Origin: Pseudidiomarina piscicola
GTDB taxonomy: Bacteria; Pseudomonadota; Gammaproteobacteria; Enterobacterales; Alteromonadaceae
Assembly (NCBI RefSeq): GCF_902806985.1
Contig: NZ_CADCXY010000007.1
Location: forward strand, 1 to 64,000
Length of the DNA stretch: 64,000 nucleotides
Reading direction: 5' to 3'
Shown: positions 1-64,000 of the stretch, one piece after another
Layout: each line of letters starts with the position of its first letter
Position numbering within the stretch: position 1 is the stretch's first letter
Position numbers and translations under genes: made by a program
The notes under the pieces: generated by a model
Database searches by the model: none
What the model was told of the DNA's origin: nothing
The model's input: only the letters and a program-made list of their open reading frames with translations

Positions 1-90
1 CTTCGTTATACGAAAGAATACTCGCATCCGTAGATGCTTTCTCTGCCTGAATCCGGTAAGTGCCCACACAGTTTGCTTGGCTTGGTATAT
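1..90 (-). other. rRNA operon leader (5' transcribed spacer)
   Basis: This stretch lies downstream, on the minus strand, of two strong promoters and a boxA antitermination site, which is the arrangement found in front of 16S rRNA genes. The 16S gene itself would lie beyond the left edge. No protein gene is visible here. The assignment rests on the promoters and boxA, not on any rRNA sequence in the window. Confidence 0.75.
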
Positions 91-102
91 TGTTAAAGAG
101 CA
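91..102 (-). promoter_or_regulatory. boxA antitermination element of an rrn operon
   Basis: On the minus strand this reads TGCTCTTTAACA, the canonical gammaproteobacterial rrn boxA. In the transcript it binds NusB/S10 and helps RNA polymerase pass through the untranslated rRNA genes. It sits about 30 bases downstream of the proximal promoter, as expected for an rrn leader. Confidence 0.88.
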
Positions 103-128
103 TTCGCTTCTCTTGAAGCGGGAAGCGT

Positions 129-156
129 ATTCTACGCTATCCGGTGCCAGCGTCAA
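129..156 (-). promoter_or_regulatory. rrn P2-like sigma-70 promoter
   Basis: On the minus strand TTGACG (151-156) and TAGAAT (129-134) are separated by 16 bases, followed by a GC-rich stretch. It is the promoter proximal to boxA and matches the position of P2 in enterobacterial rrn operons. Confidence 0.78.
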
Positions 157-241
157 GATCCTTTTCGATCTTTTTTTTGCAAGCGCATCGCGCTGCTGGC
201 TACTGTCGCTGCGGCCTAAGCCTCGGTGACAACGGCGGCGA

Positions 242-269
242 ATTATAAGGATCATGGCCGCCGGTGCAA
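242..269 (-). promoter_or_regulatory. rrn P1-like sigma-70 promoter
   Basis: On the minus strand TTGCAC (264-269) and a perfect TATAAT (242-247) are 16 bases apart, followed by a GC-rich discriminator of the kind seen in promoters under stringent (ppGpp/DksA) control. It lies about 113 bases upstream of the P2-like promoter, so the pair looks like the tandem P1-P2 of an rRNA operon. Confidence 0.78.
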
Positions 270-305
270 GATCTTTTTACGAAAAAAGTTCTGACTGCTT
301 AGTTT

Positions 306-1139
306 TTAAACGCTCTTGCTCGAATCATCGTCAGAACGTTTGTTTTCTGTACTCGTTTCTGGCTTTTTAAGCTCTTCGTCGGCTTCACAATCATCGTCGT
401 CGCCAACCACGTGTTTTAGTTTCAACTGTTTCACTGAGCGAATCGTGGTGATAGGTCCAGAAAGTGCATAAAGAAAGAAAATACTAAACAACACCAGTGA
501 AGGCTCAGTTGCTACCACTACAAAAGCGAGTACCACGGCCAAAATCACCACGAACGGTACGCGACCACGCCAATCGACATCTTTAAACGAGTGATAGCGA
601 AAGTTACTTACCATCAATAGACCGGCACAAATGGTGATCACCGCTGCAAGATAGCTTATCGAGTTTGGATCGATCTCGTATTTACTGCCGACCCAAACTA
701 GGCCTGCAACAATTGCAGCTGCACTTGGAATCGCTAAGCCTTGGAAGAAACGAGAATCGCTGGAACCTAGGTTGGTATTGAAACGTGCTAACCGCAACGC
801 ACCACCTGCGACAAAGATAAAGGCTGCTAACCAACCAAACTTGCCGAGCTCTGATAAGCCCCAGTTATACATCACCAATGCCGGCGCCATACCAAAGGAC
901 ACGATGTCAGCCATGCTGTCATACTCAGCGCCAAAGTCGCTTTGCGTATTTGTCATTCTTGCGACGCGGCCATCGAGCCCATCAAAAACCATCGCAATAA
1001 AAATGGCGACCGCTGCCGACTCAAACTGATTGTTCATGGATGCCACGATGGCAAAGAACCCCGAAAACAAGCCTGCTGTCGTCAAAAGATTTGGCAACAA
1101 AAAGACTCCGCGATTCTTGGTCGGTGAATTGTTTGGCAT
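306..1139 (-). CDS. pssA: CDP-diacylglycerol-serine O-phosphatidyltransferase
   Basis: Makes phosphatidylserine from CDP-diacylglycerol and serine in the inner membrane, the first step to phosphatidylethanolamine. The CDP-alcohol phosphotransferase signature is complete: D56-G57-x2-A60-R61-x8-G70-x3-D74-x3-D78. Several hydrophobic segments follow up to about residue 235, then a soluble, strongly acidic tail containing GDDDD. At 277 residues it is longer than the compact Bacillus type and typical of the multi-pass PssA of marine gammaproteobacteria. It stands alone between the rrn promoters and clpB. The ATG is preceded by an AGGAT-like ribosome site. The assignment to PssA rather than another CDP-alcohol transferase follows overall similarity. 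Confidence 0.93.
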   Translation of the reverse strand: MPNNSPTKNRGVFLLPNLLTTAGLFSGFFAIVASMNNQFESAAVAIFIAMVFDGLDGRVARMTNTQSDFGAEYDSMADIVSFGMAPALVMYNWGLSELGKFGWLAAFIFVAGGALRLARFNTNLGSSDSRFFQGLAIPSAAAIVAGLVWVGSKYEIDPNSISYLAAVITICAGLLMVSNFRYHSFKDVDWRGRVPFVVILAVVLAFVVVATEPSLVLFSIFFLYALSGPITTIRSVKQLKLKHVVGDDDDCEADEELKKPETSTENKRSDDDSSKSV

Positions 1140-1214
1140 AGGATTATCCTAGTTACTAGTATCGTATGCTGTGCAGGATAGCACAGCATACGAGTTCCAA
1201 TAAATAGCGAACGA

Positions 1215-3788
1215 CTATTGCGCGATGGTCAGCTCTTGATTTTGATAATCAACTTTTATCAACTGTCCCGGTATCAATTCACCCGCCAACAGTTGTTGCG
1301 CCAACGGATTTTCAAGCTCTTGCTGAATCGCACGCTTGAGTGGACGAGCCCCGAACACTGGGTCAAACCCAGCCGCCGCAAGATGATCTAAAGCAGCATC
1401 ACTGAGCTCAATCGAATAGTCACGCTCAGCTAAGCGTTGATAAAGCCGTTGCAACTGAATTTCGGCAATTGCGCGAATCTCAGTTTTCGCCAATGGATGA
1501 AAGACCACGGTTTCGTCGACTCGGTTTAAGAACTCAGGACGAAAATGATGCTGTAGTATGTCCATAACGCCCGCTTTCATTTCGTCGTAGCTCTGTTCAT
1601 GCGCTTTTTCTTGAATAATATCGGAGCCGAGGTTCGAGGTCATAATAATCACCGTATTACGAAAATCGACCGTACGCCCCTGACCATCTGTTAACCGACC
1701 ATCATCAAGCACCTGCAAAAGAATGTTAAATACGTCTGGGTGTGCTTTCTCTACCTCATCTAGTAACACCACAGAATAAGGTCGACGGCGCACAGCTTCA
1801 GTTAAGTAACCACCTTCTTCATAGCCTACGTAGCCAGGAGGGGCGCCGACCAAACGGGCAACCGAGTGTTTTTCCATAAACTCAGACATATCAATACGAA
1901 CCATGGCATCGTCGGTATCAAACAAGAAACTAGCCAACGATTTACATAGCTCGGTTTTACCTACTCCCGTTGGGCCTAAGAACAAGAACGAGCCGATGGG
2001 CCGTTGCGGATCTGCAAGACCTGCGCGCGAACGACGTATCGCATTAGCTACCGATGTTACGGCCTCATTTTGTCCCACCACACGTTGATGCAACTGAGAT
2101 TCCATCTTCAACAATTTATCACGCTCACCTTCAAGCATTTTACTTACTGGAATGCCGGTCCAGCGCGAAAGAACATCTGCAATTTGCTCGTCCGTGACCT
2201 TATTCTTCAATAGTGTCATGGTTTGATCTTCGGCTTCAATTGCGGTTTCCAGTTGCCGCTCAAGCTCCGGAATTTTTCCGTACTGTAATTCGGACATGCG
2301 ATTTAAATCGCTGGCACGACGCGCAATATCAAGATCTGTCTTGGCCTGCTCCAGTTGCGCTTTAATATTTTGCGCACCTTGTACTGCAGTTTTTTCCGAC
2401 AGCCAGACTTCTTCTAGCTCAGCATATTTACGTTGCTGATCTTCTAACTCCGACTCAAGGCTCGCCAAGCGCTTTCTACTCGCATCGTCGTCTTCTTTTT
2501 GCAGCGCTTTTTGTTCCAGTTGCAGCTGAATGATACGACGTTCAAGTCGATCTAAGTCTTCTGGCTTAGAGTCGATTTGTATACGGATGCTCGATGCCGC
2601 TTCATCAATAAGGTCAATGGCTTTATCCGGCAGCTGTCGCTCGGTGATGTAACGATGGGACAGCGACGCAGCTGCCACAATCGCAGGGTCAGTAATCTGT
2701 ACCGAGTGGTGAACTTCATAGCGCTCTTTCAAACCGCGCAAAATAGCGATGGTGTCTTCAACCGACGGTTCTTCGACCAAAACCTTCTGGAATCGGCGCT
2801 CTAGAGCAGCGTCTTTTTCAATGTATTGACGATATTCGTCGAGAGTTGTCGCGCCAACACAGTGTAGCTCGCCACGAGCAAGTGCTGGTTTTAGCATATT
2901 GCCTGCATCCATAGCGCCATCGGCTTTACCGGCACCGACCATGGTATGCAACTCATCGATAAAGAGAATAATGCGCCCTTCCTCTTTACTTAGCTCATTG
3001 AGCACCGCTTTAAGGCGTTCTTCAAATTCTCCGCGATATTTAGCCCCTGCGAGCAGCGCTCCTAGGTCTAATGACAACACTCGCTTGTGCTTGATGCCTT
3101 CAGGCACTTCACCGTTGACGATGCGTAATGCTAGCCCCTCAACGATGGCGGTTTTACCCACCCCGGGTTCACCAATAAGTACCGGGTTATTTTTGGTGCG
3201 ACGTTGGAGAACTTGAATCGTGCGGCGTATTTCATCATCGCGGCCGATGACTGGGTCGAGTTTTCCCTGCTCTGCTCGCTCCGTAAGGTCTATGGTGTAT
3301 TTATCCAGTGCTTGGCGCTGATCTTCAGCGTTCTGGTCAGCGACACTCTCGCCACCACGCACTTTCTCAATCGCTTGCTCGACTTTGTCACGAGTTACTT
3401 TTAAGCGTTTCAAGATCGCACCCAGCTGACCTTTGTCTTCAGTCGCAGCTAACACAAAAAGCTCGGAAGAAATAAACTGGTCGTTGCGCTTTTGTGCGAA
3501 CTTATCACACAAGTTGAGTAGCGTACCCGTTGCCGCAGAGGCTTGAACATCACCGCCAGTACCTTCCACTTGGGGCAAGTTATCGATGGCCTGACTTAAC
3601 TCAGCACGCAACTGCGTGGCATCAACCTGAAGATAGGTCAGCAACGGCCTTAGGGTTCCACCGTCTTGGTTAAGTAGCGCCTGCATCACGTGCAAGGGCT
3701 CTATGAATTGATGATCGCGACCTAATGCTAATGATTGCGCATCGGCAATAGCTAATTGAAACTTATTCGTTAATTTGTCAAATCGCAT
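1215..3788 (-). CDS. clpB: ATP-dependent chaperone ClpB (disaggregase)
   Basis: A hexameric AAA+ disaggregase that pulls polypeptides out of aggregates together with DnaK. At 857 residues it has the family length. The domains are in order: a Clp N domain (1-145), AAA-1 with Walker A GEPGVGKT near residue 205, a long coiled-coil middle domain (about 410-520) that distinguishes ClpB from ClpA/ClpC, AAA-2 with Walker A GPTGVGKT near 605, and a C-terminal D2-small domain. It is downstream of pgeF and rluD but separated by about 80 bases holding its own heat-shock-type promoter, so it is probably transcribed mainly alone. Confidence 0.97.
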
Positions 3789-3829
3789 GGCAACTGTACC
3801 TCATAAACAACGACTATATCCTGATAGTC

Positions 3830-3858
3830 TATGTGGGTATTTATTGCGCGATTTCAAG
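3830..3858 (-). promoter_or_regulatory. sigma-32 (heat shock) promoter of clpB
   Basis: On the minus strand CCCTTGAAA is followed, 14 bases after the TTGAAA block, by CCCACATA. This fits the sigma-32 consensus (CTTGAAA, 11-16 bases, CCCCATNT) with one or two deviations in the -10. It lies about 40 bases upstream of the clpB ATG, where heat-shock control of this gene is expected. Confidence 0.72.
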
Positions 3859-3869
3859 GGGCAGGTAAA

Positions 3870-4577
3870 TTAATTTTTCCAAATTAATGAAGCAAAGCGT
3901 CCGCACGTTGGATCTTGACGATAAGAGAAGAAACGCTCGTCACTAAAGGTACAAATGGCACTTTGCGTGACATTTTGTATACCCAGCTTTTGCAGAACTC
4001 GCTCGGCCAGTAACGGCAAATCAGCGAGCCACTTACCTTTGATATGGGGCTTAAAACTCTGAGAATCAACCACCCCGAGACCCTCGAAGGCGTGATAAAC
4101 ATCGCCACCGACCTCAAAATGTTTAGGCCCAATCGCAGGGCCAATAAAGGCACGGAATTGGTTCGCCGGCAAGGGCAACTGGGTTAAGGTTTCGGCGACA
4201 ATGCCTTGGGCAAGACCTCGCCATCCAGCATGAATCGCGGCAACCACGTCGCCACAGTCACTACAAAGTAAAATCGGTAAGCAATCGGCAGTAAGCACCG
4301 CACAAACCGTTTGTGGTTGTGCACTCCAAATGGCATCGGCGGGCTCATCAAGTTTGGCCTGCTGCGCCTCAATCACTTTGGTACTGTGATACTGAGCAAG
4401 CCATTTCGGTGGCTGTGGCAAGGCTAATTCTTGTGCCAGTTGCGTGCGGTTTGACGCAACTAGAATGGGGTTATCATTCACGTGAGTTGCTAGGTTTCCA
4501 GGCTCGCTAACTGTTGTTATTCGAGCCTGGACGCCTTGCGGCAGTTGCCATTTGGGGCACCAGCCATAGTCGACCAA
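3870..4577 (-). CDS. pgeF: Peptidoglycan editing factor / laccase-domain protein (YfiH family)
   Basis: Belongs to the YfiH/PgeF family (multicopper polyphenol oxidase fold), linked to peptidoglycan precursor quality control and to purine nucleoside phosphorylase-like activity in homologues. The metal-site motifs are present: the Cys of LTADCLPILL, the His of AIHAGWRG, and the GPAIGPKHFEVGG segment. An ATG at 4661 is in frame but would overlap rluD by more than 80 bases. Alignment with E. coli YfiH, which begins shortly before the equivalent of YGWCPKWQLPQGV, favours the TTG at 4577, just past the rluD stop. That gives 235 residues, close to the usual 240, and suggests translational coupling. 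Confidence 0.85.
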   Translation of the reverse strand: MVDYGWCPKWQLPQGVQARITTVSEPGNLATHVNDNPILVASNRTQLAQELALPQPPKWLAQYHSTKVIEAQQAKLDEPADAIWSAQPQTVCAVLTADCLPILLCSDCGDVVAAIHAGWRGLAQGIVAETLTQLPLPANQFRAFIGPAIGPKHFEVGGDVYHAFEGLGVVDSQSFKPHIKGKWLADLPLLAERVLQKLGIQNVTQSAICTFSDERFFSYRQDPTCGRFASLIWKN

Positions 4578-4578
4578 A

Positions 4579-5553
4579 TTAATCTTGCTCGTTCGAATGA
4601 GCAGCGCGATCAGCTCGCAATAACGCCACCAATTTAACAAAGTCTTTCGGCGTCGGCGCATCCCAGCTCAGCCATTCATCGGTGAGCGGATGGTGCAGCG
4701 AAAGTCGTGCTGCATGAAGCGCTTGGCGACGGAACCCTCGCAAATAATCAAGTAATTCTTGACTGGCGTTCTGCGGCGGACGCGGACGCCCACCGTACGT
4801 TAAGTCACCAACTAACGGATGGCGAAGATGCGCCATGTGCACACGGATCTGGTGGGTACGCCCAGTTTCAAGACGAAGCCTTAAATGCGTATGATTACGG
4901 AAACGTTCAGCAACGCGATAATGGGTTACGGCAGGTTTGCCCATAGCAACCACCGCCATATGCGTACGCTTGGTTGGATGCCGACCGATGGGTTCATCAA
5001 TGTGCCCCCCCGCGGTCATAGGCCCATTACAGACGGCCTCATACTCGCGAGTAATTTTTCGCTCTTGCATCGCTGCAACTAGATGGGTTTGTGCTGGGAT
5101 CGTTTTCGCCACCACCATCAAGCCGGTGGTGTCTTTATCGAGCCGGTGAATAATACCCGCGCGAGGCACCTGGTCGATTGCGGGAAAATGGTGAAGCAAT
5201 GCATTTAGCAAAGTTCCGTCGGGGGTGCCCGCGCCTGGATGAACCACCAGCCCTGCCGGTTTATTGATGACTAAAATATCATCATCTTCGTAAACAACAT
5301 CAAGCGGCATTGGCTGTGCTTCGAAGCGTTGCTCCTCGGCGATCTCGGCATTGACCTCGACTTCCATGCCAGTTAAAACTTTCTCGCGCGGCTTATCGAC
5401 TGAGTTACCGTCAATCGATACATACCCTTCGGTTATCCACGTTTTTAATCTTGATCGTGAATAGTCGGGGAACAACTCAGCGAGAGCTTGGTCCAAGCGT
5501 TTGCCATTGCAAGAAGCAGGGACCGTTTCAGTTAATTGAATATGTTCACTCAT
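4579..5553 (-). CDS. rluD: 23S rRNA pseudouridine(1911/1915/1917) synthase
   Basis: Isomerises three uridines of helix 69 in 23S rRNA late in 50S assembly. From the ATG at 5553 it has 324 residues, against 326 in E. coli. An S4 RNA-binding domain covers about the first 65 residues (KRLDQALAELFPDYSRSR), followed by the RluA-type catalytic domain with the HRLDKDTTGLMV motif, whose Asp is the nucleophile. An in-frame ATG at 5610 would add 19 residues that do not resemble the family, so the inner start is preferred. It shares its upstream region with the divergent bamD, the usual gammaproteobacterial rluD/bamD arrangement. Confidence 0.95.
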   Translation of the reverse strand: MSEHIQLTETVPASCNGKRLDQALAELFPDYSRSRLKTWITEGYVSIDGNSVDKPREKVLTGMEVEVNAEIAEEQRFEAQPMPLDVVYEDDDILVINKPAGLVVHPGAGTPDGTLLNALLHHFPAIDQVPRAGIIHRLDKDTTGLMVVAKTIPAQTHLVAAMQERKITREYEAVCNGPMTAGGHIDEPIGRHPTKRTHMAVVAMGKPAVTHYRVAERFRNHTHLRLRLETGRTHQIRVHMAHLRHPLVGDLTYGGRPRPPQNASQELLDYLRGFRRQALHAARLSLHHPLTDEWLSWDAPTPKDFVKLVALLRADRAAHSNEQD

Positions 5554-5683
5554 AAAATAAATAATGGACCTGTGAAAGCAGCTTAGCCTGCGATAGAATG
5601 CAAGCAACATCGAAGTGGTTAGTGTACCTGTTTGGGACGCTATGCACCAAAAATTAAATTAACAGAGATTAGAACAGCAACTT

Positions 5684-6439
5684 ATGAAACTGCGTATTAG
5701 CCTGCTTTTAGCTTTATCCGTCATGCTCGCAGCATGTTCCAGCTCGCCTGACGATGAAGCCATTGACTCGAAAGTTTTAAACAATGCTGATGCCCTGTAT
5801 CAGCGTGCTCAAACCAATATTGCTGCGGGTAACTTTAATACTGCACAAGAAATTCTGCAGCAACATGCCACACGCTATCCTTTTGGTCCGTACGCACACC
5901 AAGTTCAAATGGACAGAATTTATGTCTATTACAAACTCGGTAACATCGATAAAGCGTTAGCTGAAATCGACCGCTTCTTGCAGTTGAATCCAAATCATCC
6001 AAATCTTGATTACGTAATGTATATGCGCGGTTTGGTGAACCATCGTGCCGATGCCAATCTCATTCAAGATTTAGTTGGTATTGACCGTTCTGACCGCGAC
6101 CCAAGTAAAGCTGAAGAAGCCTTTAACGACTTTGCTCGTTTGCTGCAACAGTTTCCTGAGTCTACCTACGCAGCTGATGCGAAACAGCGAATGATTGCAA
6201 TCAAGAGTCGCTTAGCAAGCTATGAGCTGGCTGTTGCGCGCTATTACTTGAAACGTGAAGCGTGGTTGGCAGCAGCGAACCGCGGCAAGTACGTGTTGGA
6301 AAATTATCCAAATGTTGCAGAAACCGAAGCAGCGCTTGCGATAATGATGCAAGCCTATGGCAAACTTGGTTTAGATGAGTTGCGTAACGATGCGCAAGCG
6401 ACGTTAAAAGCGAACTTTCCAAACAGCGATTACTTGTAA
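5684..6439 (+). CDS. bamD: Outer membrane assembly lipoprotein BamD
   Basis: An essential lipoprotein of the BAM complex that inserts beta-barrel proteins into the outer membrane. A lipoprotein signal peptide ends in the lipobox LAAC with Cys18 as the acylated residue. The rest consists of TPR-like helical repeats, beginning with ADALYQRAQTNIAAGNFNTA. Its 251 residues equal the family length. It is divergent from rluD and followed immediately by a strong hairpin that overlaps the end of glnB. Confidence 0.96.
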   Translation: MKLRISLLLALSVMLAACSSSPDDEAIDSKVLNNADALYQRAQTNIAAGNFNTAQEILQQHATRYPFGPYAHQVQMDRIYVYYKLGNIDKALAEIDRFLQLNPNHPNLDYVMYMRGLVNHRADANLIQDLVGIDRSDRDPSKAEEAFNDFARLLQQFPESTYAADAKQRMIAIKSRLASYELAVARYYLKREAWLAAANRGKYVLENYPNVAETEAALAIMMQAYGKLGLDELRNDAQATLKANFPNSDYL

Positions 6440-6451
6440 GACGCTGTTAGC

Positions 6452-8464
<2,013 letters not shown>

Positions 8465-8538
8465 AGGGCGTCTGTACCTCTGCGCTTTACTGAGCTGCGC
8501 ATAATATAGCAGCCGCTAGCCCTGAGCAAATTAAGAGC

Positions 8539-9057
8539 TTAAATCGTACCTAAAATAAATTGGCTGTTGCCACTGTTTAACACGACATCGCCAGCTTCGG
8601 TTTCAATGGCTATCTGCTCCACCCATTGGTAGTAAACATTGCGGTGTACTTTGGCACGTAGGCCCTGCTCTAGCTGAACGTAAGGCACGCCATCATTTAT
8701 TACTAACGGATAGTCATTCGACAGTGGGTATTGATTACCGATATTCGTCGTTACTTGAATCACCGCAGGTTCAACCGTTGTCACCGCCGCCCACTCGGTA
8801 ATTATAAAAGGCGCATCGGCAACTGATATTTTGACCTTTTCGGCCGGCGTCACTAAAAAGTAATCGTCGTTTTCGACAACCAATACGGAAGAAAAGAGTT
8901 TAACCAACTGCTTACGCTTGATGCGCGAATTCTGATAAAACCACTCACCATTGGCATCGATATGAATTGGAATCTCGCCGCAATAGGGAGGGTTCCATTG
9001 ATCGGTGGGAGCATGGTTGCGCAGTTCTAACGACTTTAGAAGCTGCTGTAATTGCAT
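8539..9057 (-). CDS. DUF1285 family protein
   Basis: A 172-residue soluble protein of the DUF1285 family, recognised from the opening PPYCGEIPIHIDANGEWFYQ and the beta-rich body. The family is widespread in proteobacteria and has no firmly assigned biochemical function. No signal peptide or membrane segment is seen. Its ATG is one base after the stop of the upstream response-regulator gene, so the two are very likely co-transcribed, which is an unusual partnership. Confidence 0.82.
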   Translation of the reverse strand: MQLQQLLKSLELRNHAPTDQWNPPYCGEIPIHIDANGEWFYQNSRIKRKQLVKLFSSVLVVENDDYFLVTPAEKVKISVADAPFIITEWAAVTTVEPAVIQVTTNIGNQYPLSNDYPLVINDGVPYVQLEQGLRAKVHRNVYYQWVEQIAIETEAGDVVLNSGNSQFILGTI

Positions 9058-9058
9058 A

Positions 9059-9682
9059 TCAACTCACTAAACGTTTCTGTCTTAATAAATACCAAAGCGT
9101 TGCTTCGGTCCGATTCGATACTTTTATTGCTTTAAAGATAGCAGATAAATGAACTCGGATCGTCCCTTCAGTGATACCTAAGATAGTCGCAATTTCTTTA
9201 TTCGACAGACCTTGTGCGAGCAGTTGCATTATTTCAAGTTGGCGGGGGGAGAGAAAGCTTTCGGCTTGAGTGTTATGAGGTAGTTCATTCATTTTTGATT
9301 CGTCAGGCAAATACCGATCGTTTTCAAGTAATGCGCGTATTGCCATTTTAGCGTCTTCGGCACTGGCGTTTTTCGGTAAGTAGCTGCGAATACCAGATGC
9401 AAGTGCTTGGCGAATTTCAGACATTGGCCTCGACCAACAATAAAGAACAATATGTGCGATGGGTGCGTACTTCTTAATTATTGCGAGGGATGGTCGAATT
9501 TCTGCGTCTGGCAAGTCCATATCAATAAAAATTAAATTATACTGATCGCTATGTTTCAGATAATCAATTGCCAGCTCAAAGGTTGCAGCCTCGAAGATCG
9601 AAACGTCAGTGGTATAACTCGTGCATAGGTGAATGAGCCCCGCGCGAGTGAAAAACTGTGAGTCTATAATAAGGATCTTCAT
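9059..9682 (-). CDS. LuxR/NarL-family response regulator
   Basis: A two-component regulator of 207 residues: receiver domain (1-120) and LuxR-type helix-turn-helix (about 143-200, LSPRQLEIMQLLAQGLSNKEIA). The phosphoacceptor is Asp54 and the conserved Lys is K104. Two receiver features are unusual. The acidic pair near residue 7 is reduced to one Asp (IIDSQF), and the usual Ser/Thr after beta-4 appears replaced in IVLYCW. Phosphorylation-dependent switching may therefore be atypical. No histidine kinase is adjacent. It is cotranscribed with the DUF1285 gene. Confidence 0.88.
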   Translation of the reverse strand: MKILIIDSQFFTRAGLIHLCTSYTTDVSIFEAATFELAIDYLKHSDQYNLIFIDMDLPDAEIRPSLAIIKKYAPIAHIVLYCWSRPMSEIRQALASGIRSYLPKNASAEDAKMAIRALLENDRYLPDESKMNELPHNTQAESFLSPRQLEIMQLLAQGLSNKEIATILGITEGTIRVHLSAIFKAIKVSNRTEATLWYLLRQKRLVS

Positions 9683-9856
9683 AGCAGCCCTGAGATTAGA
9701 TCAGTTTCCAACGATTATACTTTCACTACGACAATTGGTTAGGTAGTGTACACACTTGATAAATTCATTAAAGCAAAACTGTTACCTAATTGTAAGTATT
9801 ATTTCATTAAATATAAACGTTACGTATAGCGTAGCTCAAAAAGTAGAGAGAGCCTC

Positions 9857-11530
9857 ATGCGACTTGTTTCTTCATTGTTACCTTTAGTTTTACTCGTGAT
9901 TTCGTTTGCTAGCAATGCGCAAACCGTTCTTTACCATAATTTTAGCGGCTATACCCTTACCGGAGAGCCAGGCGAGGAAGCGCTCTTCAAACAGTTTGAC
10001 GCGATGCTGATTCGTGACGGAAAGGTCGCCGCTGTGGGCAGCCTTGAGACTTTAACGACACAGCTAAACCAAGTCCCCGACCGCAAAATAGATCTAAAAG
10101 GCAAAACAGTTTTGCCTGGCATCATAGATGCGCACGGCCACATGCTTGGTTTAGGTGAGAATTTAATGCAAGTCGATTTGCGTACCGCCAGCAGCGAGCA
10201 AGATGCCGTCGCACGGGTTGCCGAATTTGCCGCTGAGCATACCGAGCAATGGGTAATTGGTCGCGGTTGGAATCAAGAAAACTGGACCAGCCGTGATTTC
10301 CCGTCAGCGCAAAGCCTCGACGAATTTATGGTTGAGCGCCCGGTGTGGCTAACCCGTGTCGACGGTCATGCCGGTTGGGCTAACAGCAAGGCCCTAGAGC
10401 TTGCCGGTATCACAGCAGAAACCGTTAGCCCGGAAGGGGGCGAAATTATTCGCGATAGCAGCGGTCAACCGACGGGCGTACTGGTCGATAACGCCATGGC
10501 GTTGGTTGAAAGTCAGCTACCGAAGAAAACCGCTGAATACTATCGCAAAGCGCTAACCGCAGCGTTTGACCATCTGGTTTCTGAAGGCATTACTGGCGTA
10601 CACGATGCAGGTATTAGTGCGACCAACCTCGAGGTTTATCAACAGCTCTCTGCTGAAGGTAAAATGCCTGTGCGGGTTTACGCGATGCTAAGTGCCTCAG
10701 AGCCAAAGTTACCTGAACTCTTAGCCGCAGGCCCTATTACGACCGCCGACGATAGCCTCACCGTTCGCAGTGTAAAAATTTATACCGATGGCGCCCTTGG
10801 TAGCCGCGGTGCAGCCCTGCTTGAACCCTATAGCGATGCCGCCAACACCCGTGGCTTGCTGGTGACTCAGCCTGATGCAATTGAGGACTTGTTCAATCTG
10901 GTGATTCCTTACGGTTTCCAAATCAACATCCATGCCATCGGTGATCGTGCAAATCGTATCGCCTTGAATACATTCGCTGAAGCGTTTGGCACCATTGGTG
11001 GACGTAACCTGCGCCACCGCATCGAACACTCTCAAGTTGTTCACCCGAATGATATTCCGCGTTTTAAAGAGCTAGATATCATTGCCTCAATGCAACCAAC
11101 CCATGCCACTTCAGACAAAAACATGGCTGAAGATCGTCTCGGCAAAGAACGTATGGCCGGCGCCTATGCATGGCAAACTTTCCTCGAGCAAGGCACCATT
11201 GTGGCTGCAGGTTCCGACTTCCCCGTTGAGCTTTCAAACCCATTTTTCGGTGTTCACGCAGCTGTGACCCGCCAAGATAGAGCTAATAACCCGCAGGGCG
11301 GTTGGTATGCGCATGAGGCCATGACGTTAAAACAAGCATTGCGCGCCTTTACCTTAGATGCTGCCTATGCAGCAGGTCAGGAGCGCGAGTTAGGCAGCTT
11401 AGAACCTGGCAAATGGGCCGATTTTATTGTGCTAGATCAAGACCCCTACAAGGTGTCTAACGCTAAACTATGGCAAGCAAATGTACTGGCGACCTACGTT
11501 GCCGGTGAAGCCGTATATACTCAGGAGTAG
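9857..11530 (+). CDS. Exported amidohydrolase (YtcJ/NfdA-like)
   Basis: A 557-residue metal-dependent hydrolase of the amidohydrolase_3 group, to which YtcJ and the N-substituted formamide deformylase belong. A signal peptide of about 21 residues ends near SNA, so it is probably periplasmic. Metal-site motifs are H93-x-H95 in PGIIDAHGHM, the KIYTDGALGSRGA segment, INIHAIGDRAN, RHRIEHSQ and the C-terminal AAGSDFPVE. The substrate cannot be predicted. pdxH follows after 2 bases, so they are probably one transcript, although no functional link is evident. Confidence 0.88.
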   Translation: MRLVSSLLPLVLLVISFASNAQTVLYHNFSGYTLTGEPGEEALFKQFDAMLIRDGKVAAVGSLETLTTQLNQVPDRKIDLKGKTVLPGIIDAHGHMLGLGENLMQVDLRTASSEQDAVARVAEFAAEHTEQWVIGRGWNQENWTSRDFPSAQSLDEFMVERPVWLTRVDGHAGWANSKALELAGITAETVSPEGGEIIRDSSGQPTGVLVDNAMALVESQLPKKTAEYYRKALTAAFDHLVSEGITGVHDAGISATNLEVYQQLSAEGKMPVRVYAMLSASEPKLPELLAAGPITTADDSLTVRSVKIYTDGALGSRGAALLEPYSDAANTRGLLVTQPDAIEDLFNLVIPYGFQINIHAIGDRANRIALNTFAEAFGTIGGRNLRHRIEHSQVVHPNDIPRFKELDIIASMQPTHATSDKNMAEDRLGKERMAGAYAWQTFLEQGTIVAAGSDFPVELSNPFFGVHAAVTRQDRANNPQGGWYAHEAMTLKQALRAFTLDAAYAAGQERELGSLEPGKWADFIVLDQDPYKVSNAKLWQANVLATYVAGEAVYTQE

Positions 11531-11532
11531 CC

Positions 11533-12174
11533 ATGAAGTTGCAGGATGAACGTCGGGACTATGAGCGCGCGCAACTGCGCCGCTCAACCTTAAAGTCGGA
11601 CCCTTTTGAACAGTTTGCCAGTTGGTTAAGTGCCGCCAAAGAAGCCGCGGTATTATCAGACTCTACCGCCTTTACGCTGGCAACCGTAGGGCCTTCAGGT
11701 CGCCCTCATCAACGCATTGTGTTACTAAAAGATATTGATTCCACAGGCTTTATCTTTTACACCAATTACGACAGCCAAAAGGGCCAAGATATCAGCGCCA
11801 ATCAACAAGCGTCGATGCACTTTGCCTGGTTGCCGTTAGAACAGCAGATCCGTATTGAAGGGGTGGTGGAAAAAGTAGACCAAGCGACCAGTGAAGCCTA
11901 CTTTCATAGCCGTCCAAAAAGTAGCCAGTTAGGGGCTTTAGCTTCACAGCAAAGTGCAACCATTGAATCACGTGGTGAACTTGAAGAAGTCTATCATGAG
12001 CTCACTGACCGTTATGCCGATCAAGTCGTGCCAATGCCGGAAAATTGGGGTGGTTATCGCGTTAAGCCGGACTACTTTGAATTTTGGCAGGGCGGAAAAT
12101 TCCGCCTGCACGATCGGTTCTGTTACCGCCAAAGCCAAACCAACGACTGGCTCATAGAGCGCCTGCAACCCTAG
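11533..12174 (+). CDS. pdxH: Pyridoxamine/pyridoxine 5'-phosphate oxidase
   Basis: An FMN-dependent oxidase making pyridoxal 5'-phosphate, the final step of vitamin B6 synthesis and salvage. At 213 residues it is close to the 218 of E. coli. FMN and substrate motifs are visible: RIVLLKDIDSTGFIFYTNY, SRPKSSQLGALAS and the C-terminal EFWQGGKFRLHDRF with the conserved Arg and His. Its TAG stop overlaps the stop of the convergent downstream gene within a palindromic CTAG. Confidence 0.95.
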   Translation: MKLQDERRDYERAQLRRSTLKSDPFEQFASWLSAAKEAAVLSDSTAFTLATVGPSGRPHQRIVLLKDIDSTGFIFYTNYDSQKGQDISANQQASMHFAWLPLEQQIRIEGVVEKVDQATSEAYFHSRPKSSQLGALASQQSATIESRGELEEVYHELTDRYADQVVPMPENWGGYRVKPDYFEFWQGGKFRLHDRFCYRQSQTNDWLIERLQP

Positions 12175-13226
12175 GGCAAAGGTTCATCACAAAATTCAGC
12201 GCACCACTCAAGCTGGCGCCACGTGGCTGCGCTGTATTCGATTCCTGTTTGCAGTTGCTGCCGACGTTTACTAAGCGCACCTTCACCGGGTAAGCGTATG
12301 GGCTGCGCCGGAGTAATGGGGGTCGCCTGACGCACAGCTGCCACCAATTGTTGCGCCTGGCGTTCAAACGCACCTTCTGCCATCAAGGCGCTGGGATCGA
12401 CCACCTGTAACCACACCGTATTAGCATCACCATCAGCTGCCTGAGCGTCAGCACGGCCATAGTCGCTCAATGCCAAAGTCCAAAATTCGCTGAACAAATT
12501 CAAACCGGTGCCTTTGTAACCTAACGCCTCGCCACCTAAACTGGCCAAAACACTGGCTGGTTCAGCGACAAAAGTGTTTGGGTCACAACTGTAATCACCC
12601 TCAGCGGTGATCAAAGCCGGGTACGGAAGTTGTTTTCCTTCAGCAATGGCAGTGCGTACCTTGCCCGCAGCCGTCATCGATAGACTCATATCAAGCAATA
12701 CTGGGTCTGAGGTTGTTGGCACGCCTATCGCGAAAGGATTGGGCGAAAAGCTTGCCGATTTTGCGCCAAAGGGAGCAACAACTTGTTGTGCGGGCGTGCT
12801 GCACATCATCTGAATCAACATACCGGCTGCGGTTGCTTGCTCTAAATACACCGCAAGCGCGGCGACATGCTGGGTACGACGCACAATCACGGTACCCGTA
12901 CCATAATCCCGTGCCATGGCAATGGCCTTTTCAATAGCTTGGGGAAGTACATATAGACCCGATAGCAAGTCAGCATCCCATAACGCAATGGCCGCACGTT
13001 CTTGTGCCACACGCGGTTGACCGCTGGCCTTGGTCGCGCCCTTGGCGAGTGCTTGCAAGTTATAACGCAAGCGCAACAGGCCGTGCGTGCGGAAGCCCAT
13101 TAAATCACCTGCGACAAGATGCTTCGCCATGGCTTGTGCGACACCACATGTCGCGCCTTGACTCTCTAAACAGCGTGTCGCCCAGTCTGTAAGCGCTTCT
13201 GCTGAACGTTTTTTTTCGTGACTCAT
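12171..13226 (-). CDS. Malate/L-lactate dehydrogenase family oxidoreductase
   Basis: A 351-residue NAD(P)-dependent dehydrogenase of the Ldh_2 family (malate, L-lactate, sulfolactate, ureidoglycolate and delta-1-piperideine-2-carboxylate reductases), which has a fold distinct from classical LDH. Family motifs are AGDLMGFRTHGLLRL near residue 40, ATAAGMLIQMMC, and APFGAKSASFSPNPFAIG, which binds the nucleotide. The substrate cannot be decided from sequence alone. It converges with pdxH, the stops sharing CTAG, and is divergent from pfkA across an 84-base gap. Confidence 0.87.
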   Translation of the reverse strand: MSHEKKRSAEALTDWATRCLESQGATCGVAQAMAKHLVAGDLMGFRTHGLLRLRYNLQALAKGATKASGQPRVAQERAAIALWDADLLSGLYVLPQAIEKAIAMARDYGTGTVIVRRTQHVAALAVYLEQATAAGMLIQMMCSTPAQQVVAPFGAKSASFSPNPFAIGVPTTSDPVLLDMSLSMTAAGKVRTAIAEGKQLPYPALITAEGDYSCDPNTFVAEPASVLASLGGEALGYKGTGLNLFSEFWTLALSDYGRADAQAADGDANTVWLQVVDPSALMAEGAFERQAQQLVAAVRQATPITPAQPIRLPGEGALSKRRQQLQTGIEYSAATWRQLEWCAEFCDEPLP

Positions 13227-13310
13227 AGGCCCCTTCGCTTGTTATTCGGCTGTAGTTCGATAAGCTTACCAAATACTTAATATGAGGCAATACAGAGGAG
13301 TAAGCCGCAC

Positions 13311-14345
13311 GTGTCGGTCAGCAAAAAAATACAACGGATTGCAGTTCTCACCAGTGGCGGTGACGCACCAGGAATGAATGCCGCGTTGCGCGCGGTGGTG
13401 CTTGCGGCGGATCATTACAATATCGAAGTTATCGCGTTTCGGCACGGTTACCAAGGGTTACTTGATAATGAACATGTCGTGTTAGAGCCCAAAGACGTTC
13501 TGCACGTTTTGCAGTATTCCGGTACCATCATCAAAAGTGCTCGGTGCAAGCTGTTTAAAGAAGACGCCGCGGCCATTACCGCAGCGCAGAACCTTGACGC
13601 CTTGAGCATCGATGCGCTCATCGTTATTGGCGGCGATGGCTCATTACGCGGGGCCGACCACCTTGCCAATCACTGGAGTGGTCAGGTCATTGGTATGCCA
13701 GGCACTATCGACAACGATTTATATGGTACAGATACCACCATCGGCTACGCCACAGCCGTGAATATCGCCATGGATGCCTTGGATAAAATTCGTGACACCG
13801 CAGACGCCATGGACCGAGTGTTCATTGTTGAAGTTATGGGCCGCTACGCCGGCTTTATTGGCTTACGCAGCGCTATGGCAGCAGGTGCCGAGCGAATGAT
13901 TTTACCGGAGTTGCAAAAAGACAAACCACTTACCGTTAGCGCCTTGGTTAAGCACATTCATCGAGTAAAAGAGATCCGCGGTGAAGGTAGCTACGTGATG
14001 GTGCTAAGTGAGCATCAATGGCCGGGCGGAGCCGTCGCCCTCGCCGAACAGCTTGATGCCGAATACGACTTGCCTTGCCGTCCGTGTCTGCTTGGCCACA
14101 TTCAACGTGGCGGACCTCCCGCTCCAGCCGACCGTATACTTGCCTCAGAACTTGGCGTTCATGCCGTTGAGCTAATCTTACGCGGGGCTCATCGAGTGAT
14201 GGCCGGCATGCGCGCGAATCAGTGTGTCGAAGTACCACTGAACGAGTCATGGGAAAAGAAAAACCCACTGACCGAAAACCTGCTACGGATTCAGCACGAA
14301 ATATTTAATCCAGTGAAGAAAAAGCAACGTAATAAGAGCGAGTAA
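13311..14345 (+). CDS. pfkA: 6-phosphofructokinase (ATP type)
   Basis: Phosphorylates fructose 6-phosphate in glycolysis. Residues that separate ATP- from PPi-dependent enzymes are ATP-type: GGDGS (107-111) with Gly at the third position after GG, and PGTIDND (130-136) with Gly rather than Lys. Other motifs are TSGGDAPGMNAA, EVMGRYAGF and LGHIQRGGPP. At 344 residues it is slightly longer than the 320-residue bacterial form. The start is GTG at 13311, supported by AGAGGAG about 10 bases upstream; no ATG is suitably placed. Confidence 0.92.
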   Translation: MSVSKKIQRIAVLTSGGDAPGMNAALRAVVLAADHYNIEVIAFRHGYQGLLDNEHVVLEPKDVLHVLQYSGTIIKSARCKLFKEDAAAITAAQNLDALSIDALIVIGGDGSLRGADHLANHWSGQVIGMPGTIDNDLYGTDTTIGYATAVNIAMDALDKIRDTADAMDRVFIVEVMGRYAGFIGLRSAMAAGAERMILPELQKDKPLTVSALVKHIHRVKEIRGEGSYVMVLSEHQWPGGAVALAEQLDAEYDLPCRPCLLGHIQRGGPPAPADRILASELGVHAVELILRGAHRVMAGMRANQCVEVPLNESWEKKNPLTENLLRIQHEIFNPVKKKQRNKSE

Positions 14346-14358
14346 AAATGTAGCTTTT

Positions 14359-14394
14359 AGGGGCTTTTACGCAGATAATACGCCCCTTTCTTTT
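14359..14394 (+). terminator. Terminator after pfkA
   Basis: AGGGGC pairs with GCCCCT (14382-14387) across a 17-base loop, followed by a T-rich run (TTCTTTTCT). It is a moderate-strength hairpin directly downstream of pfkA and upstream of the next gene's ribosome site. Confidence 0.55.
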
Positions 14395-14435
14395 CTACCC
14401 GTTCTGCGCTGGTGCAACGACGGAGGAGTTTGACC

Positions 14436-15371
14436 TTGACCCCACAATCAACTGCTGCGGTAACGACCGTAACTATTGACACCTCGACGCCCGTACGCGA
14501 ATTTTTCGGTGCTCACGTCGATGGTCAGATTCATCGCCAAGCAACCCATATTTTAGGCTTTGGTTTTGATGGTACCGCCTGCTTCCGCAAAGGCACTCGC
14601 AATGGTCCTGACGGGCTACGCGCCGTGTCAGAAGACATCGAATCGTATTCACCCTACCTAGATGCGGATTTGTTTGATCATCGCTTTTATGACCTAGGCA
14701 ATCTATCTCTAGGCAAAAGCGACGACATTGAAGCGCAATGGCACTATGCGACCGACCAGTTTGAAGCGTTGTTTGGTCCATTAGACCTTGCCGAACAAGG
14801 TATTCGCGTATTAACCCTAGGGGGTGAGCACTCGATATCTTATGCGCCGATCCGAAAATACCTGGCCCAGTACCCAGATCTGGCTCTATTGCACCTTGAT
14901 GCGCATGCCGACTTACGTGATGGCTTTCTCGGTTACCACTATTCTCATGCTTCCATTATTCGTCGCTCACTCGACCATTTTGGTCCTGATCATCAGTTGA
15001 TCCAGTACGGTATTCGTTCAGGCACGCGTGAAGAATACCAATACATGAAAGAGCACAAAACCGTACGTACCTCACGGCAAGACTTTCTAGCAAGTGTCGC
15101 GGCCTTACCCGACGACCGGCCGATCTACTTAACCTTAGATCTCGATTATTTTGACCCGTCGTTCTTGCCAGGCACCGGCACCCCCGAACCAGGTGGGGAA
15201 GACTTTCATTCCTACGTCAGCTTGATCAAGATACTTCGACAAAAGAACTTGGTCGGTGCCGATGTTGTTGAGCTGTCTCCGGAAATCGATCCGACCGGCA
15301 ACTCAGATGTCTTTGCAGCAAAAATCGTGCGCGAACTATTGATCATTCTAAACGAAAAAGGAGCTCGCTAA
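14436..15371 (+). CDS. speB: Agmatinase/arginase-family ureohydrolase
   Basis: A Mn-dependent ureohydrolase that, beside speA, most likely hydrolyses agmatine to putrescine and urea. The dinuclear manganese ligands are present: LGGEHSISY (His), LHLDAHADLRD (Asp-His-Asp), and TLDLDYFDPSFLPG (two Asp). The GTG at 14412 would read through the ribosome site. GGAGGAG (14422-14428) lies seven bases ahead of the TTG at 14436, so that rare start is chosen, giving 311 residues. Its stop overlaps the speA start (TAATG), implying coupled translation. The agmatinase role is inferred from context; arginase or formimidoglutamase would share the fold. Confidence 0.85.
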   Translation: MTPQSTAAVTTVTIDTSTPVREFFGAHVDGQIHRQATHILGFGFDGTACFRKGTRNGPDGLRAVSEDIESYSPYLDADLFDHRFYDLGNLSLGKSDDIEAQWHYATDQFEALFGPLDLAEQGIRVLTLGGEHSISYAPIRKYLAQYPDLALLHLDAHADLRDGFLGYHYSHASIIRRSLDHFGPDHQLIQYGIRSGTREEYQYMKEHKTVRTSRQDFLASVAALPDDRPIYLTLDLDYFDPSFLPGTGTPEPGGEDFHSYVSLIKILRQKNLVGADVVELSPEIDPTGNSDVFAAKIVRELLIILNEKGAR

Positions 15372-17281
15372 TGGCCGATGGCAACTGGAGCATTGAAGAC
15401 GCTGAAGAGCTTTATGGCGTCCGGCGCTGGGGAGCGGGCTACTTTTCAATTGGGGAAAGCGGCAATATTCGAATTGCGCCAAACCACCGACTTCCCGATG
15501 TCACCATCGATATGAAAGACGTCTTGGATGAGATCCGGGCTGAAGGTATTCAACTGCCAGCCGTGATCCGCTTCCACGATATTCTTCGCTCGCAGGTTGA
15601 AATACTTAACGAAACCTTTGCTAAAACCATTGCCGATGCCAATTACAACGGCTGCTATAGCGGTGTGTTTCCGATCAAAGTAAACCAAATGCGCGAAGTC
15701 GTCGAAGAGATTATCGACGCAGGTGAACCCTATAATTACGGCCTCGAAGCAGGCTCTAAGCCAGAATTGATGGCGGTTCTTGCCTACAACGAAAACCCTG
15801 ATGCACTTACCGTATTAAATGGTTACAAAGACGAAGACTATTTGACCCTTGCCCTACTTGGCCGCCAGTTACGTCGCAAAATGCTGATCGTCATTGAAAA
15901 GTACAGCGAACTAGAAATGCTGATACCGCTGGCCAAGAAACTCGGTGTGCAGCCTTTAATTGGCCTGCGCAGCAAAATGATGGTGCGTAGCGCTGGCAAG
16001 TGGGCCGGTTCAAGTGGCGATCGCGCCAAGTTTGGTCTCAGCATCACTGAAATTCTGAATATTATCGAACTGCTGAAAAAAGAAGACATGCTCGAGTGCG
16101 CTAAGTTGCTGCATTTCCATATCGGTAGCCAAATGTCAGATATCCGCAAAGTGAAAGAAGCGGTTTCTGAAGGCGCACGGCTGTATGCCAAGCTCATTAA
16201 AGAAGGCGTGCCCCTTGAATACTTGGACATTGGCGGCGGCCTTGGCATTGACTACGACGGCACTAGCTCGACCACTGACTCGTCACGTAACTATTCCACC
16301 GAGGAATACGTTGCCGATGTGGTTTACGGCGTTAAACAGATTTGTGATTTAGAAGACGTGCCCCACCCTAACTTGGTCAGTGAGAGTGGCCGCGCCATTA
16401 CTGCACACCATAGTTGTGTGGTGACCAACATCGTTGGCGAAATAAAAAATACCGGTGCACAATTTGATGTGAGTGTGAGTGAAGGTGAGCATATTCTTGT
16501 TAGCAACATGCGTGAATTGGTCAACAGCCCAAACATGCACCCGCAAGAACGCTATAACGACGCCGCCTCGTACAAGCAAAGTGCGTACGAAGCGTTTAAG
16601 CTTGGTATCTTGTCTCTTAACGAGATGGCTAAGCTCGACACTATGTACTGGCGCATTTTAACTGAGATCCATGGCTCACTTGATCGCGACACCTTCGTAT
16701 TCCAAGAGCTTGAAGAACTTGAAGATATGCTGGCAAGTCAGTACTTGTGTAATTTTTCTATCTTTCAGTCAGCAGCAGATACATGGGCCATTGGCCAGGT
16801 GTTACCCATAGTTCCGGTGAGTCGCCTGAACGAAAAGCCGGAAGTGCGTTGTTCCATCGTCGATATTACCTGCGACAGCGACGGCAAGCTGTCAAAATAT
16901 ATCGAGGGTACCGAGATCAGCGATAACATACCCATGCATAATCTGCGCAAGGGTGAAGACTACTTTGTCGGTATGTTCCTCACAGGCGCGTACCAAGACG
17001 TTATGGGTGATATGCACAACCTTTTCGGTCGTCTAACCGAAGTGCACATTTATTGCCACGACGACGAGCCGGGCGACTTTTACATTGAAGAAGTGGTACC
17101 AGGAACAGCCGCAGAGAAAGTGCTTGAAACCATGCAATACAATACCGACTTCATGGCGAAAACCGTCAAGAAGAGTATTGACCGCGAGGTGAGAAAAGGC
17201 CATATTGCACCTCGTGAAGGGGTTCGCTGGACTGACTACTATGAGAAATGTCTAGCAGGTAGCACCTACCTTAAGACCTAA
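15371..17281 (+). CDS. speA: Biosynthetic arginine decarboxylase
   Basis: A PLP- and Mg-dependent decarboxylase converting arginine to agmatine, feeding the upstream ureohydrolase and so putrescine and spermidine synthesis. The 636 residues match the family. The alanine-racemase-like barrel begins about residue 80, with the PLP lysine in FPIKVNQ. The glycine loop is LDIGGGLGIDYDGT, and the C-terminal beta domain contains the substrate-site segment around CSIVDITCDSDGK. It overlaps the preceding gene by one base. The tRNA-Phe gene follows after about 95 bases. Confidence 0.96.
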   Translation: MADGNWSIEDAEELYGVRRWGAGYFSIGESGNIRIAPNHRLPDVTIDMKDVLDEIRAEGIQLPAVIRFHDILRSQVEILNETFAKTIADANYNGCYSGVFPIKVNQMREVVEEIIDAGEPYNYGLEAGSKPELMAVLAYNENPDALTVLNGYKDEDYLTLALLGRQLRRKMLIVIEKYSELEMLIPLAKKLGVQPLIGLRSKMMVRSAGKWAGSSGDRAKFGLSITEILNIIELLKKEDMLECAKLLHFHIGSQMSDIRKVKEAVSEGARLYAKLIKEGVPLEYLDIGGGLGIDYDGTSSTTDSSRNYSTEEYVADVVYGVKQICDLEDVPHPNLVSESGRAITAHHSCVVTNIVGEIKNTGAQFDVSVSEGEHILVSNMRELVNSPNMHPQERYNDAASYKQSAYEAFKLGILSLNEMAKLDTMYWRILTEIHGSLDRDTFVFQELEELEDMLASQYLCNFSIFQSAADTWAIGQVLPIVPVSRLNEKPEVRCSIVDITCDSDGKLSKYIEGTEISDNIPMHNLRKGEDYFVGMFLTGAYQDVMGDMHNLFGRLTEVHIYCHDDEPGDFYIEEVVPGTAAEKVLETMQYNTDFMAKTVKKSIDREVRKGHIAPREGVRWTDYYEKCLAGSTYLKT

Positions 17282-17336
17282 ATTTAACCAAACTGCGTAT
17301 TTACTGAGCAAACGGTCGAAAAACCCGAAAAAGCGG

Positions 17337-17365
17337 TTGACTCTGAAGCCAAAAACTCGTTTAAT
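17337..17365 (+). promoter_or_regulatory. Promoter of tRNA-Phe
   Basis: TTGACT (17337-17342) and TTTAAT (17360-17365) are 17 bases apart and are followed by a GC-rich discriminator just ahead of the tRNA at 17376, as expected for a stable-RNA promoter. Confidence 0.6.
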
Positions 17366-17375
17366 ACGCCCCGTT

Positions 17376-17451
17376 GCCCGGATAGCTCAGTCGGTAGAGC
17401 AGAGGATTGAAAATCCTCGTGTCGGTGGTTCGATTCCGCCTCCGGGCACCA
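17376..17451 (+). tRNA. tRNA-Phe (anticodon GAA), attachment site of the accessory region
   Basis: A complete 76-base tRNA with encoded CCA. The acceptor stem GCCCGGA pairs with the 3' TCCGGGC, the D-loop is AGCTCAGTCGGTAGAGC, the anticodon loop TTGAAAA holds GAA, and the T-arm contains GGTTCGATTCC. It is nearly identical to E. coli tRNA-Phe. Its 3' half is repeated at 24434-24480 and in part at 61628-61658, so it is the attB/attL site of tandem integrated elements and remains intact at the chromosomal end. The last codons of the integrase gene on the other strand lie within it. Confidence 0.97.
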
Positions 17452-18502
17452 CTATTTTAAAGGCCTCGCTGGCAACAGCGGGGCTTTTTACTTTCCGCCT
17501 TTGTACCAGATTTGTACCAATTGTACCGCCGACGTTGTTTGCCACACGTTTCAGCTGCCCTTTCGCCAAGTGTGCATAGCGCAACACCATCTCAAAAGAT
17601 GCCCAACCGCCAAGCTCCTGCAATTCTTGTAAGCTTGTACCGTTTTGCACATGCCAGCTTGCCCATGTATGGCGTAAATCGTGCCAACGAAAATTTTCAA
17701 TACCCGCTCGTTTCAGTGCTGCATGCCATGCTTTGGTAGAGGTACGTTCAACTGGCTTGCCCTGATAGACAAAACAGTAGTCGTTATCCTCGCCCTGCAC
17801 TTCATGCAAGACTGCCAGCGCATCGTTATTCAGTGGAACATTGATCGCCCGACCTGATTTCGACTCATCGGGATGGATCCATGCGTAACCGCGTTCTAAG
17901 TCGACCTGATCCCAACGCAGGTAACTGACATTGGATTGCCGTAAACCTGTCGCCAGTGAAAAGATCGCCATTAACTGCAAATGGCGCGGTAATTCACTTA
18001 ATAATCGCTGTGCTTCGTCGGGTCGTAACCAACGTATTCGCTTTCTTGGCTCCTTATAGAGCTTGATAGCGGGAATATGGTCGATCCATTCCCATTCGTC
18101 GCGTGCTGCCCGTAAAATCGCTCTAATCAATGCTAGGTAACGATTTGCGGTACTGGTTGACGCAATTTCTAAGCGTTTATGCTTAATTGCATCGACTACA
18201 TCACGATTGACTTCATCAAGGTACAAAGCGCCGAGATAGTTATCGAGCCAACGGAGCTTGCCTAAGTCTTTCTTTGCATCGGCTTTGCTGGCTCGTTCTT
18301 GTAACCAGCGCACAACAGCTTCTTTCCATGTGCGACGTGGTTTTTCTCCCAGTTTATACACCCGCCAAGCTTCGCTCTTTAGGTGGTCTTCATACTCTTG
18401 TGCCCGCTTCTTTTCTTCGGTGCCAGTAGAGCGCGATACTCTCTCTCCGTTTGGTGCCGTGAAGCGAGTCCACCAGAGGTTCCCACGTTTGTACAATGCC
18501 AT
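17387..18502 (-). CDS. int: Tyrosine recombinase/integrase of element 1
   Basis: A site-specific recombinase of 371 residues that integrates and excises the element at tRNA-Phe. All catalytic residues can be placed: R188 (ATGLRQSN), K215, H274-x-x-R277 (HDLRH), W300 in the second His/Trp position and nucleophile Y309 (RYAHL). The N-terminal SAM-like core-binding domain spans about 55-150. The C-terminus after residue 320 (VPGGGIEPPTRGF) is translated from the complement of the tRNA terminator and tRNA-Phe, so the sequence of the attachment site fixes the protein's tail. The gene points towards the tRNA, the usual layout for tRNA-targeting elements. Confidence 0.95.
   Translation of the reverse strand: MALYKRGNLWWTRFTAPNGERVSRSTGTEEKKRAQEYEDHLKSEAWRVYKLGEKPRRTWKEAVVRWLQERASKADAKKDLGKLRWLDNYLGALYLDEVNRDVVDAIKHKRLEIASTSTANRYLALIRAILRAARDEWEWIDHIPAIKLYKEPRKRIRWLRPDEAQRLLSELPRHLQLMAIFSLATGLRQSNVSYLRWDQVDLERGYAWIHPDESKSGRAINVPLNNDALAVLHEVQGEDNDYCFVYQGKPVERTSTKAWHAALKRAGIENFRWHDLRHTWASWHVQNGTSLQELQELGGWASFEMVLRYAHLAKGQLKRVANNVGGTIGTNLVQRRKVKSPAVASEAFKIVVPGGGIEPPTRGFSILCSTD
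17463..17489 (+). terminator. Rho-independent terminator of tRNA-Phe
   Basis: GCCTCGCTG pairs with CAGCGGGGC (one T-G wobble) over a 4-base loop and runs into TTTTTA. It ends the tRNA transcript. It belongs to the element side of the junction and also encodes codons near the end of the integrase on the opposite strand. A similar hairpin follows the third att copy near 61.67 kb. Confidence 0.8.
17501..17527. repeat. TGTACCA direct repeats, left end of element 1
   Basis: TTGTACCA occurs at 17501 and 17512, then TTGTACC at 17521. The same motif, with the same 11-base spacing of the first pair, recurs at 24309-24347 near the other end of the element, and again at 61698-61716. The placement suggests arm-type integrase binding sites. 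The left copies also lie inside the integrase reading frame. Confidence 0.6.
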
Positions 18503-18711
18503 GATGATTCCTCCTCATCACAACCTTGTTGCGGCGTGTTCACACCAAAAGAATATAAAGCATCCAGGTATTCCACAAGGTCTTTTTCGAGGAACACCCA
18601 ACGCTTGCCAGGCTTTGCCGCTTTGATACGTCGACTGCGTGCCAATTCGCCCAAGTGGGATTCTGAAATACACAGGTATTTCGCTGCTTGGTGAAGGTCG
18701 AAAGTTTTCAT
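18379..18711 (-). CDS. Excisionase-like helix-turn-helix protein (AlpA/HTH_17 type)
   Basis: A small DNA-binding protein of 110 residues. The first 55 residues form a MerR/AlpA-like winged HTH (LHQAAKYLCISESHLGELARSRR ... GKRWVFLEKDLVEYLDAL shape), as in excisionases and regulators of integrative elements. The remainder has no recognisable domain. Its 3' end overlaps the integrase start by about 124 bases in another frame, which could couple their expression or mean the C-terminal part is not under strong selection. The probable role is directionality factor or regulator of int. Confidence 0.78.
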   Translation of the reverse strand: MKTFDLHQAAKYLCISESHLGELARSRRIKAAKPGKRWVFLEKDLVEYLDALYSFGVNTPQQGCDEEESSWHCTNVGTSGGLASRHQTEREYRALLAPKKRSGHKSMKTT

Positions 18712-18714
18712 GCC

Positions 18715-19974
18715 TCATTCCTCCGACTCCAGCAGAGTTCCAAGTTTGACGAACTTCACTTGTTTTTCTGCGACCTTTTTCTCGACGTAAGCATCGAATG
18801 AAATGTGTTTGTTCTCTGCCGATTTGAAGTAACTTCTGGCGTGTTCAAGATAAACGGCAAGTGCTTCTGCCATTGACTCGATTTCGTACTTAACCATGAA
18901 GCTTGTTAAATAGCCTGTGGTTCCGACAAAGATGGATTCATCGCTCGGTATACACTCAAAGTCCAGACGGTGAATATTTTCCACAGGGTGCGGAGTAAAC
19001 TTTGCCTTTGAGAGTGTTCGCCATTCAGCAGCGAGCGGCCAACGTGAGCGATTACTATCGCTTGGATTAATGTCACAAAGCGACAACCATTGCGTGGTGT
19101 AGTAGCGCCACAATGAGTTAAATAGCTCGATGATAAAGTCGGGATCGATCGACTGACAGGTTTTCAACGCTTCGCGGCGTAACTGGAATTCAAGCCGCCA
19201 GACAGAGCTTTCACCATCCCAGCCGTTTTGCTGCCACAGCTCTTTGAAGAAGACTTTCTCTGATTTTTCGATCTCTTTGGTTTTGTTATATAAGCGCGCA
19301 GAGACCTCGCCAGATTGACCGAAGACATTTCCCAACAGCTGTTCCGATTCTAGATAAAACGAGCGGCGATTCGAGCGACACCGCCAGCGTTTAGCATCGA
19401 TGGCCTGCCAGTCAATCGTACTGGTAAAATCAACGCATAAATCAATCCGACTTATAGAGCCATTATCCGCGTCCGCTAATAACGAATCAGCTACCTCTCT
19501 GGCGGCCTGAAGTGACGACTCATAGCCACAACATGAAAGTAGTTCACTTGATATCTCCACATACAGCGGAGGAACCTTACCTGCATTTTCTCCTGCAACA
19601 CGGAGACGAAAGTGAGCGTTTGATACGACAAAAGAATGCATGCCCTGACCTTTGGCGTTAACCTTAAAAGGTATGTTAGCGAGGCGCAGCGCGGCAACTG
19701 CCTTTCCGCTGCGCCGCCCGCCTTTAGCTATTTCTTTCTTTTCTTGGAGCTGGCTTAGGAGCCCTGAACGCACTTCGCCGCGAAACGACAAATAAAGGCT
19801 GTCGATTCCAGATCGGATAATTCGGGTTTGGTGGTATTTTGGGGGTGCTGTGTTACAAAGTGGCGCACCCTGCTCGTCGGCTAGATTGGCATTGACACCG
19901 AAATCAGTTTCCTTCTTTGAAGCAAACAGATTATCGCCGTCTGTGTTTTTTTGGACTTGCTCATTTTTTGACAT
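18715..19974 (-). CDS. Replication initiation protein (Rep_trans/rolling-circle type)
   Basis: A 419-residue protein resembling the replication initiation factor family of rolling-circle plasmids, filamentous phages (RstA-like) and integrated satellites. Family-like stretches are GIDSLYLSFRGE near residue 55, SRIDLCVDFT near 180, ARLYNKTKEIEKSEK near 240 and WRLEFQLRREAL near 280. The first about 45 residues look disordered. The probable role is nicking and initiating replication of the excised element. It is separated from the HTH gene by only 3 bases, so rep-HTH-int probably form one leftward operon. The catalytic Tyr cannot be assigned with certainty. Confidence 0.75.
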   Translation of the reverse strand: MSKNEQVQKNTDGDNLFASKKETDFGVNANLADEQGAPLCNTAPPKYHQTRIIRSGIDSLYLSFRGEVRSGLLSQLQEKKEIAKGGRRSGKAVAALRLANIPFKVNAKGQGMHSFVVSNAHFRLRVAGENAGKVPPLYVEISSELLSCCGYESSLQAAREVADSLLADADNGSISRIDLCVDFTSTIDWQAIDAKRWRCRSNRRSFYLESEQLLGNVFGQSGEVSARLYNKTKEIEKSEKVFFKELWQQNGWDGESSVWRLEFQLRREALKTCQSIDPDFIIELFNSLWRYYTTQWLSLCDINPSDSNRSRWPLAAEWRTLSKAKFTPHPVENIHRLDFECIPSDESIFVGTTGYLTSFMVKYEIESMAEALAVYLEHARSYFKSAENKHISFDAYVEKKVAEKQVKFVKLGTLLESEE

Positions 19975-20044
19975 TGTTGAAACCTCAGATTGTGAATGAG
20001 GTTTCTTACTTTATGCATCTAAACAGGAATGTTTAGGACGTCGA

Positions 20045-20845
20045 CTACGCATTTGATGTCCTTGCATCTTTTGACCGTCTGTACAGGTGCTTTTGCATGG
20101 CGGCACCTATATCTTTACCTTCAGTTATCAATTTCAGCAATTGGTTCATTTCATACACTGACTCAACAGTTACTGTACCGTCGATATCTTCGAGCGCGGC
20201 AATCATAAATCGATAATCATCTAACCCAACAGTCCGACTTCCGATCGGATATTTCCCAACGATTGCTTTGGATAGCTTTCCGAGCTTTACGGTATTACGT
20301 TCAGAGGTCCAACGTGAGATATATTCCGCAATTTCCGCGTTAGTAATAACCGATGGGTCAATTGAAACTGCCTCAAAAATAATTTCTTCGTACCTTTCAA
20401 CTCGTGTACGAACCTGTTCAACCATGTCACAAATAGTTCGATTTCGATGCGCTAGAGCTTTAACATTAAAATGCAACGCCATGATGAAACTAGTGAGTGT
20501 TTTCCGTGCTTCATCTGTACCCATTTGACTCTCTAACGCGTCAGTCGAGAGCTCGAAATCTTTCATCTGATCAAGAAATGACTCTTTTATATTCAATGGC
20601 TCGGAGTGCTTAGCAGCCTTCTCAAGAACTGTATCTATACCAGCCACTGCCGCAAACAATGCTAGGAATTCAATGAAGGAAAGTGAATACAGATCTGACC
20701 ACTTAGTAACGTATTTTTGAAGCTTTTCTTTCGCTTTTGGATCATTAGCCAGCGATTCGTAAAATTCACGTTCCCCCTCCTTTGAAGATTTCCGTAGCTT
20801 ATGAACTCCCTTTAATATTTTTTCTTTTTTTGATGTCAAAGTCAC
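20045..20845 (-). CDS. Unrecognised helical cargo protein of element 1
   Basis: A protein of 266 residues with no family I recognise. It begins with a Lys/Glu-rich helix (residues 1-50), then a short apolar segment around LYSLSFIEFLALFAAVAGID (about 52-71) that could be buried or membrane-associated. A mostly helical body follows. No catalytic motif is evident. It lies between rep and the GIY-YIG gene on the same strand, in the position where small satellites carry accessory or defence genes. A purine-rich stretch upstream (GGGATGATGTGAC) is a weak ribosome site. Confidence 0.7.
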   Translation of the reverse strand: MTLTSKKEKILKGVHKLRKSSKEGEREFYESLANDPKAKEKLQKYVTKWSDLYSLSFIEFLALFAAVAGIDTVLEKAAKHSEPLNIKESFLDQMKDFELSTDALESQMGTDEARKTLTSFIMALHFNVKALAHRNRTICDMVEQVRTRVERYEEIIFEAVSIDPSVITNAEIAEYISRWTSERNTVKLGKLSKAIVGKYPIGSRTVGLDDYRFMIAALEDIDGTVTVESVYEMNQLLKLITEGKDIGAAMQKHLYRRSKDARTSNA

Positions 20846-20925
20846 ATCATCCCTATTTGGTCAGTAAAACAATCTTTTACCAGATGAGTTCGCCTACTAC
20901 CTAGGATCTCATCACTATACCGCTC

Positions 20926-21294
20926 TTATTCACACCATTTCGGCCAACGATTGTAGCCAATTTTTGGATTATTAGATTTATGCTTACGAATCATTTCTAC
21001 CTCTTTCTGAGCCAACTCTGCCTCTGAACAATTTAGAGACTCCCAAAGTATCTGTTTCCTAACAGTATAATCTCGCTTGACTGCTTCAGAGAGGTTTTCA
21101 AAATCGCGATTTACCACCGCAATATCTGGACTACCAAAATATCGGTAACTTCCGACGCTATCTTTACCGATGTATATTTTCCCTGTTGGATAAGTCACCA
21201 TATATACCTGCTTCACTTTCTGACTCCTCGCCGATCCATATATCTTTTCCTCGAACTCGCGCTTGATCGTTAAGTGATAAGAGCTATCATACAA
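20926..21294 (-). CDS. GIY-YIG-superfamily nuclease-like protein
   Basis: A small protein of 122 residues. Residues about 29-50 contain the two-strand core VYMVTYPTGKIYIGKDS, equivalent to GIY...YIG, followed by a conserved RYFGSP segment. A C-terminal helix with a Glu (ELAQKEVEMIRKH) is placed like the metal-binding Glu of GIY-YIG nucleases, followed by GYN. The first motif is degenerate (MVTY), so activity is uncertain. Family members act as homing, repair or restriction nucleases. In this element it could nick DNA or act in defence. It is on the same strand as the 266-residue gene upstream of rep. Confidence 0.68.
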   Translation of the reverse strand: MYDSSYHLTIKREFEEKIYGSARSQKVKQVYMVTYPTGKIYIGKDSVGSYRYFGSPDIAVVNRDFENLSEAVKRDYTVRKQILWESLNCSEAELAQKEVEMIRKHKSNNPKIGYNRWPKWCE

Positions 21295-21403
21295 ATATGT
21301 AACATAAAAGAGAGTTTTTGAACATCTAGCTTTAACCTGATTTTACTTCTCTTTTCTCCAGCGCTAATCCAACTGCGCATTTGATTCGATAGAGGGATGT
21401 CGT

Positions 21404-21748
21404 ATGATGAACATAGAAATTTTAAAAGAGTTAATTCAACATGAAAATGAAGTTCTCGAGAGCTACATTAAGGAGTCTGTGTACCATCGAGAAAGTGTAT
21501 ATGGAGTGATAAAAAAGCTAATCGATGAGGGTGGGCAAACCAACAAATTGGTCGGTAAGCAGGTGAAAATTCTAGAACAATGTATTCAACCCGTTTTCAA
21601 TCATCCGTGCCCTGGACTTTCATTTATGGAGTTCGGCTGTTATGGCGATAACATAGTGGAGCCTTTTGATATTCTACATCCGCATGAGAGCGGAGATTAT
21701 TTATGTAATGATTGCCAGCACGTTTATAACGAATATGAGCAAAGGTGA
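21404..21748 (+). CDS. Small protein with putative C-terminal zinc ribbon
   Basis: A 114-residue protein with no recognised family. The N-terminal 60 residues are charged and helical. The C-terminal half holds four Cys in the pattern C-x(10)-C ... C-x2-C (HPCPGL, FGCYGD, LCNDC), plus His, suggesting a zinc-binding knuckle. It is divergent from the GIY-YIG gene across 109 bases. It starts at tandem ATGs preceded by AGAGGGATG. Its role is unknown; it may be regulatory or nucleic-acid-binding. Confidence 0.6.
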   Translation: MMNIEILKELIQHENEVLESYIKESVYHRESVYGVIKKLIDEGGQTNKLVGKQVKILEQCIQPVFNHPCPGLSFMEFGCYGDNIVEPFDILHPHESGDYLCNDCQHVYNEYEQR

Positions 21749-21907
21749 GCGCCCTAAACCCATAGTTCGAATAGAGCCTAGGTCAACTAGTGACGATTAC
21801 TAAGTAGTAATAACTAAAAATACACAGCTTTAATTTGATGCAACATTTAAATTCTAAACGTGGCAGTGTGAAGCCATGAATAAGGCTTACCGCCTTCGCA
21901 GTTAATA

Positions 21908-22438
21908 TTATAGTGGGAATATGGTAAGAACTGGCGTGATTCGGCTCTCCTGAGTACATTGCTCATATGCTTGCCTGATTCCTAGCATTATCGAAACCGG
22001 AGTAGTATCACTAGCTCTATTTTGTACTATGCGGTCACGGCAGTTTTTATCTAAGCCACTAGACTCAACGCAAAACGCATCAATCTGGTGGACTGAATGA
22101 TTAACTAAATCTTTATTAATCGCAAAGACAGCTAATTCAACTTTGTTCTGCGATAGCTTGACCAAATGTTCTTTGCATTGGTTTGAGCCCTGTGGATAGA
22201 GCCGTGCGGGAAACCCTTGAAGCATAGACTGCAAGTCACTGTTTATCTCTATACTCAACGCACGCCCCCACTTGTCAAATGCTCTAAATTCGATACGTTG
22301 GTGAGGTTGTGCGTGGTTTTCCGGCTCTGGGTTTAACTGGGCAAGTACCGTGTAGATTAGGACGCCACCAACCAAAACTACTATAATTTTAAACAAACCA
22401 CCCCCCCTAAATAATGCATTAGATATAAGTGTCTCCAA
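21908..22438 (-). CDS. Membrane-anchored hypothetical protein, 5' side disturbed by IS
   Basis: A protein of unknown family with one N-terminal transmembrane segment (LFKIIVVLVGGVLIYTVLAQL) and a roughly 140-residue periplasmic domain containing five Cys. The longest version starts at a TTG (22438), and its frame stays open into the adjacent IS. A run of G followed by TTG at 22396 is a likelier start, giving 162 residues beginning at the membrane anchor. The IS3-family copy inserted 15 bases upstream of 22438 will have removed the original promoter. Confidence 0.55.
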   Translation of the reverse strand: METLISNALFRGGGLFKIIVVLVGGVLIYTVLAQLNPEPENHAQPHQRIEFRAFDKWGRALSIEINSDLQSMLQGFPARLYPQGSNQCKEHLVKLSQNKVELAVFAINKDLVNHSVHQIDAFCVESSGLDKNCRDRIVQNRASDTTPVSIMLGIRQAYEQCTQESRITPVLTIFPL

Positions 22439-22517
22439 TTTTAAGCAGCAGTTTGGACTTCCCAGACTTTGCTAGACACTTTTAACAGTTACAATGTAAC
22501 TCAAACTAGAGGTGTTT

Positions 22518-22796
22518 ATGAGCAAAGGCAAACGGTATACCGAAGAATTTAAAATTGAAGCCGTCAAGCAGGTCACTGAGCGCGGCCATTCTGTTTATGA
22601 TGTCGCTGATCGTCTGGGCATTTCCGTCAAATCACTTTACGACTGGCGTGCTAAATACGGTCAGGACAATAAAGCCAATAAATCCTCCGATGAACAACTG
22701 CGCATAGCAAAGCTTGAAGCTGAGATAAAACGCGTTAAGGAGGAACGGGATATATTAAAAAAGGCCGCAAAGTACTTTGCAGGCGAGTCCGAGTAA
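22518..22796 (+). CDS. IS3-family transposase OrfA
   Basis: A 92-residue DNA-binding subunit: HTH (YTEEFKIEAVKQVTERGHSVYDVADRLGI region) and a C-terminal leucine-zipper-like coiled coil. The ATG at 22518 is chosen because GAGG stands five bases upstream; a GTG at 22512 overlaps that site. Programmed -1 frameshifting at A-AAA-AAG near its end would fuse it to OrfB to make the active transposase, as is standard in this family. Confidence 0.9.
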   Translation: MSKGKRYTEEFKIEAVKQVTERGHSVYDVADRLGISVKSLYDWRAKYGQDNKANKSSDEQLRIAKLEAEIKRVKEERDILKKAAKYFAGESE

Positions 22797-22843
22797 AGTA
22801 CGCCTTTATCCGTGATCATCAAAATCAGTTCTCTGTTTCGGCC

Positions 22844-23665
22844 ATGTGCCGGGTGTTGAAACTGAACCGCAGTGGCTTCTATGCCTGGTTGAAGAAACCT
22901 TTGAGCGACCGCGCCATAGAAGACGCACGGCTTTTAAAACGCATTAAAGCGTTCTTCATTGCCAGTGGCGGCACTTACGGCAGCCCCTGGATCCACAAAG
23001 ACTTACGTGAAGCCGGTGAAAAATGCAGTGTTCATCGTGTTGCTAAGATCATGCGCCTCAATAAGCTCAGAGCTCAAATCGGTTATAAACGTCGGCATAT
23101 AAAAGGCGGTAAGCCTGGCCGGGTGGCAGACAATGTCTTAGAGCGGCAGTTTAACCCAAAAGCGCCGAATACTTCGTGGGTAAGCGACATTACCTACGTG
23201 CGCACCTATGAAGGTTTCCTTTACGTGGCAACGGTTATCGACTTGTTCTCCAGGCGCGTTGTCGGCTGGTCAATGGACAAAAATATGGATAAACACCTGG
23301 TTATCAGAGCACTGCTCATGGCGGTTTATCAGCGACGTCCAAAAGAGAAGGTGTTGGTGCATAGCGATCAGGGCAGCCAGTACGGCAGCTCTGATTACCT
23401 GGCGTTCATGAAAGAGCACAACCTAATACCGTCGATGAGCCGACGTGGGAACTGCCACGACAACGCTGTTGCTGAAAGCTTCTTTGCCACGTTTAAAAAG
23501 CGGGTTATTCGAAAGAAAATATACCCAAACCGAAATGAGGCGAAGACTGAGATATTTAATTTTATCGAGATGTTTTACAATCCGAAAAAGCGTCATTCTC
23601 ATACAGGCGGCGTATCGCCTGCTAACTTTGAAAAGGCGTACTTTGAGAATTTACAGACTGTCTAG
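22844..23665 (+). CDS. IS3-family transposase OrfB (DDE integrase domain)
   Basis: The catalytic half of the IS3 transposase. The DDE triad is visible in VSDITYV, VHSDQGSQY and DNAVAESFF. The open frame extends upstream of the ATG to the frameshift site at 22757, so the natural product is probably the OrfAB fusion; the ATG-initiated form of 273 residues may be a minor product. No stops or frameshifts are seen, so the element appears active. Confidence 0.92.
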   Translation: MCRVLKLNRSGFYAWLKKPLSDRAIEDARLLKRIKAFFIASGGTYGSPWIHKDLREAGEKCSVHRVAKIMRLNKLRAQIGYKRRHIKGGKPGRVADNVLERQFNPKAPNTSWVSDITYVRTYEGFLYVATVIDLFSRRVVGWSMDKNMDKHLVIRALLMAVYQRRPKEKVLVHSDQGSQYGSSDYLAFMKEHNLIPSMSRRGNCHDNAVAESFFATFKKRVIRKKIYPNRNEAKTEIFNFIEMFYNPKKRHSHTGGVSPANFEKAYFENLQTV

Positions 23666-23755
23666 TGAAAGCTGGGAAGTCCAGTTATTCGTAGAACTAA
23701 TGAGTCACTTTCGGTTATTGCTTTGTTTAAGAAACATTACAAACTAAATTGCTTC

Positions 23756-24238
23756 TTACTTAATATCGTCCTTGTCTACTTTTAGCACCGCTTGATATGT
23801 ATCATTCAAGTACGTGCGAAGGCCACTCAATATTTTTCCACTCCAGCCGTCGGAAGTTACATCACCACTAAAACCGATATCTTTTGAGCCCTCGACAAGA
23901 ACCCTAACTTGGGTATCTTTGCCATTTAGAGACCTAAAATAGACCCCAGCTAAGACATTCCAATCATGTGCTGTCATTCCGTGTTCACCAATGACCACGC
24001 CCTTAATCTTATCTACCTTCCGCAATGAAAAACCTGCATTTCCCAAGCCAACCTTAGCGGCCTCATACACTTGTTCCGGACTGTAACCGTAGAAGGTTTC
24101 CGCATGCTGGTACTCAGACCAACCGGTTTTCCCCTCCACCGCATCAAAATCGACTTCGGAAGCATCTGTTGGCATCATACCTATCGTCGCACAGCCGTTT
24201 AACATAACGAGGCTGATTACTAGCAATAGTGTTTTCAT
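23756..24238 (-). CDS. Putative lipoprotein, DUF3568-like size class
   Basis: A predicted lipoprotein of 160 residues. Starting at the ATG 24238, a signal peptide ends in the lipobox LNGC with Cys16. The mature part contains the segment VYEAAKVGLGNAGFSLRKVDKIKGVVIGEHG, an alpha/beta pattern typical of small envelope lipoproteins. Family membership is only suggested. An upstream ATG (24259) would push the signal peptide inside. It is the last gene of element 1 before the right att copy. Confidence 0.62.
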   Translation of the reverse strand: MKTLLLVISLVMLNGCATIGMMPTDASEVDFDAVEGKTGWSEYQHAETFYGYSPEQVYEAAKVGLGNAGFSLRKVDKIKGVVIGEHGMTAHDWNVLAGVYFRSLNGKDTQVRVLVEGSKDIGFSGDVTSDGWSGKILSGLRTYLNDTYQAVLKVDKDDIK

Positions 24239-24308
24239 AAAATATCCTTGTAAAACCACTTCAATTTAGAAACGTTTACACCTAGACAACAAAAACACAA
24301 AATAACAG

Positions 24309-24347
24309 ATGTACCAAATTTGTACCAGTTCAGATGGAAATGTACCA
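24309..24347. repeat. TGTACCA direct repeats, right end of element 1
   Basis: ATGTACCA at 24309, TTGTACCA at 24320 and ATGTACCA at 24340, about 90 bases inside the right att copy. They mirror the three copies near the integrase end (17501-17527), which supports a role as integrase or excisionase arm sites. Confidence 0.6.
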
Positions 24348-24433
24348 ATTTGACCGTAAATATGAGAAGAACGAAACGCCGCAACTGGTTGTTTTTATTA
24401 ACTATTGGTGATTACCAACTAATGTCATAACTA

Positions 24434-24480
24434 ATTGAAAATCCTCGTGTCGGTGGTTCGATTCCGCCTCTGGGCACCAC
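24434..24480. repeat. att copy 2: duplicated tRNA-Phe 3' half
   Basis: About 46 bases repeat the tRNA-Phe sequence from the anticodon loop to the CCA end with one mismatch (CCTCTGGG for CCTCCGGG). The 5' half of the tRNA is absent, so this is not a gene. It marks the junction between element 1 and element 2. Confidence 0.93.
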
Positions 24481-24589
24481 CATCCCTTCCAATGCCGTCC
24501 ATACTTGTACTTTAAGCTTTAATTAATCAAGTACTTGGACGGGGTTGGAGTCTTTTTTAGTCTTTTCTGGTTCAGTAACATCCACACTT

Positions 24590-24644
24590 TTTAGTACACT
24601 GTTTAGTAACACAGAATAAAATGTACTAAAGGCGTGTTACTAAA
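24590..24644. promoter_or_regulatory. Nested inverted repeats upstream of the truncated integrase
   Basis: TTTAGTACA (24590-24598) faces TGTACTAAA (24622-24630), and TTTAGTAACAC (24602-24612) faces GTGTTACTAAA (24634-24644), which abuts the ATG at 24645. The layout fits an autoregulatory operator and/or integrase arm sites. Related motifs near the right end (61551-61573) favour the arm-site reading. Confidence 0.6.
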
Positions 24645-24983
24645 ATGCCCCGTAACACTAAACCATTGAGCGCTCGAGAAGTTAGCGAGGCTAAGCCCAA
24701 AGACAAAGAATACAACCTTTCTGATGGTCAAGGACTGCACCTAAGAGTCAAACCATCGGGCAAGAGGGTTTGGATCTTCAATTATTTCGAGCCCTTCACC
24801 AAACGCCGCAGAAATTTAACCCTTGGCACCTTCCCCGATTTGTCTTTAGCGTTAGCACGTGAAAAGCGCCAGCAAAATCGGGAGCTACTCGCTCAGGATA
24901 TTGATCCCATATCTCATCGTGACGAACAGTTTGAAACGAAACGAGCTGCTGCCAATAATACATTCAAAGCAGGGAGGGTATAA
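24645..24983 (+). pseudogene. Truncated P4-type integrase (N-terminal arm-binding part)
   Basis: The first about 100 residues match the N-terminal domain (DUF4102) of P4-like tyrosine integrases: LSAREVSEAKPKDKEYNLSDGQ, GLHLRVKPSGKRVWIFNY, and LTLGTFPDLSLALAREKR. Full proteins have about 400 residues. Here the core-binding and catalytic domains are missing and the frame ends after 112 residues. It was presumably the integrase of element 2, lying 165 bases inside the left att copy. Confidence 0.85.
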
Positions 24984-25168
24984 AGGGGGAAATCGCCCGT
25001 TTTTAGTGGGTTTTCTTGTTCCCATTATTGCATTTTGAGAACTTAGTAGTAATCAAAACAGAAATCTCATTGAAAATATGGTGTTACTTCAGGGGAAAGG
25101 TCACAAGCTTTGATTGAGAACGGCTTTTAATTAATGTACAGTAGTGACGTCTTTTTAAAACGTAGGTA

Positions 25169-25513
25169 ATGATGCTTAGACTGGGATTTTTATTACTGGT
25201 GCTTGCTGCCGTTCTGACTCAAATCAGTCAGTCGGTTGCTGACGTGCATCAATCTCACCAGTCATCTTCTGAGCAACACCTCAATTTTGAGCATGACGAA
25301 TCGCACATCGATAAGCGAAACCTCCCTAAAAGTGGCGAAATCAGCTTTGACTGCCATCATTGCTGTCACTGCCATGGTTCATTTCATTTATATGCCATGA
25401 AGGCTGAAAAAACTCTCGCTTTACCACGAATGGGCACAATACGTCCTGGGTATACTGAGTTTTACACTAACCCTCTATCATCGCCGCTGTTCCGGCCTCC
25501 TATCTCCTCATAA
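25169..25513 (+). CDS. Small exported His/Cys-rich protein (CzcI-like), heads the czc cluster
   Basis: A 114-residue protein with a signal peptide (to about residue 25). The mature chain is rich in His and has the Cys/His cluster CHHCCHCHG, and it ends in LFRPPISS. Position and composition resemble CzcI-type proteins preceding RND metal efflux genes. The FRPPI ending recurs in two other small exported proteins here (48426-48755, 57353-57697). The likely role is periplasmic metal binding or sensing; this is inferred. Confidence 0.68.
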   Translation: MMLRLGFLLLVLAAVLTQISQSVADVHQSHQSSSEQHLNFEHDESHIDKRNLPKSGEISFDCHHCCHCHGSFHLYAMKAEKTLALPRMGTIRPGYTEFYTNPLSSPLFRPPISS

Positions 25514-25586
25514 CTGCCTAATAAGCTGCTTTAGCAGCGCAAGAAAATCATTATTTTACGCAGTAATATGACTGAGGAGTCTATCT

Positions 25587-26837
25587 ATGGGTCCGTTTTC
25601 GACACATAGCAAACGCTTGTTTATTGCCGTTAGTCTGGCAATAAGTTCAAGCTACGCCAATGCACAACAGTTGCCCGATCAATGGCAAAAAACTGTGCAG
25701 CAACACCCCAGTGTTGAAGCCGCTCAACAGCAGGCTGAAGCGCTGATCCAACAGGGCAAACAATTAAATCAACCTTTGTACAACCCTAGCTTATCGTCAC
25801 GCTTAGAGCGCGAGGGTGACATCAATAATTACACTGTTGGCCTAAGCCAAACGCTGGACTGGAGCACTCGCAATGAAGCAAGAGCCAGTCAGAGTGACGC
25901 CATGACGGCTATGGCAGTGAGTATTTATCGCCAGTCGGCGACATCGCATGCTAAAACTTTGTTGAATGCCTATGTGCAATGGCTGGATGCAAAACAGCGT
26001 TACGCACTGGCCGAGCAACAAGAGAAAATCGTTAAACAGGCGATAAGCCTGGTTGCCGAACGACGTAAAGCCGGTGACTTAGGTGCCGTCGACGAACAAC
26101 TGACGGTACTCGCACTAAGTCGGCAACTGCAACAAACGGCAGCTGCTTATCAACAACTGCAATCCGCTGAAGCAGAGTTAAACGCTCTGCTAACAACGTC
26201 TGATGTCGGTCAACTCTCCATTAATGAGGAGCTATTTAACGTTGAACCTGCGTTAACGACTCGTTGGCAACAACATCCAGCGTTAAAAGCCGCTTACCTG
26301 CAATGGCAATTAAAGCGCGCCGATGTCGACTGGAAACGCTCGTTAACCACCGCCAACCCAACCATAGGCGTCGAAGCGGGCGAGAGCGATAACGAAACAG
26401 TAGTTGGCTTATCATTCAGCATTCCACTACAGATTCGCAATAACTACAGCGATGCGGTACGCGCAGCCAATAGCGAAGCTGTTGCTGAAGAAAAACGTTT
26501 GATTGCACTAAGGCAACAATGGCAAGCAGCACTGAAATCATCTCTTAACAATTATCGTTTTGTGAAAAAACAGTGGCAAAGCTGGCAAAAAGACTTTCAA
26601 TCTCGGCAGGATGAGTCGATGCAGGTGATTGAACAGTCCTGGCTCGCCGGTGACCTATCCACCACAGACTACCTCACCGCTATGCAACAGCAGCTCGATA
26701 GCCAATTTGCAGGGATAGCGCTGCAAACACAATATCGGTTGGCCGCCATTGAATGGTTGTACCGTTCGGGCGAACTCAGTAAAGCACTGACGTTATCGCC
26801 GTTAAGCCAGCCAACAAACGCAGAGATTGGAGAGTAA
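25587..26837 (+). CDS. czcC: Outer membrane factor of RND metal efflux (CzcC-like)
   Basis: The TolC-family channel of a tripartite cation exporter, 416 residues, with a signal peptide ending near ANA. Two OEP repeats with long coiled-coil helices are evident (about 50-210 and 230-400). A typical opening is QHPSVEAAQQQAEAL with YNPSLSSRLERE. The czcB gene follows after 3 bases. The metal is not defined by this subunit. Confidence 0.85.
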   Translation: MGPFSTHSKRLFIAVSLAISSSYANAQQLPDQWQKTVQQHPSVEAAQQQAEALIQQGKQLNQPLYNPSLSSRLEREGDINNYTVGLSQTLDWSTRNEARASQSDAMTAMAVSIYRQSATSHAKTLLNAYVQWLDAKQRYALAEQQEKIVKQAISLVAERRKAGDLGAVDEQLTVLALSRQLQQTAAAYQQLQSAEAELNALLTTSDVGQLSINEELFNVEPALTTRWQQHPALKAAYLQWQLKRADVDWKRSLTTANPTIGVEAGESDNETVVGLSFSIPLQIRNNYSDAVRAANSEAVAEEKRLIALRQQWQAALKSSLNNYRFVKKQWQSWQKDFQSRQDESMQVIEQSWLAGDLSTTDYLTAMQQQLDSQFAGIALQTQYRLAAIEWLYRSGELSKALTLSPLSQPTNAEIGE

Positions 26838-26840
26838 ACG

Positions 26841-27986
26841 ATGTCAGTAAAACCTTTATACGCAGCAATAGCACTTGCGCTTAGCTTTTCGGTTATGGCG
26901 CAGGATGAACACGGACACGACGAAAAAGAAGATACCCACAAGGAAGAAGGCAAACACGAGCAAGGTGAACATAAGGAAAGCCCAGGCGTGGAGCTATCCA
27001 GCAAGCAGCTGTCTATGGCAGATATCACCACGCGAACCTTGCAAACTCAAGTTATTGAATATCCGGTTTATGCCCCGGGCGAGGTGGTTGCTAACGACTT
27101 TAATAGCTATATCGTGAGTCCGCGCATCGATTCGACCGTTCTCAAACGTTTTGTCAGTATTGGCGACCACGTCGAAAAAGGTGAACCACTAGCCACCCTC
27201 TTCAGCGCCACCATGGCGGAGGCGCAAAGTCAGTATTTGGTCACACTTAACGAATGGCAACGCGTGCAGTCACTCGGTGAGTCAACGGTTGGTGAAAAAC
27301 GCTTTGTTGAAGCGAAAAACGCCTTTACCTCAGCGCAAGCGCAACTCAAAGCATTTGGTATGTCAGCCAGTGATATTAAGCGTTTAAGTAAAGCTGACTA
27401 CCCTATCGGCGAATACCAACTGACCTCAGAAATTGGCGGGATTGTGGTTAGCGATAACTTCAAGCAAGGCCAGCAAGTTAATGCCGGAAATCACTTGGTT
27501 GAAGTGCTGCAAGAAGAAACCTTGTGGGTTAATGCTCGTCTACCAGGCTCAGCTGACCTTAATGTGCAGTTTGGTGATCCTGTTACAGTGAGTGTCGACA
27601 ATCAGCGCTTTGCGGCAAAAGTCATTCAGGAAGGCCACACAATAGACCATAAAACCCGCACCCGAACGGTACGACTTGCGGTAAATAACGAAAAGGACCA
27701 ATTACACCCTGGTTTATTTGCGGATGTTTATTTCTCAGTCAAGTCGGATGGACCGGTGCTTGCAGTTAAGGACTCAGCCTTAATGCGGGCATCTGATGGT
27801 GACTGGCAGATATTCATTGAGCACGAACCCGGAAAGTTTGAACCGAAGAAAGTCGAATTGGTTGATGAAAAAGGTCCGTGGAAAGTCATTCGAGGCGTTA
27901 AGGAAGGCACAGAGTACGTCGATAACGGCGCGTTTTTCGTTCGCTCACAAATCGCTAAAGGCGGTTTTGACCCACATAACCACTAA
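26841..27986 (+). CDS. czcB: RND efflux periplasmic adaptor (CzcB-like)
   Basis: The membrane-fusion protein joining CzcA and CzcC, 381 residues. A signal peptide is followed by a His/Glu/Lys-rich low-complexity stretch (about 22-50, HGHDEKED and similar) that probably binds divalent cations. Then come the lipoyl/barrel-sandwich halves (PRIDSTVLKRFVSIGDHVEKGEPL and SEIGGIVVSDNFKQGQQV) and beta-barrel domains. The His-rich start favours Zn/Co/Cd/Ni rather than Cu. It is in an operon with czcC and the broken czcA. Confidence 0.88.
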   Translation: MSVKPLYAAIALALSFSVMAQDEHGHDEKEDTHKEEGKHEQGEHKESPGVELSSKQLSMADITTRTLQTQVIEYPVYAPGEVVANDFNSYIVSPRIDSTVLKRFVSIGDHVEKGEPLATLFSATMAEAQSQYLVTLNEWQRVQSLGESTVGEKRFVEAKNAFTSAQAQLKAFGMSASDIKRLSKADYPIGEYQLTSEIGGIVVSDNFKQGQQVNAGNHLVEVLQEETLWVNARLPGSADLNVQFGDPVTVSVDNQRFAAKVIQEGHTIDHKTRTRTVRLAVNNEKDQLHPGLFADVYFSVKSDGPVLAVKDSALMRASDGDWQIFIEHEPGKFEPKKVELVDEKGPWKVIRGVKEGTEYVDNGAFFVRSQIAKGGFDPHNH

Positions 27987-27997
27987 CAGGAGGTTGT

Positions 27998-30900
27998 ATG
28001 TTTCAGCGCATTATTCAGTTTGCTGTCGCCAATCGCCTGTTATTGGTATTGGCTTTATTCAGCATCAGCATTGCGTCATTTTTTATTATTCCCAAACTTA
28101 ATCTGGATGCCTTCCCCGATGTTACCAACGTTCAGGTAACGGTAAATACGGAAGCACCCGGATTAGCAGCGACCGAAGTCGAGCAGCTTATTACCTATCC
28201 GATAGAGTCGGTGATGTATGCCCTGCCCGACGTCAAAGAAGTTCGGTCAATCTCAAAAACAGGTTTATCGGGCATTACCGTGGTATTTGACGAGAGTGTC
28301 GATATCTACTTTGCCCGGCAACTGGTATTCGAGCGGCTGCAAGCGGCAAAGGAGTTGATTCCAGAGGGAGTCGGCACGCCCGAAATGGGCCCTAACTCTT
28401 CCGGTCTCGGCCAGGTTTATCAGTATCTGCTACTTGCCGAGCCGGGCTCTGGTGTCAGTAGCATGGAGCTACGCAGTCTTAACGACTATGTGGTTAAACT
28501 GCTACTGATGCCCGTTGAGGGAATTACCGAAGTCTTGTCCTTTGGCGGTGAAGTTAAGCAATATCAGGTTAACCTCAATCCCGCCAAGCTGCTGTCTTAC
28601 GACCTTACCCAGCAAGACGTCATGGGCGCGGTCAACAAGAATAACGGTAACGTTGGTGGTTGGTATATGCCCCGCGGTCAGGAGCAGTTGGTTATTCGCG
28701 GCACCGGCTGGCTGGAAAGCGGTAAAAAAGGTCTACAGCAGATACAACAAATACCGCTCAAAACCGTTGACGGCGTTTCCGTAACACTGGGCCAGGTTGC
28801 CGACGTCGAAATCGGCAGTTAAATTCGCCAGGGAGCGGTCTCAATGTCGCGTAAAGTCGACGGCGAGGTCAACCAGCTGGGCGAAGTGGTGTCGGGTATT
28901 GTGCTCAAACGCATGGGCTCGAATACCAAAGCCACCATCGACGGTATTAAAAAGCGCATTCCGCTTATTCAGCAAGCATTACCCGAGGGTGTCACCTTTG
29001 AGCCGTATTATGATCAGGCCGATTTAATACAAAAAGCCGTATCTACGGTCGCGTATTCACTGCTCATTGCCTTTGTCTTTATTATCGCAGTATTAGCACT
29101 GTTTTTGCTCAACATACGCGCTACTTTTTTAGTGTTACTGTCCATTCCCGTTTCTATCGCCATTGCCCTGATGGTAATGTCCGCGATGGGCATGTCAGCT
29201 AACCTGATGTCGCTGGGCGGGATTGCTGTTGCCATTGGTATGCTGGTCGACGGCTCCGTGGTGATGGTTGAAAACATCTTTAAGCACTTAAGTCGTCCGG
29301 ATAGTGAACACCAAGACGACGCCGAGCAACGCACAGAGCACCGCGACCCAGATCCTCAGGCAGCCAAACTCGATAGCCATGGTATCAAGCTGCGAGTTAA
29401 GGAAGCGGCGAACGAAGTGGCACGACCGGTATTCTTTGCCGCCATGATTATCTTGGTGGTCTTTATGCCACTGTTTAGTTTTCAGGGTGTTGAAGCTAAA
29501 TTATTTGAGCCCATGGCTATCAGTATTATGTTGGCCATTATCTCCGCGGTTTTTGTGGCCATCATGGTTGTACCGGCATTAGCCAGTTACTTTTTCAGTC
29601 GGGGTATTAAGCCTCGTGAAAATAAACTGCTTAAACCACTAGATAATGGTTATAAAAGACTATTATCGGTGGCGTTACGCAGTAAAAAGGCTGTTATTAC
29701 CCTGGCCGGTGTGCTGTTTGTCGGCGCTTTGGTGTTAGTGCCTCGTCTCGGCACAGAATTTGCGCCCGAATTGGAAGAAGGCACGATTAATATTCGCGTG
29801 ACATTAGCCCCCTCCTCTAACCTTGAAACGGCCTTAGAGGTGGCTCCGAAGCTTGAAAAAATCCTGATGTCGTTCCCGGAAACCACCTACGCACTCAGCC
29901 GCATTGGACGAGCTGAAGTGGGCGGTGATCCAGAGCCTATCAGCAACATCGAGATATATGTGGGCCTTAAGCCGCAATCCGAATGGACAACGGCATCCGA
30001 TCGCTACGCCTTACAAGAAAAAATGGAGGCAAAACTAGATGCTCACCCAGGCTTGTTGTTTAATTTTTCACAACCTATTGCAACACGGGTTGATGAACTG
30101 CTCTCAGGTGTAAAATCGCAGCTAGCCATCAAACTATTTGGACCCGAGCTTGACGTGTTGGCCCGTAAAGGCCAGGAAATAGAAGGTGCCGTCAAGCAAG
30201 TTGACGGGGCGGTTGCTGTAGCGATGGAGCAAATAAAAGGTGAAGCACAACTCGTGGTTTCGCCGAAACGCCAGCAACTCTCACGCTACGGCTTAAATGT
30301 CACCGATGTACTGAGCGTTGTCGACAATGGCTTGGGTGGCGCTTCGGCAGGCCAGATCATTCGCGGTAATGAGCGCTATGATATTTACGTGCGGCTGGCC
30401 AAGCAATTCCGCGATACGCCGGAGTCTATTCGTTCGTTACGCCTGTTAACTCCCTCAGGGGCCTGGGTAACCTTAGGCGAAGTCGCCCACGTCGCAATTG
30501 AATCAGGACCACCGCAAATCCGTCGTGATGACGTACAGCGTCGCGTTGTGATTCAATCGAACGTTCAGGGTCGTGACATGGGTAGCGTGGTTGCCGATAT
30601 TAGGAAGGCGATTGACGAGAAGGTGGATTTACCAACCGGTTACTCAGTCGACATTGGTGGCCAGTTCGAAAGTCAACAACGAGCACAGGAGCGCTTGTCC
30701 ATTGTCGTTCCCATATCGCTGGCACTCATCGCCCTGCTGCTTTATTTTGCTTTCGGCACCATGGGTCAAGCCATGTTGATTTTGGTGAATGTACCATTGG
30801 CAGTCATCGGCGGTATTGTGGCACTCTATGTGTCAGGACAGTACTTATCGGTGCCCAGCGCCGTGGGTTTCATCACACTGTTTGGTGTGGCGGTACTAAA

Positions 30901-31195
30901 CGGTGTGGTTCTGGTCGAGAGTATTAACCAGAGAATAACCGATGGGCATGCGGTTAATGATGCCGTGTTTGATGGCGCGTGGTCGCGACTACGCCCGGTA
31001 TTAATGACAGCAATAACCTCAGCGTTAGGACTCATTCCCATGCTGTTTGCAACCGGTGCAGGGGCTGAAATTCAACGCCCACTGGCTACCGTCATTGTTG
31101 GTGGTTTGGTATCAGCTACTCTGCTGACATTGGTTATCTTACCCGTGCTCTATCCTTGGTTTTCGAAACAAAAAATTAAGGATCTGAGCCGTTAG
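27998..31195 (+). pseudogene. czcA: HME-family RND cation pump (CzcA-like) with in-frame stop
   Basis: The frame continues from 27998 to 31195 apart from one TAA at 28820-28822; the part before (274 residues) and the part after are in the same phase. Rejoined it is about 1065 residues, the family length. It has TM1 and the first porter domain before the stop, and TM2-TM12 with the proton-relay helix AVAIGMLVDGSVVMVEN after it. The lesion looks like a GAA-to-TAA change within VADVEIGS-x-IRQGA. Nothing else is damaged, so it is recent, a strain variant or a sequencing error. An ATG at 28844 with AGGGAG upstream could restart translation. Confidence 0.85.
28844..31195 (+). CDS. C-terminal part of CzcA, possible restart product
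   Basis: This is the open frame after the stop in czcA, 783 residues from the ATG at 28844. AGGGAG at 28831-28836 lies seven bases ahead, so ribosomes that stop at 28820 could reinitiate. The product would lack TM1 and much of the first porter subdomain and is unlikely to pump on its own. Whether two halves could assemble is untested. Listed because it would be expressed if the stop is real. Confidence 0.5.
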   Translation: MSRKVDGEVNQLGEVVSGIVLKRMGSNTKATIDGIKKRIPLIQQALPEGVTFEPYYDQADLIQKAVSTVAYSLLIAFVFIIAVLALFLLNIRATFLVLLSIPVSIAIALMVMSAMGMSANLMSLGGIAVAIGMLVDGSVVMVENIFKHLSRPDSEHQDDAEQRTEHRDPDPQAAKLDSHGIKLRVKEAANEVARPVFFAAMIILVVFMPLFSFQGVEAKLFEPMAISIMLAIISAVFVAIMVVPALASYFFSRGIKPRENKLLKPLDNGYKRLLSVALRSKKAVITLAGVLFVGALVLVPRLGTEFAPELEEGTINIRVTLAPSSNLETALEVAPKLEKILMSFPETTYALSRIGRAEVGGDPEPISNIEIYVGLKPQSEWTTASDRYALQEKMEAKLDAHPGLLFNFSQPIATRVDELLSGVKSQLAIKLFGPELDVLARKGQEIEGAVKQVDGAVAVAMEQIKGEAQLVVSPKRQQLSRYGLNVTDVLSVVDNGLGGASAGQIIRGNERYDIYVRLAKQFRDTPESIRSLRLLTPSGAWVTLGEVAHVAIESGPPQIRRDDVQRRVVIQSNVQGRDMGSVVADIRKAIDEKVDLPTGYSVDIGGQFESQQRAQERLSIVVPISLALIALLLYFAFGTMGQAMLILVNVPLAVIGGIVALYVSGQYLSVPSAVGFITLFGVAVLNGVVLVESINQRITDGHAVNDAVFDGAWSRLRPVLMTAITSALGLIPMLFATGAGAEIQRPLATVIVGGLVSATLLTLVILPVLYPWFSKQKIKDLSR

Positions 31196-31210
31196 GGTTC
31201 AATAGCATTT

Positions 31211-31240
31211 AAGGGGGCGGTTATTGTCGCCCCCTTTTAT
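31211..31240 (+). terminator. Terminator after czcCBA
   Basis: AAGGGGGCG and CGCCCCCTT form a 9-bp stem with an 8-base loop followed by TTTTAT. It separates the czc operon from the CDF gene. Confidence 0.8.
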
Positions 31241-31257
31241 TAAAAGAGGAACGTATT

Positions 31258-32145
31258 ATGGGACATCACCATAACCATGATCACTCAAAGGACATGCCGT
31301 CCAACCGATTAGGTTGGGCATTCCTGCTTAACTTTGTTTTTACCATTATTGAGTTCATTGGTGGTTTTCTTACCAACAGTACCGCCATTTTAGCTGATGC
31401 CGTTCATGATCTTGGCGATAGCCTGTCGTTAGGTCTCGCGTGGATACTAAATAAACTTGGCAAAAAACAGGCTAACCAACACTTTACCTACGGTTATAAA
31501 AGACTGAATCTTGCCGGTGCATTTATTAATGCCGTTGTGTTAATCGCAGGCTCTGCCTGGGTACTTGTGGAAGCAATTCCCAGACTCTGGAACCCTCAGA
31601 TGCCCGTCGCTGATGGCATGATTGCTTTAGCCGTCGTTGGCATTACAGTTAATGGATTTGCTGCTTACAAATTGTCAGAGGGCAAAACGTTAAACGAACG
31701 CGTTATTAACTGGCACTTGCTGGAGGATGTTCTCGGCTGGGTCGCTGTACTTATCGTTGGTATTGTTTTGCTGTTTGTGGATTGGCCAATTCTCGATCCG
31801 CTACTGTCGATTGGTTTTACTCTATTTATTTTAGTGAATGTGCTGCGCAACCTGTGGGCAACGCTGAAACTCTTCATACAAGCAACTCCGGACAAAGAAA
31901 CCTACAGACAAGTCGCTGACACTTTGCTGGAGCTACCTCATGTTGCTGACCTACACCATCTGCATTTTTGGTCACTAGATGGCGAGGAGCATGTATTAAC
32001 CGTTCATTTGGTGTTATCTAAAAACCTTGATATCGAGGCCCGTAGCGATTTAAAACAGCGCATCGATGACGTCCTTGCGCCCTATGCTTTAAGCCATACA
32101 ACGGTAGAACTAGAAGATCCTGATGAAGCCTGTAGGGACAACTGA
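31258..32145 (+). CDS. czcD: Cation diffusion facilitator (CzcD/ZitB-like)
   Basis: A proton-coupled exporter of Zn, Co or Cd in the inner membrane, 295 residues. A His-rich N-terminus (GHHHNHDHS) precedes six transmembrane helices. The metal site is formed by the HxxxD-type motif [12 protein letters not shown] in TM2 and its partner in TM5 ([10 protein letters not shown]), followed by a cytoplasmic ferredoxin-like domain (about 210-290, [20 protein letters not shown]). It may take zinc or cobalt from the cytoplasm while Czc cleared the periplasm. The ynfA-like gene follows after two bases. Confidence 0.92.
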
Positions 32146-32147
32146 TA

Positions 32148-32483
32148 ATGAGTGCATTATTTTTAATGAAAACATTGGGCTTATTTATTGCCACCGCAAT
32201 TGCTGAAATTGTCGGATGCTATTTACCCTACCTATGGCTCAAAGAGGGCCATTCGGTTTGGTTGCTCATTCCGGCGGCAGTGAGCTTAGCCTTATTTGCT
32301 TACTTGTTAACACTTCATCCGGCGGAAAGCGGGCGGGTCTACGCAGCTTATGGTGGTATTTACGTGTTAACTGCCATAGTCTGGCTGCGAATTGTCGATA
32401 AATCGCCACTATCCAATTTCGACCTGATTGGCACGGCGTTTGTGCTAACCGGTATGGGGATTCTTGTGTATGGCTGGCGTTAG
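32148..32483 (+). CDS. YnfA/UPF0060 family membrane protein
   Basis: A small protein of 111 residues with four transmembrane helices, of the UPF0060 (YnfA) family related in topology to SMR transporters. E. coli YnfA starts close to the equivalent of the internal Met at 32166 ([25 protein letters not shown] region), so that start is also possible. Members often lie beside CDF exporters in metal islands. The substrate is unknown. Confidence 0.85.
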
Positions 32484-32534
32484 CTATAAAGCAATTCAGT
32501 TAAAGAACTCCGCTCAAAAGTTTTACTACACAGA

Positions 32535-32978
32535 CTAACGCACCTTATGTTTGTCCGTGGTAGCGTCCTCAACCCCGTCATTAAGCGAGGCCATCAGTGG
32601 ACAATAGACATCTCCGTGTCCGGCGCTGCATTTTTGCACCAGCTCATTCAACGCTCGTTCAATTTGCTGTAAGTGCGATATCTTTCGACGAACACTGGTG
32701 AGCTTTTGCTCCCCAAGCTCCCGTGCCTCATCGCAATGAGCGCCATCTTGCAGAGTTAATAGCTCACCAATTTCATCCAGACTAAATCCAAGCCATTGAG
32801 ACGCGCGAATAAAATGAAGCCGAGCAAGCGCTTGTTCGTCGTAATGTCGGATCCCCCCATACGGCTTTTCCGGCTCGCTCATTAGCCCTCGGCGCTGATA
32901 ATAGCGCACCGTTTCCACGCCCACGCCGGCTGTTTTGGCCAGCGTGCCAATTGTCATTACGTTGCGTTTTTTTAACAT
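32535..32978 (-). CDS. merR: Mercury-responsive regulator MerR
   Basis: A dimeric regulator that represses and, with Hg(II), activates the mer operon by unwinding its 19-base-spaced promoter. Starting at the ATG 32978, the three mercury ligands fall exactly at C82, C117 and C126, the numbering of Tn501 MerR, which supports this start over the one at 33020. The HTH is MTIGTLAKTAGVGVETVRYYQR, and the rest is a dimerisation coiled coil. It is divergent from merT. Confidence 0.93.
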   Translation of the reverse strand: MLKKRNVMTIGTLAKTAGVGVETVRYYQRRGLMSEPEKPYGGIRHYDEQALARLHFIRASQWLGFSLDEIGELLTLQDGAHCDEARELGEQKLTSVRRKISHLQQIERALNELVQKCSAGHGDVYCPLMASLNDGVEDATTDKHKVR

Positions 32979-32983
32979 AGCTA

Positions 32984-33014
32984 TTGCTTCCGTAGTGAGG
33001 TACGGGTTTAAGAT
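32984..33014 (+). promoter_or_regulatory. merTPA promoter and MerR operator
   Basis: TTGCTT (32984-32989) and TAAGAT (33009-33014) are separated by 19 bases, the over-long spacer typical of MerR-controlled promoters. The spacer holds the dyad CCGTA...TACGG, which matches the central part of the Tn21/Tn501 operator. Confidence 0.88.
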
Positions 33015-33052
33015 TAACACATTAAAGCAAAATGCCCGAAGGAGTTACTCTT

Positions 33053-33403
33053 ATGTCAAATTCAAAATCTGGTCGGGGCTCTCTTCTCGCGGGAGGGATC
33101 GCAGCGACTCTGGCATCTGCGTGTTGTCTGGGTCCCCTCATATTACTTGCACTCGGTGTATCCGGGGCCTGGATTGGGAGCCTCACAGCACTTGAGCCTT
33201 ATCGACCCATTTTTATTACCATTGCATTGATTGCCATATTCTTTGCCTGGCGTCGAATATACCGGCGTGCTGATGACTGCAACCCTGATAACACCTGCGC
33301 AACGCCAAATGCTCGTAAGAGCTACAAAGTGATGTTTTGGCTCGTTGCGGTGCTTACTTTAACAGCATTGGCTTACCCCTATGTTGTTCCTTTGTTTTAC
33401 TAG
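33053..33403 (+). CDS. merT: Mercuric ion transporter MerT
   Basis: An inner-membrane importer that passes Hg(II) from MerP to MerA. It has 116 residues from the ATG at 33053 (GGAG eight bases upstream), against the in-frame upstream ATG at 33032 with no ribosome site. There are three transmembrane helices. The vicinal Cys pair C24-C25 (SACCLGP) is in TM1, and the second pair (DDCNPDNTC) is in the cytoplasmic loop after TM2. First gene of the mer transcript. Confidence 0.93.
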   Translation: MSNSKSGRGSLLAGGIAATLASACCLGPLILLALGVSGAWIGSLTALEPYRPIFITIALIAIFFAWRRIYRRADDCNPDNTCATPNARKSYKVMFWLVAVLTLTALAYPYVVPLFY

Positions 33404-33416
33404 GAGGCAATACACG

Positions 33417-35175
<1,759 letters not shown>

Positions 35176-35307
35176 GATAACCTAGCTTAACTTCACTGGA
35201 CAGTTACCAATATTTCGGGTTTAGCTGCTGGTTGGTGATAGGTTGGACTTCCCAGACTTTGCTAGACACTTTTAACAGTTACAATGTAACTCAAACTAGA
35301 GGTGTTT

Positions 35308-35586
35308 ATGAGCAAAGGCAAACGGTATACCGAAGAATTTAAAATTGAAGCCGTCAAGCAGGTCACTGAGCGCGGCCATTCTGTTTATGATGTCGCTGAT
35401 CGTCTGGGCATTTCCGTCAAATCACTTTACGACTGGCGTGCTAAATACGGTCAGGACAATAAAGCCAATAAATCCTCCGATGAACAACTGCGCATAGCAA
35501 AGCTTGAAGCTGAGATAAAACGCGTTAAGGAGGAACGGGATATATTAAAAAAGGCCGCAAAGTACTTTGCAGGCGAGTCCGAGTAA
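35308..35586 (+). CDS. IS3-family transposase OrfA (copy 2)
   Basis: Same protein as in copy 1: 92 residues, HTH and coiled coil, with the A-AAA-AAG frameshift heptamer near its 3' end. Starts at the ATG at 35308 behind GAGG. Confidence 0.9.
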   Translation: MSKGKRYTEEFKIEAVKQVTERGHSVYDVADRLGISVKSLYDWRAKYGQDNKANKSSDEQLRIAKLEAEIKRVKEERDILKKAAKYFAGESE

Positions 35587-35633
35587 AGTACGCCTTTATC
35601 CGTGATCATCAAAATCAGTTCTCTGTTTCGGCC

Positions 35634-36455
35634 ATGTGCCGGGTGTTGAAACTGAACCGCAGTGGCTTCTATGCCTGGTTGAAGAAACCTTTGAGCGACC
35701 GCGCCATAGAAGACGCACGGCTTTTAAAACGCATTAAAGCGTTCTTCATTGCCAGTGGCGGCACTTACGGCAGCCCCTGGATCCACAAAGACTTACGTGA
35801 AGCCGGTGAAAAATGCAGTGTTCATCGTGTTGCTAAGATCATGCGCCTCAATAAGCTCAGAGCTCAAATCGGTTATAAACGTCGGCATATAAAAGGCGGT
35901 AAGCCTGGCCGGGTGGCAGACAATGTCTTAGAGCGGCAGTTTAACCCAAAAGCGCCGAATACTTCGTGGGTAAGCGACATTACCTACGTGCGCACCTATG
36001 AAGGTTTCCTTTACGTGGCAACGGTTATCGACTTGTTCTCCAGGCGCGTTGTCGGCTGGTCAATGGACAAAAATATGGATAAACACCTGGTTATCAGAGC
36101 ACTGCTCATGGCGGTTTATCAGCGACGTCCAAAAGAGAAGGTGTTGGTGCATAGCGATCAGGGCAGCCAGTACGGCAGCTCTGATTACCTGGCGTTCATG
36201 AAAGAGCACAACCTAATACCGTCGATGAGCCGACGTGGGAACTGCCACGACAACGCTGTTGCTGAAAGCTTCTTTGCCACGTTTAAAAAGCGGGTTATTC
36301 GAAAGAAAATATACCCAAACCGAAATGAGGCGAAGACTGAGATATTTAATTTTATCGAGATGTTTTACAATCCGAAAAAGCGTCATTCTCATACAGGCGG
36401 CGTATCGCCTGCTAACTTTGAAAAGGCGTACTTTGAGAATTTACAGACTGTCTAG
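35634..36455 (+). CDS. IS3-family transposase OrfB (copy 2)
   Basis: Same 273-residue DDE catalytic protein as in copy 1 (SDITYV, HSDQGSQY, AESFF) with no disruption. Expected to be made mainly as an OrfAB frameshift fusion. Confidence 0.92.
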   Translation: MCRVLKLNRSGFYAWLKKPLSDRAIEDARLLKRIKAFFIASGGTYGSPWIHKDLREAGEKCSVHRVAKIMRLNKLRAQIGYKRRHIKGGKPGRVADNVLERQFNPKAPNTSWVSDITYVRTYEGFLYVATVIDLFSRRVVGWSMDKNMDKHLVIRALLMAVYQRRPKEKVLVHSDQGSQYGSSDYLAFMKEHNLIPSMSRRGNCHDNAVAESFFATFKKRVIRKKIYPNRNEAKTEIFNFIEMFYNPKKRHSHTGGVSPANFEKAYFENLQTV

Positions 36456-36550
36456 TGAAAGCTGGGAAGTCCAGGTTAAGCTAGTTCAGGAGTGATAATA
36501 GTTGTTATAAGCACTTTTTTTTCATTCATATTAGCTCTTATTTGTCTCAC

Positions 36551-36708
36551 TTATTTGACAATAAGTTTTCCTAGATACCTTTGCATCTGACAATGAAAAT
36601 CGTATTCTCCGGTCTTTAATACTGGCAATTCGATCAACTTTAACTTATTGGTCGGTAAAGTATCGCTGATCCCCAGATCAGGAATAAGCAAAGTTTCAGA
36701 GCAACAGA
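36551..36708 (-). pseudogene. Remnant of a second cupredoxin-domain gene
   Basis: The minus strand translates to the last about 50 residues of a protein closely similar to the intact cupredoxin at 37762-38115: SETLLIPDLGISDTL, then GEYDFHCQMQRYLGKLIV and a stop at 36551. Upstream of about 36708 the similarity ends and the frame is closed. It is the 3' end of a duplicated gene that lost its beginning, lying just beyond IS copy 2. Confidence 0.8.
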
Positions 36709-36736
36709 TTTAAAGGCTTCCAGTTTGACAACAATC

Positions 36737-37003
36737 TCATTTAGCCGTTTTCATTTGTTTATTATATAACGTTACAATTAGCCAGCCAGTAATCATAGCT
36801 CCCAAGGACCACCCGAATAATCCCGTAACAAATCCACTAAAACTCAAATGCCACTCGAAACCAGAGAGTTTTCCGTGAACCATGCCTTCTGTTAAAGCCA
36901 TCATGCTAGAGGGCATAATAAGCACTAGCAAGCTACAAACTCCCCATAAAACTGCGAAAGCACCGCCAGCTGCTAAGCCAAATTTCTTTGCATTAAGTTT
37001 CAT
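36737..37003 (-). CDS. DUF5676 family membrane protein
   Basis: A small membrane protein of 88 residues with two transmembrane helices (FAVLWGVCSLLVLI and FVTGLFGWSLGAMITGWLIV). It resembles the DUF5676 family commonly found beside copper ATPases and Met-rich proteins. Start at 37003 is fixed by an excellent ribosome site (AAGGAGG) eight bases upstream. It is the last gene of the leftward copper cluster. Confidence 0.8.
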   Translation of the reverse strand: MKLNAKKFGLAAGGAFAVLWGVCSLLVLIMPSSMMALTEGMVHGKLSGFEWHLSFSGFVTGLFGWSLGAMITGWLIVTLYNKQMKTAK

Positions 37004-37106
37004 AACTTCCTCCTTAAAAATACCGTTGTAAATTAGATATATTGAAAAAGTACCGCTACTTGCACACTGCAAGTAGCGGCATTTCCAACGGAGAGCTTAA
37101 TCTCTA

Positions 37107-37547
37107 CTACATTTCCTTTTTTTCTTCACTCTGATGTTCCATCATCTGCTCCATCATCATTTGCATCATATCCATTCTATGCTCCATCATTTTCATTTTA
37201 TTCATCATATTCTCTTTGCCCATTTGCTCTGCTTTGTCTCCCTTTTTATGTTCTCCTTTGTTCATGCCTTTATCCATCCCATGGTTCATCATTTGCATTC
37301 CCTTCTGCATTGACTTCATGTGTTCTTCCATTAGTTTTTTACGTTTCTTGGGATCGGATTCGCTTTTTATTTTTTCCATAGCTTCGCGCATTTCTTGCAT
37401 GTGCTCATTCATTGATGTCATTTTTTCATGATGCATCATTCCACTCATTGAACCTGTTTTATCATCACCATGTTTATGCTGTGCATCAGCAAAGACAGGA
37501 GAGGCCATTAAAGCTGTGATAGTTAAAGCTGAAAGTACTTTTTTCAT
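37107..37547 (-). CDS. Met/His-rich periplasmic protein (copper binding)
   Basis: A 146-residue protein with a signal peptide (to about residue 21, VFADA). The mature chain is unusually rich in Met, His and Lys, with repeats such as HGMDKGMNKGEHKKG and MMEHRMDMMQMMMEQM. Such sequences bind Cu(I)/Ag(I) through methionines, as in SilE/PcoE-like sponges. The helix content is high. The ATG at 37547 precedes the signal; the in-frame ATG at 37589 does not. Confidence 0.78.
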   Translation of the reverse strand: MKKVLSALTITALMASPVFADAQHKHGDDKTGSMSGMMHHEKMTSMNEHMQEMREAMEKIKSESDPKKRKKLMEEHMKSMQKGMQMMNHGMDKGMNKGEHKKGDKAEQMGKENMMNKMKMMEHRMDMMQMMMEQMMEHQSEEKKEM

Positions 37548-37594
37548 TTTATTACCCTCTTGACTATGACCAAATTGTATTGGTCTCATTAATT

Positions 37595-37735
37595 TTACTT
37601 TGTTTCACTATCGTTAAATCTTGGAGCCCACGCTGACGTAGACCTCATATAACGGCGATATTTATTGCCGAATCCTTCAATGCCTTCGATGAAATTGAAT
37701 TTCATCGAATCTAACGGGAAACTTTTAAAGCTCAT
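37595..37735 (-). CDS. Possible small protein of unknown function
   Basis: A 46-residue frame between the Met-rich gene and the cupredoxin gene, basic and aromatic (MSFKSFPLDSMKFNF ... GNKYRRYMRS). It could be a genuine small gene of the copper cluster or the end of a decayed one. The ribosome site (CCAGG, 11 bases upstream) is weak. I recognise no family. Confidence 0.3.
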   Translation of the reverse strand: MSFKSFPLDSMKFNFIEGIEGFGNKYRRYMRSTSAWAPRFNDSETK

Positions 37736-37761
37736 ATTGTGACCTGGACGTTTTAAGCCAT

Positions 37762-38115
37762 TTAACCGACAACTAGCTTTCCCCGATACATTTGCATCTG
37801 GCAATGAAAGTCGTACTCTCCGGGTTCCAGCGCTGGTATTTGAATTTGCTTTAATTTGTTAGAAGGCAACGTTTCACTTATTTCTAGCTTGGGAATGAGC
37901 AAAGTTTCAGAGCAAGGAGATTGATCCTTTCGCAGAAATTTAAGCTCAACAGGCTTGCCTTCTCGCACCTTTATACGCGAAGGTGAGTAGGTACCGTTTT
38001 CTACAGTAATTACAATCTCACCTTCTTCCGCCTGTTTCTCAGCAGGTTCATAAAGCCAAAACCACCAGACAATCAGTGCAATTAATGTTAAGCCAGCGAT
38101 ATTAATAAATAACAT
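37762..38115 (-). CDS. Membrane-anchored cupredoxin-domain protein
   Basis: A 117-residue protein with an N-terminal signal anchor (residues 2-22) and a cupredoxin fold. The likely copper ligands are Cys68 (SPCSET), His104, Cys105 and Met107/Met109 in FHCQMQM. Found next to copper P-type ATPases in several marine bacteria, it probably takes copper exported by CopA or passes it to the Cus system. A truncated sister copy lies at 36551-36708. Confidence 0.82.
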   Translation of the reverse strand: MLFINIAGLTLIALIVWWFWLYEPAEKQAEEGEIVITVENGTYSPSRIKVREGKPVELKFLRKDQSPCSETLLIPKLEISETLPSNKLKQIQIPALEPGEYDFHCQMQMYRGKLVVG

Positions 38116-38152
38116 TTTTACTCTCCTGAAAGAGCTCTAATTAAAAGAGGAA

Positions 38153-40414
38153 TCAGTGACTCTTCGCTTTGAAAAAGCGCAACCGATTAGCGTTACTCAC
38201 TACCGTGAGTGACGAAAAAGCCATGGCTGCACCGGCAATGACAGGGCTTAATAGAATGCCGAGAAACGGGTACAGTACACCTGCGGCAAAAGGTATACCT
38301 GCCACGTTGTAAATAAAAGCACCGAATAGATTCTGCTTGATATTGCGCAGAGTAGCCTTACTTACAGCTACTGCATCAGCTAGACCATGTAACGACCCCC
38401 GCATCAAAGTAATGTCAGCACTTTCAATGGCTACATCCGTGCCCGTACCGATGGCGAAGCCCACGTTGGCAATAGCCAGTGCTGGCGCATCATTAATACC
38501 ATCTCCCGTCATGCCAACGATTTCGCCTTCCATCTGCAGCTCCTGAACCTTTTTTGATTTTTCTTCCGGCAGAACTTCAGCGAAAAATTCTTTAATTCCT
38601 ACTTTTTCAGCAACTGCTTCTGCTGTCGCGCGATTATCACCAGTAAGCATCACTACTCGCACACCGTTATCTTGCAAACGTTTAATGGCGGCTACGGAGT
38701 CGTCTTTTATCGGGTCGGCAACTGCAATAATTGCAGCTAACTCATTATCAACGGCAAAGTACATAGGCGTCTTAGCTTCAGCAGCTAAGCCTTGGGCTTT
38801 TTCAACAAAGTTACCGAGCTCAACTTGACGTTCACGCAACAGCTTTTCATTACCGAAAAGGAGGGACTTCCCGTCAACTTCTGCCTCCACGCCATGACCA
38901 GCGATGGCGTTGAAGTTCGAGACCTTACTTGTCTTAATCCCTCTTTCCCTGGCTGACTCAACTATCGCCTGTGCTAGCGGATGTTCAGAGCCAGACTCAA
39001 GTGTCGCTGCAAGTTGCAGTACGGTTTGCTCATCGTACTCACTCGCTACTAATACGTCGGTGACTTTAGGAGAACCAAGTGTAATGGTGCCCGTTTTATC
39101 CAGGATCATAGCCGATACTTTCGACGCTGTTTGCAATGCTTCGCCATTGCGAATCAGCACACCTGCCTCTGCGGCTTTTCCTACACCCACCATTACCGAC
39201 ATAGGCGTCGCCAGGCCTAATGCGCAAGGGCAAGCAATAATCAAGACAGTGGTCGCTGATACCACAGCAAAGGCCAGTGCCGGCTCAGGCCCAAAGTTAA
39301 GCCAAGCTAGAGCACTGATAACAGCGATAATCATAACGACTGGCACAAAGTAAGCAGAAATAACATCGGCAAGACGACCGATTGGGGGCTTAGAGTTTTG
39401 CGCCCGTTTCACCATGTTAATAATTTGAGCAAGTGCTGTATCTTTTCCGACTCTTGTCGCTTGAAACAAAAAGGAACCACTTTTATTTATCGTGCCCGCC
39501 ACAACGTCATCACCAACTGATTTTTCCACGGGCATGGGTTCACCCGTTAGCATAGATTCATCAACGGTGGTACTTCCCTCTATAACTTTTCCATCAACAG
39601 GGATTTTTTCTCCGGGACGAACACGTACTACGTCCTCCTCGAGTACGTCTTCGATGGCGATATCCAATTGTTTATCGTCACGAATCACCCTAGCTGTTTT
39701 GGCCTGCAAACCAATGAGACGCTTTATGGCTTCGGACGTGCGCCCACGAGCTTTCAGTTCAAGTGCCAACCCCAGATTGATCAAACCGATAATCATCGCA
39801 GTCGCTTCAAAGTAAACGTGACGCGCCATTTCCGGAACCAGGTGTGGAACGATTACAACCACCATAGAATACAACCAGGCTGTACCAGTACCAAGCGCGA
39901 TCAGCGTATCCATATTAGCGGAATGATTTTTCAGGGATTGCCAGGCACCAACAAAGAAGTGTTTGCCAGAGAAATAAAGTACACCTAACGTTAGAATACC
40001 TACGACTAACCATGTCACACGTTCTGAGGTAGTGGTAACCGTCATTTCACCAACAAAAAGGCTATAAATCATTAGGGGTACACCTAACGACAGCGCGACG
40101 GTCATCTCACGCATCAGTCGCTTATAGTAAGCCCAGTCGGCTTGCTCTTTTTCTGCCAACGCATCATCGCCACTTTGGGAAGTGGCTACTTTAGCGCTAT
40201 ACCCCGCCTTCTCTACCGCTTTCACTAAAGCGCTCGGACTTGCTGTTCCTGTCACACTGACTGTTCGCTGCGCAAAGTTCATCTCTGCATTTTCCACACC
40301 GGATACAGACTTTAGTGCACTCTCGATTTTGCCAACACAACTCGCGCAACCGGCTCCCTCGATAATGAGTTCCTCAATGGAACTACTACTAACGTCCTCA
40401 GTTTTCACACCCAT
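38153..40414 (-). CDS. copA: Copper/silver-exporting P-type ATPase
   Basis: A P1B-1 ATPase of 753 residues that exports Cu(I)/Ag(I) to the periplasm. One N-terminal HMA domain (GAGCASC, Cys23 and Cys26) is followed by eight transmembrane helices. The actuator TGE is at about 290, the membrane metal site CPC at 395-397, the phosphorylated Asp439 in DKTGT, then SEHP and TGDN in the nucleotide domain. The final helix has [16 protein letters not shown], characteristic of Cu(I) pumps. Upstream genes on the same strand (40494-42218) probably share the transcript. Confidence 0.94.
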
Positions 40415-40493
40415 ACAAGTGCTCCTTATTTATGGAAAATTAACCAAATCAGGGCTCTTTCCCACAAAGTACCAACGATAAAATTTTCACTAA

Positions 40494-40952
40494 CTACATA
40501 TCCGAAAATCGGTTCGCAGTTTGCACCATTCGTTTAATTTCATTTTCTTCAACGTTTTTTACTGTTTCTAACAGCTCTTTTGCGCTGTCTATATCAACAC
40601 GGGAATATAGGTGTTCATACAACTCAATGACTTGCTCATGATGGTTTACAATGTTCTCCATAATGTGATCAGTATCTAACTCTTTAAAAGGCGAATCACA
40701 GTGTCCATGCTCAACGATGGGATGTTTCCCAATATAGTCATAACACCAAGTGTCTAATGCATTTCGGTTTGCTGTACTCAAAAAACCTTCGACCATTCGC
40801 TCTAAGCTAGCCTCATGACCCGACACGTAGCTTAGAATCATCCGAGCTCGTTCATCTTGGTTTTGTTTAGAGCAGTGAGTCACACACTCCTTCAGGTTTT
40901 TGTGGAAATCAACGGTCCAACTCAGTACATCTTTGATTGTTTCTATTTGCAT
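40494..40952 (-). CDS. Ferritin-like helical protein of copper cluster, function unknown
   Basis: A 152-residue, wholly helical soluble protein. Four helices can be predicted, with conserved-looking His, Cys and Glu scattered (VTHCSKQNQDERARMILSY, VEHGHCDSPF, NIVNHHEQVIELYEHLY). The pattern suggests a ferritin-like or hemerythrin-like bundle but no canonical iron motif is complete. It is on the same strand as copA, 79 bases upstream of it. Role unknown; co-occurrence suggests metal stress. Confidence 0.65.
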   Translation of the reverse strand: MQIETIKDVLSWTVDFHKNLKECVTHCSKQNQDERARMILSYVSGHEASLERMVEGFLSTANRNALDTWCYDYIGKHPIVEHGHCDSPFKELDTDHIMENIVNHHEQVIELYEHLYSRVDIDSAKELLETVKNVEENEIKRMVQTANRFSDM

Positions 40953-40979
40953 TTTTTACTCCTTACCTATAATTAATTG

Positions 40980-41351
40980 TTACTTTCGTTTGCTTTTGGT
41001 ACGTGGCGGGCTTCTGTGGCAACTCCACGGTGTATGCTCTGCATTATCTTTAATATTTTGATCAATAAATTTGTAGTATTCCTCTTTCAAGTGAGTCCAC
41101 CAGCCACTATTTATTTCAACACCAAATATTCCGAGCTTTTCCTCTATCATAGTCAGATCGACTTTAGAGGCATCATAAGCGACCGATAACAAGTTCTGGT
41201 CAGAGTCGTAGGCAACGCTATCAAGACCAACCAAGCGATCGATTTCGTTAATCGCTTCGCGAACTTTTTTCACACTCTCAGTGTTTAGCTTTAACGTGCG
41301 ATTGACTAAGTTAATTTCCCGCACTCCGGCTCTATGATCGTTAGTTGACAT
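40980..41351 (-). CDS. HMA-like protein lacking the CxxC metal site
   Basis: A 123-residue protein. Residues about 12-85 show the beta-alpha-beta-beta-alpha-beta order of a heavy-metal-associated domain (INLVNRTLKLNTESVKKVREAI ... VDLTMIEEKLGIFGVEI shape), but the CxxC loop is replaced by residues without Cys. The C-terminal tail is basic and contains one Cys and several His (HTPWSCHRSPP). It may be a non-binding partner or regulatory domain for copA. The inner ATG at 41351 is preferred to 41381. Confidence 0.62.
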   Translation of the reverse strand: MSTNDHRAGVREINLVNRTLKLNTESVKKVREAINEIDRLVGLDSVAYDSDQNLLSVAYDASKVDLTMIEEKLGIFGVEINSGWWTHLKEEYYKFIDQNIKDNAEHTPWSCHRSPPRTKSKRK

Positions 41352-41408
41352 CAGTACTGTCCTATTTATTAAAACTACCAATATGCTTCAGTCGACGTTG
41401 CCGCGATA

Positions 41409-41747
41409 TTAACGTTGTAACGAGAGTTCTTTATCAGTCGCTGCTCGTTTGTCGTGAACCCAAAGCAATTCATCTATTGGCGAGATACAGACTAAGCCCT
41501 CGTTAGATACCCCGGTATGGGCCGCTTCAACTACCAAAAACGCAACGTCACGCGCGTCATCACTGTTCACATAAACTTCGAGCTGTACGTGCTCAACTAA
41601 GTGATCATCGTTATAACTATCGAAGTAATAGCCTCGACCTCGAACAGGAAACAATGTAAAGCCGCTAACGCCACACCCAACCAGAGTCTCCTCCACTGCG
41701 TCTTGCCGAAGTTGATCAAAAATAGCGGTGATTTTAGATAGGTTCAT
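41409..41747 (-). CDS. P-II-like protein of copper cluster
   Basis: A 112-residue protein with the ferredoxin-like fold of the P-II/CutA superfamily: VEETLVGCGVSGFTLFPVRG, then EVYVNSDDARDVAFLVVEAAHTG and EGLVCISPIDELLWV. The T-loop is changed and there is no Tyr51 equivalent, so it is not a GlnB-type uridylylated protein. Related PII-like proteins are found with heavy-metal RND pumps and may sense metal or adenylates. It lies between the Cus and copA genes on the same strand. The ATG at 41747 follows a ribosome site (AGGAG). Confidence 0.72.
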   Translation of the reverse strand: MNLSKITAIFDQLRQDAVEETLVGCGVSGFTLFPVRGRGYYFDSYNDDHLVEHVQLEVYVNSDDARDVAFLVVEAAHTGVSNEGLVCISPIDELLWVHDKRAATDKELSLQR

Positions 41748-41840
41748 ATATTCTCCTACAAGCCTTAAGTCACTTAACTTAAGAGCTCTATCTAGCATGA
41801 TTAAATTTCGAAAAAAGTTTTAATTGAAATTCAGCAGGAG

Positions 41841-42218
41841 CTATTTCGGAGGATAAAAAATATCAAAAGACATTTGCTTAACATTCCCTTCATATGAAAG
41901 AGGATGCTGCAAGTAACCAATTGACTTTATTGGTAAATTGAACGGAATTAATACTAAAGGTGAGCTTGCAGAGTTGCACTCCGCATCCATTAAACATGTA
42001 TCAGCAGAGTCAGTTAAACAATAACAGCACGTTTTACTGGCAGGTTGTTCGTCGTCATCACAATGAATGTTGCTTTTTCTCTCGTTTGCAACATCTGCCT
42101 GATTAACGTTGATTACGTGCTCTGCGCTGGAGGCAGTATTATGGACAGGAGCAGCTGGGAAGGATAGTTGAATCACTATTCCTAGCATAAGCACAACTAA
42201 AAATTTTGTTTGAGCCAT
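41841..42218 (-). CDS. Small exported Cys-rich protein (CusI/CzcI-like)
   Basis: A 125-residue protein with a signal peptide (about 1-22), then a Cys cluster (HCDDDEQ, TCCYCLTDS, DTCLMDAEC). It ends in IFYPPK, a variant of the FRPPI ending of three other small proteins here. The ATG at 42218 precedes the signal peptide; an upstream ATG (42272) does not. It lies just after cusA and has its own palindromic site upstream. The likely function is periplasmic metal binding (inferred). Confidence 0.66.
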   Translation of the reverse strand: MAQTKFLVVLMLGIVIQLSFPAAPVHNTASSAEHVINVNQADVANERKSNIHCDDDEQPASKTCCYCLTDSADTCLMDAECNSASSPLVLIPFNLPIKSIGYLQHPLSYEGNVKQMSFDIFYPPK

Positions 42219-42262
42219 ATGTGTGTCCCCAATCCCGAATTTTAACCTAGCATACTTGTTAG

Positions 42263-42294
42263 CGCACATCATTGATCAAGATCAATGATGTGCG
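42263..42294. promoter_or_regulatory. 32-base perfect palindrome with FNR-box core
   Basis: CGCACATCATTGATC and its exact complement flank a 2-base centre. The core TTGATCAAGATCAA (42272-42285) equals the FNR/Anr consensus TTGAT-N4-ATCAA. It lies about 60 bases upstream of the small exported-protein gene and 24 bases past the cusA stop. No T-run follows on the minus strand, so it is more likely an operator than a terminator, though the transcript could form a 15-bp hairpin. Confidence 0.65.
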
Positions 42295-42317
42295 TCTCTT
42301 AACTAAAATAATTCGTC

Positions 42318-45300
42318 TTATACACGCTTAACCTTTTGCCCACGCCACAAGTAGTAAACAGCAGGTAATACGAGCAAGGTTAAGATAACAGCGCTGATCA
42401 TTCCTCCAACCATTGGCGCCGCTATTCTACTAACCACCTCAGCCCCAGTCCCTGTACTAAACATTATAGGCAATAAACCAGCAATTGTAGAAACGGCCGT
42501 CATCATGACGGGGCGAACACGAAGTCCAGCCCCTTCCATTACGGCAAGAGAGAGACCGTCTTTCGTTAATGCTTTACCATGCTCTAACTGACTTTTTTCA
42601 TATTCATTATAGGACTGGTTTAAGTAAGTCAGCATTAGTATTCCTATTTCTACAGTGACACCGGCTAGAGCTATAAAACCAACCGCTACAGCAACTGAGA
42701 AATTATAATCTAAAAGATACATTAGCCAGATTGACCCCACCAACGCGAGAGGCAAAGTTCCCAATATAATGGCTATTTCTGTAGCGTTTCGAAAATTCAT
42801 ATATAAAAGAACGATAATAATCGCGAGCGTTAACGGAATCACGTAAGTCAGTTTTTCCTTTGCCCTTTCCATATATTCGTACTGCCCGGACCAGGTAACT
42901 GAATACCCTGCTGGCAACTCGAGTTCTTCTTCCACAACTTTCATTGCCTTATCAACATAAGTTCCTACATCAACCCCTTCAATATCAACAAACGTCCAAC
43001 CATTGAGTCTTGCGTTCTCACTTTTAATTGCCGGCGGTCCGAGTTCAACGTAGACATCAGCCACATCCGCCAAACTAATACGCTGCCCGTCTGGCGTAAC
43101 TAAAGGTAGCGTCTTTAACTCTTCCGGTGAATCACGGTAATCTTGGGGGTAGCGCAAGTTTATCGGGTAACGTTCAAGCCCTTCAATGGTCTCTGAAACG
43201 TTCATTCCCCCAATAGCCGTGGCAACTACTTGTTGAATATCTTCAATGTTCAAACCATAACGTGCAGCCTGCTCTCTTTTTATGTCAACTTTGACATAAC
43301 GTCCACCTGCCACTCGCTCTGAATAAACAGAAGCCGTACCATCGACATCATCAAGTATTGCTTCAAGCTGCTGGCCGATCGCCTGAATTTCATTAAGATC
43401 AGCTCCGGCAACTTTTATACCTACCGGCGTTTTGATACCTGTCGATAGCATATCAATGCGAGTTTTAATGGGGTAAACCCACGCATTTGTCAGCCCCGGA
43501 AACTTTACAAGCGCATCGAGTTCTATTTTCAACTTCTCAGTGGTCATACCGTCACGCCACTGATCTTTCGGTTTCAGTTGAATAAAAGTTTCAATCATCG
43601 TTAGGGGGGCCGGATCAGTGGCGGTATCAGCTCGGCCAATTTTGCCAAAAACCGTCTTTACTTCCGGTACCGTCTTTATGAGTTTATCTGTTTGCTGCAA
43701 AAGCTCTCTTGCTTTCCCAATAGATAATCCAGGATAAGTCGTCGGCATATACATCAAATCGCCCTCATCCAGATCTGGAATAAACTCACTACCAATTTTG
43801 TCAATCGGCCAGACACCAACAGCCAGGATAACAAGAGCTCCCACAACTGCTGTCTTTGGGTATTTCAAAATGCCTTTTAAAAGCGGTTTATACCCGGCGA
43901 TCAATAACCGGTTAAGCGGGTTTTTCCCCTCAGGTGTTACCTTTCCTCTGATAAAATACCCCATCAACACAGGGATAACGGTAACCGCTAAGGCTGCACT
44001 AGCTGCCATTGCGTAAGTTTTCGTGAAAGCAAGCGGAGAAAACATTCGCCCTTCCTGGGCTTCTAAGGTAAACACCGGCATAAAGCTGACGGTAATAATG
44101 AGTAAGCTAAAGAAAAGAGCGGGACCTACCTCTGAAGCAGAAGCGGTAACCACCCGCCAGCGGTTCTCTGCGGTCAGTGGCGTTTTTTCCATATGCTTAT
44201 GCATATTTTCAATCATGACGATGGCACCATCGAGCATAGCGCCAATAGCAATTGCGATCCCCCCAAGTGACATAATATTCGCGTTAATTCCTTGCCAATA
44301 CATAACAATAAACGCGGTTAAAATACCCAGAGGCAAGCTGATAACGGCAACTAGCGAGGAGCGGACATGGAAGAGAAATATCACACAGATAAACGCGACA
44401 ATAGCGAGCTCTTCTATTAAACTTTTTTTCAAGCAGAAGACGGCATCCGAGATAAGCCCTGAGCGATCATAGACAGTGACAATCTCAACGCCATCGGGTA
44501 ACCCTGCTTTTAATTCCTCTAATTTTTGTTTTACACCATCAATCGTTTTTTGTGCATTTTCTCCGAAGCGCATTACAACAATTCCGCCCACGGCTTCCCC
44601 CTCACCATTGAGCTCGGCTATACCGCGCCTCATTTGTGGCCCCACACCCACATCTGCAACATCTTTAAGCAATAAAGGCGTGCCATTAGCATCAACGCCT
44701 AGTGGGATATTTTCTAAGTCGGAGACACCTTCAATATAGCCGGAGGCCCGAACCATATACTCAGCCTCAGCCATTTCAACCACTGAAGCCCCCACCTCCT
44801 GATTACCTCTCTGGATAGCGTTTTGTATGTGAGCCAAAGGAATATCGAATGCGCGAAGCTTCTCCGGGTCAACTTTTACCTGGTACTGCTTTACCATACC
44901 GCCCAGCGCGGCAACTTCAGAGACACCTTCAACAGTCTGCAGTTCATACTTTAAAAACCAGTCTTGCATACTGCGTAATTCACTCAAGTTGTGGTTACCC
45001 GTGCGGTCGACCAAGGCATACAAATAAACCCAACCAACTCCTGTAGCATCAGGACCTAATTGTGGCCTTGCATTAGCAGGCAGTGTGGGAGCAACCTGAG
45101 ATAAATATTCAAGTACTCGCGAACGTGCCCAGTAAGCATCTGTGTCTTCGTCAAAAATGACATAAACATAGGAATCTCCGAAAAACGAATACCCACGAAC
45201 CGTTTTAGCTCCAGGAACTGATAACATAGACGTTGTTAATGGATAGGTAACTTGGTCTTCTACTACTTGTGGGGCCTGACCTGGATAACTGGTTTTAATA

Positions 45301-45443
45301 ATCACCTGAACATCAGACAGGTCCGGCAATGCATCTACTGGTGTATTCTTGACGGCAAAGGCACCAACGCCCACAAGGATTAATGTCGCTAGAAGAACAA
45401 AAAATCGGTTGCTAACTGACCATCGAATGACTGACTTAATCAT
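42318..45443 (-). CDS. cusA: Copper/silver RND efflux pump CusA
   Basis: The inner-membrane pump of a tripartite Cu(I)/Ag(I) exporter, 1041 residues, 12 transmembrane helices and two large porter loops. The proton-relay helix AIAIGAMLDGAIVMIENMHKHME is of the CusA/SilA (monovalent) type rather than the DFG...DG form of CzcA. The frame is intact. Its start overlaps the end of cusB by 8 bases. Order on the minus strand is cusC-cusB-cusA. Confidence 0.93.
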   Translation of the reverse strand: MIKSVIRWSVSNRFFVLLATLILVGVGAFAVKNTPVDALPDLSDVQVIIKTSYPGQAPQVVEDQVTYPLTTSMLSVPGAKTVRGYSFFGDSYVYVIFDEDTDAYWARSRVLEYLSQVAPTLPANARPQLGPDATGVGWVYLYALVDRTGNHNLSELRSMQDWFLKYELQTVEGVSEVAALGGMVKQYQVKVDPEKLRAFDIPLAHIQNAIQRGNQEVGASVVEMAEAEYMVRASGYIEGVSDLENIPLGVDANGTPLLLKDVADVGVGPQMRRGIAELNGEGEAVGGIVVMRFGENAQKTIDGVKQKLEELKAGLPDGVEIVTVYDRSGLISDAVFCLKKSLIEELAIVAFICVIFLFHVRSSLVAVISLPLGILTAFIVMYWQGINANIMSLGGIAIAIGAMLDGAIVMIENMHKHMEKTPLTAENRWRVVTASASEVGPALFFSLLIITVSFMPVFTLEAQEGRMFSPLAFTKTYAMAASAALAVTVIPVLMGYFIRGKVTPEGKNPLNRLLIAGYKPLLKGILKYPKTAVVGALVILAVGVWPIDKIGSEFIPDLDEGDLMYMPTTYPGLSIGKARELLQQTDKLIKTVPEVKTVFGKIGRADTATDPAPLTMIETFIQLKPKDQWRDGMTTEKLKIELDALVKFPGLTNAWVYPIKTRIDMLSTGIKTPVGIKVAGADLNEIQAIGQQLEAILDDVDGTASVYSERVAGGRYVKVDIKREQAARYGLNIEDIQQVVATAIGGMNVSETIEGLERYPINLRYPQDYRDSPEELKTLPLVTPDGQRISLADVADVYVELGPPAIKSENARLNGWTFVDIEGVDVGTYVDKAMKVVEEELELPAGYSVTWSGQYEYMERAKEKLTYVIPLTLAIIIVLLYMNFRNATEIAIILGTLPLALVGSIWLMYLLDYNFSVAVAVGFIALAGVTVEIGILMLTYLNQSYNEYEKSQLEHGKALTKDGLSLAVMEGAGLRVRPVMMTAVSTIAGLLPIMFSTGTGAEVVSRIAAPMVGGMISAVILTLLVLPAVYYLWRGQKVKRV

Positions 45444-46965
45444 GGTTATGCTCCTGCTCTGTCACTTGTTCTTGCTCAGGAATATGAATCGATGTGAGCT
45501 GGTAACGTTGCTTACCTACTTGTGAAATTTCCGCATGTAAGGACAAACCGGCGCTGAGCTTTGAGAGTTCAACATCATCAGCGACATCGAAGTCCATCGT
45601 CATTGCAGGCCAGTCCCACTCAGGAATCTCACCGTGATTCAGCGTAACCATCGAATGTTGAGGCATAACACTTTTAACTGTTGCTTCGACCCAGACAGCT
45701 TCGACTGATACAGCTTCATTTAACATAGTGTCGTGGCTCTCGCTATCAGTGTTAGAGTCGTGGTTCATACGTTTAAAGTCGGAAGACTTACTGGACTCAG
45801 AGTCAATTAAGAACTGAGCCGATGTAACAATTTCATCACCTGCCATAAGACCCGATAAAATCTCAACTCGCGAGCTACCTAACCGCCCAACGTCAACATT
45901 AACTGATTTAAATTTCCCGTCGCCCAGTGCTAAGACAACTCGGTTCGAATCACCCATTCGAATAAGCGCTTCTTTGGGGATGACTAAGTTTTCGTCGCCT
46001 ACACCAGCATTAATATTAAGATTCGCAAACATACCCGGCCTCAAAAAAGCGTCGGGGTTATTGAAGTGAATTCGAATTTTTCCCGTCCGGGTTTTAGAGT
46101 TAAGTGACGGATAGACGTAATCAACCTTTCCTTCCCAGTCTTTACCCGGAGCATACTCAAGATCCATTTGAACTTTATTACCTACCTCAACCTGGTTCAG
46201 TTGCCGCTCAAAGACTTCTGCAATAACCCATATTTTATCCAGTTGGGCAATCGTCATTAAGTTCATACTCGGCTTTACAAACGCACCTTCACGCACAGTC
46301 AGTTTATCCAATACCCCGGACTGCTTTGCTTTTACCGTAATTGTTTTCTGAATTTTATGAGTCTCTTTTAACTTCTTAATCTCAGGTTCAGAGACTTGCA
46401 GAGCTCTTAGGCGTTCTTCAGCAGCATCTAGTAGAACCTGATTACCTCTTTGCGAGGCCAATACAAGCTCTTCTTGCGCATTAACCATTTCAGGAGAGTA
46501 AATACTGTATAAAGGCTCGCCGGCTTTAACTGAGTTACCAACCGCTTTTACAAAAAGCTTTTCAATCCAGCCTTCAACACGGGGACTTACTGTCAGCACT
46601 CGGTTCTCATCAAACTGAACATAGCCAACTGTTTCGATATCCAGGTTGAGTCTCGAGGACGTGACGGTTGCAGTTGTAACCCCAAGGTTGTTAATAACAT
46701 CGGGATCAATTCTCACAGTACCGGGTGAACTTTCTCCCCCATCATCGCCATAGAAAGGAATAAGGTCCATCCCCATTGGAGACTTTCCTGGCTTGTCTCT
46801 CCGATAATTTGGATCCATCGGAGCCACCCAATATAACGGCTCTTTTTTGGCATTATCCGATGAAGCATCGGAGCCCGCAGTTGACTGCATTAAGTAGCCA
46901 ATAGCACCAGCGCCAACCGCAAACCCTACAGCTAAACTTATAAGAGATTTAGTGACTGTTTTCAT
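45436..46965 (-). CDS. cusB: CusB adaptor with N-terminal metal-binding and C-terminal CusF-like domains
   Basis: A periplasmic adaptor of 509 residues. After the signal anchor comes a heavy-metal-binding segment (YWVAPMDPNYRRDKPGKSPM region, about 43-68), then the barrel-sandwich, lipoyl and beta-barrel domains (about 95-370). A C-terminal domain (about 415-490) resembles the free chaperone CusF: its His (LNHGEIPE), Trp and two Met (WPAMTMDF) match the CusF Cu(I)/Ag(I) ligands. Adaptor and chaperone are thus fused. Start taken at the ATG 46965, two bases from the cusC stop; an upstream ATG at 47004 would extend into cusC. Confidence 0.92.
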   Translation of the reverse strand: MKTVTKSLISLAVGFAVGAGAIGYLMQSTAGSDASSDNAKKEPLYWVAPMDPNYRRDKPGKSPMGMDLIPFYGDDGGESSPGTVRIDPDVINNLGVTTATVTSSRLNLDIETVGYVQFDENRVLTVSPRVEGWIEKLFVKAVGNSVKAGEPLYSIYSPEMVNAQEELVLASQRGNQVLLDAAEERLRALQVSEPEIKKLKETHKIQKTITVKAKQSGVLDKLTVREGAFVKPSMNLMTIAQLDKIWVIAEVFERQLNQVEVGNKVQMDLEYAPGKDWEGKVDYVYPSLNSKTRTGKIRIHFNNPDAFLRPGMFANLNINAGVGDENLVIPKEALIRMGDSNRVVLALGDGKFKSVNVDVGRLGSSRVEILSGLMAGDEIVTSAQFLIDSESSKSSDFKRMNHDSNTDSESHDTMLNEAVSVEAVWVEATVKSVMPQHSMVTLNHGEIPEWDWPAMTMDFDVADDVELSKLSAGLSLHAEISQVGKQRYQLTSIHIPEQEQVTEQEHNHD

Positions 46966-46966
46966 T

Positions 46967-48256
46967 TTAAACTCCTGAGAATAATAAGTAGTTTGCTTCG
47001 GCAATCAGCTTTTGGCGGTTGATGGCGATCGCTAATGCATCAATTTTTGCGTTGACTTCAGCAATCTGTGAACGCACCGCCTCTGCAAAGTCGCCATCAT
47101 CATTGTTGTAGGCTGTCAATGCAGCTTCAGACTGGGCGGACATTTGTGGAAGTAGCTCTTCACGATAAAGAGCAGCGCGTTCATTCAAACGATTCAGTTG
47201 TACAAAGGTACTGCGTAAACTGGCTATTAACTGTCTGGCAATCAGCAGTTTTTCAGTTCTTTTTGCTTCAGTTTTATACTTTGCCGAACGCACCTGTTCA
47301 TCCTGCTTGTTATCAGTAAACAGTGGTATATCGAACGTAACTCCGGCTGAAAACAAGTCGGCACGGTCAGTACCGCTTGGAGCATCGTTTCTATGACCAT
47401 ATTTAAGGTTGGTTGACCATTGTGGTTTATAACCTTGTTGAGCAAGCTCTATAGAAGTTTCCGACGCCGAAATGTCTTGATCGATAGCTTGCAAAACTGG
47501 GTGCCCTTTTATTAATTCGTACAAGGCTTGTTTAGGCATTGTTGAAGGCGAACTCAATGCTTCCTGTAGCGTAAGGTTAGGAACGTCATCTGGTAACTTT
47601 GATTTCGCTATAGCACCTATCCACTCCGACAGTTTGCTTTGAAATCGCTCCTCTTTCTGTCTTAATGAAGTCAATCGGTCATCCAGTCGTGTGAGCTCAA
47701 GCTGGGCCCTAATAACATCCTGCTGCCGTGCTTTTCCTTCAGTACTGGTATAACTTGCCTTGGCCGTCGACACTAACTGTTCAAAAAGCGCTCTATCGGA
47801 TTCAATCAAACGGATACTTTGCTGAAAGAAAAAAACGTCTAACCACAACTTCGTTACCGTTGTTTTGACCTTAGCAATACGATCAGCCCTCAAAAGCGGT
47901 TGTTTTTGGGCCAATTGATTTTTTTGCTTACGAGACAACGATAGCGTGTCTCCTCTAGGAAAAGTTTGTGAAACACCTACGATCAATTGGGTCATTCCTT
48001 CCTGTCGTGAACTAAAACTGTCAACAGGGAAACTGGCTGCCGTGAGCGATATTTTAGGGTCAGGCAAACTGGAAGAGGCTATAGCTTCACTCGCGAATGC
48101 CTCTTGAGTTTGCTTACTTGCTGTTAGCCAGGGGTCTTCTTGTACAGCGATACTCACTGCATCTTGCAAATTCAAAAGCGGCTCTTGCGCATTAGCAAAA
48201 TTTGGCACCACTACAGTCAGAACGCTTAAATAAGCCATTTCTCTTAAAAGTTTCAT
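46967..48256 (-). CDS. cusC: Outer membrane factor CusC-like
   Basis: A TolC-family outer membrane channel of the Cus system, 429 residues, with a signal peptide ending near ANA and two OEP repeats with long helices (AVSIAVQEDPWLTASKQTQEAF start; the second repeat follows about residue 245). No lipobox Cys is seen, unlike E. coli CusC. First gene of the cusCBA transcript; the small exported protein 48426-48755 precedes it by 169 bases. Confidence 0.88.
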   Translation of the reverse strand: MKLLREMAYLSVLTVVVPNFANAQEPLLNLQDAVSIAVQEDPWLTASKQTQEAFASEAIASSSLPDPKISLTAASFPVDSFSSRQEGMTQLIVGVSQTFPRGDTLSLSRKQKNQLAQKQPLLRADRIAKVKTTVTKLWLDVFFFQQSIRLIESDRALFEQLVSTAKASYTSTEGKARQQDVIRAQLELTRLDDRLTSLRQKEERFQSKLSEWIGAIAKSKLPDDVPNLTLQEALSSPSTMPKQALYELIKGHPVLQAIDQDISASETSIELAQQGYKPQWSTNLKYGHRNDAPSGTDRADLFSAGVTFDIPLFTDNKQDEQVRSAKYKTEAKRTEKLLIARQLIASLRSTFVQLNRLNERAALYREELLPQMSAQSEAALTAYNNDDGDFAEAVRSQIAEVNAKIDALAIAINRQKLIAEANYLLFSGV

Positions 48257-48425
48257 ATTGTTACTCTCAAAAACTGTAAATTTTTAAATTAAACACAGAC
48301 CAGGCTATGAGTTAGAGCGTAACTAGGGTTACTAGCGAAATCATAACTACAAAGACCGAGCCAAAGCTTAAAGCTGTGTTTTTACCTGGAAGATAGGCGC
48401 ACCAGGTCGAGAAATTTAGTATTTT

Positions 48426-48755
48426 TTAAGAGTAGATTGGGGGCCGAAATAGCGAGAGAGAGTGCTTTTCTTTAATATTCGTATCTAAGAATGAGGAAGC
48501 GTTAAAAAGCAGCTTATCAATAGGCGGGACGGCGGATTGCTCAGAGTAAACGACAGTAATTGACGGACTGTAACAATGTCGCATCATTGAATCAGAGCAA
48601 CAGTTATCGGTAAGAGAGTGTGACACTTCGCAAGCTGCAAGATCGCAAACCTGCTCAGTAGAATCGTGCATACATGCCTTTTCCGTACTGGTAGTTTGTG
48701 AAAATGACATTGTTGTTACCGCTAATAGCAGTAGGGCAATGATTAAACGATACAT
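48426..48755 (-). CDS. Small exported Cys-rich protein with FRPPI ending
   Basis: A 109-residue protein with a signal peptide (1-20), several Cys/His (ACMHDSTEQVCDLAACEV, NCCSDSMMRHC) and the C-terminus LSLFRPPIYS. It clearly shares ancestry with the protein at 57353-57697: both have (N/S)CC(S/A)D-x3-RHC followed by a variable middle and K-x-LFRPPI. It heads the cus cluster as CzcI heads czc. An FNR-box-like site lies 45-58 bases upstream. Metal binding is inferred from composition. Confidence 0.68.
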   Translation of the reverse strand: MYRLIIALLLLAVTTMSFSQTTSTEKACMHDSTEQVCDLAACEVSHSLTDNCCSDSMMRHCYSPSITVVYSEQSAVPPIDKLLFNASSFLDTNIKEKHSLSLFRPPIYS

Positions 48756-48799
48756 GCGAAGCTTTATTGCAAAAACATGTTAAAATAATATCTCTTTGT

Positions 48800-48813
48800 C
48801 TGATAAAGATCAA
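48800..48813. promoter_or_regulatory. FNR-box-like site
   Basis: CTGATAAAGATCAA differs at one position from TTGAT-N4-ATCAA. It lies 45-58 bases upstream of the small exported-protein gene that leads the cus cluster, a distance close to that of the perfect site at 42272-42285 from its gene. Confidence 0.45.
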
Positions 48814-48963
48814 CCGATTAAAAGAAGTAGCCATAACTAGGTAATGAATCTAAGTGATAATACATGACGTCTCCCCCAAAAATAGGACCATGACATCGAT
48901 GAGATTTCCATTAAAATGACAGGCCCCCATTATTAGAACCACTCGAAGAATGAATTGAGCTGT

Positions 48964-49794
48964 TCAATTTTCAATGGATGCCACGAACTGCAAGGGTGGC
49001 AGGTTATTTAAAGCCCGATGAGGTCGACCCTTGTTATAGTCATCCCGCCAAGCTTCGATTTTTAATTTAGCATCGGTTAGCGATTCGAACCAGTGACAGT
49101 TAAGGCACTCATCCCGAAAACTGCCGTTTAGTGACTCGATCTAGGCATTATCTGTTGGCTTACCAGGACGCGAGAACGCTAGCGTTACCTTGTTGGTATA
49201 AGCCCAAAGGTCAGTCATTTGTCCTGCAAATTCGCTGCCATTATCGCAATGAATACGGTTTGGTGCGCCTCGTTCTCGACAAAGTCGCGTCAATGTTGCA
49301 ACCACATTCTCTGAGCGTAATTGAACGCCGATATCGGCTGCCAAACACTCTCGCGTATAGGTGTCGACAACTGTCAGAATACGAAACTTGTTCCCGGTAG
49401 AGAGCTGGTCGGCAACAAAGTCCATCGCCCATGCCTCATTCGGTCGTGTACTTGGTACATAGTCGCGTTTTCGATGTGCGCCACTGACGTTGCGCCGCGG
49501 CCGTTTGGGGCGTAACTGAAGTCCTTCTAGACAATACAGGCGATGAACGCGTTTCTTATTCACGTGAATACCTTCGCGTTTTAACATCACATGAATACGC
49601 TTGTAACCGTATCGCACGCGGGCTCTAGCTATCGCCACGATCTTCTGGCGGAGCGCCTCCTGAGGCTCCGAGCGAGGCTTATAACGGCAAGCCGTGCGAC
49701 TTAGTCCTGTTAACGCACATGCTCTTCGCTCACTGATGCGGTAGAGGCTGATTAAGTGGCGCACCGCCTTACGACGCTGCGGTACGCTTACCAC
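48964..49794 (-). pseudogene. IS3-family OrfB with amber stop
   Basis: The frame runs 277 codons from 49794 to a TGA at 48964-48966 except for a TAG at 49141-49143. The stop lies in DNA-x-IESLNGSFRDE, directly before the catalytic Glu of the DDE triad, so the truncated protein lacks it. The first two Asp motifs (AWAMDFVAD and HCDNGSEF) are intact. The region after the stop (SLTDAKLKIEAWRDDYN) is still recognisable, so the mutation is not ancient. Confidence 0.88.
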
Positions 49795-50054
49795 TTTCGG
49801 GTATTGAGATCTTGCAACATGACTTTATCAAGGGTTAGATCCGCAACAATCCGTTTGAGCTTCTCATTCTCTTCTCGTAGCTGCTTGAGTTCTCGAACTT
49901 GATCAGATTCAAGCCCAGCGTATTTCTTTTTCCAAGCATAGAAAGTGCCCTCGGCAATCCCCATTTTCCGAGCGATCTCGGCGATGGATAAGCCAGCTTC
50001 GTGCTGTTTTATAGCGGAAACGATCTGCTCGACTGAAAAACGTTTTGATTTCAT
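49788..50054 (-). CDS. IS3-family OrfA (of the inactivated copy)
   Basis: An 88-residue HTH/coiled-coil protein: SKRFSVEQIVSAIKQHEAGL then IAEIARKMGIAEGTFYAWKKK. It overlaps the start of OrfB by 7 bases, as in IS407-like elements that make OrfAB by frameshifting. Intact, but useless for transposition with the broken OrfB. Confidence 0.85.
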   Translation of the reverse strand: MKSKRFSVEQIVSAIKQHEAGLSIAEIARKMGIAEGTFYAWKKKYAGLESDQVRELKQLREENEKLKRIVADLTLDKVMLQDLNTRKW

Positions 50055-50286
50055 GACGTGGCCCTCGTAAGGTCTTTATCATGCCCAAATTCATCGTCCT
50101 TGTGGATCTTTTTCTTGGGGGACCGTCACTAGAAAAGCAATAAAAAAAGTTGTCCACTTTTTTTAAAATAAAAATAATTTTTCATTTTTAATGAATTTTT
50201 ACCCTCTTCTGATTATTGATGCTTTTAATCTTTTGCCGACTATAATGCGTACATGAATACATAACTTTTACGTAAGGAACTTGGCT

Positions 50287-51033
50287 ATGAGTCAGTCAAC
50301 TCAAAAAGCTACGCTTTACAGAATGTCAACGCCTGATCACCAGTGCCCTTTTGGGCTAAAAACCCGGCACTTACTTAAAGCCAATGGCTTCGAAGTAGAC
50401 GACAATCTGTTAGAGAGTCGTCAAAAAACCGACAAATTCAAGGAAAAGCACGACGTCGATACCACTCCACAAGTGTTTATTGGTGATAAACGTATCGGTG
50501 GGTACGAGGAGGTTCGAGCCTTTCTTGGAAAGCCTCTTCCTGACCCTGACGCAACCAGTTACCGGCCCGTTATTGCATTATTTATTATGACGGCACTCCT
50601 CTCTGTAGCCACGTCGTGGTTGTCTTTTGGTCGCGTATTTACCGTACAAACCATCGAGTGGTTCATCAGTTTCTCTATGGTGGTTCTGGCCTTGCTCAAA
50701 CTCCAGGACGTAGAGAAATTCTCTACCATGTTTCTCAATTACGATCTTCTCGCCAAAAAATGGGTGCCTTATGGCCGTATTTACCCCTACGCCGAAGGCT
50801 TGGCGGGTCTGTTAATGGCTGCGGAATTTGCTCACGTCATTTCCATCCCTATCGCGTTATTCATCGGCATCGTAGGCTCTATATCGGTGTTTAAAGCCGT
50901 TTATGTCGACAAACGCGAGCTAAAATGTGCCTGTGTCGGTGGCTCCAGTAATGTGCCGTTAGGCTTCATTTCGCTCACTGAAAACCTCATGATGGTCGCT
51001 ATGGCTGTCTGGATGTTTTTTAGAATGAACTAG
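50287..51033 (+). CDS. Glutaredoxin-MauE/DoxX-like membrane fusion protein
   Basis: A 248-residue protein. Residues about 8-80 form a glutaredoxin fold with a CPFG site in place of CPYC, so only one active-site Cys, and TTPQVFIGDKRIGGYEE, the cis-Pro and glutathione-binding part. Residues about 93-245 form four transmembrane helices of the MauE/DoxX type, with the Cys pair LKCACVGG in the last loop. It may shuttle thiol electrons across the membrane to copper-damaged or cysteine-rich periplasmic proteins. It is the only rightward gene of this cluster, next to the Cop operon. Start ATG 50287; an upstream GTG/TTG-type start adds two residues. Confidence 0.78.
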   Translation: MSQSTQKATLYRMSTPDHQCPFGLKTRHLLKANGFEVDDNLLESRQKTDKFKEKHDVDTTPQVFIGDKRIGGYEEVRAFLGKPLPDPDATSYRPVIALFIMTALLSVATSWLSFGRVFTVQTIEWFISFSMVVLALLKLQDVEKFSTMFLNYDLLAKKWVPYGRIYPYAEGLAGLLMAAEFAHVISIPIALFIGIVGSISVFKAVYVDKRELKCACVGGSSNVPLGFISLTENLMMVAMAVWMFFRMN

Positions 51034-51058
51034 AAAAAGAGCGCTATGCGCTCTTTTT
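51034..51058. terminator. Bidirectional terminator
   Basis: AAAAAGAGCGC and GCGCTCTTTTT form a perfect 11-bp stem with a 3-base loop, giving a T-run on both strands. It lies between the convergent glutaredoxin-fusion gene and the APC permease, just one base from each stop. Confidence 0.9.
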
Positions 51059-51059
51059 C

Positions 51060-52370
51060 TTAACGCTTTTTACGTAAAAACAAAATCTCACCAGCGGCAA
51101 TCAATGCCATACCGATAAGAGACGCCCAAATCACCAGCGGATCGCTCGTCCATTTCACCCATATAAAAGCGACTAAAACGATGACGTCTAGCGTGATTGC
51201 GCTGACAAGTATGTAAATATTGGCATTCACCTTTTGCCTTAGATGCCGTAATACGCCCCAGTGGATCGCAATGTCCATCACGATATAAAAAATAGCGCCC
51301 AGTGACGCAATTCGACTCAAATCGAAGAATGCCGCTAAGATCATAGCCATAACAATGGTGTAAACCAGCGTATGCTTCTGAATGGAACCTGGCATGCCAA
51401 AATGACTGTGTGGAACAAGCTTCATATTGGTCAACATGGCTAACATTCTTGAAACGGCAAACGCGCTGGCAATCACTCCTGATACCGTTGCTACAATTGC
51501 AAAAGCGACCGTCACCCATAGTCCGGTCTCGCCATAGACGGGTCTGGCTGCTTCAGCAAGCGCGTAGTCTTTCGCTTTCACAATCTCATCTATGGACAGG
51601 CTCGAGCCAACCGCCAGAGTGACCAGAACGTATATTAACGCGCAGATAATCAGCGAAATAATAATGGCACGCCCGACATTTCTCTTAGGCTCAACAATTT
51701 CACCGCCACTATTGGTTATTGTTGTAAACCCTTTGTACGCAAGTATGCTTAAAGCAATCCCCGCTAAAATACCGCCACCCGTAGCTTCTTCTGGAATAGC
51801 CGATATCGATTCAAACTGAATGCCTGAGGCCCACAAACCACCAGCAGCTAAAATGACCAACCCTAAAGTCTTAACAAAGGCCATAAAAAACGAGAACGTT
51901 TGAATAAACTGATTACTCAAAATATTGATAAAAAATGCGAAGAGCAGCAACCCAACCGCCAACAACGGAATAAGCCACTGCGCTTCAAAAGAAATTAACT
52001 GGCTTGTATAGGACGCAAATGTGCGAGCGACTAGACTTTCATTAATGACCATAGAAAAGTACATCAAGAGTGCGAATATCGCCGTCACACTTCCTTTTCC
52101 ATAAGCTTTACTGAGGAACATCGCAATACCGCCCGCTGACGGATAGGCTTTCGCCAACTTAACGTAAGAGTAAGCGCTAAAGCCGGCAATGATACCGCCG
52201 CACACAAACGCCAGGACAAACCACTCTCTTGCCAGCTGAGCAACTTGTCCGGTCAGTGCAAAAATACCAGCGCCAATCATCACACCAGTCCCCAGCGACA
52301 CCGCCCCCCAAAGACTCAGGCTGCTTTTCTGATAATCCTGATGTCCGTGTTCATGATCGTGTTCTGCCAT
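51060..52370 (-). CDS. APC-superfamily permease with His-rich N-terminus
   Basis: A 436-residue inner-membrane transporter of the amino acid-polyamine-organocation superfamily with 12 predicted helices. The consensus start GAVSLGTGVMIGAGIFALTG (helix 1, unwound substrate site) is present. The N-terminal tail HDHEHGHQD is His-rich, unusual for an amino acid permease and suggestive of metal. It is the last gene of the leftward Cop cluster. Substrate unknown; amino acid or metal-chelate uptake is possible. Confidence 0.8.
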   Translation of the reverse strand: MAEHDHEHGHQDYQKSSLSLWGAVSLGTGVMIGAGIFALTGQVAQLAREWFVLAFVCGGIIAGFSAYSYVKLAKAYPSAGGIAMFLSKAYGKGSVTAIFALLMYFSMVINESLVARTFASYTSQLISFEAQWLIPLLAVGLLLFAFFINILSNQFIQTFSFFMAFVKTLGLVILAAGGLWASGIQFESISAIPEEATGGGILAGIALSILAYKGFTTITNSGGEIVEPKRNVGRAIIISLIICALIYVLVTLAVGSSLSIDEIVKAKDYALAEAARPVYGETGLWVTVAFAIVATVSGVIASAFAVSRMLAMLTNMKLVPHSHFGMPGSIQKHTLVYTIVMAMILAAFFDLSRIASLGAIFYIVMDIAIHWGVLRHLRQKVNANIYILVSAITLDVIVLVAFIWVKWTSDPLVIWASLIGMALIAAGEILFLRKKR

Positions 52371-52391
52371 AATCAGCTCCTGTGATTGAAC

Positions 52392-52826
52392 TCAGTTGGA
52401 CCAATGGATCCGGATAATTTTCCAGCCAGACTCAGTCGTATTTGATACGGTTACGGTTTCATTCATCGTTAAATCAACCTCACGCCCGTTATACTCCCCG
52501 GAAACGCTATACCGAGAAGTGATCACAGCAAGGCCATCGGCTTCTTGTACTGTCCTTTCAAGCAACTGTGAAGGAACCGCCTGGCTAAACTTAATATCTG
52601 ACTTAAGGTGATGAGCACTGTACTCGGCCAAGGATCGTTCAACACCACCACCTTCAAAGATAAACACATCATTGGAAAGCACATCTTTAACGACTTCCGT
52701 GTCACCTTCAGTTAAAGCAGTTCGAAATGCATCAAGCACAGCGGTCGGCTCAGATAGTTTTTCGGCGCTACTAGGCGCTGAAATAAAAAGCACCGAAACC
52801 ATAAAAACACTCATGAATAATTTCAT
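52392..52826 (-). CDS. Exported SnoaL/NTF2-like protein
   Basis: A 144-residue protein with a signal peptide (about 1-21) and an NTF2-like cone fold: DAFRTALTEGDTEVVKDVLSNDVFIFEGGG, then AEYSAHHLKSDIKF and the C-terminal strand SGWKIIRIHWSN. Related small exported proteins are found with copper operons. The His pair could bind metal but no function is known. It sits between the permease and copD. Confidence 0.72.
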   Translation of the reverse strand: MKLFMSVFMVSVLFISAPSSAEKLSEPTAVLDAFRTALTEGDTEVVKDVLSNDVFIFEGGGVERSLAEYSAHHLKSDIKFSQAVPSQLLERTVQEADGLAVITSRYSVSGEYNGREVDLTMNETVTVSNTTESGWKIIRIHWSN

Positions 52827-52843
52827 TCTTATTATTCCTTACA

Positions 52844-53692
52844 TTAACTAGGGGAAAACGCGCTGCTTAGCGCAGAGGCCAGGGTAAAAATAGTGACAGC
52901 CAATACCATTTCCGCCGTTATGGAGTTTTTGAGTCGCTTGGCGGCCGCGTTATCATTTAATTGCGGTACGAACTTTAATTTATGCAATGCGGCAACAAGG
53001 AGAATCAGCGCCACAAACACAAGTTTCGCTAGTAGTACCGTGTCATACGACGTAAGCGGCAGCTCTGGCATCCATCGCCCTGTTGCACTACGATACATAA
53101 CCAAGCCCGCAATAAGGAGTATTGGAACCGCTGCAGACATATGCACACCAAAACGCTCCATAATGGCTTTCGCTTTAGCAAGCGGTACCGACGTTGCCAG
53201 CTTTCGCAATGAGTTAAGACTGCCGAACCAAACCCAAGCGACTAACAAGTGTGTTAAAAGCGCTAGCTTTCCCCACCAGACGGCGTCACTGCCGTGACCA
53301 ATACTAAAAAAGCTCCATCCCATGAGTCCAATGGCGACAACATATAGCACCCACTTTATACGTTTTAGCTTAACAACGGAGTAAACAATCCAAGCAATAG
53401 CAACCGCTATCTGAAGTTGCATGAACAACCCAACAGGGCCGGTCCATATAAACTGCATGTAGGTCGTGTCAATCATGCCGGCAAAGCCTTCAGCAGCAAA
53501 ACTACCGACTTTCAGAAAAAAATACAGAAGGCTTGCCAGTAATAGAAGCAACGCAACAAGGCTATTCTTTCGTTCAGACTGCTTTTTTAAACCGGACAAA
53601 TAAACGATATAAGGCGAGGCGGTCATCACCGCGTTAAGCCAGAATATAAAGGCCAACGTTAAAACGCTGGCCACACTCCAAAGGGTCATCAT
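52844..53692 (-). CDS. copD: Copper resistance membrane protein CopD
   Basis: An inner-membrane protein of the CopD/PcoD family, 282 residues, eight predicted transmembrane helices, thought to move copper together with CopC. Its start overlaps the copC stop by 4 bases (ATGA), so translation is coupled. Family-like segments are the FIGHGSDAVWWGKLALLTH region and MERFGVHMSAAVPILLIAGLVM with membrane His/Met. Confidence 0.88.
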   Translation of the reverse strand: MMTLWSVASVLTLAFIFWLNAVMTASPYIVYLSGLKKQSERKNSLVALLLLLASLLYFFLKVGSFAAEGFAGMIDTTYMQFIWTGPVGLFMQLQIAVAIAWIVYSVVKLKRIKWVLYVVAIGLMGWSFFSIGHGSDAVWWGKLALLTHLLVAWVWFGSLNSLRKLATSVPLAKAKAIMERFGVHMSAAVPILLIAGLVMYRSATGRWMPELPLTSYDTVLLAKLVFVALILLVAALHKLKFVPQLNDNAAAKRLKNSITAEMVLAVTIFTLASALSSAFSPS

Positions 53693-54039
53693 TTCACCTC
53701 AAAGCTAAAATCACCCGATATTTTATGACTGTCCCCACCCATTGCCGTCCAATAAACCGTATAACCACCTGACGCCAAATTGTTTTTAACAGCAATTTCG
53801 TACGCTGCTTTGGGAGTCATGCTCATCGAAAAGTCCAGCGGATGCATTTTACCGTCATCTGAGTGCAGCATAATTTTAGCCAGACGAACATCACCGGAAA
53901 AATTCATCGTAATTTCCGTTGGTGACTCGGACAAAGTCGCACCGTCCTCCGGGCTACTGGATGTTAGGCCGACGTGAGCGCTGGCCCATGCACTAAAAAA
54001 TAACGTGGTACCGAAGGCTAACTTAAGTATGTTTTTCAT
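53689..54039 (-). CDS. copC: Periplasmic copper-binding protein CopC
   Basis: A 116-residue periplasmic copper carrier. The signal peptide ends at SAWASA, leaving His as the first mature residue (HVGLTSSSP), the N-terminal ligand of the Cu(II) site typical of CopC. The other expected ligands are in GGDSHKISGD. The Ig-like beta-sandwich spans the rest. The in-frame ATG at 54075 is in the copB 3' end and is not used. Operon: copA-copB-copC-copD. Confidence 0.92.
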   Translation of the reverse strand: MKNILKLAFGTTLFFSAWASAHVGLTSSSPEDGATLSESPTEITMNFSGDVRLAKIMLHSDDGKMHPLDFSMSMTPKAAYEIAVKNNLASGGYTVYWTAMGGDSHKISGDFSFEVK

Positions 54040-54065
54040 GTTGTTTCCTCTTTGTTTATTATCAA

Positions 54066-54809
54066 TTAAAACCAAACTCTGGCCCCAAGGACCACGCCTG
54101 TTTCTGTGGTGTCCTCACCCATTCGTTTCATTTCATCTGCCGTGTTGCCTAACGCGCCGTTCCAATAAACACCAATGTAGGGTGCAAACTCACGACTGAT
54201 TTCGTGACGATAACGCAACCCCACACGCAAGTTGCTCAAGCCACTTTGCCGTTCATATTTGTCTGAATCTGTTAGGTTAGCTGTTAACTCAATACGAGGC
54301 TGCAAGTACGATGTTTGCGTTAACTGCCACTCATATTCAGTTTCGCTGACAAACTGGACATCACCTTCTTCGTTCACCATCAACGAGTTGTCCATTTCAA
54401 ACCAATACGGAGCCAGCCCCATGAAGCTAACAACGGCATAATTTTCCATAGAGGCATCGGACGATAAGGAGCCTCGCGTACCAACACCGGCCTGAAACGA
54501 CCAAAACGGAGACATCAGGTAGCCGTATAACAACTCAGCACTTTCCAAGTCAGTGGGCTCTCCGTCATCTTGAACGTTTTCACCTTCACTTTTGAAGACA
54601 ACCCGGTGATAATCGCCGCCATACCAAGCCATCATGTCCCAGACAGCAAGGCTCTCCTCCTCATTGGTTCGCGTTAACTCCAACCGATCGAACAGCACTT
54701 GCCCGGTGTAATATTCTTTGACGGGCTCGGGCCAGTCCTCTTCCGCATGTCCCGCAACAGCGAATCCTGGCAGCAGCGCCGCACTCATTAATAATGATTT
54801 ACCGTACAT
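54066..54809 (-). CDS. copB: Outer membrane copper resistance protein CopB
   Basis: A 247-residue outer-membrane beta-barrel of the CopB/PcoB family, with a signal peptide ending near GHA and alternating strands (VLFDRLELTRTNEE, MMAWYGGDYHRVVFKSEGE, LSNLRVGLRYRHEIS, FAPYIGVYW). It lacks the Met/His-rich N-terminal extension of classical CopB, so it is shorter than the usual 300 or more. The terminal Phe (GARVWF) matches the outer-membrane insertion signal recognised by BAM. Confidence 0.88.
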   Translation of the reverse strand: MYGKSLLMSAALLPGFAVAGHAEEDWPEPVKEYYTGQVLFDRLELTRTNEEESLAVWDMMAWYGGDYHRVVFKSEGENVQDDGEPTDLESAELLYGYLMSPFWSFQAGVGTRGSLSSDASMENYAVVSFMGLAPYWFEMDNSLMVNEEGDVQFVSETEYEWQLTQTSYLQPRIELTANLTDSDKYERQSGLSNLRVGLRYRHEISREFAPYIGVYWNGALGNTADEMKRMGEDTTETGVVLGARVWF

Positions 54810-54820
54810 AATCGTCCTCC

Positions 54821-56584
54821 TTATGCGACATTGACCACACGGAACATACCCGCTTTCATGTGATACAACAGATGACAGTGGAAGGCCCAGCTCCCCGGCG
54901 CGTCCGCCGTTATTAATAACGACACCTTTTCACTGGGTTTGAGGCTAATCGTGTGCTTACGAGGACGGGGGTACTGTCCGTTTTCAAGTTCCATCCACAT
55001 ACCGTGTAAGTGTATGGGGTGATCCATCATCGTATCGTTTACCATCACCAACCTCAGTCGTTCTCCATGATGAAACTGAACTGGGCCATCCACCTCGGTA
55101 AACTTCTTCCCGTCGAAAGACCACATGTAACGCTCCATATTACCCGTTAAGTGCAGCTCTATCTGTCGCTCAGGCTCTCGCGTATCCGGCCATTCATGCG
55201 CGCCGATCAAGTCGGTATACACCAACACTTTATGATCAACGTCTTCCAATCCAATCCCGGGTTCATGCAAACGGCTTATCGGATTAGTAGCAATCATAGC
55301 CGCCCCGGCGCCATGTCCGGATTCACGGTGTTTGATTTTAATGTTTTCGACCGGGAGCTCTTTTTTGTGTGTCATTTTATGCGTCATATGGCTGTTATTG
55401 CCGCCCATATGCTTCATATTCATGCTATTGCCTTTCATATCACCAGACATTGCCATCGCTCCCATGCCCATAGCGGCCATGCCTCGCTCAGGAGCTTGCC
55501 GTAGTTCAGGCACTTCAGCCTCAAGACCAAGTTCTGGCGTTAATGTTCCTCTGACATAACCACTTCGATCAAAGCTCTCAGCATAAATAGTGTAAGGCTT
55601 GTTTTGCTTAGGCTGGACAATTACATCGTAGGTTTCCGCCACACCAATGCGGAACTCGTCAACTGGCACTGGCTTCACAGGCTGCCCGTCAGCGGCCACA
55701 ACCGTCATCTCCAATCCAGGGATTCTCACGTCGAAGAAACTCATTGCCGAACCGTTAATGATACGAAGGCGTACTTTTTCACCAGGCTTAAACAATGCTG
55801 ACCAGTTCATTGCTGAATCGCGACCATTCATCAGGTAGGTATAAGTACTGCCCGTCACATCCGCAATATCACGGGGGCTCATTCGCATTTGCCCCCACAT
55901 TTCTCGTTGCTTCCAGGTTTTCTCTAACCCTTGCTGTCGCACGTCCTCGAAGGTCTCAAATATCGTACGTTTTTGATAGTTATAGTACCCCTCCGCAACT
56001 TTCAAGTTACGAAACACGGTATCCGGATCTTCGAATGTCCAGTCGCTGAGAATAATGGTATGTTCTCGATCAGCACCAATGTCTCCGTCTTTGGGTTCAA
56101 TCACTAACGGCCCCAGGTGTCCCAGTTGCTCCTGCAAACCGGAATGGCTGTGATACCAATAAGTTCCGTTTTGCTCGACATCGTAGCGGTACTTGAACGT
56201 TCGTCCTGGCTTTATCCCTTCGAAAGATACGCCTGGCACACCATCCATGTTCTCGGGCAATATAATTCCGTGCCAGTGAATTGATGTGTCTTCCGACAAC
56301 CGGTTAGTCACGTTTAACTTTGCTCGCTGCCCTTCTTTTAAACGAATCAAAGGGCCCGGCATTTGGCCATTGATGGTTATTGGTGTTCCTACTTTATTTC
56401 CCACGAGCAGTGGGGACTTTGCAATGGTGAGATCAATCTCATCGTTTGTCAGGATCTGATCTTTAAAACTGCGTCCCTGAGGAGCAGCCCAAGTTGGGGC
56501 TACTTTGGCGATTGCTAAAGCAGACGCCACAGTGAATGCAGATTTAATAAACTTTCGACGCCCTTTGTTAAACTCATTGCTCAT
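54821..56584 (-). CDS. copA: Multicopper oxidase CopA (Tat exported)
   Basis: A periplasmic oxidase of 587 residues, CopA/PcoA family, which oxidises Cu(I) and sequesters copper. The N-terminus has a twin-arginine signal ([10 protein letters not shown]). Copper motifs are all present: [27 protein letters not shown] and [12 protein letters not shown] (type 1 and trinuclear sites). A Met-rich insert around 365-400 ([10 protein letters not shown] and MNMKHMGG) is the Cu(I)-binding loop of this subgroup. Its start overlaps tatA by 11 bases, linking the oxidase to its export machinery. Confidence 0.95.
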
Positions 56585-56792
56585 TATGACGCTCCTCTTT
56601 TGAGGTTAAATTTTGATGACGTTGAATGTCCTTTTCCCTATCAGACGGTTCATCAGTGATCGATGATTTAAACCCTTTTATCGCACTACCAAGATCGGAT
56701 CCCAGGGTTCGTAGCTTTTTGCTACCAAAAAGAAGAATGACAATAACCAGTAAAACTCCTAACTGAACCATACTCATGCCGCCAAATCCCAT
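56574..56792 (-). CDS. tatA: TatA-family Tat translocase subunit, operon-encoded
   Basis: A 72-residue protein with one N-terminal transmembrane helix ([20 protein letters not shown]) and an amphipathic helix ([16 protein letters not shown]) followed by a charged tail, exactly the TatA plan. It lies upstream of and overlaps the multicopper oxidase gene, which carries a Tat signal. A chromosomal tatABC is presumably elsewhere, so this would be an extra, cargo-specific subunit working with host TatBC. Only TatA is encoded here. Confidence 0.88.
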
Positions 56793-56794
56793 AG

Positions 56795-57286
56795 CTAAAG
56801 CCCTCCATTTGAGAGTGCTTGCTGCTGCTCTAAACTTGCTATCTGCTGATAAGGTGTAATTGAACCGTCCTTTTTGATTTCATAGACCGTATACGGTTGA
56901 AACCGAGTACCCATTTCCATACCAACAGACCCTACCGGCATGCCAGGAACAGTTAATCCAATGCCATTTTCTGACTTTTTCCCAGCTAAATAATGAGAAA
57001 CCAATGTAGGAGGAACGTGCCCCTCAAAGACATAGCCATTACTAGAAATAGCGGTATGACAGGATTGGACCTCGGCACTAATACCGGAGTCACGTTTTCG
57101 TTGGGTCAGGTTGTTCGGATGTTGTACGGACACACTAAAGCTATCGGGTAAAGCTTGTAACCACTTTTCACAGCAACCGCAGTTGGGATCTTTTAGAACG
57201 GTTAGTTGCTGCTCTTCTACATCGGTTGCAGATACAGACACGGAAAACAGCATCGCCAAAACAGCGATATTGCGTTTGATAGACAT
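56795..57286 (-). CDS. DUF411 metal-binding protein
   Basis: A 163-residue exported protein with a signal peptide (1-19) and a thioredoxin-like DUF411 domain. The Cys cluster CGCCEKWL, a further Cys-His pair (SCHTAI) and a C-terminal Met-rich stretch ([12 protein letters not shown]) make a likely copper site. DUF411 proteins accompany Cop and Cus loci widely. It ends 2 bases before tatA, so it is part of the same operon and probably its first gene. Confidence 0.88.
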
Positions 57287-57352
57287 AATTATTCACCGAC
57301 AAATAAGTTTTAAAGGAACACGCCGAGCGTGTGCTAAATTTTTAGTAACTTA

Positions 57353-57697
57353 TTAAGTGATAATTATTGGGGGGCGGAATAAATTAGGCGCGTGTTTAGC
57401 ACGAATAGAGGTGTCAACGGGTGCGTCGACTTTAGTAGAGAAGTTAACTGCAGCAGCATTAACCGAGGGAGACTGTCCGACAAACAAAACTGAGCCACCG
57501 GAGCAATGTCGAATGGTCGTGTCAGCACAGCACGAGTTGTGCTTTTGCTCTTCATGCTCACAATCGCTTGCGTCTGCTTCCTGCATCATGCTGTGCTGCA
57601 TCTGCCCGTCATCATGGCAAGCGTGAGCGTCTGCCGTTTGCGAAAACGACATCGACACTAATATCACTGCCATTACTAACAGAATTCGAATCTGCAC
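57353..57697 (-). CDS. Small exported Cys/His-rich protein with FRPPI ending
   Basis: A protein of about 114 residues leading the Cop operon. A hydrophobic signal segment (RILLVMAVILVSMSFSQ) is followed by HACHDDGQMQHSMM, DCEHEEQKHNSCC and the C-terminus NLFRPPIIIT. It is a paralogue of 48426-48755. An ATG at 57754 is possible, but GTG at 57697 with AGCAGG six bases upstream gives a normal signal peptide, whereas the ATG adds 19 unlikely residues. The intergenic distance to DUF411 is 66 bases. Confidence 0.6.
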   Translation of the reverse strand: MQIRILLVMAVILVSMSFSQTADAHACHDDGQMQHSMMQEADASDCEHEEQKHNSCCADTTIRHCSGGSVLFVGQSPSVNAAAVNFSTKVDAPVDTSIRAKHAPNLFRPPIIIT

Positions 57698-57773
57698 GAG
57701 CACCCTGCTTTTTTGCAATTTAATAAATTTCAGTTTAACGTCATTTAAACGCATGTCAAATAAGGAGCAGATA

Positions 57774-57974
57774 ATGATGAATCACGAAATGTTCGCAGGT
57801 ATGGGGTTCCTATGGATGCTGATCGTGGGGGCTATTTTCATTGTTCCTACCTGGCGTATCTGCCAACGAGTTGGCTACCCTGGTCCATTGGGTTTATTAA
57901 TCGTCGTCCCTTTTGCAAACATAGTGCTTCTGTATTTTATTGCTTTTGGACCTTGGAAAAATGTTGATAAATAG
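57774..57974 (+). CDS. Small two-helix membrane protein
   Basis: A 66-residue protein with two transmembrane helices (MGFLWMLIVGAIFIVP and LLIVVPFANIVLLYFIAF) and a loop with WRICQRVGYPG. It is preceded by AGGAG six bases before the ATG. It resembles short membrane proteins of unknown function common in metal-resistance and envelope clusters. It is divergent from the small Cys-rich gene and is followed directly by the ISL3-family element. Function unknown. Confidence 0.65.
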   Translation: MMNHEMFAGMGFLWMLIVGAIFIVPTWRICQRVGYPGPLGLLIVVPFANIVLLYFIAFGPWKNVDK

Positions 57975-58096
57975 CTAATTCACTTTAACCAAAGCAACAA
58001 GTATAGCTTTTCATCTCTGATCAGAAGCACGAATTTATGGGTATACGGATTTAATGGTTGATGGGGCACCTTCACCCCATCAATCTGATACCACCC

Positions 58097-59386
58097 TCAG
58101 ATGGTTGATAGATCGACTCCGTAGTTGAGTTCCTCTGCGAAGTCCGGCAGTCCGTAACCGATGGTTTTCTTGTAGAAAGGAGAGACCTTCGCAGTCGGTG
58201 CCTTCTTCTTGTGCTTCGTGGTGTAGAGCATTCGTGCCCGCATCACCTCGAAGGAGTAACCGCGCCCTTCACGGTTCTTGTCCTTGGCCAGTCGGTTGAT
58301 GGACTCCGTGTAAGCGTTGGTGACGGGCATGTCCGTCTCGAAGTAGGTCATGGTCTCTTCGCGCCAGTTTCCCACTGCCCTGACCAGATCGCTCCAGACT
58401 TCCTTTTGGCCCTTCGGGATGGTGGCTATCCACTCGTCCAGGGCGGCTTCTGCCTGGAGCCGTGTGGTGGCGTCCCAGATGCCGTAGAAGCGCTCCTTGT
58501 GCTCGTAGGCGGCCAGCAGTTGCGGGAACGCGCCTGTCCAGGTCTCCATGATGAGGCGCTCCCGGTCTGAGACTTCGTGAGCGCGTTTCAGCAGGATTTT
58601 CCGGTCTCCCTTGAGAGTCCGGCTCTGGGACGGTTTCAGCTCCTTTCTGAGGCCCTTGCGCACTCTCTCTAGGGCATCGTTGGCCATGCGCACCACATGG
58701 AACTTATCGACCACGATACGGGCCTGGGGCAGCACAGCCTTGACCGCTGCCCGGTAGGGGTTCCACATGTCCATGCTGACGATCTCGACCTTCTGCCGGT
58801 CTTTCAGCTTCATCAGGTAGTTGGTCACCACGTCCTGGCGGCGGGTGGCCAGCAGGTCGAGCAGGGTTCGCTCCTCAATGTTGGTCAGAATGCAGCGGTA
58901 GCGCTTGTTCAGGTATAGCTCGTCAATGCCCAGGATGCGGGGCGTCTCGAAGCGGTGCCAGCGCCCCAGGAACTCGGCGCGGGCGTTGAAGATGTCGCGC
59001 ACCGTCTTCTCGTCCAGGCCGGTCTGTGCCGCCACAAAGGTGTAGGGGTGGTTGAAGGATTCCTTCTCCACGTACTCATGCAGCCGCAGTGTCATACGGA
59101 ATCCGTCCACCATCTCCGGTAGCTGGGGCCTGAATGTTGTCTTGCAGGCCCGGCAGGTGTATCGGCGGCGGACCACCCAGAGAGTGACCCGCTTGCCGTG
59201 GATGGGCAGATCACGATAGGGAACGTCACGCTTGCCGAACCGTACGAACTCACCCTGCACGCCGCATTCCTCGCAGGCGATGGGATCGGGCACGTCCACC
59301 TGGAAGTGCATTTCGTCGTCGGTTGATTTGCAGCCCAGTACTTGGTATTGCGGCAGGTGAAGGATGTTGTCGGGAAGTTCGGTCAT
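58097..59386 (-). CDS. tnpA: ISL3-family transposase
   Basis: A 429-residue DDE-type transposase of the ISL3 family. It has an N-terminal zinc-finger part (CEECGVQGEFV ... CRACKTTFRP) and HTH, and a catalytic domain with ILGIDELYLNKRYRC, MDMWNPYRAAV and the C-terminal TNAYTESINRLAK. Codon use is GC-rich against the surrounding genes. The frame is intact, so it is probably active. Confidence 0.95.
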   Translation of the reverse strand: MTELPDNILHLPQYQVLGCKSTDDEMHFQVDVPDPIACEECGVQGEFVRFGKRDVPYRDLPIHGKRVTLWVVRRRYTCRACKTTFRPQLPEMVDGFRMTLRLHEYVEKESFNHPYTFVAAQTGLDEKTVRDIFNARAEFLGRWHRFETPRILGIDELYLNKRYRCILTNIEERTLLDLLATRRQDVVTNYLMKLKDRQKVEIVSMDMWNPYRAAVKAVLPQARIVVDKFHVVRMANDALERVRKGLRKELKPSQSRTLKGDRKILLKRAHEVSDRERLIMETWTGAFPQLLAAYEHKERFYGIWDATTRLQAEAALDEWIATIPKGQKEVWSDLVRAVGNWREETMTYFETDMPVTNAYTESINRLAKDKNREGRGYSFEVMRARMLYTTKHKKKAPTAKVSPFYKKTIGYGLPDFAEELNYGVDLSTI

Positions 59387-59407
59387 GGTGTTGTATAGGC
59401 GTAGGTG

Positions 59408-59920
59408 TCAGTCAGATCCATCCGGCTCGGCATTGGTGTTTGCTTTTTTACCCAACAAGCTGCTGGAAACGAAAAGTAAGGCACCGAGGACAATTGCAAT
59501 ATCAGCCAGGTTGAAGGCCGGCCAATGCCAGTCTCGCCAATAGAAATCAAAGGAATCCACAACATAGCCGCGAAAGACCCGGTCAATCAGGTTGCCCATG
59601 GCGCCACCGAGGATAAGACTGTAAGCGATGGCTTCTCCTTTATGACGATTTTCAAGGATCAGCTTGATCAAAAAAATCGAGACCACTACCGCGATTCCGA
59701 TAAAAAAGTAGCGCTGCCAGCCTCCACCATTCGCAAAAAGACTGAATGCGGCACCGGTGTTCCATAGGTGCACCCAGTTAAAGAACGGGGTCACCGAAAC
59801 ATACTCGCCATAGGCCATTGATTGCTGCACCAGCCACTTTACAGCCTGATCAGACGCTGCCAGCAGGCCCGATATGGACAATAGGGCATACGGCGAGAGC
59901 TTTTTGCCAATAATGAGCAT
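59408..59920 (-). CDS. lspA: Signal peptidase II (prolipoprotein)
   Basis: An inner-membrane aspartic protease of 170 residues that cleaves lipoprotein signal peptides. It has four transmembrane helices. The two catalytic Asp are in GNLIDRVFRGYVVDSFDF and FNLADIAI. It is an accessory copy carried on the ISL3-type element, 3 bases after the exporter gene; the host should have its own lspA elsewhere. Why mobile metal elements carry lspA is unclear. Confidence 0.93.
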   Translation of the reverse strand: MLIIGKKLSPYALLSISGLLAASDQAVKWLVQQSMAYGEYVSVTPFFNWVHLWNTGAAFSLFANGGGWQRYFFIGIAVVVSIFLIKLILENRHKGEAIAYSLILGGAMGNLIDRVFRGYVVDSFDFYWRDWHWPAFNLADIAIVLGALLFVSSSLLGKKANTNAEPDGSD

Positions 59921-59923
59921 TAT

Positions 59924-60820
59924 TTAACCCTTCAACGCCAAAATGCGTCTGGCACCGTTAAGTACAATGCCCCCCGCGATGGTGCCGATAATCAGATCCG
60001 GATAATTGGAACCGGTCCACGCGACCAGGGCGCCGGCGGTGATGACCCCCAGGTTGATCACCACGTCGTTGGCCGAGAATATCCAGCTTGCCTTCATGTG
60101 CGCCCCGCCTTCCCGATGTTTGGATATGAGCAGCAGACAACTGGTATTGGCAATCAATGCGACGAATGCGATAGCCATCATCACCAGCGATTCAGGCTCA
60201 CTACCGAATACAAAGCGTCTCACCACCTCTACGAGCACGCCCACAGCCAAGATCAGTTGCAGTACACCAGCAAGATGCGCGGCACGTACCTGCATTTTCA
60301 CGCTATGCCCAACCGCATAAAGGGCAAGCCCGTACACCGCCGCATCGGCAAAATTGTCCAGGGATTCTCCAATCAGGCCGGTGGACTGGGCGATCAGACC
60401 GGCAGTCATTTCCACCACGAACAGAAGTGCATTGATGCCGAGCAACCAGCGCAGGGTCCCGGATTCTTGCTTAGCAGAAGCTGCCGAAAACTCGGCGGCC
60501 TTGATGGTCTCCGGATTTGCAGCGACGGTTTCCTGAAGCGAGGCGCCTAGCCCCAAGGTCTTCAGTTTCGAGGTGACGGGCTCGACCTCGCCGTCATGCA
60601 CGACCTTCAGCCGGCGGTTCGACAAGTCGAAGGACAGCGCCCGAATCTCCTCAAAGCCGTTCAGGGCTAGGCGAATCATTCGTTCTTCTGATGGACAGTC
60701 CATCTTCGGCACGGCATAAACACTGACCCATCTCCCTGGCGCCTCGGAGGAGGCCTGTATATCGGTATCCGCTGCGGACGTTGCATCACCGCCACAGGCG
60801 CCACCACAGGATTTGCTCAT
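59924..60820 (-). CDS. Cation efflux protein with N-terminal HMA-like domain (CDF family)
   Basis: A 298-residue inner-membrane exporter from the ATG at 60820 (GTGGAG upstream). The N-terminus has a Cys motif (SCGGACGGD) and an HMA-like domain with MDCPSEE. It is followed by six transmembrane helices with the CDF metal site GESLDNFADAAVYG and the second site FSANDVVINLG. It is expressed from the MerR-type promoter next to it. Substrate Zn, Cd or Pb-like divalent cations (inferred from the regulator). Confidence 0.9.
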   Translation of the reverse strand: MSKSCGGACGGDATSAADTDIQASSEAPGRWVSVYAVPKMDCPSEERMIRLALNGFEEIRALSFDLSNRRLKVVHDGEVEPVTSKLKTLGLGASLQETVAANPETIKAAEFSAASAKQESGTLRWLLGINALLFVVEMTAGLIAQSTGLIGESLDNFADAAVYGLALYAVGHSVKMQVRAAHLAGVLQLILAVGVLVEVVRRFVFGSEPESLVMMAIAFVALIANTSCLLLISKHREGGAHMKASWIFSANDVVINLGVITAGALVAWTGSNYPDLIIGTIAGGIVLNGARRILALKG

Positions 60821-60853
60821 GATACGACTCCACTTGAACAATGTTGTGGTACC

Positions 60854-60884
60854 ATTTTAAACTATAAAGCTACTATAAGGTCAA
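60854..60884 (-). promoter_or_regulatory. MerR-type promoter for the element's exporter
   Basis: On the minus strand TTGACC (60879-60884) and TAAAAT (60854-60859) are 19 bases apart, with a dyad (ACTATAAAGCTACTATAAG) in the spacer. This is the geometry of CadR/PbrR/ZntR-controlled promoters. It drives the CDF-lspA genes and lies between them and the divergent regulator. Confidence 0.82.
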
Positions 60885-60915
60885 TAGAGTAAAGAATCCG
60901 TTGGGGAGGAGGCTG

Positions 60916-61323
60916 ATGCGCATTGGTCAGTTGGCGCAGTTGGTAGGGGTCGAAACACAGACGATCCGCTTCTATGAACAGCAGGGCTTGTTGCCGCCGC
61001 CTGATCGGCAGGACAACGGTTACCGTGTCTATACCGAGAAGCATGGTGAGGGGCTGGCCTTCATCCGTCGCTGCAGAATCCTGGGCCTGTCACTGGCTGA
61101 GATTCACGAACTACAGAGCTATCAGGACGACCCTCATCAGCCTTGTACCGCCGTCAACGCCTTGCTCGATGATCACATCTCTCATGTGCGGTCGCAGATA
61201 ACCGCTCTGCAAGCGCTTGAGAAACAACTCGTTTCACTGAGAGCGAGTTGCAACGATGACCGGGAAGTTGAGGCGTGTGGGGTTCTTGCTGGAATTAGCG
61301 AAGGAAACATGCACCAGCAGTAG
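60916..61323 (+). CDS. CadR/PbrR-like MerR-family regulator
   Basis: A 135-residue metal-responsive regulator with HTH (MRIGQLAQLVGVETQTIRFYEQQ), coiled-coil dimer helix, and Cys77, Cys112 and Cys121, close to the C77, C112 and C119 of CadR. It should sense Cd, Pb or Zn and act on the divergent 19-base-spaced promoter. Start ATG 60916 follows GGGGAGGAG; an upstream ATG (60901) does not. Confidence 0.9.
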   Translation: MRIGQLAQLVGVETQTIRFYEQQGLLPPPDRQDNGYRVYTEKHGEGLAFIRRCRILGLSLAEIHELQSYQDDPHQPCTAVNALLDDHISHVRSQITALQALEKQLVSLRASCNDDREVEACGVLAGISEGNMHQQ

Positions 61324-61410
61324 GTGAAGCATCAACCAGATAATCCGATGAGATGCCGGTCTGTCTCACTCTCATGCAAAGGTAAGATCAACCATTTAAT
61401 CCGCTTACCC

Positions 61411-61627
61411 GAATTTATTTGCCACTACACGTTCACAAGTTGCAGACCACTATAGCTATGTTCAACGTGTTAAGCGAGTATTGGGCATAGCCAAAAAGTT
61501 AAAAGATTCATTTGTGAAAAAGCTTTCAATCAAAAAACTAAAGCTGAAGTTTTAGTAACAAGGTAAGTAACACGCTTGAATCTTAATATTTTTTATCCAC
61601 TATAAAACAATAAGTTATTAGATCTTA
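61411..61627. other. Noncoding tail between the ISL3 element and att copy 3
   Basis: It holds the second 8-bp target duplication, then an open but start-less frame with a basic helical look (about 61450-61556) that is probably not a gene, then TTTAGTAACA (61551-61560) and AAGTAACAC (61565-61573). The latter resemble the repeats ahead of the truncated integrase at 24.6 kb. No promoter or RNA is evident. Confidence 0.55.
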
Positions 61628-61730
61628 TCGATTCCGCCTCCGGCACCACTATTCTAAAACCCTCGCAAAAAATTGCGGGGCTTTTTACTTTCCGCGTTTG
61701 TACCAGATTTGTACCAATTGCACCGCCGGT
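61619..61730 (-). pseudogene. Integrase C-terminal remnant (third element)
   Basis: On the minus strand the sequence GGAIGTNLVQTRKVKSPAI, then GFRIVVPEAE, matches the C-terminal part of the intact element-1 integrase (GGTIGTNLVQRRKVKSPAV, then AFKIVVPGGG). TTGTACCA repeats (61698, 61709) and a tRNA-terminator-like hairpin are copied too. Catalytic parts are missing. The remnant faces att copy 3 as the intact gene faces the tRNA, so it derives from an element to the right of this att. Confidence 0.85.
61628..61658. repeat. att copy 3: tRNA-Phe 3' end remnant
   Basis: TCGATTCCGCCTCCGG followed by CACCACTATT repeats the tRNA-Phe T-arm to CCA end and the first element bases next to it, with one G missing. 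It marks the right border of element 2 and the start of the third remnant. Confidence 0.85.
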
Positions 61731-61846
61731 AATCCCCAAAAACCGAAGCCGTTTCCTATGCACTCCCACCACCGTAAGCAGCACCGTCCAAACCGTCGGC
61801 TTCATGCCGAACGGCTGTCAACTACGGCAAAGCTTCGCAAATACTC

Positions 61847-62887
61847 CTAATTTGGACTAAACCAGTGACGTGTTCGGTTAGCGAACCAGACTAAAGAAAG
61901 CATTACTGGAACCTCAACCAATACACCAACAACCGTTGCCAATGCGGCGCCGGACTGCAAACCAAATAATGAAATGGCCACCGCTACGGCCAACTCAAAA
62001 AAGTTGGATGTTCCAATTAAACAGGCTGGTGCTGCAATGCGGTGGGGCAGTTTAATCAGCAGCGCAATAATAAAAGTGATAGCAAAAATACCATAGGTTT
62101 GGATCAGCAGCGGGGTTGCTATCATGGCGATGTCTAGTGGGCGGGTTAGCAACACCTCGGCCTGAAAGCCAAATAGCAACACGACGGTAAGTAATAAGCC
62201 GACAATGGACCAGGGTTTCATTCGTGCATCAAAGTTTTGCAGTACGGAATCGACATTGTGCTGCTGCGATGACGCTTTGCTCTTTAGCCGCTGGCGGGTT
62301 AACAAGCCGGCAAGAAGTGGCGCGACGACGTATAAGCCAACGCTAAGCAGTAGCGTTTGCCACGGCACTATAATGTCGGTGATACCTAAAAGCAGCGCCG
62401 CTATTGGTGCGAAGGCAAAAATCATAATCACGTCGTTAACTGAAACCTGCACCAGGGTATAGCTAGCATCCCCTTTAGTTAGCTGGCTCCAGATAAACAC
62501 CATCGCGGTACAAGGCGCAACACCCAGTAGAATAACGCCTGCTAAATACTCGTTGGCTGTTTCGGGCTGAATGAAGTCGGCAAATACACCTTTGAAAAAC
62601 AGCCAGCCAACCAACGCCATCGTGAATGGTTTGACGAGCCAGTTAATAACTACGGTAAGAATAAGCCCTTTAGGCTCTTTCGCGATTTGCGTAATAGATT
62701 CAAAGTTAACCTGTACCATGACCGGATATATCATCAGCCAGATCAACAGGGCAATAATTAGGTTCACTTGCGCAAATTCAATACCCGATAACACTTCGAA
62801 AAGTGACGGGAATAAGTTACCCAAGAGGGTACCGGCAACAATCGCCAGCGCCACCCAAACCGATAAAAGCCGTTCAAATACACCCAT
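61847..62887 (-). CDS. acr3: ACR3-family arsenite efflux transporter
   Basis: A 346-residue inner-membrane arsenite exporter with about ten helices. Family motifs are [15 protein letters not shown], the reactive Cys in [19 protein letters not shown], and [13 protein letters not shown]. The inner ATG at 62887 ([11 protein letters not shown]) matches the family better than 62941. No arsR or arsC is visible next to it, although arsC may lie beyond the window. It lies just right of the integrase remnant, so it could be cargo of a third element or chromosomal. Confidence 0.9.
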
Positions 62888-63091
62888 TGTCGATATCCTT
62901 GACCTGTTGAGGAGTTCATGCAGCGACAAAGCTGCCAACATGTTACATGTTAACTTGCCTCATTATCTTACTGTCTTTAGTCAAGAAAACGAACTGAATC
63001 CAAAACAACGACACGCTCTATAGTGCGAACGCATGGCAGACGCACCACGAGGAGCTCAGGTAGTAATAGAGCCCGTTGCTAGCGCGAAGAC

Positions 63092-63316
63092 TCAAGCGTC
63101 TTTAAGTTGCTGCTTAGCGGCAAGAATGTCATCAAGCTGTGTGTCTTCCGGGCCCGGCATATTTTCTTCAGTGGCAACCAATAACTCTTCAGCGTCGTAT
63201 TCCCACTGTTCAAGAACTTTTAATTTTTGCTCGTCGCTAAGGCGACTGTCTTTTAGAAGGTCCGTAGGTTTGTCATAAACGGCAGCAGGATCTTGCAAAA
63301 TGGCTTCAATGTTCAT
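63092..63316 (-). CDS. Conserved small hypothetical protein
   Basis: A 74-residue acidic soluble protein (MNIEAILQDPAAVY start; LSDEQKLKVLEQWEYDAEELL). It resembles short conserved proteins of gammaproteobacteria with unknown role. A ribosome site GAGGCG precedes the ATG by 5 bases. No membrane or metal motif. Confidence 0.72.
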   Translation of the reverse strand: MNIEAILQDPAAVYDKPTDLLKDSRLSDEQKLKVLEQWEYDAEELLVATEENMPGPEDTQLDDILAAKQQLKDA

Positions 63317-63447
63317 AACGCCTCCTCAATCTACTGGAGCGTAATACGCCAGTTGATAAATTCGTTTCGTTACCTTTAAGCCTAGTAAAGTTGTCACAAA
63401 ATGCCACCGCTTCAGCCTTGGCTTGCTGCTCGAGCGAATGATGAAAT

Positions 63448-63474
63448 AGCGAGACCGGCTTTACCGATCTCGCT
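63448..63474. terminator. Stem-loop after the right-edge gene
   Basis: AGCGAGA (63448-63454) pairs with TCTCGCT (63468-63474), extended by CGG/CCG after one mismatch. It lies just beyond the stop of the leftward gene at the right edge. The T-run is weak, so it may be a partial terminator. Confidence 0.5.
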
Positions 63475-63482
63475 TGGTAATA

Positions 63483-63995
63483 TTAGTTAGCGCTGGTTGC
63501 TGCGTAACTTAGATCTTCATGTAGGGCATACAAATAGGTCCACCACTCACCAATAGACTTTCTGAAGTCTTGCTGCAGCGCGCTTGATTTCTCTTTACCT
63601 ACCGCGGCCTCTAAGCGCTGCCAGACACCAGGGTCGTCGGCATCAAGCGCTTTAGGGTCAGTAAAGTATTCAACCACGAAGTAATCAGCTTGTCCGCGTC
63701 CGCCCATCGTATAGTACCAGGCGGCTCCCGGTCCTCCATCGTCTTTGAGTCCCTCTTCGATGGCCGCAACGGTCGACTCGAAGAGCTCATAGTTGTTTAC
63801 TTTAAAGTTGTAAACGGCAACAAAATTACCACCTGTGGTCTCAATGCTGCTCCAATCAGGCAGATAACTGGCCATGTTGTGATAGGTCGAGTCGATATGC
63901 GGAACCACTTTATCTCTAACCACGCCTCGGCAGCCTTCACCTACCGAGTCATCGGCGAAAAAGCCTTGCCAGTTCTTATAGGTGCTGGTCACCAC
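63483..63995 (-). CDS. Hypothetical protein, 5' end uncertain at window edge
   Basis: At least 170 residues of a soluble protein with no recognised family. The sequence has the alternating apolar pattern of a ferredoxin-like/dimeric alpha-beta barrel (NFVAVYNFKVNNYELFESTVAAIEE shape), with GAAWYYTMGGRGQADYFVVEYFTDP in the middle, and ends in a helix. The frame is open to the window edge, so the true start may lie beyond 64000. Function unknown. Confidence 0.6.
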   Translation of the reverse strand: MVTSTYKNWQGFFADDSVGEGCRGVVRDKVVPHIDSTYHNMASYLPDWSSIETTGGNFVAVYNFKVNNYELFESTVAAIEEGLKDDGGPGAAWYYTMGGRGQADYFVVEYFTDPKALDADDPGVWQRLEAAVGKEKSSALQQDFRKSIGEWWTYLYALHEDLSYAATSAN

Positions 63996-64000
63996 AAATA

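What the first reader, a model, noticed from the sequence alone, without database searches (positions are those of the whole stretch)
20045..22438. Unrecognised cargo of a small Rep-type element: candidate defence or interference module
Between rep and the IS lie a 266-residue helical protein, a GIY-YIG-like protein, a divergent protein with a possible zinc knuckle, and a membrane-anchored protein. Small integrase-rep satellites of this size often carry anti-phage or phage-parasitism genes in this slot. None of the four is a family I can name apart from the GIY-YIG fold. The assignment to defence is speculation from location, not from sequence.
Basis: inference. Interest (0 to 1): 0.7.

Follow-up and report, generated by a model that had tools for sequence, protein, structure and literature searches.

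The report
Variable half of tRNA-jumping mobile element
This stretch is the gene-swapping half of a small mobile element that inserts into a transfer-RNA gene; its relatives often carry anti-virus systems here, but these particular genes are not proven defence genes, and one of the four belongs beside the element's own replication gene.

Summary
The ORFs are real but are not one module. They lie in a 7.0-kb element inserted in tRNA-Phe (17406-24483), bounded by a 50-nt direct repeat. Its core is an integrase, an AlpA-like factor and a rolling-circle Rep (model matches PDB 4cij, Foldseek 5e-11, Z 15.1).

A genome scan gave 152 Rep relatives; the best 80 were kept. Of 84 loci analysed, 47 have exact attachment repeats.

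The 266-aa protein is not ordinary cargo: a homologue lies directly upstream of rep in 53 of 67 loci (44 of 58 without seeds and duplicates). Yet its alleles swap: in 21 pairs with Rep identity of 60% or more it is under 35% identical in 15, the integrase in 1.

The rest of the slot is variable cargo. At least 12 of 47 elements carry known or candidate defence genes there. The window's own cargo has none recognised: a 96-aa GIY-YIG-type protein (start revised to 21216), a four-cysteine protein whose one detected relative lies near Gabija, a membrane-anchored protein, and a lipoprotein-like gene beyond the IS. Defence is plausible by location, not shown.

The parts
17376..17451 (+). tRNA-Phe gene, the insertion target, still intact
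   Evidence: ARAGORN
17406..17455 (+). left attachment repeat (3' end of tRNA-Phe)
   Evidence: 50-nt direct repeat, 96% to 24434-24483
17387..18502 (-). tyrosine integrase; its last codons are read from the antisense strand of the tRNA gene
   Evidence: PF00589 4.7e-34; overlap with tRNA coordinates
17500..17527 (+). putative integrase arm-type repeats (TTTGTACCAGATTTGTACCA)
   Evidence: repeat D2, with related motif at 24308-24346; TTGTACCA 5 times in the window against 1.74 expected, 2 of 100 shuffles as many
18379..18711 (-). AlpA-like helix-turn-helix / excisionase
   Evidence: PF12728 4.1e-10; excisionase model 6.2e-7
18715..19974 (-). Rep: predicted rolling-circle replication initiator of the Rep_trans fold
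   Evidence: AF2 model pLDDT 84.7; Foldseek 4cij E 5e-11, Z 15.1 over 221 residues at 3.2 A; 5 of 67 family members hit PF02486
20045..20845 (-). 266-aa all-helical protein, positional partner of rep with swapped alleles (o266)
20926..21216 (-). GIY-YIG-type protein, 96 aa with the revised start (ORF open to 21294)
21404..21748 (+). 114-aa protein with four Cys shared with its one detected relative, which lies about 0.65 kb from a Gabija pair
21908..22438 (-). 176-aa protein with one N-terminal hydrophobic segment (read from the sequence); one weak relative, lipoprotein-like
22454..23683 (.). IS3-family insertion sequence, apparent 3-bp target repeat GTT
   Evidence: terminal inverted repeat I1; IS3 model 1.3e-95; target repeat read
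23756..24259 (-). lipoprotein-like cargo gene (167 aa), 88% identical to the gene at the same place in the Pseudidiomarina sp. CB1 element
24434..24483 (+). right attachment repeat

Best explanation
The segment is the exchangeable half of a 7.0-kb integrative element of a widespread family with the order tRNA / int / alpA / rep / o266 / cargo / att repeat. Likely mode of action: the AlpA-like factor helps Int excise the element from the tRNA (inferred from the families). Rep nicks the circle and starts rolling-circle replication (fold shown by model, activity inferred). o266, encoded beside Rep, is a type-specific partner or immunity/induction factor of the replication module (inferred from fixed position plus allele swapping). 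The GIY-YIG-type protein and its neighbours are a replaceable load that acts against phages or rival elements, the GIY-YIG-type protein most simply as a DNA nuclease (inferred). How the element moves between cells is unknown; a helper phage is the best guess by analogy with PICMIs.
For: Ends and target. A further att copy in 4 of 19 genomes of the genus (own included) and no element gene in 3 genomes inspected. Rep fold. o266 homologue upstream of rep in 53 of 67 loci. Allele swapping. Cargo replaced between conserved ends in window versus Pseudidiomarina sp. CB1. Known or candidate defence genes in the slot of at least 12 of 47 relatives; more. In the same genus the G569 element carries an HNH-domain gene next to its o266, and a G564 contig has a GmrSD N-terminal domain before its first att copy (link to its integrase fragment, on another contig, assumed). 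GIY-YIG-type relatives in a type I restriction / PrrC locus, near PDC-S59, and in two integron-like arrays.
Against: No window protein scanned matches PADLOC. 35 of 47 elements were not individually shown to carry a defence gene. Three GIY-YIG-type relatives sit among housekeeping genes and two (G081, G429) are interrupted by an in-frame stop. 13 upstream ORFs show no similarity to o266 by profile comparison and 19 of 86 loci had no qualifying ORF there. The o266 fold search gives no clue. I ran no search for packaging, oriT or helper signals.
Confidence: 0.5

Rival explanations
1. All four genes form one anti-phage module, o266 included.
For: The slot is defence-rich in relatives; o266 differs together with the cargo in several pairs.
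Against: o266 keeps its place beside rep in elements with different cargo and stays when cargo changes (L031/L033). The GIY-YIG and 114-aa genes are on different strands, and none of the twelve inspected loci of relatives holds two of the four genes.
Confidence: 0.12
2. The element is an integrative mobilizable element: the Rep_trans-fold protein works as a MOBT-like relaxase and a conjugative element moves it.
For: [quoted passage not shown] Rep has this fold.
Against: The MOBT elements in those passages are from Firmicutes. No coupling protein is among the 25 of 60 Pfam families shown for the cargo. No oriT search was made.
Confidence: 0.25
3. The GIY-YIG-type gene and neighbours are passenger or selfish genes (integron cassette or homing type) without a defence role.
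For: Two close relatives are in integron-like cassette arrays, three are alone among housekeeping genes, two (G081, G429) are interrupted by an in-frame stop and G070 has only fragments.
Against: Intact here, with a good ribosome-binding site; one relative inside a type I restriction/PrrC locus and one near a PDC-S59 gene.
Confidence: 0.3
4. o266 is itself a fast-diverging anti-phage (abortive infection) protein that rides at a fixed place next to rep.
For: Extreme allelic divergence against stable neighbours; differs together with the cargo in several pairs.
Against: Beside rep in 53 of 67 loci, and all 3 matches in 196 family genomes, own included, lie beside rep, which would be unusual for pure defence cargo. 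No PADLOC match.
Confidence: 0.2

Closest known systems
PICMI (phage-inducible chromosomal minimalist islands, Vibrionaceae; PMC10803314, passages)
   Same: Minimal element of about 6-7 kb; int and alpA; one replication gene; an accessory slot at the far end that can hold restriction-modification, retron, DRT or PARIS genes or an unknown defence gene.
   Different: PICMI has a primase (DUF3987/DUF5906) and sits at fis; here a Rep_trans-fold initiator, tRNA targets and a swapped o266-type gene. No helper phage is known here.
IntY/AlpA genomic islands I23, I44, I55 (PMC12595487, abstract and passages)
   Same: Tyrosine integrase plus AlpA, direct repeats at an RNA gene, defence cargo, no recognised transfer genes; an inovirus Gp2-like protein is common there.
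   Different: They insert at tmRNA in Pseudomonas and share a region of about 18 kb; whether their Gp2-like protein is related to this Rep was not tested.
Rep_trans initiators and MOBT relaxases (PF02486; PDB 4cij, 4cwc, 4cwe)
   Same: Fold of Rep residues about 50-330.
   Different: Only 5 of 67 members reach PF02486 at E 0.01, best 7e-4, and the window Rep does not; here on integrated elements, with a further C-terminal helical part.
P2/P4 antiviral hotspots (PMC9122126, abstract and outline)
   Same: A fixed slot in a small element that collects antiviral systems.
   Different: Different phage and satellite core genes (recalled; not compared here).
GIY-YIG nuclease family proteins
   Same: 42-48% identity over 74-76% of the 122-aa ORF to five plasmid proteins so annotated.
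   Different: Stand-alone, 96 aa; no Pfam GIY-YIG hit.

Membership tests
PICMI | tyrosine integrase and AlpA/HTH_17 | tested here: met
   PF00589 and PF12728
PICMI | primase with DUF3987/DUF5906 | tested here: not met
   no such match in the ten proteins scanned; Rep has another fold
PICMI | integration next to fis | tested here: not met
   tRNA-Phe
PICMI | excision and packaging by a helper phage | not testable with these tools
   needs infection experiments
Rep_trans rolling-circle initiators | fold of the catalytic domain | tested here: met
   4cij Foldseek 5e-11, Z 15.1, 221 residues, 3.2 A
Rep_trans rolling-circle initiators | match to PF02486 | tested here: inconclusive
   window Rep no hit; 5 of 67 members at E 0.01 or better, best 7e-4
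Rep_trans rolling-circle initiators | catalytic tyrosine and nicking | not tested
   Y229 in RLY(N/D)K is invariant in 67 sequences; that it is the nicking residue is a guess
MOBT integrative mobilizable elements | oriT and use of a conjugative pore | not tested
   no oriT search made; transfer needs an experiment
GIY-YIG nucleases | Tyr and Y(I/V)G motif, conserved Glu and C-terminal Asn (recalled motif) | tested here: met
   Y5, Y15, G17, E72, N89 invariant in 7 sequences
GIY-YIG nucleases | catalytic arginine (recalled) | tested here: inconclusive
   R25 is Asn in L140 and L141
known anti-phage defence systems | match to a PADLOC model | tested here: not met
   0 families for six window proteins at E up to 1
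zinc-binding protein (o114) | four metal-binding Cys | tested here: inconclusive
   C69, C79, C101, C104 conserved in two sequences only

The most novel reading that the evidence does not exclude
A broad, unnamed family of rolling-circle, satellite-like elements uses the o266 protein as an exchangeable recognition or immunity factor: it tells the element which helper or rival it is dealing with, and swapping its allele, often together with a defence cargo, re-types the element while int, alpA and rep stay the same.
Probability: 0.22. Interest if true: 0.72.

Novelty: new variant of a known kind. Interest (0 to 1): 0.5.

Why it matters
If right, this gives a sequence-defined family of small elements (152 Rep relatives in one scan; the 80 kept are mostly proteobacterial with some Planctomycetes, by record titles) with a mapped slot in which unknown genes can be tested for anti-phage activity, and a neighbouring gene whose allele swapping marks it as a possible specificity determinant. 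It also separates core from cargo, so that a screen would not start with the wrong gene.

Tried and rejected
Family scans (Pfam, PHROGs, NCBIfam, PADLOC) gave nothing significant for o266, o114 and o176 (best PHROGs match of o114 0.0084, unknown function) and no GIY-YIG model for the GIY gene; its family comes from annotated homologues.

IMG/VR scans with o266 and with the GIY ORF found no relative. Phage and plasmid searches with o114, and plasmid searches with o266 and o176, found none. The window Rep has no match in the phage collection.

o266 fold searches: no match (best Foldseek E 1.5 in PDB, 1.7 in BFVD; best Z 4.1, many rows placing its C-terminal 60 residues on TetR-type helix-turn-helix parts, below the noise level stated by the tool). 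I claim neither a DNA-binding domain nor a new fold. A PDB profile search with o266 gave nothing meaningful. A PDB hit of the GIY protein to a designed TIM barrel was set aside as spurious.

Promoter and terminator scans were at shuffle level (10 promoter-like sites against 11.1 expected, 8 terminator-like against 7.0).

Defence control: 133 proteins sampled from 406 flank ORFs of 45 loci matched 85 PADLOC families at 1e-8, against 310 for 133 cargo proteins. The tool reports families, not distinct proteins, and shows 25 of each, so this is indicative only. Some control hits look housekeeping by name (PolA-, DndA-, SspA-, DEDDh-like, my reading), but others look like real defence genes (type II methyltransferase and nickase, SoFic, type IV restriction, AbiEi), so the flanks are not free of them. 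The ten cargo proteins were picked because they already looked defence-like.

Counts and dropped rows. Without these nine the count is 44 of 58. L110 was left out of the profile test of unmatched ORFs (13 of 14 tested). One cargo ORF (L058:8488-9510, o266-like) was left out of the 133 but is in the 103. Nine of the 21 close pairs were aligned as DNA. The 21 pairs share members and are not independent. Only 80 of 152 Rep relatives were kept by the tool. The script stopped on an error after listing part of the loci; the o266 scan at its head had finished.

Papers: PMC10803314, PMC5704250 and PMC11389934 were seen as passages, PMC12595487 as abstract, outline and passages, PMC9122126 as abstract and outline; all others only as search listings. 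No paper naming this element family came up in nine searches; most subscription journals and preprints lie outside that library. A likeness of o266 to satellite master repressors came to mind from recall only and carries no weight here.

Full report
What is there. The window holds an integrated element. A 50-nt repeat of the tRNA-Phe 3' end occurs at 17406-17455 and 24434-24483 (96%), and ARAGORN still finds the tRNA intact at 17376-17451. From the tRNA inward lie a tyrosine integrase, an AlpA-like helix-turn-helix protein, a 419-aa Rep, the 266-aa protein (o266), the GIY-YIG-type ORF, the 114-aa ORF on the other strand, the 176-aa ORF, an IS3-type insertion at 22454-23683 and a lipoprotein-like ORF. 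The finding's coordinates therefore cover the middle of the element, not a self-contained module. The GIY-YIG-type gene probably starts at GTG 21216, seven bases after AGGAG, giving 96 aa.

Rep. Pfam does not recognise it. An AlphaFold2 model from an alignment of 67 sequences (pLDDT 84.7) matches the rolling-circle initiators 4cij (Foldseek 5e-11; Z 15.1, 221 residues, 3.2 A) and 4cwe/4cwc (Z 11.9 and 11.3), well above the next rows (Z 6.8). Five of 67 family members reach PF02486 Rep_trans at E 0.01, best 7e-4. [quoted passage not shown]

The family of elements. A scan of one genome for each of 84,980 species found 152 Rep relatives, of which the best 80 were kept; by record titles these are mostly Gamma- and Betaproteobacteria, with some Planctomycetes and others. 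Five more lie in viral contigs. In 43 of these 47 ARAGORN places a tRNA gene at the integrase end (Phe, Arg, Asn, Lys, Met, Thr, Ala, Pro, Leu, His). The elements are 4.5-12.3 kb. In the window's own genus all 19 genomes searched, own included, have the speA / tRNA-Phe site, and 4 (own, G102, G564, G569) show a further 50-nt att copy. Three others inspected (G563, G566, G568) have a single att and no gene matching the element; in G566 other genes, among them a copper-ATPase-like one by my reading, sit next to the tRNA.

o266 is not ordinary cargo. Of 196 genomes of the family, own included, 3 have a match, and all three lie beside rep. Across 86 loci with a Rep ORF (two of them duplicates), 67 have a co-directional ORF of at least 150 aa ending within 400 nt of rep, and 53 of those 67 match the o266 profile at E 1e-3; without profile seeds and duplicates it is 44 of 58. 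Thirteen of the other 14 were tested by profile comparison and show no similarity. The AlphaFold2 model is confident (pLDDT 93.5), wholly helical, and without a structural match.

Its alleles are swapped. Among 43 elements with all three proteins, 21 pairs have Rep identity of 60% or more. o266 is under 35% in 15 of the 21, the integrase in 1 of 21; medians are Rep 68, o266 25, integrase 73. L102 and L103 have Rep 91% and o266 28%. Nine of the 21 pairs were aligned as DNA. In three, detectable homology begins at or within 10 bp of the rep start (L103/L102 exactly there, L056/L084, L089/L072). In three it begins 89-156 bp inside rep (L066/L075, L068/L101, L084/L070), in one in the last 24 bp of o266 (L040/L055), and in two at the o266 start or 27 bp inside it (L078/L089, L031/L033). 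The window and Pseudidiomarina sp. CB1 (L028) are 87% identical in DNA from 17300 to 20157 and again from 23760 to 24479, with the middle replaced and o266 at 39%. The pairs overlap, so this is a pattern, not a test. Fixed place plus allele exchange is what one expects of a specificity, immunity or compatibility factor; that function is inferred.

The cargo slot. PADLOC and Pfam scans of 133 cargo proteins gave reverse transcriptases in 4, AAA_15 and AAA_21 in 4 each, and DNA methylases, PRTase-CE, Fic and RloB (the first 25 families of each list are shown). Ten cargo proteins that looked defence-like were scanned individually: a type III methyltransferase (L048), a weak type III restriction match (L056, 8e-7), retron III-A and II-A partner proteins (L061, L064), AriA/OLD-like ATPases (L085, L090), candidate systems PDC-M31A and PDC-S20 (L096, L035), AbiLi (L102) and a type II methyltransferase (L103). 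L062 and L098 are counted as retrons from the reverse-transcriptase tally, the YxDD motif and matching gene order. That is 12 of 47, candidates included. In the other 35 elements 103 proteins matched 50 PADLOC families at 1e-6 (25 shown), led by PDC-M36A in two proteins and including Upx, PDC-S02, PD-Lambda-2_B, PD-T4-6 and HerA; I did not assign these to elements. The flank control gave fewer families (85 against 310 at 1e-8) but is not free of defence genes. Within the genus, the G569 element carries an HNH-domain gene directly upstream of its o266, and a G564 contig has a GmrSD N-terminal domain and an AAA-like fragment before its first att copy.

The window's own cargo. None of six window proteins matches PADLOC. 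GIY-YIG-type relatives occur in 8 of 196 family genomes and 4 of 369 class genomes, own included. Contexts: inside a type I restriction locus with PrrC (L126), and 0.4 kb from a PDC-S59 protein with TniQ/TnsC farther on (L130); an integrase-bearing stretch near tRNA-Arg (L127, interrupted by a stop); two integron-like arrays (L128, L129; repeats, the integron label is my reading); and three places among housekeeping genes, one interrupted by a stop (L139) and one beside a VapBC-like pair by my reading (L141). A partial match (L132) lies about 0.8 kb from a SIR2 gene. Two further hits, G122 (30%) and a fragment in G070, were not followed or gave no context. Seven aligned sequences keep the Tyr, Y(I/V)G, Glu and Asn positions but not R25. 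The 114-aa protein has one relative besides itself in 196 genomes (29%, E 3.5e-4), about 0.65 kb from a GajA/GajB pair (1.9e-197 and 1.1e-171); four Cys are shared. One case cannot carry an association. The 176-aa protein has one weak relative (26%, E 7.3e-4), lipoprotein-like by its start. The lipoprotein-like gene at 23756 is found only here and in CB1 among 196 genomes.

Comparison. The plan resembles PICMIs, which have int, alpA, a primase and a defence-bearing slot, sit at fis and depend on a helper phage (PMC10803314, passages). Two defining features, primase and fis site, were tested and not met, so this is not a PICMI, though it may work like one. It also resembles the IntY/AlpA islands moved by a jumbo phage (PMC12595487, abstract and passages). 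No paper naming this family came up in nine searches.

Verdict. A mobile element of a recognisable but apparently unnamed family. The slot argument is sound at family level, the defence label for these genes is unproven, and the most interesting gene of the four is the one that is not ordinary cargo.

Noticed in passing
61628-61735: A decayed copy of the element's left end: a 25-nt att match plus the paired TTGTACCA sites, with no integrase seen beside it. With the attR at 24434 it brackets about 37 kb; the parts I looked at (to 30 kb and from 57.5 kb) hold metal-efflux-type genes, and a gene that by eye resembles the one flanking the site in relatives lies beyond it (63483-63995). Everything from 17.4 to 61.6 kb may be stacked insertions at one tRNA.
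   Followed up: partly
24645-24983: N-terminal fragment of a second integrase (Arm-DNA-bind_3, 4.3e-24) just beyond attR, with no recombinase domain in the ORF.
   Followed up: no
17387-17451: The integrase ends inside the tRNA gene, so its last codons are the antisense of tRNA-Phe; the same overlap is seen in L028 and L029.
   Followed up: partly
27998-31195: A heavy-metal RND efflux-type gene is split into two same-frame ORFs by a stop at 28820-28822.
   Followed up: no
22401-22407: A run of seven C (poly-G on the coding strand) near the start of the 176-aa ORF, a possible slippage tract.
   Followed up: no
L156:1-7334: Genome G564 has two further att copies on one contig, with a GmrSD domain, an AAA-like fragment and IS3-type transposase ORFs before the first, and its integrase fragment at the end of another contig: probably tandem elements.
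   Followed up: partly
L128 and L129: Integron-like cassette arrays, each with a GIY-YIG-type gene.
   Followed up: partly
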